DNA of 64,000 nucleotides. Origin: Actinokineospora xionganensis. GTDB lineage: Bacteria > Actinomycetota > Actinomycetes > Mycobacteriales > Pseudonocardiaceae. Below are positions 1 through 64,000 of the stretch, in pieces. The DNA lies in NCBI RefSeq assembly GCF_014323725.1, contig NZ_JABVED010000002.1, forward strand, positions 453,682 through 517,681. The letters are read 5' to 3'. The notes below the pieces were generated by a model, which made no database searches, had not been told where the DNA came from, and worked only from the letters and a program-made list of their open reading frames with translations. How positions within the stretch are numbered: position 1 is the stretch's first letter; each line of letters begins with the position of its first letter. The translations under genes and the position numbers were made by a program.

Positions 1-1
1 G

Positions 2-484
2 CACGACGCCTGCCTGGCGCTGCTGCCGCTGGTCGGGGTGTGGCGCGGTGAGGGCGAGGTCGTCTACCCCACGATCGAGGGGCCATACAAGTTCGGCCAG
101 CAGGTCACCTTCGCCCACGACGGCAGGCCGTTCCTGTTCTACGAGGCGCGGTCCTGGCTGCTCGACGACGAAGGCAAGGTCATCCGGCCCGCCGCCCGGG
201 AAACCGGTTTCTGGCGGCCGCAGGCCGACGACACCATCGAGGTCCTGCTGACGCACTCGTCGGGCATCCTCGAGCTGTACTACGGCACCCCGCGCACGCA
301 GACGTCGTGGGAGATCGGCACCGACCTGGTCAGCCGGACCGCTTCGGCGAAGGACGTCACCGCGGCCAAGCGGCTCTACGGGCTGGTCAACAACGGCGAC
401 CTCGCCTACGTCGAGGAGCGGGCCATGATGGGCCGGCCGATGCAGCCGCACACCTCGGCCTACCTGCAGAGAATCGTCGGCTAG
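2..484 (+). CDS. Nitrobindin-like heme-binding beta-barrel protein (5' end missing)
   Basis: The reading frame is already open at the window edge and ends at TAG 482-484, so only the N-terminus is missing. The visible protein has the WRGEGEVVYP segment, the actinobacterial form of the GxWxGxGxxxYP signature of the FABP-like nitrobindin family (formerly DUF1794). These are small ten-strand barrels that bind ferric heme and react with nitric oxide or peroxynitrite. The GTG at 38 lies inside the signature, since homologous-looking residues (LLPLVGVW) precede it, so it is not the start. In mycobacteria a nitrobindin gene also lies close to the pabC-like and purMF genes, which fits this context. 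Family assignment is good; the biological role is inferred. Confidence 0.85.
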   Translation, partial: HDACLALLPLVGVWRGEGEVVYPTIEGPYKFGQQVTFAHDGRPFLFYEARSWLLDDEGKVIRPAARETGFWRPQADDTIEVLLTHSSGILELYYGTPRTQTSWEIGTDLVSRTASAKDVTAAKRLYGLVNNGDLAYVEERAMMGRPMQPHTSAYLQRIVG

Positions 485-564
485 ATGGTTGGTTCCCGAC
501 TGTCGCCTGGTATCGGCTGGTCCACGGCGGTCGAGACCTGGTGACAGCCGGGAATCAACCATCT
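483..564. repeat. Imperfect 22-bp inverted repeat between nitrobindin and pxpB
   Basis: Bases 483-504 and 543-564 are reverse complements at 20 of 22 positions, separated by 38 bases. The arms have moderate GC and no T-tract follows. The left arm begins inside the nitrobindin stop codon and the right arm runs into the beginning of pxpB. It could act as a terminator or mRNA hairpin, or be the remnant of a small mobile repeat. Confidence 0.7.
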
Positions 565-1179
565 GGGGTGCGGCTGCGGCGGTGCGGCGCGGCCGCGGTC
601 CTGGTGGAGCTGGACTCGCTGACGCAGGTCGCCGCCGCGCGGGCCGCGCTGGCCGACCTTCCCGGCGTCGTCGACCTCGTTCCCGCCGCCCGCACCGTGC
701 TCGTGTCGTTCGCACCGGGGGCCGGTGGGCTCAAGCAGGTCCGCGAACTCCTCGGCCAGACCGATCTGTCGCAGGCGCCCGTCTCGGCTTCCCGGGCCGT
801 GGTCCTGCCGTCCGTGTACGACGGGCCGGACCTGGAGCTGGTCGCCGAGACCGCCGGATTGAGCGTCGAGGACACCATCGTCCTGCACTCCGGCGCCGAG
901 TACACCGTCGCGTTCTGCGGTTTCTCCCCCGGCTTCGCCTACCTGACCGGCCTGCCCGACGCGCTGCGCCAGCCCCGGCTCGACACGCCACGCACCCGGG
1001 TCCCGGTCGGCGCGATCGGCGTGGCGGGCGAGTTCACCGGCGTCTACCCGCGTTCCTCGCCCGGCGGCTGGCGGCTGCTGGGCAGGCTCGCCGACGACGC
1101 CGACCCGCTGTTCGACCCCGCCCGCACCCCGGCGTCACTGCTGGCACCGGGCGACCGAGTCCGCTTCGAGGTGCGATGA
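541..1179 (+). CDS. pxpB: 5-oxoprolinase subunit PxpB (KipI / allophanate hydrolase subunit 1 family)
   Basis: Subunit of the ATP-dependent PxpABC 5-oxoprolinase, which opens cytosolic 5-oxo-L-proline to glutamate. The family core is clear: VAFCGFSPGFAYL around residues 121-133, then TPRTRVPVGAIGVAG, and a C-terminal SPGGWRLLG. Two in-frame GTG codons, 541 and 568, are possible starts. The conserved part begins shortly after 568 and neither has a strong ribosome site, so the N-terminus may be nine residues shorter. Start and stop overlap pxpC in an ATGA arrangement, indicating translational coupling. The partner pxpA is not in the window. The gene start lies in the right arm of an inverted repeat. 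Confidence 0.9.
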   Translation: MTAGNQPSGVRLRRCGAAAVLVELDSLTQVAAARAALADLPGVVDLVPAARTVLVSFAPGAGGLKQVRELLGQTDLSQAPVSASRAVVLPSVYDGPDLELVAETAGLSVEDTIVLHSGAEYTVAFCGFSPGFAYLTGLPDALRQPRLDTPRTRVPVGAIGVAGEFTGVYPRSSPGGWRLLGRLADDADPLFDPARTPASLLAPGDRVRFEVR

Positions 1180-2048
1180 CCAGGGCCGTCACCGTCCTCG
1201 CCACCGGACCGCAGGCTCTGATCCAGGACCTCGGCAGGCCCGGCAACGCGCACCTCGGCGTCGCGCCCTCCGGGGCGCTCGACGAGCCGTCGCTGCGCCT
1301 GGCCAACCGGCTCGCGGGCAACGCGGAGGACGCGGCCGGCATCGAGTCCGTGCTGGGCGGGCTGCGGCTGCGCGCGGAGGGGTCGTGCACGGTGGCGGTG
1401 ACCGGGCCGAGCGTGCCGGTCACGGTCGACGGCCGCGACGCGGGCTCACACGCCCCGGTCCACCTGCGGGCGGGCCAGGTCGTCGAGCTGGGTTCACCGC
1501 GGTCCGGACTGCGTTGCTACGTCGCCGTCTCCGGGGGGATCGAGGTGCCCCCGCAGTTGGGCTCACGGTCGACTGACGTGCTCTCGGGCATCGGCCCGGA
1601 CCCGCTGCGCGCAGGCGACGTGCTGCCGCTGGGAGCGCCGCTGGGCCCGCCGGTCGGCGAGGACGCCGTGCCGCCGCCCAGCCCCGCCGACCACCTGACG
1701 ATCCCGGTCCTGCTCGGCCCGCGCGACGACTGGTTCGCCGACCCGGCAGCCCAGTTCGCGAAGCTGACCTGGGCGGTCTCGCCGGAGAGCAACCGCGTCG
1801 GACTGCGGCTGCTGGGCGACCCGCTGACCCGGGCGCCGGAGTTCGCCGGGCGCGAGCTGACCAGCGAAGCAGTGGTGACCGGGGCGGTCCAGGTGCCTGC
1901 GAACGGCAAGCCGGTGATCTTCCTGGCCGACCACCCCACGACCGGCGGCTACCCGGTGGTCGGCGTGGTCGACCCGCGCAGGCTGCCCGACCTGGCGCAG
2001 GCGCGGCCGGGCACCAAGATCCGCCTGCGGGCGCAGGCCGCTCCGTAG
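1176..2048 (+). CDS. pxpC: 5-oxoprolinase subunit PxpC (KipA / allophanate hydrolase subunit 2 family)
   Basis: A 290-residue protein of the biotin-dependent carboxylase-like AHS2 family, the second subunit of the PxpBC complex. Family features include the N-terminal ATGPQALIQDLGRPG, the YVAVSGGI segment, SNRVGLRL, and the C-terminal DHPTTGGYPVVGVV. Length is normal (KipA is about 330 residues). It starts at ATG 1176 overlapping the pxpB TGA, so the two are co-translated. A short hairpin follows the stop codon and separates it from the convergent pabC-like gene. Confidence 0.9.
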   Translation: MTRAVTVLATGPQALIQDLGRPGNAHLGVAPSGALDEPSLRLANRLAGNAEDAAGIESVLGGLRLRAEGSCTVAVTGPSVPVTVDGRDAGSHAPVHLRAGQVVELGSPRSGLRCYVAVSGGIEVPPQLGSRSTDVLSGIGPDPLRAGDVLPLGAPLGPPVGEDAVPPPSPADHLTIPVLLGPRDDWFADPAAQFAKLTWAVSPESNRVGLRLLGDPLTRAPEFAGRELTSEAVVTGAVQVPANGKPVIFLADHPTTGGYPVVGVVDPRRLPDLAQARPGTKIRLRAQAAP

Positions 2049-2062
2049 CGAATGTCGAACTC

Positions 2063-2082
2063 AGTCGCCGGAAGGGGCGACT
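2063..2082. terminator. Short hairpin between convergent pxpC and pabC-like genes
   Basis: AGTCGCC (2063-2069) pairs with GGCGACT (2076-2082) around a GGAAGG loop. It lies between two gene ends facing each other and could stop transcription from both sides. There is no U-tract, as is common in actinomycetes. Confidence 0.5.
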
Positions 2083-2088
2083 CGCGGG

Positions 2089-2934
2089 TTAGGGGTATTC
2101 GGACTCGTAGAGGGCGCTGAGTTCGGTGTGCAGTTTGACCGAGTCGGGCAGTTCGACGCCGTCAAGCGTGTGCACGCGGGTGACCTTGCGGACGCTGGAG
2201 ACCAGGAACAGGCCCTCGGCGCCCTTGAGTTCGTCGCGGTGGATCGGTTCGGTCCTCGTGGTCCAGCCGGACCGCTCGGCCGCGCGGAACAGGGCGGCCT
2301 GGGTCGTGCCGGGCAGAATGCCGATGGTGGGCGGGGTGGTGCGCATGGTGTCGCCCTCGACCAGCACGATCGACGCCGTGGGGCCCTCGAGGACCGAGCC
2401 GTCGGACGCGATGAAGATCGCCTCGTCGGCGCCGTGCGCCTCTGCGTAGCGCAGAGCGGCCATGTTGAGCGCGTACGACAGCGTCTTCGCGCCGAGCAGC
2501 AGCCAGGGCGCGCGCTCCACAATGGACGGGTCGAACCCCCGGTCCAGAGTGAGCGCCGCGACGCCGCCCTCGCGGTGGGTGAACGTCTTGGGGCCGATGG
2601 TCATGCCCAGGGCGAACGCCGTCGGGCTGCCGTCGCCGAACTCCGGGCCACGCGTGTAGACGAGTTTGAGCGCGAACTCACCGCTGCCGGTCCAGCGGTC
2701 GATCACCGCCTGGGACACCCGTTCCCACGCCGCGAGGTCGGGCGCCGGGAGGTTCAGCATCGCCGCCGACCGGGCCAGCCGGTCGAGGTGCGGGCCGAGC
2801 TCGCGGGGCTGTCCGTCAACCACGAGGACGGTCTCGAAGACGCCGTCACCACGCATCAAGCCGAGGTCGTCCACCCGGATGTGCGGGTGGTCCGCGTCGG
2901 CATGGGTTCCGTCAAGCATCACCAACACGCGCAT
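2089..2934 (-). CDS. pabC: Aminotransferase class IV, aminodeoxychorismate lyase-like
   Basis: A 281-residue PLP enzyme of fold type IV (branched-chain aminotransferase / 4-amino-4-deoxychorismate lyase family). The N-terminus has LGLMRGDGVFET, typical of PabC-like enzymes. The GAKTLSYALNM segment after the middle matches the PLP-phosphate region, and DEAIFIASDGSVLEGPTASI corresponds to the substrate-side loop. PabC releases pyruvate from aminodeoxychorismate to give p-aminobenzoate for folate. Class IV members are hard to separate by sequence alone, so a D-amino-acid or branched-chain aminotransferase remains possible. It is divergent from the nur-ygfZ pair; the folate-binding YgfZ next door makes the folate role attractive. 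Confidence 0.8.
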   Translation of the reverse strand: MRVLVMLDGTHADADHPHIRVDDLGLMRGDGVFETVLVVDGQPRELGPHLDRLARSAAMLNLPAPDLAAWERVSQAVIDRWTGSGEFALKLVYTRGPEFGDGSPTAFALGMTIGPKTFTHREGGVAALTLDRGFDPSIVERAPWLLLGAKTLSYALNMAALRYAEAHGADEAIFIASDGSVLEGPTASIVLVEGDTMRTTPPTIGILPGTTQAALFRAAERSGWTTRTEPIHRDELKGAEGLFLVSSVRKVTRVHTLDGVELPDSVKLHTELSALYESEYP

Positions 2935-2961
2935 GGGCGCACCCTACGCCCGCCGAAGGCC

Positions 2962-2967
2962 TAACAT
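2962..2967 (+). promoter_or_regulatory. Probable -10 element for a leaderless nur transcript
   Basis: TAACAT ends 7 bases before the GTG start at 2975, the spacing expected if transcription begins at or next to the start codon. No Shine-Dalgarno sequence precedes that GTG. No clear -35 was found. Confidence 0.45.
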
Positions 2968-2974
2968 CGGCTGG

Positions 2975-3409
2975 GTGGAGACCCTGGGAAACCGCGAGGA
3001 ACTACGCACGACGCTGCACGAGCGCGGCATGCGCATGACCCCGCAGCGGCAACTGGTCCTCGACGCCCTGATCGAACTCGAGCACGCCACGCCCGAGCAG
3101 GTCTGCCAGCATGTGCAGCGGACCACGCCATCGGTCAACATCACCACGATCTACCGCACGCTGGAGCTGCTGGAGAGTCTCAGCCTGGTCCGCCACACCC
3201 ACCTGGGCCATGGCGCGCCGACCTACTCGGTGCACGAACACCAGCATGTTCACCTGGTCTGCCACCGCTGCGGCCACGTCGACGAGATCCCGCGGTCGAT
3301 GACGGAAGGGCTCGCCGGAACAGTTCGCGACGCCCACGGGTTCGTACTAGACGCAAGCCATCTCGCCCTGTCCGGTATCTGCCGCACCTGCAACCAGGAG
3401 TCCACGTGA
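2975..3409 (+). CDS. nur: Fur-family metal regulator, Nur-like
   Basis: A 144-residue cytosolic repressor of the Fur family. The N-terminal winged helix shows RGMRMTPQRQLVLDAL and the recognition helix region NITTIYRTLELLESL. The LGHGAPTYSV stretch, the His-rich HEHQHVHLVC segment, CHRCG and the C-terminal CRTC supply metal-binding ligands. From memory, the run of TPQRQLVLDA, LEHATP, YRTLELLE and HLGHGAPTY is closer to Streptomyces Nur, the nickel-responsive Fur protein, than to FurA or Zur. That suggests nickel, but the metal is not proven. The start is a GTG that appears leaderless. The stop overlaps the ygfZ start (GTGA), so both are one operon. Confidence 0.8.
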   Translation: METLGNREELRTTLHERGMRMTPQRQLVLDALIELEHATPEQVCQHVQRTTPSVNITTIYRTLELLESLSLVRHTHLGHGAPTYSVHEHQHVHLVCHRCGHVDEIPRSMTEGLAGTVRDAHGFVLDASHLALSGICRTCNQEST

Positions 3410-4518
3410 CACCTCGCTCGCCGATTCTCGACCTGCCCGGGGCCATCCCCCCGCCGGACGAGGCGGTCGACTCGGGCGTCGCCTGGCACTGGGGCGACCC
3501 GTTCGCCGAGCAGCGGGCCGCCGCCCGCAAGGTCGCCGTCGTCGACCGGTCGCACCGCGAGGTCATCGCGGTCCCGGGCGAGGAGCGACTGGCCTGGCTG
3601 CACCTGGTCATCTCCCAACACGTCACCGCGCTGGCCGACGGCGCGGGCACCGAGGCGCTCGTGCTCGACAGCCAGGGCCGGGTCGACGCGCACATGCTGC
3701 TCGCCCACGCGGGCGACACCGTGTGGATCGACACCGAGCGCGGCGCGGGGGCCTCCGGCGCGCGCGGCGGGCAGGTGTCGCTGCTGGAGTACTTCCAGCA
3801 GATGGTCTTCTGGTCAAAGGTCGAGCCGCGGGACGCCAGCGCCGAGCGTGCGGTCCTGTCGCTGGTCGGCCCGGAGACCCCGGAGCTGCTGGAGCGGGTC
3901 GGACTGCCCGTCCCGGCGGGCGAGTACGCCGTCGCGCAAGGCACCGATGTCGTCGTCCGCCGGATGCCGTGGCCCGGCCATGACGCCGCCGACCTGCTGG
4001 TTCCCCGGGCGGAGTTGGTCGCTTGGTGGACCAAGCTGACCGACGCGGGCGCGCGCCCGATGGGCACGTTCGGCTTCGAGGCGCTGCGCGTGGAGTCGGG
4101 CAAGCCCCGGCTCGGCGTCGACACCGACGAGAAGACGATCCCGCACGAGGTCAACTGGGTGCCGTCGGCCGCGCACGTGGCCAAGGGCTGCTACCGCGGC
4201 CAGGAGACGGTGTCCAAGGTCCACAACGTCGGCAGGCCGCCGCGCCGAATGCTGCTGCTGCACCTCGACGGCAGCGCCGACGCCCTGCCCGAGACCGGCG
4301 CCGCGGTCCGCAGCGGCGAGAAGGTCGTCGGCCGGGTCGGCTCGGTCGCCCAGCACCACGAGCTTGGCCCGATCGCGCTCGCCCTGCTGAAGCGGTCCGT
4401 CGGGGCCGGGGCCGAGCTGGTCGCGGGCGAGTCCACCCAGGCCTCGGTCGACCCGGACTCCATCCCGCCGGACACCCCCGCGCTGGGCCGAGTGGCGGCT
4501 CAGGGCCTGCGGCATTAA
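3406..4518 (+). CDS. ygfZ: Folate-binding protein YgfZ/GcvT-like
   Basis: A 370-residue protein of the YgfZ family, tetrahydrofolate-dependent helpers for assembly or repair of iron-sulfur clusters, related to the glycine-cleavage T protein. The diagnostic KGCYRGQE motif with its redox cysteine is at about residues 263-270, preceded by GTFGFEALRVESGKPR and TIPHEVNW as expected. The length equals that of mycobacterial homologues. The start is GTG 3406, overlapping the nur stop, so translation is coupled to the upstream regulator. Confidence 0.9.
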   Translation: MTPRSPILDLPGAIPPPDEAVDSGVAWHWGDPFAEQRAAARKVAVVDRSHREVIAVPGEERLAWLHLVISQHVTALADGAGTEALVLDSQGRVDAHMLLAHAGDTVWIDTERGAGASGARGGQVSLLEYFQQMVFWSKVEPRDASAERAVLSLVGPETPELLERVGLPVPAGEYAVAQGTDVVVRRMPWPGHDAADLLVPRAELVAWWTKLTDAGARPMGTFGFEALRVESGKPRLGVDTDEKTIPHEVNWVPSAAHVAKGCYRGQETVSKVHNVGRPPRRMLLLHLDGSADALPETGAAVRSGEKVVGRVGSVAQHHELGPIALALLKRSVGAGAELVAGESTQASVDPDSIPPDTPALGRVAAQGLRH

Positions 4519-4552
4519 GGCAAGCGGGGCCCGGTATGCCAGGATCGGCGCC

Positions 4553-5383
4553 ATGTCGACATCTCCGGGCACGTTGATCACGGTCGCCCCGACCGGTGCC
4601 GAGCACGCCAAATCCGACGTGCCGAACCTGCCGGTCACCCTGGACGAGCTCGTCGCCACCGCACGCGACTGTGAGCGCGTCGGCGCCGCGATGATCCACA
4701 TCCACATCCGCGACGACGACGCCAAGCCGTCACTGGACCTGCAACGACTCAAGGACACGGTCGCGGCCGTGCGGGAGAGCACGAACCTCATCGTGCAGCT
4801 CTCCACCGGCGGCGCGGTGACCGATCCCGAGGAGCACCGCCTGCGCGTGCTCGACGCGATGCCGGACTCGGCGTCGTGCTCGATGGGCACGCTCAACTTC
4901 GGCGACGACGTGTTCCTCAACCGCTGGGACTTCATCGTCGAGCTGCACAAGCGGATGCGGGACCGGGGCATCGTCCCCGAGTACGAGATCTTCGACCTCG
5001 GCCACCTCACCGCCCTGCGCAGGCTGCTCGACCAGCACGGTCTGCCCGCGGGCGGCCACGTGCACCTCGACCTGGTGATGGGTGTGCCCGGCGGCATGCC
5101 CGGCGACGTCGAGACGTTCGCCGCGGCGCTGCGGCTGATCCCCGAGGGCGCCACTTTCTCCGCGACCGGCGTCGGCCGCTCGACTCTGCCGATCCTGTTC
5201 GCCGCGCTGTCGGCGGGCGGGCACGTGCGGGTCGGGATGGAGGACACCGTCTCCTACGCGCGGGGCGAACGGGTCAAGGACAACGCCCAGTTGGTCGCAC
5301 GCGCGTCCGGCCTCGCGCGGATCGCCCAGCGGCCGCCGATCAAGCCCGATGACGCGCGAGTGCTGCTCGGGGTGACAAGCTAG
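4553..5383 (+). CDS. BKACE (beta-keto acid cleavage enzyme) family protein
   Basis: A 276-residue TIM-barrel protein of the DUF849/BKACE family. Members are zinc enzymes that cleave a beta-keto acid with acetyl-CoA to acetoacetate and a CoA ester; 3-keto-5-aminohexanoate cleavage enzyme is the model. The first metal-binding strand is MIHIHIRDDDAKPSLD, with two histidines. STGG, the EYEIFDLGHL segment, HLDLVMGVPGG, and the C-terminal RVGMEDTVSY with its conserved ED pair complete the active site. The substrate cannot be read from sequence. It stands alone between ygfZ and rsiG. Confidence 0.85.
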   Translation: MSTSPGTLITVAPTGAEHAKSDVPNLPVTLDELVATARDCERVGAAMIHIHIRDDDAKPSLDLQRLKDTVAAVRESTNLIVQLSTGGAVTDPEEHRLRVLDAMPDSASCSMGTLNFGDDVFLNRWDFIVELHKRMRDRGIVPEYEIFDLGHLTALRRLLDQHGLPAGGHVHLDLVMGVPGGMPGDVETFAAALRLIPEGATFSATGVGRSTLPILFAALSAGGHVRVGMEDTVSYARGERVKDNAQLVARASGLARIAQRPPIKPDDARVLLGVTS

Positions 5384-5441
5384 GCAGTGATAGCTGGGCG
5401 CAGATATGGCGGCGAGGCACTATTTATCGGAGGATGTGCGC

Positions 5442-6011
5442 GTGATCGAAGTCCGCCCCGGTGGGCGCAGGCGCATCGACCGAGTCCTGTCGCCTGACTA
5501 TGTCGAGAATCTCGACCAGCTCGACCTCGTCGAGGTCCGAGCGCGGCGCGACGACGCCGCGCAGGAGGAGACCGACCTCTCCTACATGCGCAGACTGCTA
5601 CACGGGCGGATCGACATCGTCAAGGCCGAGCAGAAGCGCCGGGCCACGGGCGGGTCGCAGTCGGTCGTCGACCAGCTCGCCGCGATCCTCGCCGACAACG
5701 CGGTGGGCCCGGCGATGGGCTCCGGCCGCTACCAGACCTTGGAGCCCTCCCGCGCCGAGGCGCACCGCAGGCACGTCGAGGCCCTGGTCTCCGACGCCGA
5801 CCTGACCGATGTCGTGTCCCTGCCCGACGAGCGCCTCGACCTCGCCCTGCGGACCTACCAGGCCGAAGAGGCCTCGGTCTCGCAGCGGCGGCGGCAGGTG
5901 CAGGTGGTGATGGACCTGCTGAACGAGCAGATCGGCAGCCGCTACCGGGCCGGGAGCGCTTCGGTCGACGATCTCCTGGCCGCCGAACGTGCGAAGCGAG
6001 AGCCCAGCTGA
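5442..6011 (+). CDS. rsiG: RsiG-type c-di-GMP-dependent anti-sigma factor
   Basis: A 189-residue, mostly helical protein. In Streptomyces RsiG sequesters the flagellar-type sigma WhiG only when loaded with c-di-GMP, using two E(x3)S(x2)R(x3)Q(x3)D motifs. The second motif is exact here: E143, S147, R150, Q154, D158. The first is E43, S47, R50, then H54 where Q is expected, then D58. The GTG at 5442 is chosen because GGAGG lies at 5429-5433 with an 8-base spacing; an upstream ATG at 5406 without a good ribosome site would add 12 residues. Its stop overlaps the asparaginase start region. No whiG gene is in the window. A PAS-GGDEF-EAL protein that could set c-di-GMP levels is encoded at 22.4-24.5 kb. 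Confidence 0.87.
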   Translation: MIEVRPGGRRRIDRVLSPDYVENLDQLDLVEVRARRDDAAQEETDLSYMRRLLHGRIDIVKAEQKRRATGGSQSVVDQLAAILADNAVGPAMGSGRYQTLEPSRAEAHRRHVEALVSDADLTDVVSLPDERLDLALRTYQAEEASVSQRRRQVQVVMDLLNEQIGSRYRAGSASVDDLLAAERAKREPS

Positions 6012-6970
6012 ATCCCGTACTGGTCGAAGTCCTCCGCTCCGGGTTCGTGGAATCCGTGCACCGCGGCTCTTTGGTGGTGCTCGATCCGGACGGCGAGATC
6101 CTCCTTGCCTTGGGCGAAGTCCGGGAGCCGGTATTCACCCGCTCCTGCAACAAGCCACTCCAGGGCCTCGGCCTGCTGCGCGCGGGCCTAGACCTCCCTG
6201 ACGACGCCGACCTCGCCGTCGGCTGCGCGTCGCACAGCGGTGAGGCCGAGCACGTGGAGCAGGTCCTCGGCATCCTGGGCAAGAACGGCCTGACAGAGTC
6301 CGACCTCGGCTGCCCGCCTGACTGGCCGCTCAACCAGGCCGCCCGCAACCGCGTGATCGCCGGTGGCGGCGGCAAGCGGTCGGCGGCGATGAACTGCTCG
6401 GGCAAACACGCGGCGATGCTGGCCACCAGCGTCCAACTCGGCTGGGACGTCCGGTCCTACCTGGACCCGGACCACCCCGCCCAGGCCGCGATCGCCGAGA
6501 CCGTCGCCGAGATGACCGGTGAGGACATCAGCACCATCGGCGTCGACGGCTGCGGCGCGCCCCTGTTCGCGCTGACCTTGGAAGGCCTGGCCACCGGCTA
6601 CCGCGGGCTGGTCCTGGCCGAACCCGGCACCCGCAGGCGCCGGGTGGCCGACGCGATGCGGGCGCACTCACACCTCGTCGGCGGCACCGACCGCGATGAC
6701 ACGGAACTGATGCAGGCCATCCCCGGCGTCCTGGTCAAGGGCGGCGCGGAGGGCGTGCACGCGATGGTGTTGGCGGACGGCACGTCGGCCGCGCTGAAGA
6801 TCGACGACGGTGCCCCGCGGCCCCGCACCCCGCTGCTGGTCGGCGTCCTACGGGCGCTGGGCTACGACGCACCGGAACTGGCCGACATGGCTGAGCGGGA
6901 AATTCTGGGTGGTGGGGTCCCGGTTGGCTCAGCCCGCCTGCGCCCGGGCCTGCTGGATGACTTGGGCTGA
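6008..6970 (+). CDS. Asparaginase, type II actinobacterial family (PF06089)
   Basis: A protein of about 320 residues that belongs to the asparaginase II family, predicted to hydrolyse L-asparagine to aspartate and ammonia. It has the HRGSLVVLDPDGEI opening, SCNKPLQ, GCASHSGE, MNCSGKHAAML and VDGCGAPLFAL, all typical blocks. The N-terminus is odd: homologues usually begin close to NPVLVEVLRSGFVES, but the first ATG, GTG or TTG in frame is GTG 6047, which would remove 13 of these residues. A CTG at 6008 overlaps the rsiG TGA (CTGA) exactly where a start is expected, so a CTG start with translational coupling is proposed. Confidence 0.85.
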   Translation: MNPVLVEVLRSGFVESVHRGSLVVLDPDGEILLALGEVREPVFTRSCNKPLQGLGLLRAGLDLPDDADLAVGCASHSGEAEHVEQVLGILGKNGLTESDLGCPPDWPLNQAARNRVIAGGGGKRSAAMNCSGKHAAMLATSVQLGWDVRSYLDPDHPAQAAIAETVAEMTGEDISTIGVDGCGAPLFALTLEGLATGYRGLVLAEPGTRRRRVADAMRAHSHLVGGTDRDDTELMQAIPGVLVKGGAEGVHAMVLADGTSAALKIDDGAPRPRTPLLVGVLRALGYDAPELADMAEREILGGGVPVGSARLRPGLLDDLG

Positions 6971-7030
6971 TCCGTCTCGGGGCGGACTTGGGCTTCGGGT
7001 GCCCGTTGGATCGGCTCGTGCGTTTGTGGG

Positions 7031-7915
7031 CTAGTTGAAGCGCTCCCGAATAGCCATCCCCGCCCAGAAGTCCCGAAGCTTCGTGAACCGCTCCGCGACC
7101 TCCTCGGCGTCCGAGGCCTCGATAGCGTCCAAGATTCCGTTCACGTCATCGGCAGACGTGTCCTCAAGCAGTTCCTCATCGGAAAACAGCTGCACCAGCC
7201 CGCCGTAGTCCAGCTCGACGGCCGACCCCTCATCGAAGTTCTCCAGCCAGGCCGCGGTGTCGATCAACACCCGCGTGGGACCGGCTTCCCCGAACGTCTG
7301 CTCGGCGAGAGTCGCCGCCCGCTCGATGCGCCGCCGGGCGTCGCCCATGGCCACCCGCCAGAACACCTGCCGCCGCGGGTCGTCGCGGGGTGCCACGACC
7401 ACGTGTCGGTGGGCGGGGTCGACCAGGGAGAACCACGGCAGCGGGACCGTCCACGTCGTCGAGACGATGTGGACCGACCCGTTGGGCTGCTCGCCCAGGA
7501 TGTGGGCGGCGCGGGCCCGCAGGCGCTCCGGGGAGTCCGACAGCATCGCCGCCCGCAGCATCGGCGTGGACGTCTCCAGGAAGCCCATGAGGGCCGCCGC
7601 GGACCGCGCGCGGACGTCCATCGGGCACACGAGCGGACCGGGCCCCACGGTGGCTTCCGCGCAGTGCACCTCGGCCGGGTCGATCACCAGGACATCGCGG
7701 ACCGAACTCGGGGTCGGCCTGCCATCGCGCAGTTCGCCGGGAAGGGCGGCGTTGGCGAGTTGTGATCGGAACCACACCTCGCGTTCGCGGATGCCCGCCC
7801 GGGCGTGTTCGACCGCGCCGTCCTCGATCACGGCGCGAAGCAAATCCCCCAGTGATCCACCGAAAGCGGACAGCGGCTCGTACACCCGGAGGTAGGCGAC
7901 GAACGGACGAGGCAC
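7031..7915 (-). CDS. Conserved actinobacterial protein of unknown function
   Basis: A 294-residue soluble protein without signal peptide or membrane segment. It opens with RPFVAYLRVYEPLSAFGG and has a middle part VVVAPRDDPRRQVFWRVAMGDAR. The C-terminus is acidic and helical (SDEELLEDTSADDVNGILDA) and ends FWAGMAIRERFN. I do not recognise a catalytic motif. The start is GTG 7915, giving the VPRPFVAYLR N-terminus. It lies between asparaginase and the divergent DUF3073 gene, in the part of the window that keeps the mycobacterial-like gene order, so it is probably vertically inherited. Confidence 0.75.
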   Translation of the reverse strand: MPRPFVAYLRVYEPLSAFGGSLGDLLRAVIEDGAVEHARAGIREREVWFRSQLANAALPGELRDGRPTPSSVRDVLVIDPAEVHCAEATVGPGPLVCPMDVRARSAAALMGFLETSTPMLRAAMLSDSPERLRARAAHILGEQPNGSVHIVSTTWTVPLPWFSLVDPAHRHVVVAPRDDPRRQVFWRVAMGDARRRIERAATLAEQTFGEAGPTRVLIDTAAWLENFDEGSAVELDYGGLVQLFSDEELLEDTSADDVNGILDAIEASDAEEVAERFTKLRDFWAGMAIRERFN

Positions 7916-8109
7916 GCGCTCATGGTTTCACGGACCGTGGCGATCGACGCCCTTGGGAGAGTGTTCGGCGGGGTGTCGGGTTCTGCACACCATGCCGCGT
8001 CGCATCGAACCCCTTCGGCACGGTACGGTAGTTACCAGGAATCAACTGTCGACATCTACGGGGCCGCCGTTCCCCCGGCCGCCCCGTCACTGTGCGAGGG
8101 GGTCGAGCC

Positions 8110-8292
8110 ATGGGGCGCGGCCGAGCTAAGGCCAAGCAGACGAAGGTGGCCCGGGAGCTCAAGTACAGCTCACACGCCACGGACTTCGACGCCCTACAGC
8201 GTGAGCTGTCGGGCGGCAAAGACGACGGTCACGACAGCAGTGACCAATTCGACGACTCGTCCGACGACGAGTACGACGAATACCGGCGATGA
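8110..8292 (+). CDS. DUF3073 family protein
   Basis: A 60-residue basic-to-acidic protein, MGRGRAKAKQTKVARELKYS at the N-terminus and an Asp/Ser-rich tail. This is the signature of DUF3073, a small conserved actinobacterial family of unknown function usually found beside purM. The ATG at 8110 is preceded by GAGGGGG (8096-8102) at a 7-base distance, which decides this start over the GTG at 8092. A strong 17-bp hairpin follows the gene. The N-terminal RGRAKAKQTK stretch may bind nucleic acid, but this is inference. Confidence 0.9.
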   Translation: MGRGRAKAKQTKVARELKYSSHATDFDALQRELSGGKDDGHDSSDQFDDSSDDEYDEYRR

Positions 8293-8353
8293 CTCAGGGT
8301 CCGTCACCCCGCACTTGGTGACGGACCCACCACGCCGCATCCCCCTCCGTAAA

Positions 8354-8392
8354 GCCGTGAAGACCGCCCCTGACCGGGGCGGTCTTCACGGC
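8354..8392. terminator. Perfect 17-bp hairpin between convergent genes
   Basis: Bases 8354-8370 and 8376-8392 are exact reverse complements around the loop TGACC. It lies between the ends of the DUF3073 gene and the convergent old yellow enzyme gene and can serve both. No T-run follows. Confidence 0.85.
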
Positions 8393-8428
8393 TCGACCTC
8401 GGAGCACACAGCTCGGTTTGGCGCACCC

Positions 8429-9493
8429 TCAGTACGAGACCGATCCGTACTGCGCGGGCGTCGCCGCACTGTCACCGAGTTCGGTGGCCGCACGGAGCGC
8501 CCAGTAGGGATCCCGAAGCATTTCCCGTCCGATGAGGACAAGGTCAGCCGCCCCGTCCGCCAGCACCCCCTCCGCCTGACGCGCGTCGGTGATCTCCCCG
8601 ACCGATCCGGTCAGCACGTCGGCCTTGCGCTTGATCGCGTCGGCGAACGTCACCTGGTAACCGGGTCCGGTCGTGATCTTGGCGTGCGGCACGTTGCCGC
8701 CGCTGGACACGTCGATCAGGTCGGCGCCCGCCTCAGCCAGCACCCGGGAGATCTCCACGCTGTCGTCGACCGTCAGCCCGCCCTCGGTCCAGTCGGACGC
8801 GGAGATCCGGACGAATACCGGGATCTCCTCGCCGACCGCCTCGCGCACCGCGCGCACCACCTCGACCGCGAACCGGGTCCGGCCCTCGAAGGAGCCGCCG
8901 TAGTCGTCGGCGCGCGTGTTGGACAGCGGCGAGAGGAACTCGTGCAGCAGGTAGCCGTGGGCGGCGTGGATCTCGACGACCTTGAACCCGGCCTCGACGG
9001 CGTACCGCGCGGACTGGGCGAACTTGGCCACGATGTCGGCGATGCCCGCCTCGTCGAGCGCCAAGGGGACGCGGTACTCGGGAATGAAAGGCTCCGCGGT
9101 CGGGGCGACGGGCGTCCAGCCGCCATCGGTGTCGGCGACCCCGCCACGGCCGACGAATGGGCTGTAGGTGGACGCCTTGCGGCCCGCGTGCGCGAGCTGG
9201 ATGCCGGGCACGGAGCCGTGCGCCGCGATGAACGCGGTGATCGGCCGCCAAGCCTCGACATGCTCGGCCGACCAGAGTCCGGCGTCCTCCGGCGAGATCC
9301 GGCCCGCTGGATCGACGGCGGAGGCCTCGGCGATCACCAGGCCCGCCCCGCCGACCGCGCGGGATCCCAGGTGGACCAGGTGCCAGTGGTTCGGCAGACC
9401 GTCGGTCGCGGAGTACTGGCACATCGGGCTGACGGCGATCCGGTTGGGCAGGGTCACCGAGCGCAGAGTCAGGGGGCTGAACAACAGGCTCAC
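8429..9493 (-). CDS. NADH:flavin oxidoreductase, old yellow enzyme of the YqjM/NamA class
   Basis: A 354-residue FMN-dependent ene-reductase that reduces activated C=C bonds with NAD(P)H. Thermophilic-like OYE features are visible: LFSPLTLRSVTLPNRIAVSPMCQYSA with the FMN-modulating Cys of the SPMCQYSA motif, the substrate-binding pair in QLAHAGRKAST, and AAHGYLLHEFLSP. DDYGGSFEGRTRF and the C-terminal LIGREMLRDPYW also fit. Length is as in YqjM. Its upstream region contains a 20-bp palindrome 18 bases before the start codon, suggesting control by a dimeric repressor such as a MarR, TetR or HxlR protein. No such regulator is adjacent. Confidence 0.92.
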   Translation of the reverse strand: MSLLFSPLTLRSVTLPNRIAVSPMCQYSATDGLPNHWHLVHLGSRAVGGAGLVIAEASAVDPAGRISPEDAGLWSAEHVEAWRPITAFIAAHGSVPGIQLAHAGRKASTYSPFVGRGGVADTDGGWTPVAPTAEPFIPEYRVPLALDEAGIADIVAKFAQSARYAVEAGFKVVEIHAAHGYLLHEFLSPLSNTRADDYGGSFEGRTRFAVEVVRAVREAVGEEIPVFVRISASDWTEGGLTVDDSVEISRVLAEAGADLIDVSSGGNVPHAKITTGPGYQVTFADAIKRKADVLTGSVGEITDARQAEGVLADGAADLVLIGREMLRDPYWALRAATELGDSAATPAQYGSVSY

Positions 9494-9510
9494 GAGGATC
9501 CTCCGGGCTA

Positions 9511-9530
9511 AGTTCGTAGGTCTACGAACT
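9511..9530. promoter_or_regulatory. 20-bp palindromic operator upstream of the old yellow enzyme
   Basis: AGTTCGTAGGTCTACGAACT consists of two exact 9-base arms around GT. It sits 18 bases before the GTG/ATG region of the oxidoreductase and before the end of the convergent-strand space, where a repressor would overlap the promoter or the 5' leader. Confidence 0.7.
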
Positions 9531-9574
9531 ATTCAGCACCGGGCACGCACAGCGTGTTCCCGTCGTGGCCCAGA

Positions 9575-10015
9575 TCACTCGGCGGGCGGGGTGCGGCGGC
9601 CACGTTTGGTCTCGCCGCGCTGCTTCTTCGCGGTGATCCGCCGCTCCTTGGCCCGACGCGACGGCTTGGTCGGCCTGCGTGCGGGCGGGGGCGGTTCAGC
9701 GGCCTGCCGCAGCAGCGTGGCCAGCCGCTCGCGGGCGGCGGCGCGGTTGGCGAGCTGGGCCCGGTACTCACTGGCCGCGATGGTCACCACGCCGTCGACC
9801 AGCCGGCTTCCCAGCCGGGCCAGCAGCCTTGGGCGCAGCTCGTCGGGGACCGACGGCGAGTGCTCGACGTCGAAGGACAGCTCGACGCGGCTGTCGGCGG
9901 TGTTCACGCCCTGGCCGCCGGGACCGGACGACCGAGAGAACCGCTCACGCAGCTCGGTCGCCGGGATCACCAGCGTTCTGGACACCACCAACTCTTCAGG
10001 CACGGCACAAAGCAT
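9575..10015 (-). CDS. arfB: Peptidyl-tRNA hydrolase ArfB (ICT1/YaeJ family)
   Basis: A 146-residue ribosome-rescue factor that hydrolyses peptidyl-tRNA on stalled ribosomes lacking a stop codon. The class I release-factor domain carries the catalytic GGQ in SSGPGGQGVNTADSRVELSF near residues 32-46. The C-terminal tail is very basic (RRAKERRITAKKQRGETKRGRR), as needed to enter the empty mRNA channel. The start may be MLCAVPEEL or the internal GTG at VPEEL; both keep the domain. Acts in the cytosol on 70S ribosomes. Confidence 0.92.
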   Translation of the reverse strand: MLCAVPEELVVSRTLVIPATELRERFSRSSGPGGQGVNTADSRVELSFDVEHSPSVPDELRPRLLARLGSRLVDGVVTIAASEYRAQLANRAAARERLATLLRQAAEPPPPARRPTKPSRRAKERRITAKKQRGETKRGRRTPPAE

Positions 10016-10044
10016 GCCGCACCGGACCCGACAGGCCCATTCGA

Positions 10045-10794
10045 TTAACGGACGTAGCCGCGCAGACCGGGGGTGGTCCCGATCGAGGTGAACAGCGGGT
10101 ACGGCAGAAGCCGATGCGGCCGGGCACGGTCGCCCCAGGCGCTCTCGATCAGCGAGATCTCCTCGCCGTTGGGCATCCGGACGTTCGCGAACACGGTCTC
10201 GCGGCCATCGCTGTGGTCGGTCTTCGTCCGGACGACGAGGCCGGTCGGCATCTCCTCGCGGAAGCAGTACTCCCCCTGGCGGCAGAACATCCGCAGAGTG
10301 TTCGGCGGCTCCACCCTCACGGTCAGCAAGCGCTCACCGGACGCGCTGCCCAGGACGAGCTCCAGCGTCGCGCCATCGAATTGGAAGCCGCGGGGGCTGC
10401 CGGGCTTGCCGCGGACCGACGTCACCTCCGCGGGCCACGGGATCTTGCCGGTCAGCAGCTCGTCGGTCAGCCTCGGCCACTCCACCGGTGGACGATTCTC
10501 CGTGGTCGAGGGCCGCGCCTTGGACGTCGTGACCGAGACGGGCGGGCGCGACGGCGGCGCGCTCGCGGACGCGCCGAGTCCAAGATCGTCAGCCGACTGA
10601 CCGATCAGCCCGCCTGCCAGCGCGGACGTTCCGACTACGGCGACGACCACGGCCATGGCCGCCCCGCCGATCGCGATGGACCGTCGGCGCCGCAGCCTGG
10701 CCCGGCCATCGGCGAAGATCGCGTCGCGGTCGAGGTCCAGTGGCGGCTCACCGTCGAGGGCGCGTCCCAGCAGTGCCTTCACCTCGTCGGGCAT
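10045..10794 (-). CDS. Single-pass membrane protein paired with a SigE-type sigma factor
   Basis: A 249-residue protein with a cytosolic N-terminus of about 37 residues ending RARLRRRR. One transmembrane helix follows (about 39-62, IAIGGAAMAVVVAVVGTSALA), then a Ser/Thr/Pro-rich linker and an extracellular domain of about 150 residues containing FCRQGEYCF. The gene overlaps the end of the upstream sigma gene by 16 bases, so they are co-translated. By position it is probably the sigma regulator, but no zinc anti-sigma HxxxCxxC motif is present. Two further pairs of the same design occur at 45-48.5 kb. Confidence 0.75.
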   Translation of the reverse strand: MPDEVKALLGRALDGEPPLDLDRDAIFADGRARLRRRRSIAIGGAAMAVVVAVVGTSALAGGLIGQSADDLGLGASASAPPSRPPVSVTTSKARPSTTENRPPVEWPRLTDELLTGKIPWPAEVTSVRGKPGSPRGFQFDGATLELVLGSASGERLLTVRVEPPNTLRMFCRQGEYCFREEMPTGLVVRTKTDHSDGRETVFANVRMPNGEEISLIESAWGDRARPHRLLPYPLFTSIGTTPGLRGYVR

Positions 10795-11300
10795 GGTGAT
10801 CCCTCCAGCGCGACACGGCCTGCCGCCAGCAGTTCACGCAGGGCGGCGAGTCCCTTGGACGCCTGGCTCTTGATCGTGCCCTCGCTCTTGCCGAGCGCCT
10901 GCGCGGTCTCGGCGACCGAGAGGTCCTCCCAGTACCGCAGGACGACTACCGCGCGCTGCCCCGGCGGCAGCCGCGCCAACGCCCGCCGGACGTCGACGGC
11001 GTCGTCCACCCCGGCGGGCGGCACGCCGATCTCCGGAAGGTCGCCGACCACGTTCTCGCGTCTGCGGAACGCGCGGCGCGACTCATCGATGGCAGTGCGG
11101 ACCATGATCTTGCGCGCGTAGGCGTCGACGTTGCCCGCGCGGTTGAGTCGAGGCCAGGCGACGTAGATCTTCGCCAGCGTGCTCTGCACAAGGTCCTCCG
11201 CGCGATGCCAGTCGCCCCCGCTCAACAGATAAGCGGTTCGGCGCATGACGACGGCACGGCTGTCCAGGTATTCCCCGAATTCCGCGTCGCGATCGGACAC
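10779..11300 (-). CDS. SigE-family ECF RNA polymerase sigma factor
   Basis: A 173-residue ECF sigma of the actinobacterial 'SigE family' found with single-pass membrane partners. Region 2 reads RTAYLLSGGDWHRAEDLVQSTLAKIYVAW; region 4 reads RALARLPPGQRAVVVLRYWEDLSVAETAQALGKSEGTIKSQASKGLAALR. The RTAYLLxGDWHxAEDLVQ block is shared with the other two sigma factors of this window. Its stop overlaps the start of the membrane partner. No autoregulatory promoter could be assigned with confidence. Confidence 0.92.
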   Translation of the reverse strand: MSDRDAEFGEYLDSRAVVMRRTAYLLSGGDWHRAEDLVQSTLAKIYVAWPRLNRAGNVDAYARKIMVRTAIDESRRAFRRRENVVGDLPEIGVPPAGVDDAVDVRRALARLPPGQRAVVVLRYWEDLSVAETAQALGKSEGTIKSQASKGLAALRELLAAGRVALEGSPCPTR

Positions 11301-11353
11301 CGGCCCCTCCCGCCCTCACCACCTAATACGGCGGGGCGGGACCGCGGGTTGCC

Positions 11354-12445
11354 TCAGAACCTCGGGTGATCTCCGAGCAGCACCGCGCGCGGGGCGTCGG
11401 CGTCCTCGGCGGGGCGGACATCACCCAGCACCCAGGCGGGCACGTGGCGGGCGGTGAGCACCGCCAGCGCGCGGTCGACGTCCTCGGGCGCGACGACGGC
11501 AACCATGCCGACCCCCATGTTGAACGTGCGCTCCATCTCGACCCGCTCCACCCGGCCGCGCTGCGCGATCAGCGAGAACACCGGCTTCGGCGTCCAGGTG
11601 CCGCGGTCGAGGTCGGCGTGCAGGCCGTGCGGGAGGACCCGGGCCAGGTTGGCCGCGAGGCCGCCGCCGGTGATGTGCGCGAAGGTCCGGACCTCGGTCT
11701 CGGCGCACAGCGCCAGGCAGTCCTTGGCGTAGATCCGGGTCGGTTCGAGCATCTCCTCGCCGAGGGTGCGGCCGAACTCCTCGACGTGGCCCTCCAGCGG
11801 CATCCGGCCGATCTCCAGCAGCACGTGCCGGGCCAGCGAGTAGCCGTTGGAGTGCAGGCCGGAGGACGCCATGGCGATCAGCACGTCACCGGGGCGGACC
11901 TTGTCCGGGCCGAGCAACTGGTCGGCCTCGACGACGCCGACACCGGTGCCGGACAGGTCGTAGGCGCCGTCGGCCATCAGGCCCGGGTGCTCGGCGGTCT
12001 CGCCGCCCAGCAGCGCGCAGCCCGCGAGCACGCAGCCCTCGGAGATGCCCTTGACCAGCGCTGCGATGCGATCGGGGATGACCTTGCCGACAGCGATGTA
12101 GTCCTGCATGAACAGCGGCTCGGCGCCGCAGACCACGAGGTCGTCGACGACCATGGCGACCAGGTCGATGCCCACGGTGTCGTGGATGTCGAGGGCTTGG
12201 GCGACCGCGATCTTGGTGCCGACACCGTCAGTGGAGGAGGCGAGGATCGGCTCCTTCCAGCGGTCGAGCTTGAGCTTGAACAGCCCGGCGAAGCCGCCGA
12301 TGCCGCCCATCACCTCGGGGCGGACCGCCTTCTCCGCCCACGGCTTGAGCTTCTCGACGGCCTCGTCACCGGCCTCGATGCTCACCCCCGCGGCGGCGTA
12401 GGTGGCGCTGGCGGAGACGGACTGGGACTCGCTGGTGTCAGTCAT
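11354..12445 (-). CDS. purM: Phosphoribosylformylglycinamidine cyclo-ligase
   Basis: A 363-residue enzyme that makes AIR from FGAM with ATP, step 5 of purine synthesis. Conserved blocks include YAAAGVSIEAGDEAV, STDGVGTKIAVA, GIDLVAMVVDDLVVCGAEPLFMQDY, GCALLGGETAEHPG, SSGLHSNGYSLAR and HITGGGL. The ATG at 12445 gives MTDTSESQS; a longer frame would run back into the purF 3' end and is less likely. It follows purF by 31 bases and is surely co-transcribed. Confidence 0.96.
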   Translation of the reverse strand: MTDTSESQSVSASATYAAAGVSIEAGDEAVEKLKPWAEKAVRPEVMGGIGGFAGLFKLKLDRWKEPILASSTDGVGTKIAVAQALDIHDTVGIDLVAMVVDDLVVCGAEPLFMQDYIAVGKVIPDRIAALVKGISEGCVLAGCALLGGETAEHPGLMADGAYDLSGTGVGVVEADQLLGPDKVRPGDVLIAMASSGLHSNGYSLARHVLLEIGRMPLEGHVEEFGRTLGEEMLEPTRIYAKDCLALCAETEVRTFAHITGGGLAANLARVLPHGLHADLDRGTWTPKPVFSLIAQRGRVERVEMERTFNMGVGMVAVVAPEDVDRALAVLTARHVPAWVLGDVRPAEDADAPRAVLLGDHPRF

Positions 12446-12476
12446 AACTCGAATCACTGTTTGTAGGAACGCGAGA

Positions 12477-14021
12477 TCAGGGACGGCGCAATGCGTCCTC
12501 GGCACCGTACCCGGTGGTGAGTACCGGGGCAGCGGAGCCCGCGACGCCCTTCTCGATCCCCTCGAGGAGGTGCTTGCCGATGTGGATGTCCTCGGGCAGC
12601 GGGATCGGGTACTTGCCGTCGAAGCAGGCCGAGCAGAGCCTGCTCTTGGGCTGCTCGGTCGCCGCGACCAGCGCTTCGAGCGAGACGTAGCCCAACGAGT
12701 CCGCGCCGATGGAGCGGCGGATGCCGTCGAGGTCGAGGCCGTTGGCCACGAGTTCGGCGCGGGAGGCGAAGTCGATGCCGTAGAAGCAGGGCCAGCGCAC
12801 GGGCGGCGACGCGATCCGGACGTGCACCTCTAGGGCGCCCGCTTCCCGAAGCATCCGCACCAGCGCGCGCTGGGTGTTGCCGCGCACGACCGAGTCGTCG
12901 ACGACGACGAGCCGCTTGCCGCGGATGACGTCGCGCAGCGGGTTGAGCTTGAGCCGGATGCCGAGTTGGCGGATGGTCTGCGAGGGCTGGATGAAGGTCC
13001 GGCCGACGTAGGCGTTCTTGACCAGGCCGGAGCCGTACGGGATGCCGCTGGCCTGGGCGTAGCCGATCGCGGCCGGGGTGCCGGACTCCGGGACCGGGAT
13101 GACCAGGTCGGCCTCGGCCGGGAACTCGGCGGCGAGCTTGCGGCCGATCTCGACCCGGGTGGCGTGCACGCCGCGGCCGGAGATCGTGGTGTCCGGGCGG
13201 GCGAGGTAGACGTACTCGAAGATGCAGCCCTTGGGCTCCGGGGTGGCGAAGCGCGACGAGCGCAGCCCCTCGGCGTCGATCGCGATCAGCTCACCCGGCT
13301 CGACCTCGCGGACGAACGAGGCGCCGACGATGTCGAGGGCGGCGGTCTCGCTGGCCACGACCCAGCCGCGCTCGAGGCGGCCGAGCACCAGCGGCCGGAC
13401 ACCGTGCGGGTCGCGGGCGGCGTAGAGGGTGGACTCGTCGGAGAAGACCAGGCAGTAGGCGCCGCGCACGGTCGGCAGCAGCTCCATGGCGGCCTGCTCG
13501 ATGCCCTTGTCGGCGGCCGCGGCGGCCAGCAGACCGGTCAGCAGGTCGGAGTCGGTCGTCGCCCCGTTGCGGGTGGCGACGCCGAGTTCGGCGGCGCGGT
13601 CGCGCAGTTCGGCGGTGTTGACCAGGTTGCCGTTGTGGCCCAGGGACAGACCGCTGCCGATGGCGGTGGTGCGGAACGTCGGCTGGGCGTTCTCCCACGT
13701 GGTCGACCCGGTGGTCGAGTAGCGGCAGTGCCCGACGGCGACGTGGCCGCGAAGGGAGGACAGCACCTGCTCGTCGAAGACCTGGCTGACGAGCCCAAGG
13801 TCCTTGAACACGACGATCTGCGCGCCGTCGGCGACGGAGATACCCGCGGCTTCCTGCCCACGGTGCTGCAGCGCGTACAGGCCGTAATAGGTGAGTTTCG
13901 CGACTTCCTCACCAGGCGCCCAGACGCCGAAGACTCCGCATTCTTCGCGGGGCTCGGGTTCCGGCTGGTCGATGTTGGCGTCGGGTTTGACTGGGCCAGT
14001 CGAGAACTGGTCGGTGACCAC
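12477..14021 (-). CDS. purF: Amidophosphoribosyltransferase
   Basis: A 514-residue enzyme for the first committed step of purine synthesis, PRPP plus glutamine to phosphoribosylamine. GTG 14021 is the start because AGGGAG lies 7 bases upstream. It gives a 27-residue propeptide before the catalytic Cys28 of CGVFGVWAPGE. The glutaminase domain has ALQHRGQEAAGISV and GHNGNLVN. The phosphoribosyltransferase domain has the PRPP motif LVVVDDSVVRGNTQRALV. Cysteines matching the 4Fe-4S cluster of Bacillus-type PurF are present (CIFEY, ACFDGKYP). A TnpB relic lies just upstream. Confidence 0.97.
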   Translation of the reverse strand: MVTDQFSTGPVKPDANIDQPEPEPREECGVFGVWAPGEEVAKLTYYGLYALQHRGQEAAGISVADGAQIVVFKDLGLVSQVFDEQVLSSLRGHVAVGHCRYSTTGSTTWENAQPTFRTTAIGSGLSLGHNGNLVNTAELRDRAAELGVATRNGATTDSDLLTGLLAAAAADKGIEQAAMELLPTVRGAYCLVFSDESTLYAARDPHGVRPLVLGRLERGWVVASETAALDIVGASFVREVEPGELIAIDAEGLRSSRFATPEPKGCIFEYVYLARPDTTISGRGVHATRVEIGRKLAAEFPAEADLVIPVPESGTPAAIGYAQASGIPYGSGLVKNAYVGRTFIQPSQTIRQLGIRLKLNPLRDVIRGKRLVVVDDSVVRGNTQRALVRMLREAGALEVHVRIASPPVRWPCFYGIDFASRAELVANGLDLDGIRRSIGADSLGYVSLEALVAATEQPKSRLCSACFDGKYPIPLPEDIHIGKHLLEGIEKGVAGSAAPVLTTGYGAEDALRRP

Positions 14022-14159
14022 CGGAGCGCTCCCTGTGGATGGAGTGAGGCTGCACCCAAGTGTAAGTGCTCGATCGTGTGATGCCGACAATCGGACGGTG
14101 GCCCGCGTCACGTCCCGAGGAGGCTTCGGCGTCCACACCGAAGAGAATTTGGGAGCAAG

Positions 14160-14432
14160 GGCTCGACAAAGCCCCAGCCCACCCCGGCTTGTGAAGGTCG
14201 ACCCGCGTTTCACCAGTCAGCGTTGCTCGGCGTGCGGGATCGTGGATCGGGAGGCGCGCGAGAGCCAAGCCGCCTTCCAGTGCCGGTCCTGTGGTTCGCC
14301 CGCAACGCCGACGTGAACGCGGCGCTGAATATTCGATTCGCGGCAGGGCATGCCGTGACCGCACGGGGAGGCCTGCCATTGGGTGAGCCCGCTAACCGTG
14401 AACCTCAACACGACTACTTCCTCGTGGGGTAG
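14160..14432 (+). pseudogene. Decayed TnpB (IS200/IS605-type OrfB) C-terminal fragment
   Basis: Only the last 80 or so residues of a TnpB-like nuclease remain. Around 14160-14190 a LDKAP segment in one frame leads into VKVDPRFTSQRCSACG in another. The zinc-ribbon half continues to FQCRSCG (14191-14292), where loss of one base shifts the frame. The other frame then gives FARNADVNAALNI, with the last RuvC aspartate, and AGHAVTARGG, ending at TAG 14430-14432. Two frameshifts and loss of the first 300 or so codons make it inactive. The RNA end of the element follows. Confidence 0.85.
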
Positions 14433-14474
14433 TCGCGGTTGGAATCCCCGGCGTTGACGCCGGGAGGATGCCAA
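14433..14474 (+). ncRNA. Right end / omega-RNA scaffold of the TnpB element
   Basis: Directly after the tnpB stop is GGAATCCCCGGCGTTGACG, containing a 7-bp hairpin (14447-14453 with 14458-14464), then GGAGGATGCCAA. This arrangement, a GGAATCC...GGGAGGATG block right after tnpB, is the usual 3' end of such elements in actinomycetes and forms the 3' part of the guide (omega) RNA. The bases that would act as guide lie in the beginning of the TVP38 gene. Confidence 0.6.
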
Positions 14475-14495
14475 GTGTTCACCATTGCCATTACG

Positions 14496-15152
14496 GTGTG
14501 TCCGGTGTCCGGACGAAAAACGCTGATCATCGCCCTCGTGGGCGTCGTCGCCTTGGTGGTGGCGGGGTCCCTGGCGCCGGCGCCCAGTCCGGCGGAAGTG
14601 CGCGGCTGGGCGGCCGCCGCCGGGTGGGCGACGCCGGTGGTGTTCCTGGCGGTGTACGCGGTCCTGACCGTGGTCCCGATCCCGCGCACCGTATTCAACC
14701 TCTCGGCGGGCCTCCTCCTCGGCGAGGCGCTGGGCGTCGCGGTGGCCATGCTCGCCACGGCACTGGCGGCGTGGACGGCGTTCCTGCTGGCCCGCGGGCT
14801 CGGCCGGAAGTGGCTGGAATCCCACCTGGAACGCGACGCCGTGCGCACGGTGAACGCCCGACTCAGCGGCGGCGGGATCGCCGGGATGATCTCGCTGCGG
14901 CTCATCCCGATGATCCCGTTCGCCCCGGTGAACTACTGCTGCGGCATCTCGACGATCCGGCTGGGCCCGTTCCTGGCGGGCACGGTGATCGGCAGCCTCC
15001 CCGGCACCATCGCCGTGGTGATCCTGGGCGACGCCCTCACGGGCACGACACCGCCCGCCCTGCTGGCCGTGTACGCCGGGTTGGCGCTCGTCGGTGGCGC
15101 GGGGCTGTACGCGGCCCTACGCAAACAAGGCGTCGTCGCGTCAGCGGACTGA
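14496..15152 (+). CDS. TVP38/TMEM64 (VTT domain) membrane protein
   Basis: A 218-residue polytopic membrane protein of the DedA-related VTT family, proposed to help move phospholipids across the membrane. After the first helix (LIIALVGVVALVVAGSL) come the family blocks VVPIPRTVFNLSAGLLLG, a re-entrant-loop region, and MISLRLIPMIPFAPVNYCCGIS, which carries the conserved Arg and Pro residues. Four further hydrophobic segments follow. GTG 14496 or GTG 14505 can be the start; neither has a clear ribosome site. The upstream DNA is the end of a transposon-like element, so promoter replacement is possible. Confidence 0.82.
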   Translation: MCPVSGRKTLIIALVGVVALVVAGSLAPAPSPAEVRGWAAAAGWATPVVFLAVYAVLTVVPIPRTVFNLSAGLLLGEALGVAVAMLATALAAWTAFLLARGLGRKWLESHLERDAVRTVNARLSGGGIAGMISLRLIPMIPFAPVNYCCGISTIRLGPFLAGTVIGSLPGTIAVVILGDALTGTTPPALLAVYAGLALVGGAGLYAALRKQGVVASAD

Positions 15153-16007
15153 GGAGAGGAACCCGCCGACCAGAGCGGTGAAGGTCGACGGGTCGTCCAC
15201 CCAGGGGAAGTGGCTTGCGGCAGGCAGCACCGCTGGCTCGGCGTTGCGGAAAAGATCGACAAGTGCCCGCACGGCAGCAGGCGTCGGCGCCGGATCCAAC
15301 GCACCCGCGATGACCAAGACTGGTGCCGTCACAGCGAGAAGTGAATTCCGGACGGCGGCTGTGTCAGGCTCGAATCCCGCGTAGAACCCCTCGGCCGCGG
15401 CGCGACCGCGCTGCTCCGGCTCGGCTGCGGCATGGGCTTGCGTGACCGCGTTCCACTGCCCGTAGGCGAACGGCGCCGCGGCCATCCGCAGCGGCATGAT
15501 CTCGGCGGGGCCGCGCCCCTCGGCGGCAGCCCGCTGCCAGGCGTCCATCGCGGATCGGGCGGTGCGGAACCACGGCTCGGCCGACCTGGCCTCGATCGCT
15601 TCCTCGAATCCGACCGTGTCAAGTCCGACCGCGCGGAGACCGGGCGTGACCAGCACGAGCCGGTCCAGCCGGTGTGGGAAGCGGGCCGCGTAGAGGGTGG
15701 CGATGTTGCCGCCCGCCGAGTGGCCAAGGAGGTTCATCCGCTCAAGCCCGAGGTGCGCCCGCAACGCCTCGACATCTTCGACCAGACGATCGCAGCGGTA
15801 TGCCGACGGGTCGGCGGAATCCGCCGAGTCCCCGGTTCCGCGGTGGTCCAGGACCACTAGTTCATGGCTGTCGGTCAGGCCGCCCAGATCACCGAGATAG
15901 GACGAGGCCCGACCGGGCCCGCCGGGCACGCACACGAGCACCGGTCCGTCCCCACGTCGGTGATACGCGAGTTTGGTGCCGTCTGCGGCGGTGAACAGGG
16001 TGCTCAT
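15141..16007 (-). CDS. Alpha/beta hydrolase, proline iminopeptidase-like
   Basis: A 288-residue cytosolic hydrolase. VCVPGGPG near residue 30 is the oxyanion motif of the HGGPG type found in proline iminopeptidases and related esterases. DHRGTGDS follows, GHSAGG holds the nucleophile Ser, ALDPAPTPA the Asp region, and ASHFPWVDDP the catalytic His. ATG 16007 is fixed by a 4-base overlap with the sterol-carrier gene stop. It ends convergently with the TVP38 gene with a 12-base overlap. The substrate is unknown. Confidence 0.85.
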   Translation of the reverse strand: MSTLFTAADGTKLAYHRRGDGPVLVCVPGGPGRASSYLGDLGGLTDSHELVVLDHRGTGDSADSADPSAYRCDRLVEDVEALRAHLGLERMNLLGHSAGGNIATLYAARFPHRLDRLVLVTPGLRAVGLDTVGFEEAIEARSAEPWFRTARSAMDAWQRAAAEGRGPAEIMPLRMAAAPFAYGQWNAVTQAHAAAEPEQRGRAAAEGFYAGFEPDTAAVRNSLLAVTAPVLVIAGALDPAPTPAAVRALVDLFRNAEPAVLPAASHFPWVDDPSTFTALVGGFLSSVR

Positions 16008-16375
16008 TCGATGCTGAGCAGCGGGAGCAGGGCCGACAGGTCGGCGCGGGCGCCGGAGGCGGTGACCCGGCCGGTCGACAGCGCCTCGGACCAGGACAGG
16101 GTGCCGGTGGCGAGGGCCAGCCAGGTGCTCGCGTCGGTCTCGATCACGTTGGGTGGGGTCCCGCGGGTGTGCCGTGGGCCTTCGACGCACTGCACGGCTG
16201 CGAACGGGGGTACCCGCACCTCGACGCTGCGGCCCGGAGCGATGTCCTCCAGGGTGCGCAGGCTCAGCCGGACGGCGGCCGCGAGGACCGGCCGGGGCGG
16301 CTGGTCGCCCGCGTCCCGCCAAGCCCGCACCGCGGTGCGGAGCTCGGCGGGATCGACGCGTTCGCGGCCCGGCAA
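16004..16375 (-). CDS. SCP2 sterol-carrier-like protein
   Basis: A 123-residue soluble protein. VDPAELRTAVRAW at the N-terminus, APGRSVEVRVPPFAAVQCVEGPRHTRGTPPNVIETDASTWLALATG in the middle, and SGARADLSALLPL at the end match the actinobacterial 'sterol carrier family protein' that lies near purF in mycobacteria. The fold would bind an acyl or other hydrophobic ligand. The start is TTG 16375, two bases after the EspG stop, since no ATG or GTG fits. It overlaps the downstream hydrolase start by 4 bases, so espG, this gene and the hydrolase form one operon. Confidence 0.8.
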   Translation of the reverse strand: MPGRERVDPAELRTAVRAWRDAGDQPPRPVLAAAVRLSLRTLEDIAPGRSVEVRVPPFAAVQCVEGPRHTRGTPPNVIETDASTWLALATGTLSWSEALSTGRVTASGARADLSALLPLLSIE

Positions 16376-16376
16376 C

Positions 16377-17189
16377 TCAGGACTCGGTCGCCCGCATCGC
16401 CTCGGCCAGCATCTCGTCCACCAGGTGCACGAGCTTGCGGGTGTCGGCGGGCGAGATGGTGGTCCAAAAATTGCCGTCGGGGGACGCCTTGCGGACCTGC
16501 ACGTAGCGGCCGTCGGTGGTGTCGAAGAACGACACGACCCGGGCGGCACGCTGGCGACGCCCGAGGCGGTCGCGGACGGCCGCGCCGAAGTTCCCGGTGC
16601 CCTGGACGTCGCCGATCATCGTGGCGAGGGCCCGGGCGTCGTCCGTGCGGACGCCGCGGCCGAGCAGGGCCGCCTCGAAGCTCTTCTGGGTGCCGTCGGT
16701 GGCCTTGGCGGCGGCCTCGAAGTCGTCGGTCCGCAGCGTGACGGACTGGCCGGGGCCGCCCTGCCAGTTCGGCAGAACGGCGACCGCGGCGGACGCCAGT
16801 GACTCCGGGGAGATGCGGCTCAGGGTGATCTGGTCCTCCCGCAGCACGGCCAGCGCCGCGTTCGGACCCGCCACACCGGTCATCAGCCGCACACCGCGCC
16901 CGGCCCACGCCCGGCCGTCGACCTCGCGGTCGGGGCGGGCGATGATGCCGAACAGGTGCTCGATCTCCGGGTGCGGGTCGACCTTGCGGCCCAGGCCCCG
17001 GGCGTCGAGATCAGCCCAGACGCGCTCCTCGATGGCGGCGCGTTCCTCGTAGGTCTTGCCTGGGGACGGCACCTTGACGATCAGCGGCATGGTGCCGGGC
17101 GACAGGTGCTCCCACAGGACGTCGAATTCGAGGGCGGAGAGCGAGACGGGCTCGCTCTCCACCTCCATCATGGCTCCGAACGGCATCAC
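16377..17189 (-). CDS. EspG-family T7SS chaperone (satellite A)
   Basis: A 270-residue protein of the EspG family (PF14011), cytosolic chaperones that bind the tip of PE-PPE pairs and keep them soluble before export by ESX systems. It begins LSALEFDVLWEHLSPGTMPLIVKVPSPGKTYEERA and ends DGRYVQVRKASPDGNFWTTISPADTRKL, both hallmarks shared with the satellite C homologue. GTG 17189 overlaps the stop of the PPE-like gene; ATG 17186 is an equal alternative. It immediately follows its predicted client, the usual order. Confidence 0.88.
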   Translation of the reverse strand: MMPFGAMMEVESEPVSLSALEFDVLWEHLSPGTMPLIVKVPSPGKTYEERAAIEERVWADLDARGLGRKVDPHPEIEHLFGIIARPDREVDGRAWAGRGVRLMTGVAGPNAALAVLREDQITLSRISPESLASAAVAVLPNWQGGPGQSVTLRTDDFEAAAKATDGTQKSFEAALLGRGVRTDDARALATMIGDVQGTGNFGAAVRDRLGRRQRAARVVSFFDTTDGRYVQVRKASPDGNFWTTISPADTRKLVHLVDEMLAEAMRATES

Positions 17190-18496
17190 TGCTCGCTGGT
17201 CTCGCCGATGACGGTCGGGGCGACCATCCGGTCGTCACCGAACACGTCCTCGGTTTCCACGAGGTAGTTCGCCAACTCGTACTCTTCGTCTTCCTCGCCC
17301 TGGGCTCCACGGGCGCCACCCATGCCGCCGCCCATGCCCATGCCCTTGCCCGCGGCGCCGCCGCGGCCACCGGCAGGCCCACCAGGACCGGCTTGGCCGA
17401 AGCCACCGGCACCCGCCATGCCGCCCTTGCCCGCCTGACCCGCCTGGCGCGAGGCGTCGCCCGCCTGGCCCATACCGCCCTGGCCGAGGCCGCCCTTGCC
17501 GCCCGCGCCGCCAGTGGACTTGCCCGCGCCCGGGTTGTTCGTGGCGTTCGACGAGGACGGGTTGTTCTTGATCGGCGGCTGGCCGCCGAAGTTCAGGTTG
17601 TTCGGGTTGTTGGCGCCGCCAGGGATGAGCTGGTTCGGCGCGGGCGGGCCGCCCGGGGTGACCGTCGGCGGGATGTAGCCGTTGGGCGTGGTGGCCGTGG
17701 GCGGGACGTAGCCGTTGGGCACCGTCGGCGTGCCGGAGGGGGGACCCACGTAGTGGCCGCCACTGGTGCCGGAAGGCTGGACGTAGCCGCTGCCGGTGCC
17801 GGGCGCACCCGAGTAACCGGACGGGGAGGTGTAGTTGCCGCTGGCGTTGTTGCCCGAGTAGTTCGGGTTGAAGTTGCCGACAGCCGAACCCGGCGTCCGC
17901 GCGGGCTCCGGCGTGGAGACGACCACGTCCGGCGGCGGGACGAAGGTGCCCAGCGTGTTGCGGTTGAACTCGCTGCTGTTCTGGTACGAGTCCATCGTGT
18001 CGACGGCCTTCTGCGAAGCCCGGTCCTGCTCGGCTTCCTGGGCCTCGTGGTCGATCGCCTGCCCGGCGACGGCCGCGGCGGGACCGGCGTTGCCGGTCAG
18101 CAGCGCGGCGCCCGCGGCGACCTTCGCCCAGCCCGAGGGGGCGGGCGTGGTGACCTCGACCGGCTCGGGCATCTCGGCCCGGGCGCGGGAGATCATGTCG
18201 GCCTGGTACTCGGTGGACGACTTCATCATGTTCGTGCCGGACTGCGCGTCGGTCGCCCAGGCCTGCAACGGGGTCAGACCGGCGGTGGCGCTCTCGCCCG
18301 CCGCGCCTTCCCAGGCCGCGCCGAGCTCGCCGAGCTTGCGGTTGAGATCGGCGTCGATCTCGGCCAGCTCGGTGGTCAGCGCTTCCCAGTACGTGGTCTG
18401 CGGAGTGGACGCGGCCGCACCCGGGCCACTGTTGATCATCGTGTGCAGCGTGGGGTGGTCATACCCTTGCCACCGGTGCATCACCATAGGAATCAC
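17186..18496 (-). CDS. PPE-like T7SS substrate with Gly-rich region (satellite A)
   Basis: A 436-residue predicted T7SS cargo. The N-terminal 170 residues are helical and carry the W-x-G turn (LGAAWEGAAGESATAGL, about residue 60). A low-complexity Pro/Asn/Gly part follows (about 190-330), then a very Gly-rich stretch of about 80 residues. An acidic segment EEDEEYELANY precedes the tail EDVFGDDRMVAPTVIGE. The same tail motif ends the satellite C homologue. No signal peptide. The stop overlaps espG. The true start may be GTG 18496 or ATG a few codons later. Confidence 0.8.
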   Translation of the reverse strand: MIPMVMHRWQGYDHPTLHTMINSGPGAAASTPQTTYWEALTTELAEIDADLNRKLGELGAAWEGAAGESATAGLTPLQAWATDAQSGTNMMKSSTEYQADMISRARAEMPEPVEVTTPAPSGWAKVAAGAALLTGNAGPAAAVAGQAIDHEAQEAEQDRASQKAVDTMDSYQNSSEFNRNTLGTFVPPPDVVVSTPEPARTPGSAVGNFNPNYSGNNASGNYTSPSGYSGAPGTGSGYVQPSGTSGGHYVGPPSGTPTVPNGYVPPTATTPNGYIPPTVTPGGPPAPNQLIPGGANNPNNLNFGGQPPIKNNPSSSNATNNPGAGKSTGGAGGKGGLGQGGMGQAGDASRQAGQAGKGGMAGAGGFGQAGPGGPAGGRGGAAGKGMGMGGGMGGARGAQGEEDEEYELANYLVETEDVFGDDRMVAPTVIGETSEQ

Positions 18497-18528
18497 CCTC
18501 AGGTCGTCAAGCGAAAGTCTGCGGCCTA

Positions 18529-18912
18529 TTAGCCGTTGTCGTACTTGCCCCAGCGGGCCGTGTTGTCGCCCTCGACCAGCATGTAGGCGTCATAGGACCG
18601 CTGAAGCGCGTCGCAAGCGGCCGTGAGCTGCTTCTCGTAGCCGGTGAGGCAGGCCAGAGCGGATGCCGCGTCCCCACCATTGGTTCGCTCGGCGAACTGC
18701 TGCGCGGTCTCACTGCTGACCGGGTCTTCCGCCCACTCCCGAATCTGGAGAGACTGCAGCGCGGCGAGTTTCTCTCCGACGCGGTCCTTTGCGTCACGGA
18801 ACGCGGCCAGAGCCGCCGGGATCGAGGCAGGCTCGACCTTCAACGTCTGCGTACCTGAATAGCTGGGTCCCACAGGTGCGGATGAACCCCCGCCGCCATC
18901 GGCTAGAAACAC
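18529..18912 (-). CDS. Small helical partner of the PPE-like protein (satellite A)
   Basis: A 127-residue protein, first gene of the espG operon, 32 bases before the PPE-like gene. It has a Gly/Ser-rich start, then two long helices (IPAALAAFRDAKDRVGEKLAALQ and a second ALACLTGYEKQLTAACDALQRSYDAYM). This is the size and shape of PE- or WXG-like partners that dimerise with PPE proteins. No clear WxG turn is present, so the exact family is uncertain. Start GTG 18912. Confidence 0.7.
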   Translation of the reverse strand: MFLADGGGGSSAPVGPSYSGTQTLKVEPASIPAALAAFRDAKDRVGEKLAALQSLQIREWAEDPVSSETAQQFAERTNGGDAASALACLTGYEKQLTAACDALQRSYDAYMLVEGDNTARWGKYDNG

Positions 18913-19043
18913 CGTTCGACTCCCTCAGTCCTGTGCTCTTGCAACGAACTGTATCTGTGATGTACGACGTCGCGGAACGGTTCCACGATATTGGGTGATC
19001 TCGTGACTAATTCTTGAGACACCCCACCCCTGCGAGCATGACG

Positions 19044-19682
19044 CTAGCTCGCGAGGACGACCTTCATGCCCGCTTCGGCGATTTTCGCCACCTTGGTGCA
19101 CAGCTCAGCGTGTGGGGTGACCGGCTGGCGGTCCGGGTTGGTCACAGTGAGTTGGAATTGCATCATCTGGCCGTCCTTGGTGTCGACCACGGTGAAACAC
19201 GCGATCCCGCCCGCCTTGCCCTCGACGACAGCGGCTGGGTAACCCGCGATCTTTGTCGGAACGACGTTCCCTACGACGGAACTCGTGTAAGAGGCGAAGC
19301 CTTCAGTGACCACAGCGTCGACCGACAGGATCAAATTGGCCTTGTCGCCCACGATCGTGCAGGTCAGCGATCCCGGGAAGGGCGCCGACTTGCCTTCGCG
19401 ACCCTGGGTGCGCTGGTCGATGCCGAAATCGGCGGGCTTGAGGCCGTTCGCCACGTCGCACGGCTTGATCGCCGACAGGTCCTTGTCCGCGGGACGGTCC
19501 ACCTTGGGCGGTGTTGTCGTCTTCTTCGTCGGGCTCGGCTTGTCCGTCGTAGTCTCCGTGGACTCGCTGGTCCGCGGCGAGCCGGTCTGCGGCGCGGGCG
19601 TCGGCTCAGAGCAGGCCGTCAGCGCGAGTGCGGCGAAGGCGGTGACAGCGGTGACGGCCAGGCGTGCTGCGTTGGTCCCCAT
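19044..19682 (-). CDS. DUF3558-family lipoprotein (satellite A)
   Basis: A 212-residue predicted lipoprotein: signal peptide with lipobox LTAC (Cys at about residue 24), a Thr/Ser/Pro/Lys-rich linker, then a domain of the DUF3558 type. That domain shows KPCDVANGLKPADFGID, LTCTIVGD and a final LCTKVAKIAEAGMKV. Such lipoproteins often accompany EspG/PPE-like gene sets in Pseudonocardiales. It is separated from the 127-residue partner gene by about 130 bases that appear to hold the operon promoter, so it is a neighbouring unit. Confidence 0.85.
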   Translation of the reverse strand: MGTNAARLAVTAVTAFAALALTACSEPTPAPQTGSPRTSESTETTTDKPSPTKKTTTPPKVDRPADKDLSAIKPCDVANGLKPADFGIDQRTQGREGKSAPFPGSLTCTIVGDKANLILSVDAVVTEGFASYTSSVVGNVVPTKIAGYPAAVVEGKAGGIACFTVVDTKDGQMMQFQLTVTNPDRQPVTPHAELCTKVAKIAEAGMKVVLAS

Positions 19683-19729
19683 GACCGCAAAGTACCGAAG
19701 GGTGACCAGCGGTGACTCGGGAACCTACG

Positions 19730-20293
19730 ATGAGCCGCATGGAGGAGCCGGAGATCACCCTCGACATGCGTGCGGGCGCGCGGGCGAACCCGAACAGCTG
19801 GCTGTACGTGATCGACCCGGCGTTCGGCCACGACGAGGACGTACCGCCGTGGGGTGTGGTCGGGGCATACCCGGTCGACGACCGCGGCGAGATCGGTGAG
19901 ACGTTCCGCCCGAACGCCGACTACCGGCCCTCACCCGCCGCGCTGCGGATGCCGGTGCCGTCGAACCCGCTGGAGAAGATGCTCCAGCTGATCAAGACCC
20001 GCCACCGCGAGCAGCGCGAGCTGCTGCCCGCGGTGCTGGACGCGACCCTGCTCCTCTATTCGGCTTCGGCGGAGGACGAGGGCGTGACCGGGTTCCCGAA
20101 CCACGACGGCCGGGTGATGGTCCCGGCCTGCACCTCCGCCGCCCACGTCCCGGCGAACTGGCCGGGGTGGCGCGAGGTGCGCGGCCGTGACCTGGCCGGG
20201 CTGCTCTACGGGCACCCGCTCGTGCTGAACCCGATCGGCCCGATCACCGCCCTGGTCCCCGCGGCCGACCTCGCCCAAGCGGTGAACTGGTAG
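19730..20293 (+). CDS. Type VII secretion system-associated protein (SseB-like)
   Basis: A 187-residue soluble protein resembling the actinobacterial 'T7SS-associated protein' family. It has RANPNSWLYVIDPAF, the PPWGVVGAYPVDDRGEIGETFRPN block, YRPSP, and a C-terminal SseB-like half with RVMVPACTS and ITALVPAADL. The ATG 19730 is preferred over GTG 19712 because the conserved part starts later; ATG 19739 is also possible. It is divergent from the DUF3558 lipoprotein of satellite A, with starts only about 47 bases apart, so they likely share a regulatory region. Its molecular role is unknown. Confidence 0.75.
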   Translation: MSRMEEPEITLDMRAGARANPNSWLYVIDPAFGHDEDVPPWGVVGAYPVDDRGEIGETFRPNADYRPSPAALRMPVPSNPLEKMLQLIKTRHREQRELLPAVLDATLLLYSASAEDEGVTGFPNHDGRVMVPACTSAAHVPANWPGWREVRGRDLAGLLYGHPLVLNPIGPITALVPAADLAQAVNW

Positions 20294-20313
20294 CCACCGG
20301 GGCAGGCCATCAC

Positions 20314-21192
20314 TCAGCCGATCACGATTCCGAACTCGCCGATCCGCTCCGGGTCGGCGGTGATCTCGATGCCGACGATCTTTCCGTCGGCGACGGTGAA
20401 GCCGAAGACGACGCGCGGCGTGCCGCCCGGCGCCCACACGGCCGCGGGCGCGCCGTCGACCAGCGCTGGCTGAGCGGCCTGGGCGCGGCCGAGGAACGAA
20501 CCCGCCACCGCCGAGACGCCGCGGACCTCGCTCGCCAGGGCGGGCGCGCCGGGGCTGGCCGCCGCCGAGTTGACGGCCGTCTTGTCGGCGCGGAGCACGA
20601 CGTCCGGGTCGAGCAGGGGCAGCAATGCGTCGAAGTCGCCGCCGCGGGAGGCCGCCAGGAAGGCGTCGACGATCTCTCGGCGGCACGGGAGGTCGGCATC
20701 GGTCACGGGATCGGCGCCGCGGACACGGCGGCGGGCGCGGCTGGCCAGCTGCCGGGTGGCGGCGGGGGTGCGGCCGACGATCTCGGCGATCTCGTCGAAC
20801 GGGACGGCGAACAGGTCGTGCAGGACGAAGGCGAGGCGTTCGGCGGGCGCGAGTGTCTGCAGGACCACCAGGAGCGCGGGGCCGACCGAGTCCGCGAGCA
20901 GCGCTTCACGCGCGGGGTCGTCGCCCGCGACGGGTTCGGGCACGTCCTCGCCGAGTTCCTCGCGGCGGGACTTGCGGGTGCGCAGCATGTCGAGGCAGAC
21001 CCGGGCGACGACGGTCGTGAGCCAACCGCCCAGGTTGTCGAGCTCGTCCGTGTCGGCGCGGGTGAGCCGGAACCAGGCCTCCTGCACGGCGTCGTCGGCC
21101 TCGGTGGTCGACCCGAGGACCCGGAACGCGACCGCCCGCAGGTGCGCCCGGTTGTCCTCGAATCGCTGTGCGAGCTGGTCGTTCTTGTCCAT
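20314..21192 (-). CDS. ECF41-type (SigJ-like) sigma factor with SnoaL-like C-terminal domain
   Basis: A 292-residue sigma factor. Region 2 is at 10-75 (RFEDNRAHLRAVAFRVLGSTTEADDAVQEAWFRL) and region 4 at about 110-160 (LAPAERLAFVLHDLFAVPFDEIAEIVGRTPAATRQLASRARRRV). A SnoaL/NTF2-like domain of about 120 residues acts as a built-in regulator in ECF41 proteins. The C-terminal ADPERI fits the NPDKL-like motif, but the DGGG-type motif expected after DPDVVLRAD is absent. It is divergent from a carboxymuconolactone decarboxylase gene, the usual ECF41 partner. ECF41-type promoters precede both genes. Confidence 0.9.
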   Translation of the reverse strand: MDKNDQLAQRFEDNRAHLRAVAFRVLGSTTEADDAVQEAWFRLTRADTDELDNLGGWLTTVVARVCLDMLRTRKSRREELGEDVPEPVAGDDPAREALLADSVGPALLVVLQTLAPAERLAFVLHDLFAVPFDEIAEIVGRTPAATRQLASRARRRVRGADPVTDADLPCRREIVDAFLAASRGGDFDALLPLLDPDVVLRADKTAVNSAAASPGAPALASEVRGVSAVAGSFLGRAQAAQPALVDGAPAAVWAPGGTPRVVFGFTVADGKIVGIEITADPERIGEFGIVIG

Positions 21193-21220
21193 CGGTCACA
21201 TTCCTTCGTCGCGTTGCGTC
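21193..21220 (+). promoter_or_regulatory. ECF41-type promoter driving the decarboxylase gene
   Basis: CGGTCACA (21193-21200) and CGTC (21217-21220) are separated by 16 bases, matching the ECF41 signature TGTCACA-N16-CGTC at 6 of 7 and 4 of 4 positions. Transcription would start near 21227, about 45 bases before the decarboxylase ATG. Confidence 0.75.
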
Positions 21221-21228
21221 ATGCCATT

Positions 21229-21255
21229 GACGTTCGAAACACGGTCAATGTGACG
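21229..21255 (-). promoter_or_regulatory. ECF41-type promoter driving the sigma gene
   Basis: On the minus strand CGTCACA (21255-21249) is followed after 16 bases by CGTC (21232-21229), again the ECF41 signature. Transcription would start near 21222, giving a leader of about 30 bases before the sigma ATG at 21192. It faces the decarboxylase promoter, and the two leaders overlap. Confidence 0.75.
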
Positions 21256-21271
21256 AAGTGAGGAACCAGCC

Positions 21272-21727
21272 ATGCAGGCACGGATGAGCAACCCCGTCAT
21301 GATCATGCCCGACGCGATGAAGGCGATCCTGGCGCTCGACAAGGCGGTCAAGAAGAGCACCGTCCCGCACACGACCCTTGGGTTGGTGCACCTCCGGGTG
21401 AGCCAGATCAACGGGTGCGGCGTCTGCGTCGACGGCGGGGCGCGCCACGCCAAGAAGGCGGGCGAGACCGACGAGCGCCTGTTCACCGTGTCGGCTTGGC
21501 GGGAGGCGCCGTACTTCACCGACGCGGAGCGGGCGGCGCTGGCGCTGGCCGAGTCGGTCACCCGGATCAGCGACAGCATGGAGCCGGTCCCGGACGCGAT
21601 CTGGAACGAGGCCGCCCGCCACTACGACGAGCAGGCCCTCGCCGCGCTGCTGCTGTCGATCGCGACCACCAACGTCTGGAACCGCATCAATGTCGCCACT
21701 CGACAGCCCGCCACCGGCGGCTGGTAA
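21272..21727 (+). CDS. Carboxymuconolactone decarboxylase / AhpD-like protein
   Basis: A 151-residue helical protein of the CMD family, expected to form oligomers and to use a CxxC pair in peroxidase- or decarboxylase-type chemistry. The pair is in QINGCGVCVDGGARHAKKAGE. The histidine normally three residues after the second Cys (CxxCxxxH, as in IDMHT) is Gly here, and a His appears three residues later, so the proton relay may differ. WREAPYFTDAERAALALAES and the C-terminal AALLLSIATTNVWNRI are typical. It is the predicted main target of the adjacent ECF41 sigma. Confidence 0.88.
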   Translation: MQARMSNPVMIMPDAMKAILALDKAVKKSTVPHTTLGLVHLRVSQINGCGVCVDGGARHAKKAGETDERLFTVSAWREAPYFTDAERAALALAESVTRISDSMEPVPDAIWNEAARHYDEQALAALLLSIATTNVWNRINVATRQPATGGW

Positions 21728-21768
21728 ATCACGGGCGGGAGCGGTGGGCGTCGGCCACACTGGACGGC

Positions 21769-22170
21769 ATGATCGGACAGACGAAGGACGCTGGCTGGCA
21801 GATCGGCGTGTCCAGGACGCTCGCGCACCCGATTGACAAGGTGTGGGACCTCATCGCGGGCCGGGCGGGCCTGGACCTCTGGCTGGGCCCGGACGTAGAA
21901 CTCAAGCCGGAGAAGGGTTTCCGGTACGAGACGGCCACCGGCATCACCGGCGAGGTCCGCAGTTTCCATGAACACGACCGGATCCGGCTCACCTGGCGGC
22001 CCGCGGACTGGGACCACGACAGCACCGTCCAGGTCGCCATGGCGGCCGCGGGCGACCGGACGAAGCTGACCTTCCACCAGGAGTGGTTGACCGGCGCCGA
22101 GGAGCGGGAGCGTCAGCGCGCGTACTGGCAGGGAGTCATGGACAACGTCGTCGACGCCCTCGGAAGCTGA
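21769..22170 (+). CDS. SRPBCC / AHSA1-like ligand-binding protein
   Basis: A 133-residue START-like protein. The helix-grip fold is suggested by RTLAHPIDKVWDLIAG, LDLWLGPDVEL, TGEVRSFHEHDRIRLTWRP, KLTFHQEWL, and a long C-terminal helix REROR-type segment ending YWQGVMDNVVDAL. Such proteins bind hydrophobic ligands or assist in stress responses. The start ATG 21769 follows a 40-base gap after the decarboxylase gene, so the two could share the ECF41 promoter. Confidence 0.8.
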   Translation: MIGQTKDAGWQIGVSRTLAHPIDKVWDLIAGRAGLDLWLGPDVELKPEKGFRYETATGITGEVRSFHEHDRIRLTWRPADWDHDSTVQVAMAAAGDRTKLTFHQEWLTGAEERERQRAYWQGVMDNVVDALGS

Positions 22171-22173
22171 GCC

Positions 22174-22407
22174 CTACCAAGGGATCGGCCCGTGGCGGTC
22201 GTGGTAGCCGCCGGTCGGGCCGTCCGGTCCCGCGGTCGCCATCGCGATGATGGACTCGACGCCCTCGGCCACCGTCTGCGTTCCGCTGTGCCCGTTGATA
22301 TCCGTCGCGGTGTAGCCGGGGTCGACGGCGTTGACCCGCATGCCGGGCAGCGCTTTCGCGTACTGCGGCGTCACCGCGTCCAACGCGCTGGACCTGCTGC
22401 GGGTCAT
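22174..22407 (-). pseudogene. C-terminal fragment of a short-chain dehydrogenase/reductase
   Basis: About 75 residues remain: a run like SSALDAVTPQYAKALPG (the helix after the catalytic Tyr-Lys), then MRVNAVDPGYTATDINGHSGTQTVAEG and a C-terminal GYHDRHGPIPW. This is the end of an SDR of the carbonyl-reductase type. The Rossmann part, the catalytic Ser and the YxxxK itself are missing, and the break lies within 20 bases of the GGDEF-EAL gene stop, suggesting a deletion or insertion junction. It cannot be an active enzyme. Confidence 0.8.
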
Positions 22408-22425
22408 CGGGATCCAGCGGATGTC

Positions 22426-24522
22426 TCAGGACTCGAGCCAGCGCTCGATCTCCTCGGGCGGGCCGGGCTTGGCGAACAGCCAGCCCTGAGCGGTGTCGCA
22501 GCCGATCAGACGCAGCCGCTCGGCCTGCTCCGGGTCCTCGACGCCCTCGGCGACCACGTCGTGGCCCAGCGCGTGCGCCAGTTCGACAAGGGTCGACACG
22601 ATGCGCGCGTCGGCCTCGTCGGCGTCCGGCGCGGCGCGCAGCCCCTCCATGAAGCGGCCTGCGAGCTTGATCGAGTGCACGGGGAGATGCCGCAGGTAGG
22701 CCAGGTTCGAGTAGCCGGTGCCGAAGTCGTCGATGGCGATCCGCACACCCATGTCCGACAGGGCGCGCAGGGCTTCCAGTGGGACCCCGGTGGTGGCCAT
22801 GATGGCCGATTCGGTCAGCTCCAACTGGATGCTTGACGGCGGAAGCTCGGCGGCCCGCAGAATGGTGGCGATGTCGTCGACGAGGTTGGGTTCCACGGTC
22901 TGCCGGGCGGCAAGGTTGACACTGACCCACGGCGCCTCGTCCCCGTAGCTGTCCCGCCAGCGCCGGGCCTGCCTGGTGGCCTCGCGCAGGACCCAACGGC
23001 CCAGCGGCACGATCAGCCCGGTTTCCTCGGCCAGGCTGATGAACTGGTCGGGCCCCAGCCTGCCGAACTCCGGATGTGCCCACCGCACAAGGGCTTCGAC
23101 ACCGACCAGCTTGGTGTCGGAGAGCCGGACGATCGGCTGGTAGTCCACATAGAACTCTTCGCTCTCCACCGCCGCGGGCATCCGGGCGGCGAGGGTGAAC
23201 CGGGCGACCTCGCGCGCGTTGCGCTCGGAGTTGTAGCCCGCCCAACGGTTCTTGCCGTCCGCCTTGGCCCAGTACAGCGTGACGTCGGCGTCGCGCATGG
23301 TCTCGGCGGGAGTCGTGCCCGCGACGGGCCGCTCGACCAGGCCGATGCTGGCCGACACCGACAGCCGGTGGCCGCCGATTCGTACCGGCACGGCGAACGC
23401 CGCGAGGATCTGTTCGGCCAGCGCGATGACCTCGTCGATGCTCTCGCAGTGCTCGATCAGCACCACGAACTCGTCGCCGCCCATCCGCGCCACCAGCCGG
23501 TCGGGGCCGGAGACCAGGCCTTCGAGCCGGATCGCCACCGCCGCCAGCAACTCGTCGCCGATGTCGTGGCCGAGGCTGTCGTTGATGACTTTGAAGCCGT
23601 CGAGGTCGAGGTAGCAGATGCCGACGCGGTGGTCGCCGCCCTTGGCGAAGGCGGCGTTGAGCCGCTCGGTGAACAGCGCCCGGTTGCCCAGCCCGGTCAA
23701 GGGGTCGTGGTTGGCCTGGTGTCGCAGGCGCTGTTCGAGCAGGTGCCGTTCGGTGATGTCCTCCAGCATGCCGACGACGAACTGCGGCGCCCCGGCCTCG
23801 TCGCGCACGAGCGTCACCGACAGGTCAGTCCACAGTGGACTTCCGTCGGACTTGCGCAGCATCCGTTCCATCCGGTAGCTGTCACGCCGCCCGGTCAGCA
23901 GCTCCTTGAGCGGCCTGCGCATCGCGGAGGGCTCATCGGGGTAGCGCAGGTCGTCGACGTGCATTCCCGGCATCTTTTCGACCGGGTAGTCGAACATGCG
24001 GGCGCACGCGGAGTTGACCTCGACCAGCGTGCCGTTGGAGTCGGTGATCGCGATGCCGACGGCGGTCTGGGTGAACATCGCCTTGAACCGGGCCTCACTG
24101 GCCAGCAGTGCGGTCTCGGCGCCGCGGCGCGCGTCCATCACGGCTTGGCGGATCTCCTCCTGGTCGCGGAAGATCCGCTGCTGCATGGCGGCGGTGAAGC
24201 CCGCGGCGAACGCCGACAGCAGCGCGGGCAGCAGGTGCACGCGGTCCTTGTCGACCATGTGCGCCAGCCGCTCACCGATGAGCTGCAAGGAACACGCGAG
24301 AGTCCGCGGCGAAGTGAGACCTAGATCGACCAGGGCGGCGCCGACAGCGGCGGCCGGGGACGGGTCGAACCGGTCGCGGCCGAGCGCCGCGAGCAGAGAT
24401 TGGGTGTGGCGGCCGACGTGCACGACGAGGTCGCCGCAGTTCAACGCCACATAGCCCGTCGCGGCCAGCGCGGTCGCCCACAGCTCCGCGAATGCGTCGC
24501 GCTCGCCCGGTGCGCAGTCCAC
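22426..24522 (-). CDS. PAS-GGDEF-EAL c-di-GMP signalling protein
   Basis: A 698-residue cytosolic protein: a helical N-terminal domain (about 1-140), PAS (about 145-265), GGDEF (about 270-430) and EAL (about 445-690). The cyclase motif GGDEF is intact at 348-352 but no RxxD inhibitory site precedes it. In the EAL part, E476-A-L, NLAA, ELTES, IDDFGTGYS, AEGVED and AQGW are all present. The usual KID motif, however, reads K619-L-A621, so one metal-binding Asp is replaced by Ala. Synthesis is therefore likely and hydrolysis may be weak or lost. GTG 24522 has AAGGGG upstream. It could set the c-di-GMP level sensed by RsiG. Confidence 0.92.
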   Translation of the reverse strand: MDCAPGERDAFAELWATALAATGYVALNCGDLVVHVGRHTQSLLAALGRDRFDPSPAAAVGAALVDLGLTSPRTLACSLQLIGERLAHMVDKDRVHLLPALLSAFAAGFTAAMQQRIFRDQEEIRQAVMDARRGAETALLASEARFKAMFTQTAVGIAITDSNGTLVEVNSACARMFDYPVEKMPGMHVDDLRYPDEPSAMRRPLKELLTGRRDSYRMERMLRKSDGSPLWTDLSVTLVRDEAGAPQFVVGMLEDITERHLLEQRLRHQANHDPLTGLGNRALFTERLNAAFAKGGDHRVGICYLDLDGFKVINDSLGHDIGDELLAAVAIRLEGLVSGPDRLVARMGGDEFVVLIEHCESIDEVIALAEQILAAFAVPVRIGGHRLSVSASIGLVERPVAGTTPAETMRDADVTLYWAKADGKNRWAGYNSERNAREVARFTLAARMPAAVESEEFYVDYQPIVRLSDTKLVGVEALVRWAHPEFGRLGPDQFISLAEETGLIVPLGRWVLREATRQARRWRDSYGDEAPWVSVNLAARQTVEPNLVDDIATILRAAELPPSSIQLELTESAIMATTGVPLEALRALSDMGVRIAIDDFGTGYSNLAYLRHLPVHSIKLAGRFMEGLRAAPDADEADARIVSTLVELAHALGHDVVAEGVEDPEQAERLRLIGCDTAQGWLFAKPGPPEEIERWLES

Positions 24523-24687
24523 CCATCACCCCTTGCTCGCTAGACGCACAGTTTCCCCTGTTCAACGCCAGGTAGCCACCCCGGACAGCGGTGTTCACCT
24601 GACGCGATCGGGCAACTACCACTAGGAGTAGGTCTTCGATCGCTCCTGACCTTGTTCCGCGGTGATTACTGAGGCCATCCGGGTAAT

Positions 24688-24702
24688 GGTGAATCATTCA
24701 CC
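24688..24702. promoter_or_regulatory. 15-bp palindrome upstream of the lysozyme gene
   Basis: GGTGAATCATTCACC is a perfect palindrome around a central C, in the 280-base space between the divergent GGDEF-EAL and lysozyme genes. Size and symmetry suit a dimeric repressor. Nearby GTGATCAC is a second, shorter palindrome. No regulator is identified. Confidence 0.4.
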
Positions 24703-24802
24703 TGGAGCCATGACAAGTGGGTAGTTGTTGGATCACACTGCCGAGACACGGTGATCACGTGCCGGTGACCACCGCGTGAGGGCGACTCGGAAGGACATCC
24801 AC

Positions 24803-25591
24803 ATGACCCCCACCCTGCGCGGCCTGTTAGCCGCATTGTCGACATTTCTGCTCGCCGCCGGCTTGGCCACCCCCGTCAGCGCCACACCACCCGACAACCG
24901 CGATCACCCGATGGGCTCACAGATCCGCAAACACGAAGGAGTGCACGGCAAACCCACGGACCTGGGCACCATGGCCGTGGTGGCCGGGATCGACGTGTCC
25001 AGCTGGCAGGGCAATGTCGACTGGAACTACTGGTGGAACCAGGGAAAGCGCTTCGCCTACGTGAAGGCGACCGAGGGGACGGGCTACCGGAACCCGTACT
25101 TCGCCCAGCAGTACAACGGCTCCTACAACGTGGGCATGATCCGCGGCGCCTACCACTTCGCCCTGCCGGACAGGTCGAGCGGCGCGACCCAGGCCGGGTA
25201 CTTCGCGTCCAACGGCGGCGGCTGGTCGCGCGACGGGAAGACGCTGCCCGGGGTGGTCGACCTTGAGTACAACCCCTATGGCGCCACTTGCTACGGCAAG
25301 ACGCAAGCGGGGATGGCCGCGTGGATCCGGGACTTCGGCAACACCTACCGGTCCCGCACCGGGCGTGACGTGGTCATCTACACGTCGACCAGTTGGTGGT
25401 CGCAGTGCGTGGGCACCGCGCAAGCGTTTGCCAGCACGAATCCACTGTGGGTTGCGCGCTACAACACCACCGTGGGGACCTTGCCGTACAACTGGGGTTA
25501 CTGGACGTTCTGGCAGTACACGGACTCGCCGATCGACCAGAACTACTTCAACGGCGCGTACGACCGTTTGCGGGCACTCGCACTGGGCTGA
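24803..25591 (+). CDS. Secreted GH25 lysozyme (N-acetylmuramidase)
   Basis: A 262-residue protein with a signal peptide (LRGLLAALSTFLLAAGLATPVSA) and a GH25 domain from about residue 60. GIDVSSWQG holds Asp64; VVDLEYN gives the catalytic pair Asp153 and Glu155. AYVKATEGTGYRNPYF and YWTFWQYTDSPIDQN are further family blocks. It should cleave the MurNAc-GlcNAc bond in peptidoglycan outside the membrane. ATG 24803 with GGAAGGA 8-13 bases upstream is the start; an upstream ATG/GTG at 24776 would spoil the signal peptide. Confidence 0.93.
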   Translation: MTPTLRGLLAALSTFLLAAGLATPVSATPPDNRDHPMGSQIRKHEGVHGKPTDLGTMAVVAGIDVSSWQGNVDWNYWWNQGKRFAYVKATEGTGYRNPYFAQQYNGSYNVGMIRGAYHFALPDRSSGATQAGYFASNGGGWSRDGKTLPGVVDLEYNPYGATCYGKTQAGMAAWIRDFGNTYRSRTGRDVVIYTSTSWWSQCVGTAQAFASTNPLWVARYNTTVGTLPYNWGYWTFWQYTDSPIDQNYFNGAYDRLRALALG

Positions 25592-25628
25592 CCACGGACC
25601 CGCCACCGGGAAGCTAAGTTGTCGCGCG

Positions 25629-26582
25629 ATGAACAGCACCGTGTTCGTAGTCGCGGGCCTCAGCGCCCTGGTGGCGGGTCTCGCCGCCTTCGCCCTGTCC
25701 CGCTTCGCCGCGCGCCGGGGGAAGACGGGCTTGCCGCTCGTCGGCACGGTCCTTGTCGCGGCGGGCTTGCTGGCCCTGGTCACGGGCTGGCTGCTGACCG
25801 GCGCCAATCCCGACCGAGGTGAGGCGCTGAAGACCGGCGGCTTGGCCGCGGGCTCGGTCGTGGCGCTCTACGCGCTGTGGCTCAACGACCGCAAGCGCCA
25901 GGTCGAGGAAGAGCGGCAGGTGATCGAGCGCAGCAGGCAGGAACTCGAACTCGCGCGCGCGGACCACGACCGCGAACGCGTGGCCGACGAACGGTTCGCG
26001 CGCGCGGTCGAGTTGTTGGGCAACGAAGCCGACCAGGTGCGCGTCGGCGCGCTGCACGCGCTCAGCGGCCTGGCCCGCAACCGGCCGTACTACACGCAGA
26101 CCGTGCTCGACGTCGCGTGCTCGTACCTGCGGATGCCCTTCGACCGCACGGGACCGATCGACATGCGGGAAAGCCAGGTGCGCCTGACCGCGCAGCGGGT
26201 GATCGAAGACCTGCTGCCGAGGCGGGGAACAGCCGAGCCCGCGCGCTACAACCTCGACTTGACCGGCGCCGACCTGGAGTACTTCGACATCTCCGAACGA
26301 GTTGTCGGGACCCTGGTGCTGCGCTGGGCCAACCTGTACAACTCCAACTCGATGTGGGGTTCGGAGATGCTCGGCAGCGTCTGGTTCACCGGTGCGGTTA
26401 GCCATGGGATCCTGCACGCCCACCACATGGTCTTCCACCGCAAGGCCTGGTTCTCCGGGTTCCGGGCGCGTGGACCGGTGGACATGACCGCCACGGAGTT
26501 CCGCGGCCCCACGAAATTCCACGGCGCCCGGTTCCACGAGTGGCTGCGCTTCGGCGCCGAACACGAGCCCGTCGAGGCGTAG
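25629..26582 (+). CDS. Membrane protein with pentapeptide-repeat-like C-terminus
   Basis: A 317-residue protein. Two transmembrane helices (about 3-28 and 38-60, plus a possible third at 70-88) lead into a charged coiled-coil (RKRQVEEERQVIERSRQELELARADHDRERVADERF). A HEAT-like segment AVELLGNEADQVRVGALHALSGLAR and YLRMPF follow. The end contains weak pentapeptide-type repeats, for example NLDLTGADLEYFDI and ANLYNS. From memory, similar proteins are common in actinomycetes as 'pentapeptide repeat-containing protein', without known function. It follows the lysozyme gene by 37 bases and may be co-transcribed. Confidence 0.78.
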   Translation: MNSTVFVVAGLSALVAGLAAFALSRFAARRGKTGLPLVGTVLVAAGLLALVTGWLLTGANPDRGEALKTGGLAAGSVVALYALWLNDRKRQVEEERQVIERSRQELELARADHDRERVADERFARAVELLGNEADQVRVGALHALSGLARNRPYYTQTVLDVACSYLRMPFDRTGPIDMRESQVRLTAQRVIEDLLPRRGTAEPARYNLDLTGADLEYFDISERVVGTLVLRWANLYNSNSMWGSEMLGSVWFTGAVSHGILHAHHMVFHRKAWFSGFRARGPVDMTATEFRGPTKFHGARFHEWLRFGAEHEPVEA

Positions 26583-26659
26583 GGGAACCGGGAAGGCCGC
26601 GCCACCGTCTACACGTCTCGTAAGGTTCGGTGACGACCCGGCACCCTGGGGGTAGCGGC

Positions 26660-27178
26660 ATGGCGTTCTACGGGGACCCCGACGAGCTCGACCGGCTCGC
26701 GGGGCAGATCGAGCGGCGGGCGGACGAGGTCCGCGCACACGGCGAGGACATGGACAAGAAAGCCGTGGCCATGCGGTGGAAGTCCATCGCCGCCGACCGC
26801 TGCCGGGAGACCGTCGCGGGCGACCGCAAGTCCCTGGACGGCACCGCAGGCAAGCTCGACGAGGCCGCCGCCGTGCTGCGTCAGCACGCCCAGGAGGTCC
26901 GGGAGCTCATCGCGGCCATCAAGCGGATCGCCGAATCGGTGGTCAACTGGTTCAACAGCGCCATCGACCGGTTCAACAAGGCCGTCGAGAGCTTCAAGAA
27001 CATGGTCAACGACATGGTCGACACGGTGACCGGCGTGTTCGGCGGGGGCGGCGACGCCCCGCAGCCGCCGCGGCCGCCGTGGGAGGGCTGGCGCTACCAG
27101 CCCGACAACCTGCCGCCCGCGGGTGACAAGCAGTGGCTCGAGGTCGGCAAGTTCATGCAGGCGCAGGGGGTCGCGTGA
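26660..27178 (+). CDS. WXG100-like T7SS-type protein (satellite B)
   Basis: A 172-residue protein. The first 95 residues form two amphipathic helices with a W-containing turn (AMRWKSIAADRCRE, about residue 36) in place of the canonical WxG. These are followed by helices rich in Asn/Phe/Val (WFNSAIDRFNKAVESFKNMVNDMVDTV) and a Gly/Pro segment. The C-terminus ends KFMQAQGVA. This fits a WXG100-related export substrate or partner. ATG 26660 with a GGGGGTA sequence upstream; the stop overlaps the next gene. Lack of the exact WxG means the assignment is probable, not certain. Confidence 0.7.
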   Translation: MAFYGDPDELDRLAGQIERRADEVRAHGEDMDKKAVAMRWKSIAADRCRETVAGDRKSLDGTAGKLDEAAAVLRQHAQEVRELIAAIKRIAESVVNWFNSAIDRFNKAVESFKNMVNDMVDTVTGVFGGGGDAPQPPRPPWEGWRYQPDNLPPAGDKQWLEVGKFMQAQGVA

Positions 27179-27987
27179 CCATGGCAGCGACTGTCGCGCC
27201 GCACCGGCTCACGCTGACCGCCGGGGAGTACGCCTTCCTGGTGGCCAAGCTGGGCCTGAGCCTGCCCCCCGAGTGGGAACCCGCCCCCGACATCGCCACC
27301 GATGGTGAGACGCTCGTCGGAAAGGGCGTCCTCACCGGGTCGGGCGACCTGGTGAAGGTCCACCCGTCGGTCGAGTCGAACCTGCGGGTGCTCGCCGGAC
27401 CGAAGATCATGTTCGACACCACCGCGACGGCGGGCAGCCGTGGTTCGCGCAGCCTGCACGCGCTGGCCGGGCCGGTCGGCGCGTCGCTGTTCCTGCTGCC
27501 CGACGGCGGCGTGGAGCTGTCGATGTTCGCCGCGGTCGACCTGGGCCGTGAGCTGGTCCGGGCCGTGCCCGCCGAGGTGTCCGAGGGGATCGGGTCCGCC
27601 TTGGACGACCCGCAAGAGGCAGAGCCGCTGCGCGGTTCCGTCCCCCTGATCGCCCTGCACGAACTGGGCGTCGCCGACCTGCTGCGCGAAGGCGACCCGG
27701 AAGCGCCCGCGTACGTCCTGGCGGAGTTGAAGCTGCCCGAGGCGGAGGCCAAGTTCGCCACCGAGGTCGTCCGCCGCGCCGACGGCATCCTGCGCTGCCT
27801 GGTCACCGCCCTCATCGACGACGGCGTCCACACCGCGCAGGTGACGTGGCTGCACACCGACGCGGGCTGGGTGGGCGTCGCGCCCTCGGCGACCGGGTCG
27901 GAACGAAAGCTCGTGGACCTCACGCCGGTCGCACGGGAAGACCTCGGGGTCTGGCTGACTCCGTTCGTGGCGGAGGCGTTGTCATGA
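27175..27987 (+). CDS. EspG-like protein (satellite B)
   Basis: A 270-residue soluble protein. LTLTAGEYAFLVAKLGLSLPPEW at the N-terminus, repeated long strands, and a C-terminal WVGVAPSATGSERKLVDLTPVAREDLGVWL resemble the EspG fold more in pattern than in sequence. Its place, right after a WXG-like gene and before a probable cargo gene, is where a secretion chaperone would be. GTG 27175 overlaps the previous stop (GTGA); ATG 27181 is an alternative. If not EspG-like, it is an uncharacterised T7SS-linked protein. Confidence 0.6.
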   Translation: MTMAATVAPHRLTLTAGEYAFLVAKLGLSLPPEWEPAPDIATDGETLVGKGVLTGSGDLVKVHPSVESNLRVLAGPKIMFDTTATAGSRGSRSLHALAGPVGASLFLLPDGGVELSMFAAVDLGRELVRAVPAEVSEGIGSALDDPQEAEPLRGSVPLIALHELGVADLLREGDPEAPAYVLAELKLPEAEAKFATEVVRRADGILRCLVTALIDDGVHTAQVTWLHTDAGWVGVAPSATGSERKLVDLTPVAREDLGVWLTPFVAEALS

Positions 27988-28061
27988 GCGAGCTTGCGAG
28001 CGAATCAATGTCACGGTGTCTTCGCGAGTGGAGCCACCGAACTTGTGAGGTGGCCGCATGA
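27984..28061 (+). CDS. Possible 25-codon coupling ORF
   Basis: An ATG overlapping the stop of the EspG-like gene (ATGA) opens a 25-codon frame (MSELASESMSRCLREWSHRT then CEVAA). Its TGA overlaps the ATG of the hydrolase gene. Such a frame would carry ribosomes across the 70-base gap. It may be translated only for coupling, or be chance. Confidence 0.3.
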   Translation: MSELASESMSRCLREWSHRTCEVAA

Positions 28062-29437
28062 GTGAGACCGGACCGGGCGTCAGCAACATCAGCGTCACCG
28101 GCGGAGCGGGCGGCTCCGACGCCTTCTACGAGGACCTCGCCGCCATGGGCGACCTCACCGACGACGTGGCGGGCTCGACCCTGACGATCGCCATGACCAG
28201 CCACAAGTACCTGGCCGACCCGGACGTGCTGGCCTCCGGCATCCTCAACCCGGGCGGCCTGGTCAAGTTCGAGGCCACGATGCTGGGCGCGCTCGACGGC
28301 CCCAGCGGCCTCACCGCCACCTCGGCGGCCATCGGCGTGCGCGGGCTGACGCTGCAGGCGACGAACCAGGCCTACCAGTTCGTCGACGACCTGAACGCCA
28401 AAGCCCTGGAAGCAGGCCGCTGGCTGGCGGGCGCGGCGGTCGCCATCAACCCGGCCCTCGGCGCCGCGGGCCTCGCCGCCATCGCGACGGACGTCTACCT
28501 GAACTACGACGGCGACTGGCAGAAGTGGCTGGTCGAGCACCCCGGCATGATCGACACGATCCTGGGCATGTCCCCCGGCGCGCTCAGCGCCCTCGGTCTG
28601 CCAACGGACTTGGCTACGCTGACGGAGTTCTTGGCGGCGGCCTACCCCGACGGCGACCCGAAGCTGATCGATCAGGGCATGGACCTCGATCCGCGCACCG
28701 CCACGCCGCCGCAGAACCTCGGCGACCTGATGGACGGGCTCGACTACCGCAATGCCCAGAACAGCGACAAGCCCAACGAGGGCAGCAATATCGACGTGCG
28801 GGCCATCAAGGACGCCAACGGGAACATCACCGGCTACGTGGTCGACATCCCAGGCACCAAGGTGTGGAACGCCCCGTTCATGGACGACAAGAACAACGCC
28901 AATGACTTCGGCACGAACATCGACGGCATCGCGGGCAACGAAACCGTGCTCCAAGAAGGCATCGAGCAGGCGTTGCGCGACGCCGGAGTGCCCAAGGACG
29001 CGCCAGTCATGCTCGTCGGCCACAGCCAGGGCGGGATCGTGGCCGCACGGGCGGCGAACGATTTCGTCAACAACGGCACGTACAACGTCACCCACGTCGT
29101 GACCGCGGGCTCGCCGGTCGGCAACATCCCGATCCCCGATAGCGTCCAGATGCTGTCGCTGGAGAACAACGGCGATGTCGTGCCGCACCTGGACGCGCGG
29201 GAGAACCCGGATGCCGACAACCGCACCACGGTGAAGTTCGATAACCAGACCAACACCGCGGGCGGCAACCACGCCATCAGCGGCCCGGACGGTCAGGACG
29301 GCAACTACGAGGCCGCGGCCCGCCAGATCGACAGCGGAAACGATCCGTCCGTCCGCCGATTCGTCGACAGCGCGGGAGCATTCCTGAACGGCGAAAGCGC
29401 CGACTCGCACCAGTACAAAGTGGAGCGCCAGCCTTGA
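28058..29437 (+). CDS. Lipase/esterase-like alpha/beta hydrolase with helical N-terminal domain (satellite B)
   Basis: A 459-residue protein. The first 150 residues are helical, without signal peptide, and resemble a T7SS export domain. From about residue 230 a hydrolase domain begins (GYVVDIPGTKVW). Ser323 lies in LVGHSQGG, Asp373 in NGDVVPHLD and His405 in GGNHAIS, a complete triad in the expected order. It is probably an exported lipase or esterase, or a toxin-like effector, of a type VII system. It is flanked by a WXG-like/EspG-like pair upstream and a lipoprotein gene that overlaps its stop downstream. Confidence 0.8.
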   Translation: MSETGPGVSNISVTGGAGGSDAFYEDLAAMGDLTDDVAGSTLTIAMTSHKYLADPDVLASGILNPGGLVKFEATMLGALDGPSGLTATSAAIGVRGLTLQATNQAYQFVDDLNAKALEAGRWLAGAAVAINPALGAAGLAAIATDVYLNYDGDWQKWLVEHPGMIDTILGMSPGALSALGLPTDLATLTEFLAAAYPDGDPKLIDQGMDLDPRTATPPQNLGDLMDGLDYRNAQNSDKPNEGSNIDVRAIKDANGNITGYVVDIPGTKVWNAPFMDDKNNANDFGTNIDGIAGNETVLQEGIEQALRDAGVPKDAPVMLVGHSQGGIVAARAANDFVNNGTYNVTHVVTAGSPVGNIPIPDSVQMLSLENNGDVVPHLDARENPDADNRTTVKFDNQTNTAGGNHAISGPDGQDGNYEAAARQIDSGNDPSVRRFVDSAGAFLNGESADSHQYKVERQP

Positions 29438-30294
29438 GGAACGCCGTCGTGATTGCGGCACTTGTCGCACTGACCAGTGCCGGGTGCGCGGAATCCAAGC
29501 CCGCCACCGTGTCCGAGGACTTCAAGGCCGCGGTGAACAGCATGCTGTCGAAGGTGGGCGGGAGTTCAACACCGACGTTCGACGCCCTCACCTGCGGCAG
29601 CATCCTGGACGCGCCCGGCGACGAACAGGTCGCGATGTGGGGCGACGCGCAGGTTCCCGAAGGATCGGCGGACACGTTGCGTTCGGCGGGGATCGCGGCA
29701 GGCTGGCAGCCACAGCAGGCCAAGGGATTCGATCTGTTTCTTATCGGGCCGAACAACATCAGCTTCGCGCTCCGCGGGTCGAAAGTCCGGGCAGAGCAAG
29801 CGAAGTGCTCCATCTCCGGTCGGCACCAGGAGCTGTCGGTCGATGTCCGGCCAGAGCTGACGCCCAGTCAGGCCGCAGCGATGTCCGCCGAGTTCGGTCC
29901 GGCCGTGGTCGCGGCCCGGGCGATTCACCAGGTCATCGGGAAACCGTTGAACACAAAGGAATTCCCGACGTCCGGCAAGGTCACCGACGCTCCCGAGCTG
30001 TCTCTTTCAACGTGCGGCGAGAAGAACGGTCCGCGTGGCGCGCGATGGTATGGGTCTGCCGAGCACGAGCTTGACGCCTCCATCGACCCTGCGACCCTGA
30101 AGCGGAAGATCATCGATGGCCTGCCGTCCGGTCTCACCGTGGACGAACGGCCCGGTCAGCCCGGGTACTTCCAGGCGACCACGCCCGACGCGGGTCTCAC
30201 CGTGTCGATCAGTCCCAAGAAGCAGCAGGACGGCTCTCGGGTGGTCCAGTTCAAACTCACCGCTTCCGCGGACTGCACACCGGTGACCGGCTGA
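29434..30294 (+). CDS. Predicted lipoprotein of unknown function (satellite B)
   Basis: A 286-residue protein with a short signal sequence and lipobox LTSAGC (Cys at about residue 18), then a mature domain with six cysteines and no motif I recognise. The start is TTG 29434, whose last two bases belong to the hydrolase stop (TTGA), giving tight coupling. A membrane-bound partner of the hydrolase, such as an immunity or anchoring protein, is a reasonable guess but not shown. Confidence 0.7.
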   Translation: MRNAVVIAALVALTSAGCAESKPATVSEDFKAAVNSMLSKVGGSSTPTFDALTCGSILDAPGDEQVAMWGDAQVPEGSADTLRSAGIAAGWQPQQAKGFDLFLIGPNNISFALRGSKVRAEQAKCSISGRHQELSVDVRPELTPSQAAAMSAEFGPAVVAARAIHQVIGKPLNTKEFPTSGKVTDAPELSLSTCGEKNGPRGARWYGSAEHELDASIDPATLKRKIIDGLPSGLTVDERPGQPGYFQATTPDAGLTVSISPKKQQDGSRVVQFKLTASADCTPVTG

Positions 30295-30295
30295 G

Positions 30296-30328
30296 AACGG
30301 CCGGGTCGCGGATCGCGACCCGGCCGTT
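30296..30328. terminator. Perfect 15-bp hairpin between lipoprotein and purL
   Basis: Bases 30296-30310 and 30314-30328 are exact reverse complements around a GAT loop. It lies between the converging ends of the two genes and suits both directions. Confidence 0.85.
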
Positions 30329-30332
30329 GTGC

Positions 30333-32639
30333 TCAGCCGAACAGGGCGGGAAGGGTGCCCTCCCAGGCGGTGCGCAGTTCCTCCAGCGGGAACGTCGCCA
30401 CGTCCTGGATTTCCAGTGCCTCCGACTCCGGGTCGACGACGCCGGTGCGGCGGCAAGGCAGGCCTCGCGCGGCGCACATCTCGGTGAAGCGGAGTTCCTC
30501 CGAGCGGGGGACGGCCACGAGGACGCGGCCCGCCGACTCGCTGAAGAGCTGGACGAACGGGTCCTGGTCCGGGTCGAGGAAGACCCGGGCGCCGACTTCG
30601 CCGATGAGGCACGTCTCGACCAGGGTCTGGACGAGGCCGCCGTCGGACAGGTCGTGCGCGGCCGAGATCATGCCGTCGCGGGAGCCCGCCACGAGGATCT
30701 CGCCGATGAGCTTCTCGCGGGCCAGGTCGACCTTCGGCGGCACGCCGCCGAGGTGACCGTGGACCACGTGCGCCCACTCGGAGCCGCCGAACTCGTCGCG
30801 GGTGTCGCCCAGCAGGAGCAGGGTTTCGCCCGCCTCCGCGCCGATGCCGGTGGGGATGCGGCGGCGGACGTCGTCGATGACACCGAGGACGCCGACGACC
30901 GGGGTCGGCAGGATCGCCGTGCTGCCGGTCTGGTTGTAGAAGCTGACGTTGCCGCCGGTGACCGGGATGCCCAGTTCCTTGCAGCCCTCGGCCAGGCCGC
31001 GCACGGCCTGCTCGAACTGCCACATCACGCCCGGGTCCTCGGGGGAGCCGAAGTTGAGGCAGTTCGTCACCGCGAGCGGCGTGGCGCCGGAGACGGCCAC
31101 GTTGCGGTACGCCTCGGCCAGCGCGAGCTGGGTGCCGGTGTACGGGTCGAGCTTGACGAACCGCGCGTTGCAGTCGGTCGCCAGGGCGACGCCGCGGCCG
31201 GTCTCCTCGTCGATGCGGATCATGCCGGAGTCGGAAGGCTGCGCGAGAACGGTGCCACCGCGGACATAGCGGTCGTACTGCTCGGTGACCCACCGGCGCG
31301 ACGCCAGGTTCGGCGACGCGATCATCCGCAGCACCTCGGCCCGCAGTTCGTCCGCAGTGGACGGACGAGCCAGCTTCTCGGCGCCGTCGGCGATCAGGGC
31401 GTCCTGGTCGGCGGGGCGGGCGATCGGGCGCTCGTACATCGGGCCCTCGTGCGCGACGGTGCGCGGCGGCACGTCGACGACGACCTCACCCTGCCAGGTG
31501 ATGACCAGCCGGTCTCCTTCGGTGACCTCGCCGATCTCAGTCGCGATGACGTCCCACTTCTCGCAGACGCGCATGAAGGCGTCCACATCGGACGGCTTGA
31601 CCACCGCACACATCCGCTCCTGCGACTCGCTGGAGAGGATCTCGGCCGGGGTCATTCCCGTGGCACGCAAGGGAACCCGGTCGAGTTCGACGTGCATGCC
31701 GCCGTCACCGGCGCTGGCCAGCTCGCTCGTCGCGCAGGACAGGCCCGCGCCGCCGAGGTCCTGGATGCCGACGACGATGCCCTCGCGGAACAGCTCGAGG
31801 CAGCACTCGATGAGCACCTTCTCGGTGAACGGGTCGCCCACCTGCACGGCGGGCAGCTTCTTGCGTGCCGAAGACCTGCTCGCAGGGTCAAGCGTCTCGT
31901 CAGTGCGGCTCTCGTCGCCGGAAAAACTCTCGCTCGCCAGGACCGAGACGCCGCCGATGCCGTCGAGGCCGGTGCGCGCGCCGAAGAGGATGACCTTGTT
32001 GCCGGTGCCCGAGGCGTGCGCGAGATGGAGGTCTTCCGACCGCATCGCACCGACGCACAGCGCGTTTACCAGCGGGTTGCCCTGGTAGGACGAGTCGAAG
32101 ACGACCTCGCCGCCGATGTTGGGCAGGCCCAGGCAGTTGCCGTAGCCGCCGATGCCCGCGACGACACCGGGCAGCACACGCTTGGTGTCGGGGTGATCAG
32201 CCGCGCCGAAACGTAGCGGGTCCATCACCGCGAGCGGGCGGGCGCCCATGGCCATGATGTCGCGGACGATACCGCCGACACCGGTCGCGGCGCCCTGGTA
32301 GGGCTCCACGTACGACGGGTGGTTGTGCGACTCCAGCTTGAACGTGACCGCCCAGCCGTCGCCGATGTCCACGACACCGGCGTTCTCGCCGATGCCCGCC
32401 AGCATCTTCGCCTTCATCTCCGGCGTCGTGTTGGCCGACCAGTGCTTCCAGTGCACCTTGGACGACTTGTACGAGCAGTGCTCGCTCCACATCACCGAGT
32501 ACATGGCGAGCTCGGCGTCGGTGGGACGGCGGCCGAGGATCTCGCGGATGCGAGTGTACTCGTCGTCCTTGAGGCCCAGTTCGCGGAACGGCTGCGCCTG
32601 CTCCGGCGTCGCCGCGGCGTGTTCGACCGAGTCGATCAT
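30333..32639 (-). CDS. purL: Phosphoribosylformylglycinamidine synthase subunit II
   Basis: A 768-residue small-type PurL, which with PurQ and PurS converts FGAR, glutamine and ATP to FGAM. Blocks include [77 protein letters not shown] and the C-terminal [14 protein letters not shown] 32639 overlaps the purQ stop by 4 bases. Confidence 0.97.
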
Positions 32640-33307
32640 GCGGTCACCACCGAGTCGAGGAGGGACAGGAACAGGCCCAGGCCGTCGTCGCTGGGTCCGG
32701 TGAGCGCGTCGATGGCGTGCTCGGGGTGCGGCATCAGGCCGACGATGCGACCGGTCGGGTCGCTGATGCCCGCGATGTCGTCGAGCGAGCCGTTGGGGTT
32801 GGTGCCGACGTAGCGGAACACCACGCGGCCCTCACCCTCCAGTTCGTCCACAGTGGACTTGCTCGCGGTGAAACGGCCGTCCATGTTCTTGACCGGGATG
32901 ATGATCTCGGCGTCCTTCTCGAACCGGGTCGTCCAGGCGGTGGTGTTGTTCTCCACCTTGAGCCACTGGTCCCGGCAGACGAAGTGCAGACCGGCGTTGC
33001 GCAGCAGCGCGCCCGGCAGCAGCCCGGCCTCGCAGAGGACCTGGAAGCCGTTGCAGATGCCGAGGACGGGCATCCCCTTGTGTGCGGCGTCGATGATGAC
33101 GTCCATGACCGGCGCGAACCGGGCGATCGCGCCGGCGCGCAGGTAGTCGCCGTAGGAGAACCCGCCGGGCAGGATCACCGCGTCGACGCCACGCAGGTCG
33201 GCGTCGCCGTGCCACAGGGCGACGGCGTCAGCGCCCGCCGCCTCGATGGCCCGGATGGTGTCGCTGTCGTCCAGCGTTCCCGGGAAGGTGACGGCCCCGA
33301 TTTTCAC
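32636..33307 (-). CDS. purQ: Phosphoribosylformylglycinamidine synthase subunit I (glutaminase)
   Basis: A 223-residue class I glutamine amidotransferase that supplies ammonia to PurL. The nucleophile Cys is in [11 protein letters not shown], the His-Glu pair in [11 protein letters not shown]. The N-terminal [19 protein letters not shown] and [14 protein letters not shown] are typical. It overlaps both purS and purL by 4 bases, forming a strictly coupled purS-purQ-purL operon. Confidence 0.97.
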
Positions 33308-33543
33308 GAGTCCACCCGCCGGACGACGAAGTCCTCGACCACGGGGTTGGACAGAAAGCCTTCAGCGATCTTGGCGAGCGTTTCGTCGTCGACGGAGTCG
33401 TCGACTTCCAGCTCGAAATGCTTTCCCTGGCGGACATCGGACACACCTTCGAATCCCAGGCGCGGCAGCGCGCGCGCCACGGCTTGCCCCTGGGGGTCGA
33501 GGATCTCCGGCTTGGGCATGACATCGACGACGACTCGGGCCAC
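33304..33543 (-). CDS. purS: Phosphoribosylformylglycinamidine synthase subunit PurS
   Basis: A 79-residue dimeric scaffold that joins PurQ and Pur[32 protein letters not shown] is the family N-terminus, and the C-terminus ends [14 protein letters not shown]. It is the first gene of purSQL. The 230 bases upstream hold its promoter, which I could not place precisely. Confidence 0.95.
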
Positions 33544-33727
33544 GGCGGGCTACTCCTGAGTTCGAGCGGGCCGGTACTGCCGCAGCCTACCTGAGCTGCG
33601 AGTTCACCTGTCGTTCGCGGGTTCCCGGGTGACCTGGGCCACTGATCGCGACCCAGTGAACCCGGTGGACTGGGGTTGCAGCCTTGGCCAACATGGTCTC
33701 AGCTCTGGCCCGTAAGCCAGGGAAGTG

Positions 33728-33763
33728 AGCCCAGCCCACGTCCGGACGGTCGGCGGCTGGGCT
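33728..33763. terminator. Hairpin downstream of the truncated gene
   Basis: AGCCCAGCC (33728-33736) pairs with GGCTGGGCT (33755-33763); the loop contains the palindrome CGTCCGGACG. It lies 10 bases beyond the stop of the minus-strand fragment and upstream of purS. Confidence 0.45.
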
Positions 33764-33772
33764 TCGCGCTTG

Positions 33773-34159
33773 CTAGGGATGCTCGACCATGAAGACGTCG
33801 CTGACGATCGGCTTCATCCGCCGACGCCAGTCCCCGCCCGCGCCGTATGCCCACGCCACGGCATCTGCGATCCACAGCAACTCCTCCTGCTGACCGCGGA
33901 GGTGTTCGTACACGAGCATGAGTCCCGCGCCAGGCTTGCCAAGCACCGCGCGCAGGGTGGCCACGTCGATCCGATCCCGCTCATCGCTGCTGTCGAGCAC
34001 CACACGCAGAGCCCGAATATCCAGCAAGTGCTCGGTTAGCCGCACGAGACAGGCCTGCCGGGCGACCTCGTGTCCTTCCGAATGGTCAGCGATGTACACC
34101 CAGCAGCGGATTCCGGCTGCGGCCGGCTTCGAAAGCACCTGAAGTGCGGCTCCGCTCAC
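33773..34159 (-). pseudogene. Probable 5'-truncated gene of unknown function
   Basis: A 128-codon frame from GTG 34157-34159, running VSGAALQVLSKPAAAG to SDVFMVEHP. It contains LRVVLDSSDERDRIDVATLR and a C-terminal part LLWIADAVAWAYGAGGDWRRR. This end resembles larger actinobacterial proteins (DUF3800-like nuclease family in style) whose N-terminal half is missing here: upstream is only 100 bases before the divergent epimerase. It may be a remnant or a short gene. Codon usage is less GC3-biased than its neighbours. Confidence 0.55.
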
Positions 34160-34264
34160 CCAGGACAGATCGACTCCCGCCGCGCCCGGCTGGATCGCTG
34201 GAACAGGTGTTCGCCCTGGGCGAGAACGGTGGCAGCGGTCGGCGAGTGCGGCAATGGTGGGCCC

Positions 34265-35218
34265 ATGCGACTCCTTGTTCTCGGTGGTACCCGATTCCTC
34301 AGCCATGCCGTCGCCGCGGAGGGTGTGCGACGGGGGTTCGACGTGGTGTGCGCGGCGAGAGGTGAGTCGGGTCGGGTGCCGGGGGGCGCGCAGCTGGTCA
34401 AGGTGGACCGGGACGCCGAAGACGGTCTCGACGCGCTGAGCGGCGACTTCGACGCCGTGGTCGACGTGGCCCGGCTCTCCTACTCCTGGGTGCGGCGCGC
34501 GGTCGACACGCTCGGCGGTCGGGCGGGACACTGGACGTTCGTCTCGTCCATCAGCGCCTACGCCGACCACAGCACCGTCAGCGACGAACTGCTTCCGCCG
34601 CGCGAGGAAGACGATGTCCAGGAGCTCTACGGCAACATCAAGGTCGCGAGCGAGAACGCCGTCCTCGCCGCCATCCCCGACGCCTTCATCCTGCGTTCCG
34701 GCTTGATCACCGGCCCCGGCGACGGCAGTGACCGCTTTGGCTACTGGCCCGCCCGGATGGCGCGCGGCGGCCGGGTCGCGGTGCCCGAGGTGGACCAGCC
34801 GATGAGCTATGTGGACACCCGGGACTTGGCCATGTGGATCGTCGACGCCGCGGTGAACGGGCTCAAGGGGACGTTCGACGGCAACGGTCCCGCCGTTCCG
34901 CTGGGCGAGTTGCTGCGCGGGATCGCGGACGCGGTCGGCACCGAGGTCGAGTTGGTGCCGGTGCCGGAGCCGGTCCTCGTCGAGCAGAAGATCGCACCGT
35001 GGTCCGGCCCGCGGTCGCTGCCGCTGTGGCTTCCGGAGGACTTCCGGTTGATGGGCGCCCGCGACGCCGGACCGGCGCTGGCCGCGGGGCTGACCCCTAG
35101 GCCGCTCGCCGACGCCGTGGCCGGGGCCCTGGCGCACGAGCGCGCCCTGGGCTTGGACCGCGAGCGCAAGGCTGGGCTCACCCCCGAAGAAGAAACCGAT
35201 TTGCTGGCTGCGCTCTAG
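34265..35218 (+). CDS. NAD-dependent epimerase/dehydratase (extended SDR)
   Basis: A 317-residue protein with the Rossmann start [20 protein letters not shown] (GxxxFxxxxV type). [10 protein letters not shown] segment has the Ser of the triad and a YGNIK motif follows (YxxxK). From memory, the [27 protein letters not shown] and [11 protein letters not shown] blocks match 'epimerase' proteins of actinomycetes close to isoflavone-reductase-like and chloroplast CSP41-like families. The substrate is unknown. ATG 34265 has GGTGGG upstream. It stands alone, 30 bases before a GMC oxidoreductase. Confidence 0.82.
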
Positions 35219-35244
35219 GCCGTCGATCGGGCAAGCTCCATTAC

Positions 35245-36795
35245 ATGGAGTCGTTCGATTACATCGTGGTCGGTGCGGGCAGTGCGGGTTGCGTCCTCGC
35301 GGGGAGGTTGACCGAGGACCCGAACGTGCGGGTCCTGCTGCTGGAGGCGGGCGGGGCGGACGACGCCGACGAGATCAGGATCCCGGCGGCGTTCTCCACC
35401 CTGTTCAAGACCCGGTGGGACTGGAACTACGAGACCGTCGAGCAGAAGCACATGGGCGGCCGGACGGCGTACTGGCCGCGGATGAAGGCGCTCGGGGGCT
35501 GTTCCTCGATGAACGCCATGATCTACATCCGCGGCAACCGCGCCGACTACGACACCTGGCGTGACCAGCACGGCGCCGTCGGCTGGGGCTACGACGACGT
35601 GCTCCCGTACTTCGTGAAGGCCGAGCGGAACTCCCGCCTCGACGGTCCGCTGCACGGCCGGACCGGTCCCCTGCACGTCGAGGACCGCCGCTTCACCCAC
35701 GAGCTCAGCGCCGCGTGGGTGGAGGCGTCGGGCCTCAAGCCGAACGACGACTTCAACGGCGCCGAGCAGGAGGGCGCCGGGCTCTACCAGGTCACCTGTC
35801 ACCGTGGCCGCCGCTGGTCGACCGCCGACGCCTACCTGCGCCCGGCCATGACCCGCCCGAACCTGGTCGTGCGCACGCGCGCGTTCACGACCCGGGTCCT
35901 CCTGGACGGGACGCGGGCGACCGGGGTTGAGTACGAACACTTGGGCGCCACCCACACCGTCAGCGCCTCGCGGGAAGTCCTGCTGTCGGGAGGCGCGATC
36001 AACTCGCCGCAGCTGCTCATGCTGTCCGGGATCGGCCCCGCCGATCATCTGCGGGACCTCGGCATCGACGTGGCGGTGCCGTTGGCGGGCGTCGGCGGCA
36101 ACCTGCACGATCACCCGGCGGCGCCGGTCATCTGGACCACCAAGGGCACCACCGACCTCGCCGACTTCTCCACGCCACGGCGGCTGATCCAGTGGCAGAC
36201 GACCGGCCGCGGCCCCCTGACGTCGAACATCGGCGAAGCGGGCGGCTTCGTCCGCACCCGCGACGGCCTCGATGCCCCCGACATGCAGTTCCACGTGGCG
36301 CCGACGATGTTCTACGACAACGGCCTGCGCGAACCGACCGCGCCCGGCTTCACCACGGCCGCGACCCTGGTCGCCCCGCACAGCCGCGGCACGCTGCGCC
36401 TGCGGTCGGCCGACCCGCACTGGCGCCCGCTGATCGACCCGGCGTACTACGCCGAGGCCGCGGACATGGACGCGATCGTCGCGGGCTGCCGCACGCTGAT
36501 CGCCATCGCCGAGCAGTCCGGCCTGAGCCAGTACCTGGACAAGCCGTTCATCCCGAAGACCGACGACCTGGCCGAGAGCGCCCGTCAGTGGACGCAGACC
36601 CTCTACCACCCGGTCGGCACCTGCTCGATGGGCGAGGACGACCTGTCCGTCGTCGACCCCCACCTTCGCGTCCGCGGCGTCGACAACTTGCGCGTGGTGG
36701 ACGCGTCGGTGATGCCGGTGATCCCACGCGGCAACACCAACGCGCCCACGATCATGATCGCGGAGAAGGCGGCCGACCTGATCAAAGCCGGGTGA
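35245..36795 (+). CDS. GMC-family flavoprotein oxidoreductase
   Basis: A 516-residue FAD enzyme of the glucose-methanol-choline family. [18 protein letters not shown] is the FAD-binding fold, [16 protein letters not shown] the first GMC signature, and [17 protein letters not shown] the second. The catalytic His is in [10 protein letters not shown], and [17 protein letters not shown] closes the protein. It resembles choline dehydrogenase-like alcohol oxidases. It lies head to tail with an aldehyde dehydrogenase on the other strand, so an alcohol-to-acid route is plausible though the substrate is not known. Confidence 0.9.
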
Positions 36796-36876
36796 ACAAC
36801 CCCCACCCGCCCTGGGGGGCTGCCCTACGCCAGTCTACCGGCCGCGGGCGACGGATGATCTTGATGGCGGGCCGTC

Positions 36877-36904
36877 TGTGGATAACCGCACGGGCTGTGG
36901 ATAA
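36877..36904. promoter_or_regulatory. Two perfect DnaA-box-like 9-mers in direct repeat
   Basis: TGTGGATAA occurs at 36877-36885 and 36896-36904, 19 bases apart, as part of the repeated 11-mer CTGTGGATAAC. The reverse complement TTATCCACA is the E. coli-type DnaA box; in GC-rich actinomycetes TTGTCCACA is commoner. It lies in the 110-base space after the GMC gene, just beyond the aldehyde dehydrogenase stop. No dnaA or replication gene is near. Confidence 0.55.
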
Positions 36905-36906
36905 CG

Positions 36907-38379
36907 TCAGCGGCGCTTGCCGTGCAGCAGGGTGATCAGCTTCGCCACCTGGGCGTCGACCTTCGGGCCGCGGGCGAAGCTGGTCAGGGTCAGCGGGGCG
37001 CGGAAGCGCTGGCGGGTGATGGCCTTGGGCTTGCCGAACTCGCGCAGGCCCTCGGGGCCGTGGATGCGGCCGAAGCCGGAGTCGCCGCTGCCGCCGAACG
37101 GCAGGGACGGGACGCCGGCGAAGCTGATCACGGAGTTCACCGCGACCATGCCCGAGCGCAGCCGCCTGGCCAGTTCCATTCCCCGCTTCTTCGAGAACAC
37201 CGAGCCGCCGAGGCCGTAGGTCGTGTCGTTGGCCTTGGCGATGGCCTCGTCCATGTCCCGCACCTTGGCGATCGTCATGGTCGGGCCGAAGGTCTCCTCG
37301 CGGACCGCGGGCGAGTCCTCCGGGACGTCCACCAGCACCGTCGGCTGCACGTAGCGATCGCCGACCTCGCCGCCGACCAGGGCGCGGCCGCCGCGGGAGA
37401 CGGCGTCGGCGATGTGGCGGCGGATGATGTCGAGCTGGCTGGGCATGGTGATCGGGCCGATGTTCGCGTCGGCGTCGAAGCCGGGGCGGACGGTCTTGGC
37501 CTTCTCGACGACCTTCGCGACGAACGCGTCGTAGACCTGCTCGTGGACATAGACCCGCTCGATGCCGGTGCAGGTCTGGCCCGCGTTGGAGAAGCCGCCC
37601 CAGACCGCTCCGTCGGCGGCCAGGTCGAGGTCGGCGTCGGCGTCGACGATGAGGGCGTCCTTGCCGCCCGCCTCGATCAGCACCGGGGTCAGCGTCTCGG
37701 CGCAGGCGGCCATGATCTTCTTGCCGGTGCCCGGGGACCCGGTGAACGCGATCTTGGCGACGCCCGACCGGCACAGGGCCGCGCCGGTCTCGCCGTACCC
37801 GGTGACCACCTGGAACACGGGGTGCTCCGGCACGACCTCGGCGAAGCTGTCGGCGAGCCAGCGGCCCACGCCCGGGGTGTACTCACTGGGCTTGAAGACC
37901 ACCGCGTTGCCCGCCGCCATCGCGTACGCGATAGAGCCCATCGGGGTGAAGACCGGGTAGTTCCACGGCCCGATCACGCCGACCACGCCCAGCGGCTGGT
38001 ACTCGACGGTCGAGGCCTGGTTGGCCATCAGCAGCCCGGACGACCGCCGGTGCGGACCAAGCACCTTGCGCGCGTGCTTCGCCGCCCACGCGGTGTGATC
38101 GATCGCGAGGATGATCTCCAGCATCGCGTCCGCGTGCGGCTTGCCCGTCTCGGCGTGCACGACGCCCGCGAGCTGCGCGGCCCGTCGGGTGAGCACGCCC
38201 TTCCACCGCTGCAGTCGCTCCGCGCGACCCGAGAACCCGAGGTCCGCCCACCAGACAGCCGCCGTCCGCGCCCGGTCGACCGCCGCCTGGACTTCCTCCG
38301 CGGAGTGGATCGGATGGCTGCCGACGACCTCGTCTGTCGCCGGATTGAGCGAGTCGAACTTCGTCTGAATGGTGGTCAT
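36907..38379 (-). CDS. Aldehyde dehydrogenase, GabD2-like
   Basis: A 490-residue NAD(P)-dependent aldehyde dehydrogenase. GPWNYPVFTPMGSIAYAMAAGNAVVFKPSE holds the catalytic Asn and cofactor loop, TGSPGTGKKI the nucleotide site, EAGGKDALIV the general-base Glu, and GQTCTGIERVYV the catalytic Cys. From memory the N-terminal AVWWADLGFSGRAERLQRW and LLMANQAS parts are close to mycobacterial GabD2, a succinate-semialdehyde dehydrogenase. ATG 38379 gives MTTIQTKFDSLNPATDE; an upstream GTG/TTG frame adds residues that do not fit. Substrate not certain. Confidence 0.88.
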   Translation of the reverse strand: MTTIQTKFDSLNPATDEVVGSHPIHSAEEVQAAVDRARTAAVWWADLGFSGRAERLQRWKGVLTRRAAQLAGVVHAETGKPHADAMLEIILAIDHTAWAAKHARKVLGPHRRSSGLLMANQASTVEYQPLGVVGVIGPWNYPVFTPMGSIAYAMAAGNAVVFKPSEYTPGVGRWLADSFAEVVPEHPVFQVVTGYGETGAALCRSGVAKIAFTGSPGTGKKIMAACAETLTPVLIEAGGKDALIVDADADLDLAADGAVWGGFSNAGQTCTGIERVYVHEQVYDAFVAKVVEKAKTVRPGFDADANIGPITMPSQLDIIRRHIADAVSRGGRALVGGEVGDRYVQPTVLVDVPEDSPAVREETFGPTMTIAKVRDMDEAIAKANDTTYGLGGSVFSKKRGMELARRLRSGMVAVNSVISFAGVPSLPFGGSGDSGFGRIHGPEGLREFGKPKAITRQRFRAPLTLTSFARGPKVDAQVAKLITLLHGKRR

Positions 38380-38449
38380 GCCACAAAACGTACCCGTCAG
38401 TAGTACCCAGGAGCGAGAGAAAAGCGGCCAAAACACCTAGGGTTGCCGC

Positions 38450-39091
38450 GTGAAGATCACGCACTTCGGCCACTCCTGCGTCCTGGTGGAGACCGGCTCC
38501 GCCCGTCTCCTGCTCGACCCGGGGACCTGGTCGGACGGGTTCGAGGACGTGCGTGACCTCGACGCCGTCCTCATCACCCACGTGCACGGCGACCACCTCG
38601 ACACCGACCGCATCGGGCCGCTGATGGCGGCCAACCCGCATGCCGAACTGATCGTCGACCCGGATACCGCCGCCGAGGTCGAGAAGCTCGGGCTGCCCGC
38701 CAGGACGGTCCGCCAAGGCGACACCTTCAAGGTGGCTGGCGCGACGGTCGACGCCGTCGGCGGCGCGCACGCGGTGATCCACCCCGAGATCCCCGCGCCC
38801 GCCAACCTGGGCTACGTGGTCGACGACGGCGCGTTTTACCACCCCGGCGACTCGCTGTTCGTGCCCGCGCAGAAGATCGACATCCTGGCCCTGCCCTCGG
38901 GCGCGCCTTGGATGAAGCTGGCGGAGACCGTGGAGTACTTCCGGGCCGTCGCTCCCCGGGTCGCGGTGCCGGTGCATGAGCGCTGGTTAGCCCAGGGCGG
39001 CATCGACTCGACCTTCCACCGGTTCGCCACGATGCACCCGACGGGCACGCACGTGCACTTCCCTGTCGTGGCCGAGTCGGCCGAGCTTTGA
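38450..39091 (+). CDS. MBL-fold metal-dependent hydrolase, UlaG-like
   Basis: A 213-residue metallo-beta-lactamase-fold protein. MKITHFGHSCVLVET, the metal motif THVHGDHLD, and AVGGAHAVIHP, FYHPGDSLF and VPVHERW supply the ligands. This is the compact L-ascorbate-6-phosphate lactonase/UPF0173 type. From memory, similar actinomycete proteins are annotated only as MBL-fold hydrolases. GTG 38450 is the start, divergent from the aldehyde dehydrogenase with a 70-base gap. Confidence 0.88.
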   Translation: MKITHFGHSCVLVETGSARLLLDPGTWSDGFEDVRDLDAVLITHVHGDHLDTDRIGPLMAANPHAELIVDPDTAAEVEKLGLPARTVRQGDTFKVAGATVDAVGGAHAVIHPEIPAPANLGYVVDDGAFYHPGDSLFVPAQKIDILALPSGAPWMKLAETVEYFRAVAPRVAVPVHERWLAQGGIDSTFHRFATMHPTGTHVHFPVVAESAEL

Positions 39092-39232
39092 TGGACCGCC
39101 TGGCGCAATTGCGCGAATTACTTCCTCACAAGCCGTCCCGAAACGGCCCGGACGCCCTCTTCACTGGGTAACGGGCCCTGCACCCCGTGCCGACCGGCGC
39201 GGGTATGCCCCCTGAGTTGTCCGGAGGACATA

Positions 39233-41026
39233 GTGTTCCTGCGTCCACGCACCCGACTCGGCCGCGCGGCTACCGTCGCGCTGGTCGGTGCCGGTCTCAT
39301 CGCCACGGCGGGCACCGCGTTCGCCGCCCCGGGCTCCCCTGCCGCCCCTGGCTCCATCTACAGCCCGGGCTCGATCTCCAGCCCGACTTCGATCTCCGCG
39401 GGCACCCGCTCGTACCTGGTCATCACCGCGCCGAACGACACCGCGGGCGCCAAGACCGCCGTCGCCAACAACGGCGGCTCTGTGTTCGCCTCGTACGACG
39501 CCATCGGCGTCATCGTCGCGCACTCGTCGGTCTCCGACTTCGCGTCCAAGATGCGCACCGTCACCGGTGTCCAGCAGGTCGGCGCGTCGCGCACCAGCGA
39601 CGTGCCCGCCGAGGCCGCCAACCCGGCCATCCCGCCCGCCCCGGCGCAGGTCACGCCGACCACCAGCGAGACCGCGCGGGTCGACATGACCCAGATCGGC
39701 GCCGACAAGGCGTGGGCCGTCAACACCGGGTCCTCCGCGGTCACCGTCGGCGTGCTCGACACCGGCGTCGACGACCAGCACTACGACCTCAAGGCCAACT
39801 TCGACGCCACCAAGTCGGCGTCCTGCGCCTACGGCAAGCTCGACACCCGCGCGGGCTCGTGGCGCGACACCGGCTCGCACGGCACGCACGTCGCGGGCAC
39901 CATCGCCGCGGCCAAGAACGGCAAGGGCATGGTCGGTGTGGCGCCGGGCGTGAAGATCGCGTCGGTCCGCATCGCGGAGAACCCGACCGGCCTGTTCTTC
40001 CCGGAGAACACCATCTGCGCGTTCGTCTTCGCCGGTGACAAGGGCTTCGACGTCACGAACAACAGCTACTACACCGACCCGTGGCTGTTCAACTGCCCGG
40101 ACAACGCCGACCAGGCCGCGATCCTCGAAGGCGTCAAGCGCGCCCAGCAGTACGCCGAGGGCAAGGGCGTCCTCAACGTCTCCGCCGCGGGCAACGAGAA
40201 CTACAACCTGGCGAGCAAGTCCTCGGACAGCACCAGCCCGAACGACTCGACCCCGGTCAACCGCACGATCAGCAACAACTGCCTGAGCGTCCCGGGTGAA
40301 CTGCCCGGCATGGTGTCGGTCTCGTCGATCAACTCGTCGAACGTGAAGTCGTCGTTCTCCAACTTCGGCACCGGCAAGATCGCCCTCGCGGCCCCCGGCG
40401 ACAACGTGTACTCCACGGTGCCCGGCGGCAAGTACGGCTCGAAGTCGGGCACCTCGATGGCGTCCCCGCACGTCGCCGGTGTCGCCGCGCTGCTGGTCAG
40501 CATGAACCCGACCGCCAACCTGGCAGACCTGCGTTCGAAGCTGGCCACCCAGGCCGACGACCTGACCTGCGGCGACAGCCGCTGCTCGGGCACGACCGCG
40601 CTGAACAACTTCTACGGCGAGGGGCGCGTCGACGCGCTGGCCGCGGTCTCCGACGGCGGCACCACCCCGCCGCCCACCGGCACGGTCTTCGAGAACACCG
40701 CCGACGTCAGCATCCCCGACGCGGGCGTGGCCGTGTACAGCAACATCGTGGTCTCGGGTGTCACGGGCAACGCCCCGGCGACGCTGAAGGTCGACGTCAA
40801 CATCGTGCACACCTGGCGCGGTGACCTGGTCATCGACCTGATCGCCCCCGACGGCAGCGCCTACCGGCTCAAGGCGTCGTCGTCGAGCGACTCGGCGGAC
40901 AACGTGATCGCCACCTACACGGTGAACGCGTCGTCCGAGGTCGCCAACGGCACGTGGAAGCTCAAGGTCCAGGACGTGGCCCGGTACGACGTCGGCCACA
41001 TCAACTCCTGGAAGCTCACCTTTTAA
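39233..41026 (+). CDS. Secreted subtilisin-like S8 protease with C-terminal P domain
   Basis: A 597-residue protein: signal peptide (about 1-31, ending AGTAFA), a propeptide (to about 150), a peptidase S8 domain and a C-terminal proprotein-convertase P domain (about 480-597, SIPDAGVAVYSNIVVSG to INSWKLTF). The triad is Asp176 (LDTGVDD), His216 (SHGTHVAG) and Ser408 (GTSMASPHVAG); AAGNENYN has the oxyanion Asn. GTG 39233 follows CCGGAGGA by 6-7 bases. Paired cysteines suggest disulfides. Found alone; a palindromic terminator follows. Confidence 0.95.
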   Translation: MFLRPRTRLGRAATVALVGAGLIATAGTAFAAPGSPAAPGSIYSPGSISSPTSISAGTRSYLVITAPNDTAGAKTAVANNGGSVFASYDAIGVIVAHSSVSDFASKMRTVTGVQQVGASRTSDVPAEAANPAIPPAPAQVTPTTSETARVDMTQIGADKAWAVNTGSSAVTVGVLDTGVDDQHYDLKANFDATKSASCAYGKLDTRAGSWRDTGSHGTHVAGTIAAAKNGKGMVGVAPGVKIASVRIAENPTGLFFPENTICAFVFAGDKGFDVTNNSYYTDPWLFNCPDNADQAAILEGVKRAQQYAEGKGVLNVSAAGNENYNLASKSSDSTSPNDSTPVNRTISNNCLSVPGELPGMVSVSSINSSNVKSSFSNFGTGKIALAAPGDNVYSTVPGGKYGSKSGTSMASPHVAGVAALLVSMNPTANLADLRSKLATQADDLTCGDSRCSGTTALNNFYGEGRVDALAAVSDGGTTPPPTGTVFENTADVSIPDAGVAVYSNIVVSGVTGNAPATLKVDVNIVHTWRGDLVIDLIAPDGSAYRLKASSSSDSADNVIATYTVNASSEVANGTWKLKVQDVARYDVGHINSWKLTF

Positions 41027-41032
41027 CTGTTC

Positions 41033-41089
41033 CGCCGCACCGAAATTTTCCCAGCAGTCGCCATTCGCGGGGAAAGTCCGGTGTTGCGG
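41033..41089 (+). terminator. Imperfect hairpin after the protease gene
   Basis: CGCCGCACCG...TTTTCCC pairs with GGGGAAA...CGGTGTTGCG around a 16-base loop, with two small bulges. It follows the protease stop by a few bases. Confidence 0.5.
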
Positions 41090-41194
41090 TCACCGTGGTC
41101 GAGCGCCGTCGCGGTCCCCTTAGGTGCGATTTGTCGGCGCGGCCCGGTCAGGTGTGCAGTTGTGTGGCAGCGGCCCGGTTCTGCTTCCCCTCGC

Positions 41195-41935
41195 TCATAG
41201 AGCGGCGGGGAGGGAGGGCCGGGCCGTTGTCGTTGCGCGGTGGAGCGGGGCTGGGGCGAGGACATCGGGGTAGGTGATGCCGGTGGCACCGTGGTGGCGG
41301 GCGATGTCGATGGCGTCGAGGACCGCCTGGCGGGGGCCGGGACGCACCAGGTCGGCGGCGTCGACGGCGAGGCGGACCAAACCGCCGCGGCGGGCGGTGC
41401 GGGCGGCGGTGAGGACGTAGGTGAAGCACCACAGGGTTTCGCCGCGCTCGGTCTGGGCGAAGCCCTGGACGCGGGCGCGGTGCACGCCGCCGGTCGTCAG
41501 ACCATGCACGCCGTGGAGATCCGCGCAGAGCGTGAAACCCTTGCCACGCAAGGCGATCAGCGTGCCACGGGACGCCTGCCAGCGGGGTGGGGCGAAGCTG
41601 TCGGTGGACAGGCCGAGCCGTTCCATCGCCGAGACGGCGGCCGTCAGACGCAGACCCGCCTCATGCGCGGGGAGGGCGCCGAACTCGGCCCGGCGGGCCA
41701 AGGTGACCGTGCGCCGCGCACGGGGTTCGGGGGAATGGTCGAAGCCGTGCATCAGCACCGCGTCGCCCGCGGCCCGGCGGGTGCGGACCCAGTCGGCGAC
41801 CGCGCCGTCGCGGCGCGGGGCGAAGAGAAGGGACAGGGGAATTTGCCGCTTCTGCATCTCCTCGGCGAGGTCGGCGCAGCGGTGCAGGGTTCGGGTGTCG
41901 ATCCCGGCCAGCGAGACCACGAGTCGTGCCGTCAC
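41195..41935 (-). CDS. DUF2334-type polysaccharide deacetylase-like protein
   Basis: A 246-residue protein with a deacetylase-like TIM-barrel pattern: MTARLVVSLAGIDTRTLHRCADLAEEM, IPLSLLFAPR, LMHGFDHSPEPR, HEAGLRLTAAVSAMERLGLSTDSFAPPRW, and a C-terminal HGATGITYPDVL. The HGFDH and APPRW blocks match the DUF2334 family, related to NodB deacetylases, which remove acetyl groups from carbohydrates. There is no signal peptide. It follows purC by about 60 bases on the same strand, though a shared operon is doubtful. Confidence 0.78.
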   Translation of the reverse strand: MTARLVVSLAGIDTRTLHRCADLAEEMQKRQIPLSLLFAPRRDGAVADWVRTRRAAGDAVLMHGFDHSPEPRARRTVTLARRAEFGALPAHEAGLRLTAAVSAMERLGLSTDSFAPPRWQASRGTLIALRGKGFTLCADLHGVHGLTTGGVHRARVQGFAQTERGETLWCFTYVLTAARTARRGGLVRLAVDAADLVRPGPRQAVLDAIDIARHHGATGITYPDVLAPAPLHRATTTARPSLPAAL

Positions 41936-41985
41936 CTATCAAGCTCAGCGCATCCCGGTGACGACCAGGTGTCACCTGCGGATAA

Positions 41986-42867
41986 TCACCCGATCCAGTC
42001 GCTGAACTTCCGGCCCGTGACCTGTTCGTAGGCCTGGATGTAGCGCGCCCGGGTCGCTTCGACGACCTCGGCGGGCATCGCGGGCGGCGGCTGGTCGCCC
42101 TCGCGGTCCCAGCCGGTCTCCGGCGAGGTCATCCAGTCGCGAACGAACTGCTTGTCGAACGACGGCTGCGCGTGGCCCGGCTCGTAGGTGTCGGCGGGCC
42201 AGTAGCGCGAGGAGTCCGGGGTGAGCACCTCGTCGCCGAGGACGACCACGCCGTCGAGGAGCCCGAACTCGAGCTTGGTGTCGGCGAGGATGACGCCGCG
42301 CCCCTGGGCGTAGTCGGCGGCCTTGGAGTAGATCGCGAGGGTGAGGTCGCGGACCTTGCCCGCGAGTTCTTCGCCGATCTCGGCCACGACCACGTCGAAG
42401 CTGATGTTCTCGTCGTGCTCACCCAGTTCCGCCTTGGTGGCCGGGGTGAAGATCGGCTCGGGCAGCTTCGAGCCCTCCACCAGGCCTCGGGGGAGCGTGA
42501 CGCCGCAGACGGCGCCGGTGCGGTTGTAGTCCCGCGTGCCCGAACCGGCGAGGTACCCGCGCGCCACGGCTTCGACCGGCAGCATCTCCAGGCGCTTCAC
42601 GATCAGCGCGCGGCCGCGGACGTCGGCCGGGATGCGGTCGTCGTCGTAGGAGACGAGGTGGTTGGGCACGAGGTCGCCGAGCAGCTCGAACCAGAAGACG
42701 CTCATCGCGGTGAGGATGCGGCCCTTGTCCGGGATCGGCGCGTCCAGCACGAAGTCGTAGGCCGACATCCGATCGGACGCGACGAGCAGGAGATGGTCGT
42801 CGTCGACGGCGTAAAGTTCGCGGACTTTGCCTGCGGCGATCTTGGGGTACTCAGCGAGCGTCGGCAC
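41986..42867 (-). CDS. purC: Phosphoribosylaminoimidazole-succinocarboxamide synthase
   Basis: A 293-residue SAICAR synthase that joins CAIR and aspartate with [45 protein letters not shown], and [34 protein letters not shown] are conserved. The C-terminus has the extra segment [19 protein letters not shown] usual in actinomycetes. It starts just upstream of the divergent SAM hydrolase gene, with no other pur gene directly attached. Confidence 0.96.
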
Positions 42868-42955
42868 GCTTCGGAAGCTTACGTGCCACGGTCGGCCACA
42901 CCGGGCCCCACCTCGCCCGATCGACTAGGTCGCCGTAGTCGGACACACTTCCTCA

Positions 42956-43756
42956 ATGGCGTACGACTGGATCTCGTTCACCACCGACTACGGCCTGGGT
43001 GACGGATTTCCCGCGGCCTGCGAGGGCGTAATCGCCCGGATCGCTCCCGCCGCCCGGGTCATCCATGTGACGCATCTCGTGCCACCGCAGGACATCCGGC
43101 GCGGGGCGGCCGTGCTCGCGCAGACCGTCCCGCACCTGCCGCCCGCGGTGCACCTGGCGGTGGTCGATCCCGGTGTCGGGACCACGCGCCGACCCATCGC
43201 GGTCGCCACCGAGGCGGGGATGCTGGTGGGACCGGACAACGGCCTGCTGATCCCGGCCGCCAACGCCCTGGGCATCTCCGCGGCGTACGAGCTGACCGAG
43301 TACCGGCTGAACCCGGTCTCGGCGACCTTCCACGGGCGCGACATCTTCGCCCCGGCCGCCGCCCACCTCGCCGCGGGCCTGTCCCCACAGCGGCTCGGGC
43401 CGGAGATCGACATCGGGACCCTGGTCCGGCTCCCCGAACCCGAGACCGTCGCGACCCCGGGCAGGCTCGCGACCGAGGTGCTCAGCTCCGACACCTTCGG
43501 CAACCTCCAACTCGCCGCGACCGCCATCGACCTGGCCGCGTGCGGGGCCAAGGCCCGCACCCGGGTGCACGCCCAGGTCGGCGACCGGTCCGTCGAAGCC
43601 GTGGTCGGACAGACGTTCGCCGACGCCGAACCCAGCGGCGCCGTGCTGCTCGTGGACTCCGCGGGCCACCTCGCGCTCGCGATCAACGGCGGCTCGGCGG
43701 CCGACGAACTGCGCGCGGGCGCGGGAAGCCCCGCGATCGTGCTGATCGGGCGCTAA
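42956..43756 (+). CDS. S-adenosyl-L-methionine hydroxide adenosyltransferase (DUF62)
   Basis: A 266-residue SAM-hydrolysing enzyme: SAM plus hydroxide to adenosine and methionine. It belongs to the DUF62/fluorinase-chlorinase fold. FTTDYGLGDGFPAACEGVIARIAP, THLVPPQDIRRGA, AVVDPGVGTTRRPIA, VGPDNGLL and TFHGRDIFAPAAAHLAAG give the SAM-binding Asp and the catalytic Asp-Arg-His set. The 23-residue loop of true fluorinases is absent, so it is the hydroxide type. It is encoded between purC and purB in opposite orientation. Confidence 0.92.
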   Translation: MAYDWISFTTDYGLGDGFPAACEGVIARIAPAARVIHVTHLVPPQDIRRGAAVLAQTVPHLPPAVHLAVVDPGVGTTRRPIAVATEAGMLVGPDNGLLIPAANALGISAAYELTEYRLNPVSATFHGRDIFAPAAAHLAAGLSPQRLGPEIDIGTLVRLPEPETVATPGRLATEVLSSDTFGNLQLAATAIDLAACGAKARTRVHAQVGDRSVEAVVGQTFADAEPSGAVLLVDSAGHLALAINGGSAADELRAGAGSPAIVLIGR

Positions 43757-43784
43757 GCGCAGGCTGGAATGCGCCTGATCGGGC

Positions 43785-45224
43785 TTAGAGGATCGCCCCC
43801 GGCACGTAACCGGACGCCTCGGGGAAGCGGCCAAGGACCTCTTCCACCCGCTTCACGACCGCCGCGACCTGCGCGCCCGCCACGCCGGTGAAGGGGAGCC
43901 GGTCGGCGAGCAGCGCGTCGAGGCGGGCGCGGTCGAGCGGGATGCGGTCGTCGGCGGCGAGGCGGTCGAGCAGGTCGTTGCGCTCGATGCCCTCCTCGCG
44001 CATGGCCAGCGCCACGGCCACCGCGTGCTCCTTGATCGCCTCGTGCGCGGTCTCCCGGCCGACTCCGGCCTGCACCGACGCCATGAGCACCTTCGTGGTG
44101 GCCAGGAACGGCAGGTAGCGGTCGAGTTCACGCGCGACGACGGCCGGGTAGGCGCCGAACTCGTCGAGCACGGTCAGGAACGTCTCCAGCAGCCCGTCGA
44201 GGGCGAAGAACGCGTCGGGCAACGCGACGCGGCGGACCACCGAGCACGACACGTCGCCCTCGTTCCACTGGTCGCCCGCGAGTTCGCCGACCATCGATGC
44301 GTACCCGCGCAGGATCACCGCGAGACCGTTGACCCGCTCGCAGGACCGCGTGTTCATCTTGTGCGGCATGGCCGACGAACCGACCTGCCCCGGCTTGAAG
44401 CCCTCGGTGACCAGCTCGTGGCCGGCCATCAACCGGATCGTCTTCGCCACGCTCGACGGCGCCGCCGCGAGCTGGACCAGCGCGGACACCACGTCGTAGT
44501 CCAGCGAACGCGGGTAGACCTGGCCGACGCTGGTGAACCGGTTCTCGAAGCCGAGGTGCTCGGCGACGACCTTCTCCAGCTCGTCGAGCTTGTCCTGGTC
44601 GCCGCCCAGCAGGTCGAGCATGTCCTGCGCGGTGCCGACCGGGCCCTTGATGCCGCGCAGCGGGTAGCGGGCGATCAGCTCGTCGACGCGCTGGAATGCG
44701 ACCAGCAACTCGTCGGCGCCGGTGGCGAAGCGCTTGCCCAAGGTGGTGGCCTGCGCGGCGACGTTGTGGGACCGGCCGGTCAGGACCAGGTCGCCGTGCT
44801 CGGCGGCCAGCCTGGCCAGGCGAGACAGCACCGCGGCGACGCGGCCGCGGATCAGCTCGAGGGACCGGCGGACCTGCAGTTGCTCGACGTTCTCGGTGAG
44901 GTCGCGCGAAGTCATGCCCTTGTGCACGTGCTCGTGCCCGGCCAGCGCGTTGAACTCCTCGATGCGCGCCTTCACGTCGTGGCGGGTGACCCGCTCACGG
45001 TCGGCGATGCTGCCCAGGTCGACCTCGGGCAGGACCCGACGGTAGTCCTCGATGGCCTGCTCGGGGACATCGATACCCAGCTTGGCCTGCGCGGAGAGCA
45101 CGGCGAGCCACAGCTCGCGCTCCATCCGAACCTTCTCCTCCGGCGACCACAGGGTGGCCAGTTCGGTGGAGGCATAGCGGCCTGCGAGGACGTTGGGGAT
45201 GCGGGGCTTCTGCGCGGCGGTCAC
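43785..45224 (-). CDS. purB: Adenylosuccinate lyase
   Basis: A 479-residue enzyme catalysing two purine steps (SAICAR to AICAR, adenylosuccinate to AMP). RHDVKARIEEFNALAGHEHVHKGMTSRDL contains the His pair, TGRSHNVAAQATTLGKRFA another block, and the fumarase-superfamily signature is GSSAMPHKMNTRSCERV with the mobile catalytic Ser. Length fits the actinobacterial form. It is transcribed alone. Confidence 0.96.
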   Translation of the reverse strand: MTAAQKPRIPNVLAGRYASTELATLWSPEEKVRMERELWLAVLSAQAKLGIDVPEQAIEDYRRVLPEVDLGSIADRERVTRHDVKARIEEFNALAGHEHVHKGMTSRDLTENVEQLQVRRSLELIRGRVAAVLSRLARLAAEHGDLVLTGRSHNVAAQATTLGKRFATGADELLVAFQRVDELIARYPLRGIKGPVGTAQDMLDLLGGDQDKLDELEKVVAEHLGFENRFTSVGQVYPRSLDYDVVSALVQLAAAPSSVAKTIRLMAGHELVTEGFKPGQVGSSAMPHKMNTRSCERVNGLAVILRGYASMVGELAGDQWNEGDVSCSVVRRVALPDAFFALDGLLETFLTVLDEFGAYPAVVARELDRYLPFLATTKVLMASVQAGVGRETAHEAIKEHAVAVALAMREEGIERNDLLDRLAADDRIPLDRARLDALLADRLPFTGVAGAQVAAVVKRVEEVLGRFPEASGYVPGAIL

Positions 45225-45282
45225 GTTTGCCCAGCTTACCGGGGTACCGGAGGCACCCCCAGCGCCCCCGGTACCCCGCGAC

Positions 45283-45990
45283 TCAGAACCGCAGAGTCGG
45301 GTCGTTGGCCAACTGGGTCAGATAGCCGTCGAGAGCCTCGGCGGGCGGCCCACCTGTGTCCGCGGCGAGCCATGCCACGGTGACCACCGAGCTGTCCGGG
45401 CGAACGACGTCGACCGACCGCACGTGCCGCATGGACGCGTCTCCGACCAACCCACCCGGCAGGCACTCGGGCCGGACGACCACGCAGGCCCCCTTCTCGG
45501 ACAGGTCCTCCACACCGTTGGTGATCACGGTGAAGTGGATGCCATACCGCGCGCCGTCAAGGGTGAACGTCGTGAACCGGGCGATCCCGACGAAGTCGCG
45601 AAGGCCCGGCGTCGAACCGGGGTGCGTCTGCAGGTCGCTGACACCGGGCACCACCGCCGCGACGCGCGTGGGCAAAGCCGCCGCCAAGGCCGTCGACCGC
45701 TCGGCGAGTTGCGCGGACGAGTACTTCGGGACGATCGGCGCGGACGACGTGATCGCCGGAGCCGGGCCGGGAAACCCCGCAGGCTGCATGCCGCCCGTGG
45801 CCCTGGCCACGGTCGGGCCGACGACGATTCCCCCGACCAACACGAAGGTGGCCGCGCCGGTCGCGACCAGCGCCCTGCTGCGGGCAGTCTCTTTGCGCGC
45901 GCGCACGACCACCTCGTCGATATCCAGCGTGAGCGCGGGTTCAGTCGCCACTGCGGTCCGCAGACTGTCGCGGAGCTCGGTTTCAAGCAT
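45283..45990 (-). CDS. Membrane partner of second SigE-type sigma factor
   Basis: A 235-residue protein: a cytosolic N-terminus of about 38 residues (LETELRDSLRTAVATEPALTLDIDEVVVRARKETAR), one transmembrane helix (about 40-60) and an outer domain with one CVVVRPEC cysteine pair. It overlaps the sigma gene by 8 bases. It has the same plan as the partners at 10 kb and 47 kb, but the sequence is only weakly similar. Likely a sigma regulator; direct proof is missing. Confidence 0.72.
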   Translation of the reverse strand: MLETELRDSLRTAVATEPALTLDIDEVVVRARKETARSRALVATGAATFVLVGGIVVGPTVARATGGMQPAGFPGPAPAITSSAPIVPKYSSAQLAERSTALAAALPTRVAAVVPGVSDLQTHPGSTPGLRDFVGIARFTTFTLDGARYGIHFTVITNGVEDLSEKGACVVVRPECLPGGLVGDASMRHVRSVDVVRPDSSVVTVAWLAADTGGPPAEALDGYLTQLANDPTLRF

Positions 45991-46507
45991 GTGTCAGCTC
46001 CCCCTCGGACAATCGGGCGACGGCCGCACGCAGCGAGTCCAGCCCGCGCGCGGCCTGGCTCTTGACCGTGCCCTCGGTGCACCGCATGACCCTCGCCGTC
46101 TCGGCGACGCTGAGCTCGTCGAAGTACCGCAGGATCAGCACGGCGCGCTGGCGCGGCGCCAGCGTGAGCAGGGCTTTGTGGACGACATCGCGGTCCCACG
46201 AGCGGCTGACACCCTCGGCGATGTCGATGGTCGGGTCGGCGGTGTCGGGCACCTCGGAGCCGACCGGCTCACGGCGGCGCCATGGTTTGCGCTTCTCGTC
46301 GAGCCACGTGCGCAGCAGGACGGTCCGCGCGTAGTTGTGCACCGTGTCGCGCTTGCCCAGCCGCGACCAGGACCGGTAGATCTTGACCAGCGTCGCCTGG
46401 ACCAGGTCCTCCGCGGTGTGCCAGTCGCCGCAGAACAGGTAGGCCGATCTCCGCAGCGTTCTGGCGTGTTCGCGGGCGAACACCCGGAAATCCTCGTCAT
46501 CTCGCAC
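45983..46507 (-). CDS. SigE-family ECF sigma factor (second copy)
   Basis: A 174-residue sigma: region 2 LRRSAYLFCGDWHTAEDLVQATLVKIYRSWSRLGKR, and region 4 LTLAPRQRAVLILRYFDELSVAETARVMRCTEGTVKSQAARGLDSLR. The shared CGDWHTAEDLVQ block shows common origin with the other two sigma genes. GTG or ATG start at 46507. Followed by a membrane partner with an 8-base overlap. Confidence 0.92.
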   Translation of the reverse strand: MRDDEDFRVFAREHARTLRRSAYLFCGDWHTAEDLVQATLVKIYRSWSRLGKRDTVHNYARTVLLRTWLDEKRKPWRRREPVGSEVPDTADPTIDIAEGVSRSWDRDVVHKALLTLAPRQRAVLILRYFDELSVAETARVMRCTEGTVKSQAARGLDSLRAAVARLSEGELTHA

Positions 46508-46577
46508 TGCGGCCCCTTCTGCTGCCCCCGGCTACCACTGACTACTCACGCCTGCGGGGGCGAAAAGGTTGCGTCGG

Positions 46578-47162
46578 TCAGGCGAGTGCTTCGCGAAGCA
46601 TCCCGCGGGCGGCGGCGCGGGGGTCCGGGTTGACCTCGATGAGGGCGTTGACGACCGCGCCGTCTACCAGGGCGATCAGCTGCTCCAGGCGGGCTTCGTC
46701 GATGCCCGCCGCGAACTTGGCGAAGGTGTCCATCAGCAGCGCCCGCAGCTCGCCGCCGAGTTCGAGGGTCAGCGGACGCAGGTAGGGCCTGCGGGCGGTG
46801 GCGATGAGCCGCTCATAGCGCAGCAGGATCGCCTGGGCGTCGTTGTCCCTGGCCTTGGGGCCGAGCAGCTGGTCGAGCACCAACTCGACCAGCGCTTCCA
46901 GGCCTCTTGGGCTGGTCGCCAGCTCGGTGAGGAGCTCACGGCCGCGGGCCAGTTCCTGTCGGCCGTGGAATTCGAGGGCTTCGACGATGAGGTCGTCGAG
47001 CGACTCGAAGTAGTACGTCGTGGACGCCAGCGGCAGGCCCGCGCGCTCGGCCACCGAGCGGTGCCGGACCGCGTCGAACCCGCCTTCGATCAGCAGGGCG
47101 GCGGCGGCCTCCACGAGCGCGTGTTTGCGGCGCTCACCCTTGGGGGTGCTGGCGGTGGTCAT
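46578..47162 (-). CDS. TetR-family transcriptional regulator
   Basis: A 194-residue regulator. The N-terminal HTH is RKHALVEAAAALLIEGGFDAVRHRSVAERAGLPLASTTYYFESLDDLI; the rest is the helical ligand and dimer domain. It lies between two sigma-partner operons on the same strand. Its ligand and target are not evident. TetR proteins usually control an adjacent divergent gene, but here the nearest genes are in the same direction. Confidence 0.9.
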   Translation of the reverse strand: MTTASTPKGERRKHALVEAAAALLIEGGFDAVRHRSVAERAGLPLASTTYYFESLDDLIVEALEFHGRQELARGRELLTELATSPRGLEALVELVLDQLLGPKARDNDAQAILLRYERLIATARRPYLRPLTLELGGELRALLMDTFAKFAAGIDEARLEQLIALVDGAVVNALIEVNPDPRAAARGMLREALA

Positions 47163-47182
47163 GGTGGGCCAATGGTGCCAGG

Positions 47183-47947
47183 TCAGTACCTGGCGGCCAG
47201 CTCCTGGGCGAGTTCGCGCACGTCACCGTCGTCGAGCGGGAGTTCGGCGGAGTCCGGGAGAGGCTCGACCGCCACGATCAGCTGGGCGCCCGACGCGGTG
47301 GCGACCACGGCGCCCGCGGCGCCCGGCCGGTCGCCCCACGGCGGCTGCAGCGGCGCGGTGACACCCGCGGGCACGAGCATGATCGACACGAGGCCGCGGT
47401 GGGGTCCGTCCTGCACGCCGAAGCTCGCGGAACGGCCGCCAGCCGGACACCCGAGGGGTGAGGGAACGTACTCGCCGCGGGAAGTGGCGGCCGGGAGCTC
47501 GCCCGCGAGGGCAGCAGCGAGCTCCCGGTCCGCCGTTCCGCACCCGCTAGGGGTGCCACCGGCCTGAGAGCCGGCATTCCCATCCGACGAACGCCCCCTG
47601 CTTGGCGTCGCCGGCGGGAAGTCTTGGGCCTCCGCGGCCTTCTGTGACGGTCCGTCAGACGTAACCTCGTACTGCGGCGACAGATCGTTACCGCCGGCGG
47701 GAGACTCCGCTGAACCGGCCGCCGACGAGTCGCCGGTGGTCTGGCTCGGCCACCACGCGTCGCCGGCGACGATTACGCCCGCCAACAGCGCAAAGCCTAG
47801 CGCCGTTCCCGTAAGAAGGGTGTTCCTCTTTCGGGTCAATCTCGATGACTCTGCGCTGATGTCCGACTGGTCGAAGGAGGGCGGCGGGACGTCACGCACC
47901 GCGTCGTTGAACAGCTCCGAGAGCTTGCGCTCGTCCACTACCTCCAC
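47183..47947 (-). CDS. Membrane partner of third SigE-type sigma factor
   Basis: A 254-residue protein: cytosolic N-terminus (DERKLSELFNDAVRDVPPPSFDQSDI, about 1-38), a transmembrane helix (about 40-62, LLTGTALGFALLAGVIVAG), a Ser/Pro/Gly-rich linker, and an outer domain with CGTADRELAAALAGELP and PLGCPAGGRSASFG. The protein design matches the partners at 10 and 45 kb. It starts 20 bases after the sigma stop. Confidence 0.73.
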   Translation of the reverse strand: MEVVDERKLSELFNDAVRDVPPPSFDQSDISAESSRLTRKRNTLLTGTALGFALLAGVIVAGDAWWPSQTTGDSSAAGSAESPAGGNDLSPQYEVTSDGPSQKAAEAQDFPPATPSRGRSSDGNAGSQAGGTPSGCGTADRELAAALAGELPAATSRGEYVPSPLGCPAGGRSASFGVQDGPHRGLVSIMLVPAGVTAPLQPPWGDRPGAAGAVVATASGAQLIVAVEPLPDSAELPLDDGDVRELAQELAARY

Positions 47948-47966
47948 CCCCTCATCGTCATCGTCC

Positions 47967-48485
47967 TCACAGCCCTGACCGCAGGTCGTCGAGCGTGTCG
48001 CCCAGCGATTCCCGCAGGGCGGCCAGTCCGCGTGCGGTCTGGCTCTTGACCGTTCCCTCGGTGCACTTGAGCGTCGCGGCCGTGGCCGCCACGTCCAAGC
48101 CTTCCAGGAATCGCAGCACCAGCACCGCCCGTTGCCGCGGCGGCACCCTCGACAGTCCGTCGAGCAGCGCCGACCTGGTCGCGACCGCGTTGCCGATATC
48201 GCCCTCGGAGCTCGCCGATTCCGGCAGAACCTCCGTCTGGCGCTCTCGCCGCCACGGCCTGCGCGTCTCGTCGATCATCGCGCGAACCACCGACCGGCGG
48301 ACGTAGGCGTCCAGGGCCTGTCGGTCCCGGACCTTGCGCCACCTGCGGTGCAGTGCGACGAACGCGGTCTGCGCGAGATCGTCCGCCTTGTGCCAGTCGC
48401 CGCACAGCAAGTACGCGGTTCGTCGCACGGCGTCGCGCCGCGCGGCGAAGTATTCCGCGAACTCCTGCTCGTCGCGCTGATCCAC
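47967..48485 (-). CDS. SigE-family ECF sigma factor (third copy)
   Basis: A 172-residue sigma: region 2 RTAYLLCGDWHKADDLAQTAFVALHRRW, region 4 LSRVPPRQRAVLVLRFLEGLDVAATAATLKCTEGTVKSQTARGLAALR. GTG 48485 is chosen because GAGAG lies 7 bases upstream and the sequence VDQRDEQEFAEYF fits the family; a longer frame to 48539 gives unusual residues. Its membrane partner follows. Confidence 0.91.
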   Translation of the reverse strand: MDQRDEQEFAEYFAARRDAVRRTAYLLCGDWHKADDLAQTAFVALHRRWRKVRDRQALDAYVRRSVVRAMIDETRRPWRRERQTEVLPESASSEGDIGNAVATRSALLDGLSRVPPRQRAVLVLRFLEGLDVAATAATLKCTEGTVKSQTARGLAALRESLGDTLDDLRSGL

Positions 48486-48628
48486 GCGAACGCTCTCCAC
48501 TCGTCTGTACGGACTAGGGACGGATCTGACCAGCCACACGGTTGCATGGGGATGAGACGAGATCTACGCCACCCCCGGGATCCGTGGTCGGCGCGTAGCG
48601 GTATTGCCCGTTGTGGTGTGATCGGATC

Positions 48629-49645
48629 GTGACCACACTGCGCCGGATTGATCTCCGCTCGGACACCGTGACCAAGCCGGACGACACCATGCGCGCCGCG
48701 ATGGCGGCCGCCGAGGTGGGCGACGACGTCCTCGACCACGACCCCACGATGCGGGCGCTGGAAGAGCGCGCGGCCGGGCTGCTCGAGGTCGAGGCGATGC
48801 TGTGGGTGCCCAGCGGGAGCATGGGCAACCTGATAGCGCTGATGCTGCACCTCAGTCGGGGCGACCGGTTCCTCGCCGCGCGCGGGTCACATGTGCTGGA
48901 GGCCGAACTGGGCACGCCCGCCTGGTTGGCGGGCGGCATGCCGCACCCCCTGGAGTGGACCGGCGCGCCCGGGCGGATCTCGGCCGACGACGTGAGCGCG
49001 TTCGCCACATCGGGGGCGCCGTACTACGCGCTGCGGACAGCGCTGCTCTGCCTGGAGAACACGCACAACTTCGCCGGCGGGACGGTCACCCCGCCCGACC
49101 ACCACGCGCTGCTGGTCGCGACCGCCCGGGAGGCCGGGATCCGGGTGCACCTCGACGGCGCGCGGCTGTGGAACGCGGCGGCGGCGCTGCAGGTGCCGCC
49201 CGCGGCGCTGACCGTCGGCGTCGACACGGTCCAGGTGTGTCTGAGCAAGGGCCTGGGCGCCCCGGTCGGGTCGCTGGTCGGCGGGTCGGCCGGGTTCGTC
49301 GCGGAGGCCCGGCGGGTGCGCAAGATGCTCGGCGGCGGCGTCCGCCAGGGCGGGGTGCTCGCGGCCGCGGGGCTGGTCGCGCTGGACCGCATGGCCGACG
49401 TGGCCATCGACAACGCGAACGCGGCCACGCTCGCGGCGGGGCTCGCGGAGCTCGGCTGGGACGTGACCGCGCCGGAGACCAACATCGTCTTGGCCTCGGT
49501 GCCCGACGTGCCCACGACCCTGCGGATGCTGGACCGGGTCGGGGTGCCCGCCGTCGCCGTGTCGAGCGGGGTGCGGTTCGTGACGCATCGGGACGTCTCG
49601 GCGGTCGACATCGCCGAGGCACTCGACCGGATCAAGACCGGCTGA
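48629..49645 (+). CDS. Threonine aldolase (low-specificity type)
   Basis: A 338-residue PLP enzyme that splits threonine or allo-threonine to glycine and acetaldehyde. IDLRSDTVTKPDDTMRAAMA, the EVGDDVLDHDPTMRALEERAA block, PSGSMGNLIAL, HLDGARLWNAA and CLSKGLGAPVG with the PLP Lys are typical. GTG 48629 gives VTTLRRIDLRSDT. The gene overlaps the convergent potassium channel gene by 14 bases at the 3' end. Confidence 0.92.
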   Translation: MTTLRRIDLRSDTVTKPDDTMRAAMAAAEVGDDVLDHDPTMRALEERAAGLLEVEAMLWVPSGSMGNLIALMLHLSRGDRFLAARGSHVLEAELGTPAWLAGGMPHPLEWTGAPGRISADDVSAFATSGAPYYALRTALLCLENTHNFAGGTVTPPDHHALLVATAREAGIRVHLDGARLWNAAAALQVPPAALTVGVDTVQVCLSKGLGAPVGSLVGGSAGFVAEARRVRKMLGGGVRQGGVLAAAGLVALDRMADVAIDNANAATLAAGLAELGWDVTAPETNIVLASVPDVPTTLRMLDRVGVPAVAVSSGVRFVTHRDVSAVDIAEALDRIKTG

Positions 49646-50408
49646 CCTCGCCCCCGGCCCGCTTGAGCTCGGTGCGAAGTTCGGCGATCTCCGCGCGCAG
49701 CCCCTTGACCTCGCTTTGGATGGACTCCTCGATCGATTCCTCGGCGCCGGCGATCTTCTGCACGAACCAGGACGCGATCACACCGGTCACCACACCGAGC
49801 AGGGCGATACCGCCGATCATCAGCGCGGCGGCGACCAGCCTGCCCTCGACGGTGACCGGATAGCGGTCGCCATAGCCGACGGTGGAGATGGTGGTCATGG
49901 TCCACCAGACGGCGTCGCCGAAGTTGGTGATGTTGGCGTCCGGGTCGTGCCGCTCGGCGTCGAGCACGGCGAGCGATGCGGAAAGGCCCACGAGCAGGAT
50001 GGTCCCCGCGACGTAGATGCCGATGCGCCCGCGGAATGTGGTGCCGACCCGGCGGTTGAGCACCTTGAGCACGGTGATCAGCCGCAGGGCGCGCAACTGG
50101 CGGACCATCGGCAGGGCCACCACGAGCAGGTCGAACAGGTGCCGCCAGAGGAACCGGCCCTTGCGCTGCGCCAGGGTGAACCGGATGACGAACTCGACGG
50201 CGAAGACGGCCCAGATCGCCCAGAGCCCGATCTCCTGCCACAGCACCGTCGTCGGCGACGCCGTCGTGTGCAGCACCTGCCAGGCGTAGCCGCACAAGAA
50301 GATCACGGCCAGCGCGGTCAGGGGCAGGTCAGTGCGCGCTTCCCAGGCGCTTAACCGAGGCTCGAGCGGGTCGCTGTGGCGCACGCCGGGCGCGTAGGTG
50401 TCGGACAC
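49632..50408 (-). CDS. Voltage-sensor-type potassium channel
   Basis: A 258-residue membrane protein with six hydrophobic segments. S4-like segment: MVRQLRALRLITVLKVLNRRV, with Arg/Lys every third or so residue. The pore loop has the selectivity filter TVGYGD (176-181) after DAVWWTMTTIS. A final helix leads into a C-terminal coiled coil (EESIEESIQSEVKGLRAEIAELRTELKRAGG) for tetramer assembly. It should pass K+ across the plasma membrane. GTG 50408 gives VSDTYAPG; an upstream frame is not supported. Confidence 0.9.
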   Translation of the reverse strand: MSDTYAPGVRHSDPLEPRLSAWEARTDLPLTALAVIFLCGYAWQVLHTTASPTTVLWQEIGLWAIWAVFAVEFVIRFTLAQRKGRFLWRHLFDLLVVALPMVRQLRALRLITVLKVLNRRVGTTFRGRIGIYVAGTILLVGLSASLAVLDAERHDPDANITNFGDAVWWTMTTISTVGYGDRYPVTVEGRLVAAALMIGGIALLGVVTGVIASWFVQKIAGAEESIEESIQSEVKGLRAEIAELRTELKRAGGEVSRS

Positions 50409-50446
50409 ACGGACATCATCGCCGAGCGCGAGCCATTCGCTAGGGG

Positions 50447-50620
50447 TTAACGGCCGATTCGCGGGCGATCCGCCTTGCCCTTGATCGCCCCGTACGCGGC
50501 CGCGCCCACGGTGAGTATCGCGGCGGCCACAAGGAGCCACACCACGGCCTTGAACAGGACCCCGATCAGCCAGAACGCCAGCCAGATCGCGAGCACCGCG
50601 CCGATGATCTTGATAACCAT
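50447..50620 (-). CDS. Small hydrophobic membrane protein
   Basis: A 57-residue frame from ATG 50620 to TAA 50447. The sequence begins MVIKIIGAVLAIWLAFWLIG and continues with a second hydrophobic stretch (VVWLLVAAAILTVGAAAYG), then a basic end KGKADRPRIGR. Two short helices and the positive tail suggest an integral membrane protein. It precedes the potassium channel gene by 39 bases on the same strand, so it may be part of that transcript. Function unknown. Confidence 0.7.
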   Translation of the reverse strand: MVIKIIGAVLAIWLAFWLIGVLFKAVVWLLVAAAILTVGAAAYGAIKGKADRPRIGR

Positions 50621-50646
50621 GCCGCCCCCTCAAGCCTGTTTCCCGG

Positions 50647-51825
50647 TCAACGCCTGATGGCGGCCACCGGTTCCCAGGCGCGCAGCCTGCGCAGTGCCTC
50701 CTCGATGTCGGCGGTGGCCCCGGCGAAGGACAGGCGGACGAACCGGTTGCCGTCGACCGGGTCGAAGTCGATGCCGGGAACGATCGCGAGTCCGGTGTCG
50801 GCGAGCAGGCGCTGACAGAAGCTCATCGAGTCGTGGGTGAGGTGGGTGACGTCGGCGTAGGCGTAGAACGCGCCGTCGGCGGGGGCGATCCGGTCGATGC
50901 CCAGCTCGGGGAGACCGGTCAGCAGCAGCTCCCGGTTCGTGGCGTAGCGGGCGACGTGGCTGTCGAGTTCGTCATAGCTCTCCTGCTCGAACGCGGCGAC
51001 CGCGGCGACCTGGGAGATGGCGGGGGCGCAGATGGTGAAGTTGCCCGTCAACGCGCTGACCGCGCGCTGCAACCGTTGCGGGACCAGGAGCCAGCCCAGC
51101 CGCCATCCGGTCATCGCGAAGTACTTGGAGAACGAGTTCACGACAATCGACTCGCGGGAGTACTGCCACGCGGAGCTGGTCTCGGCGCCGTAGGAGATGC
51201 CGTGGTAGATCTCGTCGCTGACCAGTTGCACCCCGCGCTCGGCGCACCAGCCCGCGATCGCGGCCAGCTCGGCCGGGTCGAGGACGGTGCCGGTCGGGTT
51301 CGCGGGGCTGGCGACGATCAGGCCGTCGATCGGGCCAAGCTCGTCGAGCATCGCCACCGTCGGCTGGAACCGGGTGGTCTCGTCGCATGGCAGCTCGACG
51401 ACCTCGCAGCCCAGGGCGGTGAGGATGTTGCGGTAGGCCGGATATCCGGGTCGCGCGAGCGCGACACGGTCGCCCGCGTCGAACGCCGAGAGGAACGCGA
51501 GCAGGAACCCGCCTGAAGACCCGGTGGTGATCACGACGTCCTGCGGGGAGACGTCGAGGGAGTGCAGCCGCTCGTAGTGGCCCGCGATGGCCTCGCGCAA
51601 CTCCGGGATGCCCAACTGCTCGGTGTACCCGAGCGCCTGCGTGCCGAGCGCCTCCGCGGCGGCGAACCGAACAGCCTTCGGCGCCCCGGTCGACGGCTGC
51701 CCCGCCGCGAGCGAGACGACATCCCCGTGCGCCCGCTGCCGCGCGTTCGCGGCGGCGAGGACATCCATAACGTGAAACGGCGGAACGGCGGCGCGGTTGG
51801 CGACCTTGAGCAGGCGAGCGTGCAT
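50647..51825 (-). CDS. PLP-dependent aminotransferase (class I/II)
   Basis: A 392-residue fold-type I aminotransferase. SLAAGQPSTGAPKAV, LGYTEQLGIPELREAIAGHY, TTGSSGGFLLAFLSAFDAGDRVALARPGYPAYRN, ASPANPTGT, SDEIYHGISYG and SFSKYFAMTGWRLGW with the PLP Lys follow the family order. From memory it resembles actinobacterial aspartate or valine-type aminotransferases; substrate unknown. GTG or ATG at 51825. It stands alone between the potassium channel locus and satellite C. Confidence 0.9.
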   Translation of the reverse strand: MHARLLKVANRAAVPPFHVMDVLAAANARQRAHGDVVSLAAGQPSTGAPKAVRFAAAEALGTQALGYTEQLGIPELREAIAGHYERLHSLDVSPQDVVITTGSSGGFLLAFLSAFDAGDRVALARPGYPAYRNILTALGCEVVELPCDETTRFQPTVAMLDELGPIDGLIVASPANPTGTVLDPAELAAIAGWCAERGVQLVSDEIYHGISYGAETSSAWQYSRESIVVNSFSKYFAMTGWRLGWLLVPQRLQRAVSALTGNFTICAPAISQVAAVAAFEQESYDELDSHVARYATNRELLLTGLPELGIDRIAPADGAFYAYADVTHLTHDSMSFCQRLLADTGLAIVPGIDFDPVDGNRFVRLSFAGATADIEEALRRLRAWEPVAAIRR

Positions 51826-51844
51826 GCCGCCAGACTAGGACTTG

Positions 51845-52972
51845 TCAGTACCCGACATATCCGCCGCCGCCGTGCGTGGCCTTGATGCCAGGAACGTTCG
51901 CCAGCGAGCCGTACCGGGAGATGGCGTAGTTCACGCCCGCGCAGATGTTGTCGACCGGGTTCCAGATGTCGTCATGGCCGGGCAGCTTGTGCGCCTGGAA
52001 CGTCGGGTCGATGCACTGCATCAGGCCTTTGGAAGGCGTCCCCTTGGCGGCATTGGAATCCCAATTATTTTGGGCGTTCGGGTTTCCGCCGGATTCGTGC
52101 TGGATGATTTCCCAGATCAACTGGGCGTCCTTTTCGGACACGTTGATGCCGCGGGCGCGCAGGACCTCGATCGCCTCCTTGATCCACTCCTGCACGTTGC
52201 CCGGTGGCGGGCCCGCGGGTGGGCCGCCGCTCGATCCCATTGCGCCGCCACCTCCTCCTCCGCCACCGGAGCCTGTGCCTGAGCCTGAGCCGCCACCCGA
52301 GTCACCGGACCCGGATCCGCCGGGATGCTTGTCCGATGACGACGGCGAGGTCTGCCGCGGCTGGGTCGGAGTCCATTCGATCGGCTTGCCCGGCGCCGGG
52401 GTGAAGGTCTGGGTGCCGGGGTCGGGGATGGCGCTGAACTTCGGGTCGACCGTGCGGCCGCGCACAGCCGCGGCGGCGGTGCTGACGGCCTGTTCGGCGT
52501 TGTCGAGCTGGGCGGTCACCCGGCCCTGGTAGCCGGCCGCGAGGTTGTCGAGGTGCCGGCGCTTTTCGTCGGCGGTCTTGTCCGCGTTGGCGTTGAGCCA
52601 GGCCGTGGCGCTGTCGTGGAGTTCGCCGAAGACTCCTTCCAGCGCGTCCTTGGCGCCCTGGAGGCCGGTCACCGCGGCGCGCAGGTCGGCGGCGACGGCG
52701 GTCATCGCCTCGGTCAGAGAGGTGGCTGCCTGGTCGAACTTGGCCATGTACGCGACAAACGCGTCAGCCGAGGCACCCTGCCAGGCGCCGTCAAGGTCGC
52801 CGACCGAGGTGCTCACGGTCTTCGCCGAGTCGGTGGCGCCGGTGGCCGAACCGGTGAACTGGCCCGCCATGTCGCCGATGGCTGCCGGCTGGGCCCGGTA
52901 GACCGGTTCCGCTTGCGCGGCCAGCTGCGCCGCCGTGCCGCCCAAGCCGGCGACAGCATCCCGCGCGGTCAC
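51845..52972 (-). CDS. WXG-like domain fused to a lytic transglycosylase (satellite C)
   Basis: A 375-residue protein. Residues 1-175 are helical and carry a WxG turn (GDLDGAWQGASADAFVAYMAKFD), the export mark of T7SS proteins; no Sec signal exists. A Pro/Ser/Gly-rich linker (about 190-260) leads to a C-terminal transglycosylase SLT domain with the catalytic Glu in IWEIIQHESGGNPNAQNNWDSNA. KGLMQCIDPTFQAH and the final GGGGYVGY also belong to it. It should cut peptidoglycan outside the cell after export. It lies last in the satellite C operon. Confidence 0.9.
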   Translation of the reverse strand: MTARDAVAGLGGTAAQLAAQAEPVYRAQPAAIGDMAGQFTGSATGATDSAKTVSTSVGDLDGAWQGASADAFVAYMAKFDQAATSLTEAMTAVAADLRAAVTGLQGAKDALEGVFGELHDSATAWLNANADKTADEKRRHLDNLAAGYQGRVTAQLDNAEQAVSTAAAAVRGRTVDPKFSAIPDPGTQTFTPAPGKPIEWTPTQPRQTSPSSSDKHPGGSGSGDSGGGSGSGTGSGGGGGGGGAMGSSGGPPAGPPPGNVQEWIKEAIEVLRARGINVSEKDAQLIWEIIQHESGGNPNAQNNWDSNAAKGTPSKGLMQCIDPTFQAHKLPGHDDIWNPVDNICAGVNYAISRYGSLANVPGIKATHGGGGYVGY

Positions 52973-52983
52973 GACTGCCCCCT

Positions 52984-53286
52984 CTAGATCGCGGTGAGCG
53001 ACTGCGTCGCGGCTTGCTCGGTGCCGTCGACGGACTGCCCGACGGAGTCGAGCGCCCGGTCGACGTTGCCGAGCAGAGCGCCCGCGCGGTCGAGTTCGTC
53101 ACTGGCGGTGCGGGCGATGGCCTGCACGGCCTGGGCGAGGGCCGCGGAACTGGGGAGTCCGCCGAAGACACCCGCGTCGGCGTCGCGCGGAAGGGTGTCG
53201 CCCGCGGCGGCCATCGGACCGGCCTGGCCGCCGACAGCGGTGCGGCACTGCTCGATCGCCCGCAGGTTGTAGTCCACTGTCCCCAT
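52984..53286 (-). CDS. EspC-type small T7SS protein (satellite C)
   Basis: A 100-residue helical protein (MGTVDYNLRAIEQCRTAVGG, ending QSVDGTEQAATQSLTAI) resembling the EspC-type 'T7SS target' family. VFGGLPSSAALAQAVQAIARTASDELDRAGALL contains the small-residue turn between two helices. ATG 53286. It stops 12 bases before the transglycosylase gene start and follows espG by about 50 bases, so it probably pairs with one of these for export. Confidence 0.8.
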   Translation of the reverse strand: MGTVDYNLRAIEQCRTAVGGQAGPMAAAGDTLPRDADAGVFGGLPSSAALAQAVQAIARTASDELDRAGALLGNVDRALDSVGQSVDGTEQAATQSLTAI

Positions 53287-53333
53287 CCCCTCAGCTCGTC
53301 CGGTTCGACGCCTGACGGTCCGCGGTGGTTCCG

Positions 53334-54089
53334 TCAGAGCTCGTCGAGTAACTCCCGCACACAGGTGGCGAGGCGCGCGTTGTCGGCTGGGGTGATGGTG
53401 CTCCACAGGCGGCCGTCGGCGCTCGGTCGCGTCAGGTAGAGGTAGCGGCCCGCGTCCGTGTCGTGGAAGGCGACGACCCGCTCGGCCCGGTCCCGCCGCC
53501 TGCCGCGCTGGGCGCGTTCGGCGCCGAACTGGCCGCGGGTGGTCATGCCGGTGACCATCGAGCCGAGCATCTGCGCGTCGCTGAGGCTCACACCGTGCTC
53601 GGTCAGCGCGTTGATCATCAGCTGCGGGTCGGCGTGGTCGGACTTGGTGAGGATGTCGGTCGGCAGGCTGACCGAGCGGCCCGGACCGGCCGCGACGTCG
53701 CCCGCGATGGAGACGGCGGCTTCGGCCATGGCGGTGCCGCGGGCGGGGATGAGCCACACCTCGCCGCCGTCGACGACCGCGAGCATCCCCTGGTCCCCGC
53801 TCGCCACGGAGAGCGCGGTGATCTCGTGGTCGGTCCACACCCAGCTGTCGACGGTGACCGGCGCGTGGGCGAGCAGGCTGAGCGAGTCGGCCAGTTCGGG
53901 GGCAGCGCGGCCCGCCTCGGCCAGCCCGCGCTGCTCCAACCCGGCGAACGCGGCCGCCACCAGTTCCCGGCGCTCGGTGTGGGTGCGACCGGGACTCGGC
54001 ACGTCGAGCGCGACGTGGCGTCCCGGGAGGCGCTCGGACTCCCAGAGCACGTCGAACTCCAGGGTGGAGAGGACAACGCTGTTGGACAA
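53334..54089 (-). CDS. EspG-family T7SS chaperone (satellite C)
   Basis: A 251-residue EspG. STLEFDVLWESERLPGRHVALDVPSPGRTHTERRELV at the N-terminus and RVVAFHDTDAGRYLYLTRPSADGRLWSTITPADNARL at the C-terminus are parallel to the satellite A homologue. Central parts diverge. The start is TTG 54089, two bases after the stop of the PPE-like gene; no better start fits. It likely holds the PPE-like protein of the same operon. Confidence 0.87.
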   Translation of the reverse strand: MSNSVVLSTLEFDVLWESERLPGRHVALDVPSPGRTHTERRELVAAAFAGLEQRGLAEAGRAAPELADSLSLLAHAPVTVDSWVWTDHEITALSVASGDQGMLAVVDGGEVWLIPARGTAMAEAAVSIAGDVAAGPGRSVSLPTDILTKSDHADPQLMINALTEHGVSLSDAQMLGSMVTGMTTRGQFGAERAQRGRRRDRAERVVAFHDTDAGRYLYLTRPSADGRLWSTITPADNARLATCVRELLDEL

Positions 54090-54091
54090 GG

Positions 54092-55339
54092 TCAGTCGTC
54101 CTGCCCCAGGACCGGCGAGACCACCATGCGCTCGTCGCCGAAGACGTCTTCGGAGTCGATGCCGTACTTGCGCACGTGCTCCTCGTCGTCCTCGCCCTTC
54201 GCCCCGGCTGCCGCGGGCTGCATGAGCGACGCGCCCGCCTTCCCCGGCCGGGCCCCGATGCGCTCGGCGTTCTTGGCGGCGCGGGACTGCTCGTCGGGCA
54301 GGTCGGTGATCGGCGCCGCACCGCGGGCCGCCGCCCGGGCCGCGCGGCCCTCGGGAGTGTCGGGGAAAGCACCCGCGCCACGGACCAGCCGATCCTTACG
54401 CGCGTTCTCACCTGCGGCGGCACCACCGGCCCCGGCGGCTGTCAGGCCGGCGAGGGTCGACATGTCGTTCACCATGCCCATGGGGAAGCCCGGGCGGAGT
54501 CCGCCGGGAACGTTGGCGGGGTTGGGAAGCCCGCCGATGTTCGGCCCCAGCGGGCCGACCGTGCTCAGCCGGCCGCCGCCGGGCTGGTTGTTGTTCGTGC
54601 CACCGGGACCGCCGCCGCCGGGGCCGTCGGGAATGCCCGCGAGGCCGGGACCGCCGCCGGGCAACCCGGTCTGTCCAGGGACGCCGGGAGTGCCCGGCCC
54701 GCCGGTCGGGGTGTAGGCGCTGGAGTTGCCGTTGAAGGTCTGTGCGGACGTGGTGCCCTGGCCTTCGTAGGGGGTCGCGACGAGGCTCATGCCGGGCGGC
54801 ACGGGAAGCGACTGGTAGCTGCCGAGTGCGGACTGGCTGCCCTGGCTGTAGCCGTTCATCGAGGACACGGCCTGCTCGCGGGCGGCGTTGGTCTGCTGGA
54901 CCTGCTTGGCGTTGTCAGTCGTGTGCCCGAACGCGCCGAGGAACCGGTCCATACCATCGAGCTTGGTCGGCCCACGCAGGTCACCGCCGTCGGGGGCGCC
55001 GTTGCGGGTGGTGGAGAAGGCGTCGCCCTGCTCACTCACCCCACCGGCGGACTGCTCGACCGCGGGAGTCGCGTCCTGGGCGTAGATGGCCGCGTTCTTG
55101 GTCGCGTCCATGCCGCCTTCGGAAGCACTGCCCTCCCAGGTGACGCCGATCTTGGCCAACTCCTCGCGGAGAACCTGGTCAGTCTCGGCCAAGCCCTCGG
55201 CGAGAGATTTCAGGGCACGGACTGCCTTATGCAGGCTCTCAGAACCCGGCCCCTGGCGGAGCTTGTCGAGTTCATCAGCCAACTGCTGGTGGCTGTAACC
55301 CTCGAAGCGCAGATCGCCCAGCCCGTTGTCGCCTGCCAT
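54092..55339 (-). CDS. PPE-like T7SS substrate (satellite C)
   Basis: A 415-residue predicted cargo. The helical N-terminus (about 1-175) carries the WxG turn (KIGVTWEGSASEGGMDATKNA, about residue 70). A Pro/Gly-rich middle follows, then a region rich in Ala (about 290-380), and the acidic GEDDEEHVRKYG before the tail EDVFGDERMVVSPVLGQDD. The tail equals that of satellite A in 7 of 8 residues of EDVFGDxRMV. No signal peptide. It is flanked by a DUF3558 lipoprotein upstream and espG downstream. Confidence 0.83.
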   Translation of the reverse strand: MAGDNGLGDLRFEGYSHQQLADELDKLRQGPGSESLHKAVRALKSLAEGLAETDQVLREELAKIGVTWEGSASEGGMDATKNAAIYAQDATPAVEQSAGGVSEQGDAFSTTRNGAPDGGDLRGPTKLDGMDRFLGAFGHTTDNAKQVQQTNAAREQAVSSMNGYSQGSQSALGSYQSLPVPPGMSLVATPYEGQGTTSAQTFNGNSSAYTPTGGPGTPGVPGQTGLPGGGPGLAGIPDGPGGGGPGGTNNNQPGGGRLSTVGPLGPNIGGLPNPANVPGGLRPGFPMGMVNDMSTLAGLTAAGAGGAAAGENARKDRLVRGAGAFPDTPEGRAARAAARGAAPITDLPDEQSRAAKNAERIGARPGKAGASLMQPAAAGAKGEDDEEHVRKYGIDSEDVFGDERMVVSPVLGQDD

Positions 55340-55348
55340 GTCAGCTCC

Positions 55349-55987
55349 TCACGCCAGAGTCTGCAACGTGGTCACGGCCATCTCCGCGGCCTTCTCGGTC
55401 ATTTGGCAAATCTGGTCCTGCGTGAATGCGTTCCTGCTGGTCAAATTCATCGAGACCATGAGTTGCTGACCTTCCGCCACGTCCACGGACACCGCGCATT
55501 CGTGGCTGTTCCGCTCGTTGCTGGAACCCTTGAACACGGTCTTCGCAGCAGCGAATCCAGCGACCGAAATCAAATCAGCATCCACGTTCCGTTTGCCGGT
55601 CAGCCAGGGGCCGATACCTTCGGAAGTGATCAGCAGCGCCGCGTAGTCATAATACGGCTGCTGCGCTTGCACATTCAGCACGCACTCTTTCGAGCCTCGC
55701 CAGACATCACTGTTGTTGGTGGTCAACCGAGAACGGTTGATCTTCAACTGGCCGCGCTGCCCATCGGTGAACAAGGCACAAGGATCGATCGCGTTGAGCT
55801 TCAATTCCTTCGGGCGCGCGGGGATCTCGACAGTCTGCGAAGCAGGTTTCGTTGACGTCGGCTTCGACGTAGATGGCCCGTCCACCGCGGTGGCCGATGT
55901 CGTCGGGCTGCCTGTTTCACTCGTGGTGCACCCGGTAATCCCCAGAAGAACGGCGCCAAGACCAGCCAGAAGCATCCGACTACGCAC
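55349..55987 (-). CDS. DUF3558-family lipoprotein (satellite C)
   Basis: A 212-residue lipoprotein: signal peptide with lipobox GITGC, Thr/Ser/Pro-rich linker, and domain with LNAIDPCALFTDGQRGQLKI, a KECVLNVQ segment, ECAVSVDV and a final C-Q-M-T-E-K helix. Size and cysteine positions match the satellite A DUF3558 protein, though overall identity is low. GTG 55987 overlaps the stop of the upstream gene by 8 bases. It continues to the PPE-like gene. Confidence 0.85.
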   Translation of the reverse strand: MRSRMLLAGLGAVLLGITGCTTSETGSPTTSATAVDGPSTSKPTSTKPASQTVEIPARPKELKLNAIDPCALFTDGQRGQLKINRSRLTTNNSDVWRGSKECVLNVQAQQPYYDYAALLITSEGIGPWLTGKRNVDADLISVAGFAAAKTVFKGSSNERNSHECAVSVDVAEGQQLMVSMNLTSRNAFTQDQICQMTEKAAEMAVTTLQTLA

Positions 55988-56402
55988 GCTGTTCGCCCCC
56001 AAGGGCCGCAGCGATGTCTTGCTCGTTATAGCCGTAAGTCTTCGCACTATCCGTCAACTGCTGGACGAGGTTGTTCAAACCCGCCACATAGTCGCCGATC
56101 CTTGCCACATAGGAATCATCGTTGCTCAGCAACAGATCATTCCAGGCTTCGGCGACCTTCGTGCTGACGATGTCTTCGCCTGGCTGGTCTACGCGAAGGT
56201 CGCTCCGCGCCTCGCGAACCAGATCGCCGAGAGAGTCGGCCTGGGTTTGGATGATCTTGGCGGCGGCGAGGACGTTGTCGTGGTTGACCACGAACTGGCC
56301 GCTCGCCGGGCTGCCGCCCATGATGGCGCGCGCGGCGTCGAAGGCGGCGCCTGCTATCGCGCTGACCGTGCCGCCCAAAGAAGCGCCGATGTCCATCTTC
56401 AC
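55980..56402 (-). CDS. Small helical protein, WXG/PE-like (satellite C)
   Basis: A 140-residue protein, first gene of the satellite C operon. GASLGGTVSAIAGAAFDAARAIMGG, HDNVLAAAKIIQTQADSLGDLVREARSDL, TKVAEAWNDLLLSNDDSYVARIGDYVAGLNNLVQQL are three long helices. The AEAWNDLL turn is reminiscent of WxG. Size fits a partner of the PPE-like cargo. Start ATG 56402. Confidence 0.68.
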   Translation of the reverse strand: MKMDIGASLGGTVSAIAGAAFDAARAIMGGSPASGQFVVNHDNVLAAAKIIQTQADSLGDLVREARSDLRVDQPGEDIVSTKVAEAWNDLLLSNDDSYVARIGDYVAGLNNLVQQLTDSAKTYGYNEQDIAAALGGEQRA

Positions 56403-56506
56403 GCACCCCCGTACGCATCGTGACGATGTCGTCTCGTTTCGCAGGCTACCAATGGCGCGGTAAGGCCCACCTGAACTTTGACGGAGAAAACGGCGCTTCG
56501 GTTCCC

Positions 56507-57775
56507 TCAGCCCGCTACGGGGATGCCGATCTCGCCGCGCAGGGCGCGCAGGCCGATGTCGGTGCGGTGGTGGGAACCCGCCAGGTGCACGGCGTCGACC
56601 TTGCGGTAGGCGTCGGCGCGGGCGGCTTCCAGGTCATCGCCCATACCGACCACGGCCAGGACACGGCCGCCCGCGGACACCAGCGCCCCGTCTTCGCGGC
56701 GGCGGGTGCCCGCGTGCAGGACGCCTTCGGCCTCGGCGCCGGTGATCAGGTCTCCGGTGCGGGGGCGGCCGGGGTAGCCGTCGGCCGCTATGACAACCGT
56801 CACGGACGAGCCCTCGGCCCACTCCAGCGGCGGGTGCGCCGCCAGCTCGCCGCGCGCGGACGCGAGCAGCAGGGCCGACAGCGGGCTGCGGAGCAGGGCG
56901 AGGACCGACTGGGTCTCCGGGTCGCCGAAGCGGCAGTTGAACTCGATGACCTCAGGTCCGTTGCCGGTCAGCGCGAGCCCGGCGTAGAGCAGGCCGGAGA
57001 ACGGCGCGCCGCGCTTGGCCATCTCGTCGACGACGGGCTGGATGATGCGGGCGACGACGTCGTCGACCATGCCGTCCGGGATCCAGGGCAGCGGCGCGTA
57101 GGCGCCCATTCCGCCGGTGTTCGGGCCTGCGTCGTTGTCGCCGACGCGCTTGAAGTCCTGGGCGGGGAGCAGCGGGACGACGGTGCCCGCCTCGTCGACC
57201 ACGCAGAACAGGGAGACCTCGGGACCGTCGAGGAACGACTCCAGCAGCACCGGGTGACCGCCGTCGAGCAGGGTCATCGCGTGCGCGCGGGCCTTGCTGA
57301 GGTCGGTGGTGACGACGACGCCCTTGCCCGCGGCGAGTCCGTCGTCCTTGACGACCCAGGTGGGGCCGAAGCGCGACAGCGTGGCGTCGAGCCGGGCCGG
57401 GTTGTCGACGATCTCACTGTGCGCGGTGGGGACGCCCGCCGTGGTCATGATGTCCTTGGCGAACGCCTTGGAGCCCTCGATGCGGGCCGCCGCGGCGCTC
57501 GGGCCGAACACGGGGATCCCGGCCGCGCGGACCGCGTCCGCCACGCCCGCGACCAGCGGGCCCTCGGGTCCGATGACGACGAGGTCGGCTTCCCACTTGG
57601 TGGCCAGCACCGTCACGGCTGCCGGATCCGCGGGGTCGACCCCGTAGCTCTCGGAAAGCGAGGCGGTGCCCGCGTTCCCGGGCGCACACGCCAGCGCCGT
57701 CACCTCGGCGTCCTTGGACATAGCAAGGACCAGGGCATGCTCGCGGGCGCCAGACCCGATAACCAGGACACGCAC
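56507..57775 (-). CDS. purD: Phosphoribosylamine-glycine ligase
   Basis: A 422-residue GAR synthetase, second step of purine synthesis. [19 protein letters not shown], the ATP-grasp parts [20 protein letters not shown] and [19 protein letters not shown], and [29 protein letters not shown] are conserved. It lies between satellite C and the TRAP operon, and is the only pur gene there. GTG 57775. Confidence 0.96.
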
Positions 57776-57820
57776 GAGGACTGAGACTAGATGCTGGGCG
57801 TCCGCGACCGGTAATCGGTG

Positions 57821-58789
57821 TCAGCCGCCGATGGCCTTGCGTGATCCGTCGTGCAGCGGGACCGGGTCGGTGTCGCCCGCGGTGGCCTTGTCGATGCCGC
57901 CCGCGGCCGGGTGCACCTTGACCAGGTCGTCCTTCTTGTCGAGGACCAGTTTGGTGATCGCGCAGGCGTTGCCTGCCGGGAAGTCCTCGCGCACGAGGAG
58001 CACGTTCGGGACGACGATGGTCTTCGACTCGGATGTGCCGTAGGTCGCCGCCGGGATGGTGCCCGCGTCGTAGACCGGGTTGATCTTCTTGAGGTCTTCG
58101 AGGTGCGGGGTGACGTCTAGGAACTCGACCTGACCCTTCATCGACGTGAAGAGGTCGGTGAGTTCGGGCGTCGGCAGGCCGCCGGACCACACGAGGCCGT
58201 CGATCTGGCCCGCCTTGATCCCGTCGACGGTGGGCCGCAGGGCGAGCCGCTGGGCGGAGACGTCGGTGTCCGGGTTGAGTCCCGCCGCCCTGAGCAGGCG
58301 GGTGGCGATGACCTCGGTGCCGGACTTCGGCGAGCCGGTGGAGATCTTCTTGCCACGCATGTCGGAGATCGACTTGATGCCGCTGCCGGTGCGCACGACG
58401 ACCTGGGTGGCGTTCGGGTAGATGCGGGCCAGGGCGCGGACCTTGACCGGCTTGCCCTCGAACGCGCCCTTGCCGTTGACCGCGTCGGCGGCGGTGTCGG
58501 CGAGGGAGAAGGCGACGTCGTAGTCGCCACCCGCGAGTTGCTGGATGTTCTGCACGGAGGCGCCGGTCTCGGCGGCGGTGGCCTTGAGCTTGGAGTTGTC
58601 GCTGATCAGCTTCGCGAGGCCGCCGCCGAGCGTGTAGTAGACGCCGCCGGTGTTGCCGGTGGCGATGGTGATGCGGCCGTCGCCCGCCTCGCAGTCGCCC
58701 GCGCCCGCGGTGGTGGCCGTGTCGGACCGTTTGCCGCCGCAGCCCGCGGCGAGCAGGGCGAGCGAGACGATCAGGATGCGGCTACGCAT
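57821..58789 (-). CDS. TAXI-family TRAP transporter solute-binding lipoprotein
   Basis: A 322-residue lipoprotein with lipobox LLAAGC, followed by ITIATGNTGGVYYTLGGGLAKLIS, the diagnostic N-terminal motif of the TAXI family. DYDVAFSLADTAADAVNG and a C-terminal KKINPVYDAGTIPAATYG also fit. It binds a carboxylate or other solute outside the membrane and delivers it to the fused TRAP permease encoded just upstream; the two genes overlap by 8 bases. Confidence 0.9.
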   Translation of the reverse strand: MRSRILIVSLALLAAGCGGKRSDTATTAGAGDCEAGDGRITIATGNTGGVYYTLGGGLAKLISDNSKLKATAAETGASVQNIQQLAGGDYDVAFSLADTAADAVNGKGAFEGKPVKVRALARIYPNATQVVVRTGSGIKSISDMRGKKISTGSPKSGTEVIATRLLRAAGLNPDTDVSAQRLALRPTVDGIKAGQIDGLVWSGGLPTPELTDLFTSMKGQVEFLDVTPHLEDLKKINPVYDAGTIPAATYGTSESKTIVVPNVLLVREDFPAGNACAITKLVLDKKDDLVKVHPAAGGIDKATAGDTDPVPLHDGSRKAIGG

Positions 58790-60860
58790 GGGCTTTCTCC
58801 TTGACGCGGGTGATCAGGTGGACGGCGAGCGCGAGGACGAGGAACCCGAGGCCGATGCCGATCGACAGCGGGTGCAGGTAAAGCAGCAGGAGCGCGGCGG
58901 GGACGCAGAGGAGGCGGACGGGGAGCCGGACCGGGCCGAACAGCCAGCCGCCGGTGACCACGGCCAGCGCGCCGATGCCGACCGCGGAGACCGCGACCAC
59001 CCAGAGGACGGTGCCCACCGGGCGCTGCAGCAGGAGCGCGGCGCCGTTGTCGGTGAGGACGAACGCGATCGGGAGCAGGAACGCGGGCAGCGTGTACTTC
59101 CAGGTCTGCCACATGGTGCCCATGACCGAGCCGCCGGTGATCGCGGCCGCGGCGACGGCGGCGAGCGCGGTCGGCGGCGTGACCTCGGAGAGGACGGCGT
59201 AGTAGAAGATGAACATCGCCGTCTCGGCGGGAGCCACACCGAGGTTGATCAGCGCGGGTCCGAGGACGACCCACGAGATGATGAACGACGCGGTCACCGG
59301 CACGGCCAACCCGAGCACACAGACCGCGACGGCGGCGAACACCACGGTCAGCACCAGCACGGCGGTCGGGTCCGACGCGAGCGATTTGGCGGCGGATACG
59401 AGCGCGTCGGCGAGGGCGAGGCCGAGTCCGGTCTTGGTGATCGTCGAGGTGATGATCCCGGCGGCGGCGCAGACGGCGATCACCGGCAGCGCGCCCCGGA
59501 CGCCTTCGGCGAGGGAGTCGGCAAGGTCGCGAACCCACCCCCGAAGGTTGCCGCGGCGCGGGATGAGGGCGAACAGCGCGGCCACCCCGGTCGCGTAGAC
59601 GACGGCCGTGAACGGCGGAATATCCATCGCCAGGAACACGACGATGATCCCCAGCGACGCGAAGTGGAACCACCCTTGCCGCAGCACTGTCCACAGGCGC
59701 GGGGGGCTGTCCACAGCCACCCCGGGAAGCGGCCTTTCCGACACCCCTCCCCGATAGACTGGCCAAGGGCCGTCCCCCGGGGGAAGGGCGGTGGCGAGGT
59801 CCAAGCCTGTGTCGTTGACGTGGAAGCGGCGGGCGTCGGCTTCGACGGCCAGGCCGATGCCCAGGTAATAAAGCAGTGTCGGGACGATCGCCCACACCAG
59901 GACGCTCAGGTACGAGGTCTGCAGGTACTCGGCGATGATGAACGCCGCCGCACCGAGTGTCGGGGGCGAAAGGATCGCGCCGATGCCGGAGGCCGCGAGC
60001 AGGCCGCCCGCGTTCTCCTTGGGGTAGCCCGCTTCGCGCAGCACGGGCCAGGTGATCGCGCCGAGGCTGACGGTGGTCGCGGTGCCCGATCCCGACACGG
60101 TGCCGAGCAGGAATCCCGAGGTCGCGGCGGTGCGGCCGGCGGCGGTGCGGGAGCGGCGGAACAGGGCGAAGCTGAAGTCGACGAAGAAGCCGCCCGCGCC
60201 TGAGGTGTTGAGGACGGCGCCGTAGATGGTGAACAGGACTATGTACGTGGCGGCGACGTTGAGCGGGATGCCGTAGAAGCCGCTCTGCTCGTTGTAGAGG
60301 GCGTTGACGATCTGGCCGAAGTCGATGCCCGCGTGCGCGAAATCCCAGTTCTGCGGCAGAAATCCGCCGTAATAGGCGAAGGCCAGGAAGCCCAGGCAGA
60401 CGATCGGCAGCACCCAGCCCGTGGTGCGCCGGGTCGCCTCCAAGATCAGCACGAGCAGCAACCCGCCGGCAAGGATGTCTGGTGTGGACAGTTGACCGGC
60501 CCGGTCGAGGAAGGCGTCGTAGCCGCCGGCGAAGCCGTTGCCGCCGAAGGGAAGGACGGGGTAGAGGCCGACGAACAGCGCGATCGTGGCGTACACCCAG
60601 TCGACGAATCCGGGGTTCTGCGGGCTCTTGGACCTCGGCCGGTAGCAGAGGAAGACCAGCGGAAGCGTCAGCCCGAGGAAGATCACCAGGTAGAACTGGC
60701 CGCCCTGGGGGAACGGCCAGAAGACCTGCTCGAGCACCAGCACCGCGATGGCGACGGACGCGGCCCAGACCACCAGGTCCCATCGGCCGGTGAGCCTGCG
60801 CGCCGGCCGTTCCTCGTCGTGCGCGCCGACGACCTCGGTCGGGCCAATGGTGCTGGTCAA
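58782..60860 (-). CDS. Fused TRAP transporter permease (DctQM-type)
   Basis: A 692-residue membrane protein with about 18 hydrophobic segments: small TRAP subunit at the N-terminus joined to a large one, as usual for TAXI systems. The large part has AGGFFVDFSFALFRRSRTAAGRTAATSGFLLGTVSGSGTATTVSLGAITWPVLREAGYPKENAGGLLAASGIGAILSPPTLGAAAFII, the core Na+-coupled transport motif. TTG 60860 with AGGAGG 4 bases upstream. Cargo unknown; Na+ or H+ driven. It overlaps the TAXI gene, forming an operon. Confidence 0.93.
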   Translation of the reverse strand: MTSTIGPTEVVGAHDEERPARRLTGRWDLVVWAASVAIAVLVLEQVFWPFPQGGQFYLVIFLGLTLPLVFLCYRPRSKSPQNPGFVDWVYATIALFVGLYPVLPFGGNGFAGGYDAFLDRAGQLSTPDILAGGLLLVLILEATRRTTGWVLPIVCLGFLAFAYYGGFLPQNWDFAHAGIDFGQIVNALYNEQSGFYGIPLNVAATYIVLFTIYGAVLNTSGAGGFFVDFSFALFRRSRTAAGRTAATSGFLLGTVSGSGTATTVSLGAITWPVLREAGYPKENAGGLLAASGIGAILSPPTLGAAAFIIAEYLQTSYLSVLVWAIVPTLLYYLGIGLAVEADARRFHVNDTGLDLATALPPGDGPWPVYRGGVSERPLPGVAVDSPPRLWTVLRQGWFHFASLGIIVVFLAMDIPPFTAVVYATGVAALFALIPRRGNLRGWVRDLADSLAEGVRGALPVIAVCAAAGIITSTITKTGLGLALADALVSAAKSLASDPTAVLVLTVVFAAVAVCVLGLAVPVTASFIISWVVLGPALINLGVAPAETAMFIFYYAVLSEVTPPTALAAVAAAAITGGSVMGTMWQTWKYTLPAFLLPIAFVLTDNGAALLLQRPVGTVLWVVAVSAVGIGALAVVTGGWLFGPVRLPVRLLCVPAALLLLYLHPLSIGIGLGFLVLALAVHLITRVKEKAHA

Positions 60861-61086
60861 CCATCCTCCTGCCAGGTGCGTTGATCTCTGACCGCACGCT
60901 ACCGCTGGTTACCCGCGCGCAGAAGGGTGGATGTTGACCATCCTGTCACCGAGCGCGACGATCGTGGCACGCCTGGTCAGTTTCTCCACGTTCACCCGCA
61001 GGTCGGCAGCCCTTCGCCCAACAGCGGCCGGGGCGCCTTGCCGCCCGGCGAGTGTTGCCCGGTCAACCAACGTTCTGGAGGTCACC

Positions 61087-62178
61087 ATGGTCCGAAAGGC
61101 CCGGTTAGCCGGCGTCGCCCTCTGCGCGCTCACCCTGTTCGGCGGGGTGACCAGCGCGAGCGCGTCCCCCGACCAGCACTCGGCGGGCCCGCTCGTGCTG
61201 GGCCACCGCGGCGCCTCGGGATACCGCCCGGAGCACACGCTGGCCTCCTACGAGCTGGCCGCGCGGATGGGCGCCGACTACATAGAGCCGGACCTCGTGT
61301 CCACGAAGGACGGTGTCCTGGTCGCCCGGCACGAGCCGGAGATCGGCGGCACCACCGACGTGGCCGCCCGGCCCGAGTTCGCCGCGCGCAAGGCGACGAA
61401 GAACCTCGACGGTGTGCAGGTCACCGGCTGGTGGACCGAGGACTTCACCCTCGCCGAGCTGAAGACGCTGCGCGCGGTCGAGCGCATCCCGCAGCTGCGC
61501 CAGCACAACACGGTCTACAACGGCCGGTACGAGGTGCCGACCTTGCAGGAAGTCGTCGACCTGAGCAAGCGCCTCTCCCGCGAGTTGCGGCGCGACATCG
61601 GGATCTACCCGGAGACCAAGCACCCGACGTACTTCCGCAAGATCGGGCTCGAACTGGAGCCGAGGCTCGTCGACGTGCTCACCCGCAACGGGTTGAACCG
61701 GCCGAACGCCAAGGTGTTCGTGCAGTCGTTCGAGGTGTCGAATCTGAAGGCGCTCAAGAGCAGGCTGCGAGTGCCGCTGATCCAGTTGACCTCGGCCTCG
61801 GGCGCACCGTTCGACTTCACCGACTCGGGTGACCCGCGTAAGTACGCCGACCTGCTGACCCCGGCGGGTCTGCGTGAGGTCGCGACCTACGCCCACGGCA
61901 TCGGTCCGGCCAAGGACCAGGTCATCCCGCGCGACGCGGCGGGCAACTTGGCCGCGCCGACCGCGCTGGTCGTCGACGCGCACGCGGCGGGACTGAAGGT
62001 GCACCCGTACACGTTCCGGGCGGAGAACAACTTCCTGCCGGTGAACCTGCGCTCGTCGGCGAACCCGGCCGAGTACGGGAACCTGTTCGGTGAGCTGTCC
62101 GCGTTCTGGGCGGCGGGCGTCGACGGTGTGTTCACCGACAACCCGGACATCGCCGTGGCGTCACGTTCGGAAGGCTGA
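61087..62178 (+). CDS. Secreted glycerophosphodiester phosphodiesterase
   Basis: A 363-residue exported enzyme with a signal peptide (RLAGVALCALTLFGGVTSASA) and a GDPD TIM barrel. LVLGHRGASGYRPEHTLASYELAARMGADYIEPDLV carries the His, Glu and Asp triad (HRGASGYRPEHT, EPD), and VARHEPEI gives a second catalytic His. GIYPETKHPTYF and VDGVFTDNPDIA complete the fold. It should hydrolyse glycerophosphodiesters such as glycerophosphocholine outside the cell. ATG 61087 is preceded by GGAGG with 6 bases. An upstream longer frame is ruled out. Confidence 0.94.
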   Translation: MVRKARLAGVALCALTLFGGVTSASASPDQHSAGPLVLGHRGASGYRPEHTLASYELAARMGADYIEPDLVSTKDGVLVARHEPEIGGTTDVAARPEFAARKATKNLDGVQVTGWWTEDFTLAELKTLRAVERIPQLRQHNTVYNGRYEVPTLQEVVDLSKRLSRELRRDIGIYPETKHPTYFRKIGLELEPRLVDVLTRNGLNRPNAKVFVQSFEVSNLKALKSRLRVPLIQLTSASGAPFDFTDSGDPRKYADLLTPAGLREVATYAHGIGPAKDQVIPRDAAGNLAAPTALVVDAHAAGLKVHPYTFRAENNFLPVNLRSSANPAEYGNLFGELSAFWAAGVDGVFTDNPDIAVASRSEG

Positions 62179-62225
62179 GCGAGCTGCCGGTGCCGCCGGG
62201 GTCTCCCCGCGGCACCGCACGCGGC

Positions 62226-62561
62226 TCAGTCCTGCTTGCGCAGTTCGCTGTTGGCTTGCTGGGCTTCGTGGAGCTGGTCTTCGAGGGTGACGATGCGGCA
62301 AGCCGCCTCCAGGCCTGTTCCCTGGTCGACCAGTTCCCGGACACGGGCGGCGAGGCGCAGCTGTTCGCGTGAGTAGCGGCGGTGTCCGCCCGCCGAGCGC
62401 TGCGGCTCGATCAGCTTCGCCTCATCGAGGCTGCGGAGAAAATTCGGTGTCGTGCCGAGGATCTCGGCTGCTCGGCCCATGGTGTAGGCCGGGTAGTGCT
62501 CGTCGTCGAACTTGTCGGCCGCGGTCGAACTCGAGGCCGTCTCTCTTGGGTCTGGGATCAT
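62226..62561 (-). CDS. MerR-family transcriptional regulator (short form)
   Basis: A 111-residue protein. The MerR HTH is YTMGRAAEILGTTPNFLRSLDEAKLIEPQRSAGGHRRYSREQLRLAARV, then a short helical tail EDQLHEAQQANSELRK without a metal or drug domain. From memory similar proteins exist in many actinomycetes. It has a strong ribosome site (GGAGG 5-9 bases before ATG 62561). A perfect 14-bp hairpin lies 19 bases upstream of the start codon and a 600-base gene-free stretch beyond that, so it may be controlled by attenuation. Confidence 0.88.
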   Translation of the reverse strand: MIPDPRETASSSTAADKFDDEHYPAYTMGRAAEILGTTPNFLRSLDEAKLIEPQRSAGGHRRYSREQLRLAARVRELVDQGTGLEAACRIVTLEDQLHEAQQANSELRKQD

Positions 62562-62579
62562 CGCGCCTCCACATCACGA

Positions 62580-62610
62580 GGGGCCCCGGTGCGTTTCGCA
62601 CCGGGGCCCC
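62580..62610 (-). terminator. Perfect 14-bp GC-rich hairpin upstream of the MerR gene
   Basis: Bases 62580-62593 and 62597-62610 are exact reverse complements around TTT. On the minus strand it lies after the leader/RNA region and just before the MerR ribosome site, so it can act as terminator of a small RNA or as attenuator. Confidence 0.8.
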
Positions 62611-63042
62611 AGGGTGTTGGGTTTCATCACTGTCAGCTGACCGCGAGGTCAACTTTCCGTACCCGCGTGCGCCCGAAATGCGAGCGTCGCGAGGATCGCT
62701 TTTCCGTAACCGAGAACCACCTTCCAATCTGATGGAACTGCGGTACCCGCCCGGCGAAACACAGCCACAGCGGGCGATCCAATGACGAGCCCCTTCCCTT
62801 CTCTCCGGTGTTGTCAACTTGCCTTGCACTGCGACGAGCATCCCGCGTGGAACCCCTTGCCTAGACCGGTCCCAGCACGCCGATGCCGCCCGGCCACTGA
62901 CCCGGAACCCCTTCACCGACTGGTTCCGATCACCTGACCGTCTTGCCACTGACTGCCTTGCCGATTACCACTTGCTTGCCTTGATTCCTCAGGACCGGCA
63001 CTGCTTGGTCTTCGTCTTCACTTCCCGGCCCCGGTCTTCGTC

Positions 63043-63081
63043 TCACCTCGCGGGTAGTTCCGTCATCTCCCGCGCCTGCAT
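63043..63081 (-). CDS. Possible 12-residue leader peptide
   Basis: ATG 63081 opens MQAREMTELPAR and stops at TGA 63043-63045, shortly after the predicted transcription start. GAGAGAG lies 8-14 bases upstream as a weak ribosome site. If translated, its translation state could control the downstream hairpin. It has no run of a single amino acid as in classical attenuators. Confidence 0.35.
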   Translation of the reverse strand: MQAREMTELPAR

Positions 63082-63108
63082 GACGTTGTCTCTCTCAGTA
63101 CGAGGAGA

Positions 63109-63138
63109 ACAGTACACACAACCACCAACGAATGTCTA
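63109..63138 (-). promoter_or_regulatory. Possible promoter for the leader/RNA locus
   Basis: On the minus strand TAGACA (63138-63133) and TACTGT (63114-63109) are 18 bases apart, near the consensus of the housekeeping sigma factor. The region is less GC-rich than its surroundings. It lies just past the stop of the UBP zinc-finger gene. Confidence 0.4.
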
Positions 63139-63165
63139 CCCCAGCTAGATGAGATTTTCTCTCGA

Positions 63166-63426
63166 TCAGACGATCCGGGAGTCGAGGAAGCACCAGCGCC
63201 AGGTCTCGCCCGGTTCGAGCGAGCGCATGACCGGGTGCGCGGTCGAGGTGAAGTGGGCGGTGGCGTGCCTGCGGGGGCTGGAGTCGCAGCACGCGACGTG
63301 GCCACAGCTCAGGCACTGCCGTAGGTGCACCCAGCCGGAGGCGCCCATGGCCCGGCAGTCGGCGCAGTAGTCGTCGGCGTCGGGGGTGACCTCGGCGGGC
63401 AGGTCGGCGGCGTGTTCGCAGCTCAT
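63166..63426 (-). CDS. UBP-type zinc-finger protein
   Basis: An 86-residue protein, MSCEHAADLPAEVTPDADDYCADCRAMG at the start and CLSCGHVACCDSSPRRHATAHFTSTAHPVM further on. Cys and His are placed exactly as in ZnF-UBP (PF02148). In eukaryotes this finger binds the ubiquitin tail; bacterial stand-alone forms have no known role. The C-terminal WRWCFLDSRIV is typical as well. It is divergent from the antiporter gene, 36 bases between starts. Confidence 0.92.
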   Translation of the reverse strand: MSCEHAADLPAEVTPDADDYCADCRAMGASGWVHLRQCLSCGHVACCDSSPRRHATAHFTSTAHPVMRSLEPGETWRWCFLDSRIV

Positions 63427-63462
63427 CGCGCACTCCTTCGGTGTCCGGGTAATCCTGACGCA

Positions 63463-64000
63463 GTGGAGATACTTCTGCTGCTGGTCGGAGCGCTGGCCGT
63501 GACCGCCGTGTCCCGGCGGATCGAGTGGCCGGCGCCGCTCGTGCTCGTCGCCGTCGGGCTCGCGGTGTCGTTCATCCCGGGGGTGCCGGAGTTCCGGTTG
63601 GACCCGGAGGTGGTGCTGCTGCTGGTACTGGCGCCGCTGTTGTACTCCGCGGCCCTGGACAGCTCGTATCTGGACATCAAGGCGAACCTGCGGCCGATCG
63701 GGCTGCTCGCGGTCGGGTTGGTGCTGGTCAGCACGGTCGTCGTCGGAGTGGTCGCGCACGCGGTGATCCCCGACTTGCCGCTGGCCTCGGCCCTCGTGCT
63801 GGGGGCGATCGTGGCCCCGCCGGACGCGGTCGCCGCCGTCGCGATCGGCCGCCGCCTGGGCCTGCCGCGGCGGGCGATGACCCTGTTGACCGGGGAGAGC
63901 CTGGGCAACGACGCCACGGCGCTGACAGCGTTCAAGGTGGCGGTCGCGGCGGCCACCGGGGCGGCGGCGTTCTCGTGGGGACAGAGCGTGGTGACGTTCG
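63463..64000 (+). CDS. Sodium/proton antiporter, CPA1 type (3' end outside window)
   Basis: GTG 63463 opens a frame without stop to the window edge (179 codons seen). Hydrophobic helices start at residue 1: EILLLLVGALAVTAVSRRI, PAPLVLVAVGLAVSFIPGVP. The blocks ADAVLAPLLYSAALDSSY-like (LVLAPLLYSAALDSSYLDI), VLGAIVAPPDAVAAVAIGRRLGLPRR with the ion-site Asp and GESLGNDATALTAF are diagnostic of CPA1 antiporters. It should exchange Na+ or K+ for H+ at the plasma membrane. Confidence 0.92.
   Translation, partial: MEILLLLVGALAVTAVSRRIEWPAPLVLVAVGLAVSFIPGVPEFRLDPEVVLLLVLAPLLYSAALDSSYLDIKANLRPIGLLAVGLVLVSTVVVGVVAHAVIPDLPLASALVLGAIVAPPDAVAAVAIGRRLGLPRRAMTLLTGESLGNDATALTAFKVAVAAATGAAAFSWGQSVVTF

Follow-up and report, generated by a model that had tools for sequence, protein, structure and literature searches.

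Face-to-face ECF41-type promoters between an ECF sigma factor gene and a decarboxylase gene form a probable bidirectional, autoregulatory element with a recurring spacing

In the 64-kb window (the whole stretch of Actinokineospora xionganensis DNA that was analysed), an ECF sigma factor gene on the minus strand and a carboxymuconolactone decarboxylase gene on the plus strand flank an intergenic region of 79 bp. This region contains a 60-bp element that is most probably a symmetric, bidirectional and autoregulatory promoter, read by the sigma factor encoded next to it. The interpretation is supported by sequence comparison, i.e. by the pairing of two promoter motifs, the near-fixed gap between them, their association with a single sigma clade and the covariation of sigma residues with both sides of the element. 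The recurrence of the spacing in distant bacteria suggests that both directions can be read from one and the same opened stretch of DNA.

The sigma gene (20314-21192, minus strand) encodes a protein of 292 residues that matches Pfam Sigma70_r2 and Sigma70_r4_2, with sigma2 at residues 11-75, sigma4 at residues 107-156 and a C-terminal extension predicted to be NTF2/SnoaL-like; its key residues are D68, R147 and Q148. The presumed target gene (21272-21727, plus strand) encodes a carboxymuconolactone decarboxylase/AhpD-like protein of 151 residues with a CxxC motif (CGVC), which matches Pfam CMD (4.3e-18) and the AhpD core domain model TIGR00778. The element between them (21195-21254, both strands) is a face-to-face composite, GTCACA-N16-CGTC-N8-GACG-N16-TGTGAC, whose blocks lie on the plus strand at 21195-21200 (GTCACA), 21217-21220 (CGTC), 21229-21232 (GACG) and 21249-21254 (TGTGAC). 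Base-by-base checking confirmed the sites proposed in the first-pass annotation, namely CGGTCACA-N16-CGTC on the plus strand (21193-21220), CGTCACA-N16-CGTC with the same 16-base spacing on the minus strand (21255-21229), and facing -10 elements (21217-21220 and 21229-21232) 8 bp apart. Its statement that both sites match the published ECF41 signature, TGTCACA-N16-CGTC (available text of PMC3426412), holds for GTCACA-N16-CGTC on both strands and fails for the first T of the consensus, which is replaced by G and C. The decarboxylase promoter thus comprises a -35 element GGTCACA (21194-21200, plus strand) and a -10 element CGTC, extended to CGTCA (21217-21221), and the sigma promoter a -35 element CGTCACA (21249-21255, minus strand) and a -10 element CGTC, likewise extended to CGTCA (21228-21232). 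The two -10 elements are symmetric yet separate. Shine-Dalgarno-like sequences precede the sigma gene (AAGGA, 21202-21206, minus strand) and the decarboxylase gene (GAGGA, 21260-21264, plus strand), and the decarboxylase -35, on the opposite strand, sits between the sigma Shine-Dalgarno sequence and the sigma ATG.

A chance origin of the element was rejected by a spacer search in the window, by shuffling and by a genome-wide composite scan. With spacers of 14-19 allowed, GTCACA...CGTC occurs within the 64-kb window at these two sites alone; 0 of 100 shuffles contained the composite, which the window has once, and a relaxed composite is found at a single place in the 6.8-Mb genome, with 0 occurrences of a reversed-pattern control. 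Single half-sites are near chance genome-wide (14 matches versus 9 for the reversed-pattern control), so that the pair is the signal. Neither sigma-70-like promoters nor terminators were found within 20200-22450.

A scan of the genome collection on DNA alone, permitting 0-30 bp between the -10 elements, yielded at least 119 loci, with a gap of 8 bp in 106, of 9 in five and of 11 in three, and gaps of 5, 10, 21, 23 and 24 in one each; the gap counter additionally contained two copies of the window's own element. The gap-8 loci among the listed matches are distributed over seven named phyla: Pseudomonadota (48), Actinomycetota (44), Acidobacteriota (5), Chloroflexota (4), Myxococcota (2), Dormiibacterota (1) and Armatimonadota (1), with one locus unassigned. 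A divergent sigma homologue starts at most 250 bp away in 103 of these 106 listed loci, the exceptions being L069 (contig end near the element), L110 (sigma start estimated to be 475 bp off) and L132 (no hit). On the opposite side, 70 of the 106 listed gap-8 loci carry a decarboxylase homologue. Other partner open reading frames, at loci lacking a decarboxylase match, of which 35 of 39 listed were given to Pfam, include NmrA/epimerase-type (4), glyoxalase (3), MFS (2), FAD-binding (1) and pyridoxamine-oxidase-type (1) proteins; these frames are longest-ORF calls, several of them doubtful and some wrong, and eight further loci had no usable frame or sigma gene. The inner six bases between the -10 elements show a mean pairwise identity of 34%, and the N16 spacers of 47-48%. 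Distances from the element to the estimated decarboxylase start vary from 12 to 172 bp in 48 of 49 loci among the listed matches; for the remaining one the estimate is -19.

Among the listed matches, 103 gap-8 elements lie next to a sigma gene; removal of near-duplicates left 80 of them, from which a sequence logo was derived. The extra A of the extended -10 is present in 90% of these 80 elements in the sigma promoter, and its mirror in the target promoter is conserved in 89%. In 42 of the 80, the sigma gene is estimated to start 2-3 bp past the opposing -35, so that the target -35 doubles as the spacer between the sigma Shine-Dalgarno sequence and start codon. A T follows GTCACA in 68% of the 80 for the sigma promoter, and its mirror is found in 75% for the target promoter. 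Both leaders in the window carry ATG-TGA, a start codon with an immediate stop (21248-21253, plus strand; 21196-21201, minus strand), as GTCACAT, read in reverse, gives ATGTGAC.

The recurrence was also assessed in a survey that was not conditioned on the promoter, for which 183 sigma loci were drawn from the window's own genome, from 197 genomes belonging to its phylum and from 120 belonging to its family. The survey represents the higher-ranked sigma matches, with at most 12 or 20 candidates scored per genome; nine weak own-genome matches (L139-L147) and lower-ranked ones fall outside it. With at most one mismatch per promoter, and with the pair nearest to gap 8 taken in the case of ties, 54 of 124 high-scoring homologues and 3 of 59 low-scoring ones have both promoters. 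The gaps in these 54 are 8 (21 loci), 9 (19), -64 (3), -63 (1) and -13, i.e. overlapping (2), together with eight other values that occur once each. When scored with gaps of 7-10, elements reaching 18 or more were present in 73 of 124 high-scoring homologues, in 1 of 58 lower-scoring homologues (one locus, short of upstream DNA, being left out) and in 0 of 183 coding controls. At a score of at least 16, the gap is 8 in 51 and 9 in 38 survey elements, with gaps 7 and 10 found once each among 91 elements under a penalty of 0.7. Since a 9-bp gap is common in the survey, the spacing is best described as 8 or 9; switches between the two amount to 13 parsimony changes. In an assumption-free count of inverted repeats (9 of 10 mirrored bases), a gap of 8 was seen in 22 of 117 non-redundant upstream regions versus 2 coding controls, and gaps of 6, 7, 9, 10 and 12 in 13-20 regions each; this count is in agreement with the other results but does not pin down the gap, as symmetric bases on the flanks allow the frame to shift. 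Divergent decarboxylase loci score at least 17 in 23 of 26 cases, compared with 0 of 12 loci in which the decarboxylase lies upstream in the same direction; among the 23, L238 is actually back-to-back and L160 has a poor sigma-directed -35. A second recurring geometry consists of back-to-back promoters upstream of the sigma gene with 12 bp between the -35 elements (L215, L238 and L260, the gap of -64) or 11 bp (L167, the gap of -63), L215 belonging to the window's own genus.

The element is associated with one side of the sigma phylogeny. A FastTree phylogeny built on the sigma2-sigma4 core has as its best split (printed support 72) one between 234 sequences on the window's side and 60 others, which include homologues from Sinorhizobium (S.) meliloti and Paracoccus. 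With presence defined as a score of at least 17 and at least 7 in both halves, an element with gap 8 or 9 was found in 78 of 127 surveyed members of the window clade, versus 0 of 54 canonical ECF41-type relatives (L135 and L295, both among the 54, are the same place counted twice); 49 of the 127 lack it at this cut-off. The classification of the window protein as a canonical ECF41 sigma factor is contradicted by its position on the separate side of the tree, where the WLP linker occurs in 0 of 234 sequences and a DGG-like motif in 16 of 234, as compared with 54 of 60 and 47 of 60 on the other side, and where the majority has ADPxRL in place of the canonical NPDKL. The window sigma itself lacks both WLPEP, the linker called highly conserved in ECF41 in the available text of PMC3426412, and NPDKL, a motif of the C-terminal domain named in that of PMC7730460; it has VPEP and ADPERI at the respective sites. 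Three paralogues in the same genome (L135, L136 and L138) are canonical, with WLP, a DGGG-like motif and NPDK.

The absence of a DGGG-type motif from the C-terminal domain, as reported in the first-pass annotation, is borne out by ADKTA at the place where the motif is expected. Its reading as a sign of altered control does not follow, since the absence is shared by most clade members: among the scan sigmas long enough for alignment (106 of the at least 119 loci with all gaps, 96 of them at gap 8), the listed matches contain a strict DGG in 0 and D..G in 5. The name of the motif has 0 occurrences in the main text of the papers searched for it. Of the features by which ECF41 is recognised, the locus has the promoter signature, with the first T replaced, an adjacent COE gene (a CxxC decarboxylase, oxidoreductase or epimerase; here the decarboxylase) and a large C-terminal extension predicted to be SnoaL/NTF2-like, and no anti-sigma gene was recognised among the neighbours scanned. 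Pfam SnoaL_2 has no match in the window sigma, and the NCBIfam models SigJ, SigX4 and SigI all match it below cut-off. An AlphaFold2 model (mean pLDDT 89.9, pTM 0.55) has an alpha+beta C-terminal domain, and the predicted fold matches SigJ (5xe7), SigG1 and NTF2-like enzymes such as ketosteroid isomerase. On the basis of this model the extension probably belongs to the same domain type and has diverged in its motifs. By the motifs tested the window sigma is not canonical ECF41, although its behaviour at the promoter appears to be that of an ECF41 protein.

The sigma factor and the element are also linked by residue covariation on both sides. The two -10 elements belong to the same class in 65 of 73 elements (CG/CG 38, [GTA]G/[GTA]G 22, G[CT]/G[CT] 5) and differ in 8; a 2x2 test of CG against non-CG in the two halves gives p = 4.6e-12, uncorrected for relatedness. 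The -35 elements agree in 57 of 73 and differ in 16. Among the 65 elements with one -10 class, no other sigma column comes near position 68 (LDMLR, region 2) in mutual information with this class: D accompanies CG in 38/38, N accompanies [GTA]G in 22/22 and H accompanies G[CT] in 5/5. Among the 57 with one -35 class, position 147 (sigma4 segment TRQLASR) is the top-ranked column, with T at GTCA[TG] in 4/4, K at GTTAC in 3/3, and R (46) or K (4) at GTCAC; the altered -35 classes are small, with seven loci. When agreement of the halves is not required, 65 of 76 loci with D or N fit in both halves and the other 11 in one half only. The 12 unidirectional loci follow the same pattern, with CGTC and D in 4/4 and TGTC and N in 8/8. 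The aligned scan sigmas among the listed matches (DNA-only selection, all gaps) have D68 and R147 in 106/106; in the survey clade D68 is found in 74/127 and R147 in 106/127. Residue 68 changes 11 times on the best tree, counting supported and unsupported branches, and tree-corrected covariation on supported branches leaves 2-3 independent pairs, none opposed, a non-significant result of an underpowered comparison. Eight loci (L169, L172, L191, L201, L204, L211, L233 and L235) have altered -35 elements on both sides, of the GTTAC type or GTCA[TG], together with changed residues 147/148 (K-M or T-Q). These changes could possibly represent a code for ECF -35 specificity. From the covariation with both half-sites, it is very likely that the cognate sigma factor reads both, and hence that it drives itself and the decarboxylase from one place, as had been proposed.

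The same data bear on two other explanations. An inverted repeat between divergent genes has the usual look of an operator, and the CGTCA-N6-TGACG palindrome with its TGTCACA arms might be bound by a dimeric transcription factor instead of being a promoter pair. This is highly improbable: both arms match an experimentally supported sigma promoter including the N16 spacer (available text of PMC3426412), sigma residue 68 varies together with the -10 block and residues 147/148 with the -35 block, and the sigma factor is the sole transcription regulator that Pfam recognises among six neighbouring proteins scanned. Alternatively, one promoter alone might matter, the other being a weak relic, as could be suspected from the high-scoring homologues in which, at no more than one mismatch, a sigma-directed (31/124) or a target-directed promoter (11/124) stands alone; neither was found in 28. 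For the window this appears unlikely, as both halves carry a full GTCACA and CGTCA, in the different specificity classes the residues of the sigma factor mostly fit the half-site on either side, and the available text of PMC3426412 records, among 55 divergent ECF41 loci, 36 with a promoter for the sigma gene and 41 with one for the target.

To place the transcription starts on the element, the motif-to-start distance was taken from a canonical relative of another phylum. For SMb20029-rpoE9 of S. meliloti, transcription was mapped to start 9 nt downstream of the motif (available text of PMC3616915). In PMC3426412, as far as its text was available, Wecke et al. located a start at G in each of two organisms, at 22/23 bp from the start codon; for these genes Table 5 lists 31 and 32, a difference that would equal 9 nt if the table measures from the motif. 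The presumed orthologous operon of S. meliloti ml47, chosen by gene order and annotation, reads CGTC-ATGGTGTC-G, i.e. with a G at the expected +1. At the same offset, 12 unidirectional actinobacterial promoters have A (6), G (5) or T (1), so that the precise start could differ. Applied to the window, the distance predicts starts at G21229 (plus strand) for the decarboxylase and at 21220 (minus strand) for the sigma gene, in each direction the first base of the opposing GACG, with 9 bp between the starts and leaders of 43 nt and 28 nt, respectively. GACG is found at the expected +1 in only 1 of the 12 unidirectional promoters, by which the possibility was rejected that it is simply an initial transcribed sequence lying downstream of such promoters. 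The first-pass annotation was right that each leader covers the opposing promoter, and too cautious in that it would be the whole promoter, not part of it, if transcription starts 9 nt after CGTC. The overlap of transcripts that it implied is not expected with starts at that distance, as mapped in S. meliloti.

The usual transcription bubble extends from about -11 to +3. With a gap of 8, the melted region would map onto itself when the element is reversed; each +1 would coincide with the final base pair of the -10 facing it, and the same ~14 bp would be opened in either orientation. In the mechanism that we propose, the sigma factor, probably activated through its NTF2-like C-terminal domain, would bind as RNA polymerase holoenzyme to one half-site, either the decarboxylase-facing -35/-10 pair or its sigma-facing mirror. 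Given the size of the polymerase footprint, binding in one orientation is expected to exclude the other, and one polymerase at a time should fit. The circuit would combine positive feedback with activation of the target, and the ratio of sigma factor to target would be set by the strengths of the two half-sites. Interference between the two promoters, as predicted earlier, is plausible; for five bidirectional promoters of Escherichia (E.) coli, basal transcription is described as too low for competition (available text of PMC12825309).

A more general proposal is that the whole ECF sigma clade operates on a single symmetric initiation site, with the gap held at 8-9 bp for a shared bubble, orientation choice setting the sigma:target ratio, and residues 68 and 147/148 forcing the half-sites to co-evolve. 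This is put forward tentatively, as an idea that may well hold and is slightly more apt to fail. The low identity of the inner bases, the near-fixed gap and the variable decarboxylase leader together support the shared bubble. It is also quite possible, though somewhat less likely than not, that both promoters are real and that the gap of 8-9 bp reflects ancestry and compactness with no constraint from a shared bubble. All surveyed element-bearing loci fall in one sigma clade, and the sigma start is near-fixed as well, at the 2-3 bp past the element noted above, as if a short intergenic region were favoured. Against this explanation, the inner six bases have undergone many substitutions and indels are common next door, whereas the gap hardly moves, and gaps of 8 and 9 interchange while 7 and 10 are rare.

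Promoters in front of both genes of divergent ECF41 loci are known, as are bidirectional promoters of housekeeping sigma factors. The divergent <ECF< >COE> loci of PMC3426412 share with the window the TGTCACA-N16-CGTC signature, the type of gene pair and the C-terminal extension of the sigma factor; they differ in that the relative geometry of the promoters was not found in the available text and in that the window sigma is without WLPEP. The bidirectional promoters of E. coli and Salmonella, as described in the available text of PMC12825309 and PMC10268837, consist of pseudo-symmetric DNA used in two orientations with mutually exclusive binding. Their divergent starts lie 7-25 bp apart by definition of the range in PMC10268837, with 18 bp the commonest distance and 10 and 23 bp also common in PMC12825309; the 9 bp predicted for the window would be close to the common distance of 10 bp. 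In these housekeeping-sigma promoters, the starts flank or fall within a shared -10, whereas here two complete alternative-sigma -35/-10 pairs flank the predicted starts and the spacing recurs over phyla. In the literature searched, which lies mostly outside subscription journals, no report was found of a locked face-to-face spacing or of a two-sided residue code.

Two characterised sigma factors are close enough for comparison. Mycobacterium (M.) tuberculosis SigJ (ECF41; 5xe7) is the best solved sequence relative, aligning over residues 9-283, and is the top fold match with its sigma2-sigma4-SnoaL-like architecture. It differs from the window sigma by an identity of 36-38% in the fold alignment and by WLPEP and NPDK in place of VPEP and DPER; the global TM-score with the window model is 0.33, as expected if the domain arrangement differs or is mispredicted (pTM 0.55). 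S. meliloti RpoE9/SMb20029 (available text of PMC6180224 and PMC3616915) shares the promoter consensus, a decarboxylase target and, in the ml47 sigma, D68, R147 and Q148, and offers a mapped start. Unlike the window locus, its target and sigma gene form one operon with a single promoter and no mirror element, and its sigma factor has the canonical WLP, DGGG and NPDKL.

In place of a vague notion of divergent autoregulation, the comparison offers a near-fixed geometry open to testing through single-base changes of the spacing. It also provides a natural, two-sided record of sigma-promoter specificity, with residue 68 against the -10 and residues 147/148 against the -35, which should be useful for ECF promoter prediction and for orthogonal bidirectional switches. 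To the recently described bidirectional promoters of housekeeping sigma factors it adds a case that involves an alternative sigma factor and recurs over phyla.

Pfam recognised no anti-sigma gene among the scanned neighbours (CMD, AHSA1, SseB-like, DUF3558 and GGDEF-EAL). An AHSA1-domain gene (21769-22170, plus strand) starts 41 nt after the decarboxylase gene on the same strand; as no homologue of it was found at the other 112 of 113 decarboxylase-bearing loci examined, it is probably a lineage-specific neighbour. Beyond it lies a frame at about 22175-22423 (minus strand) with no start codon in the list of open reading frames, which we take to resemble the C-terminal end of a short-chain dehydrogenase and which is perhaps a gene remnant. 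A PAS-GGDEF-EAL protein, possibly a cyclic di-GMP enzyme, is encoded near the element at 22429-24522 (minus strand).
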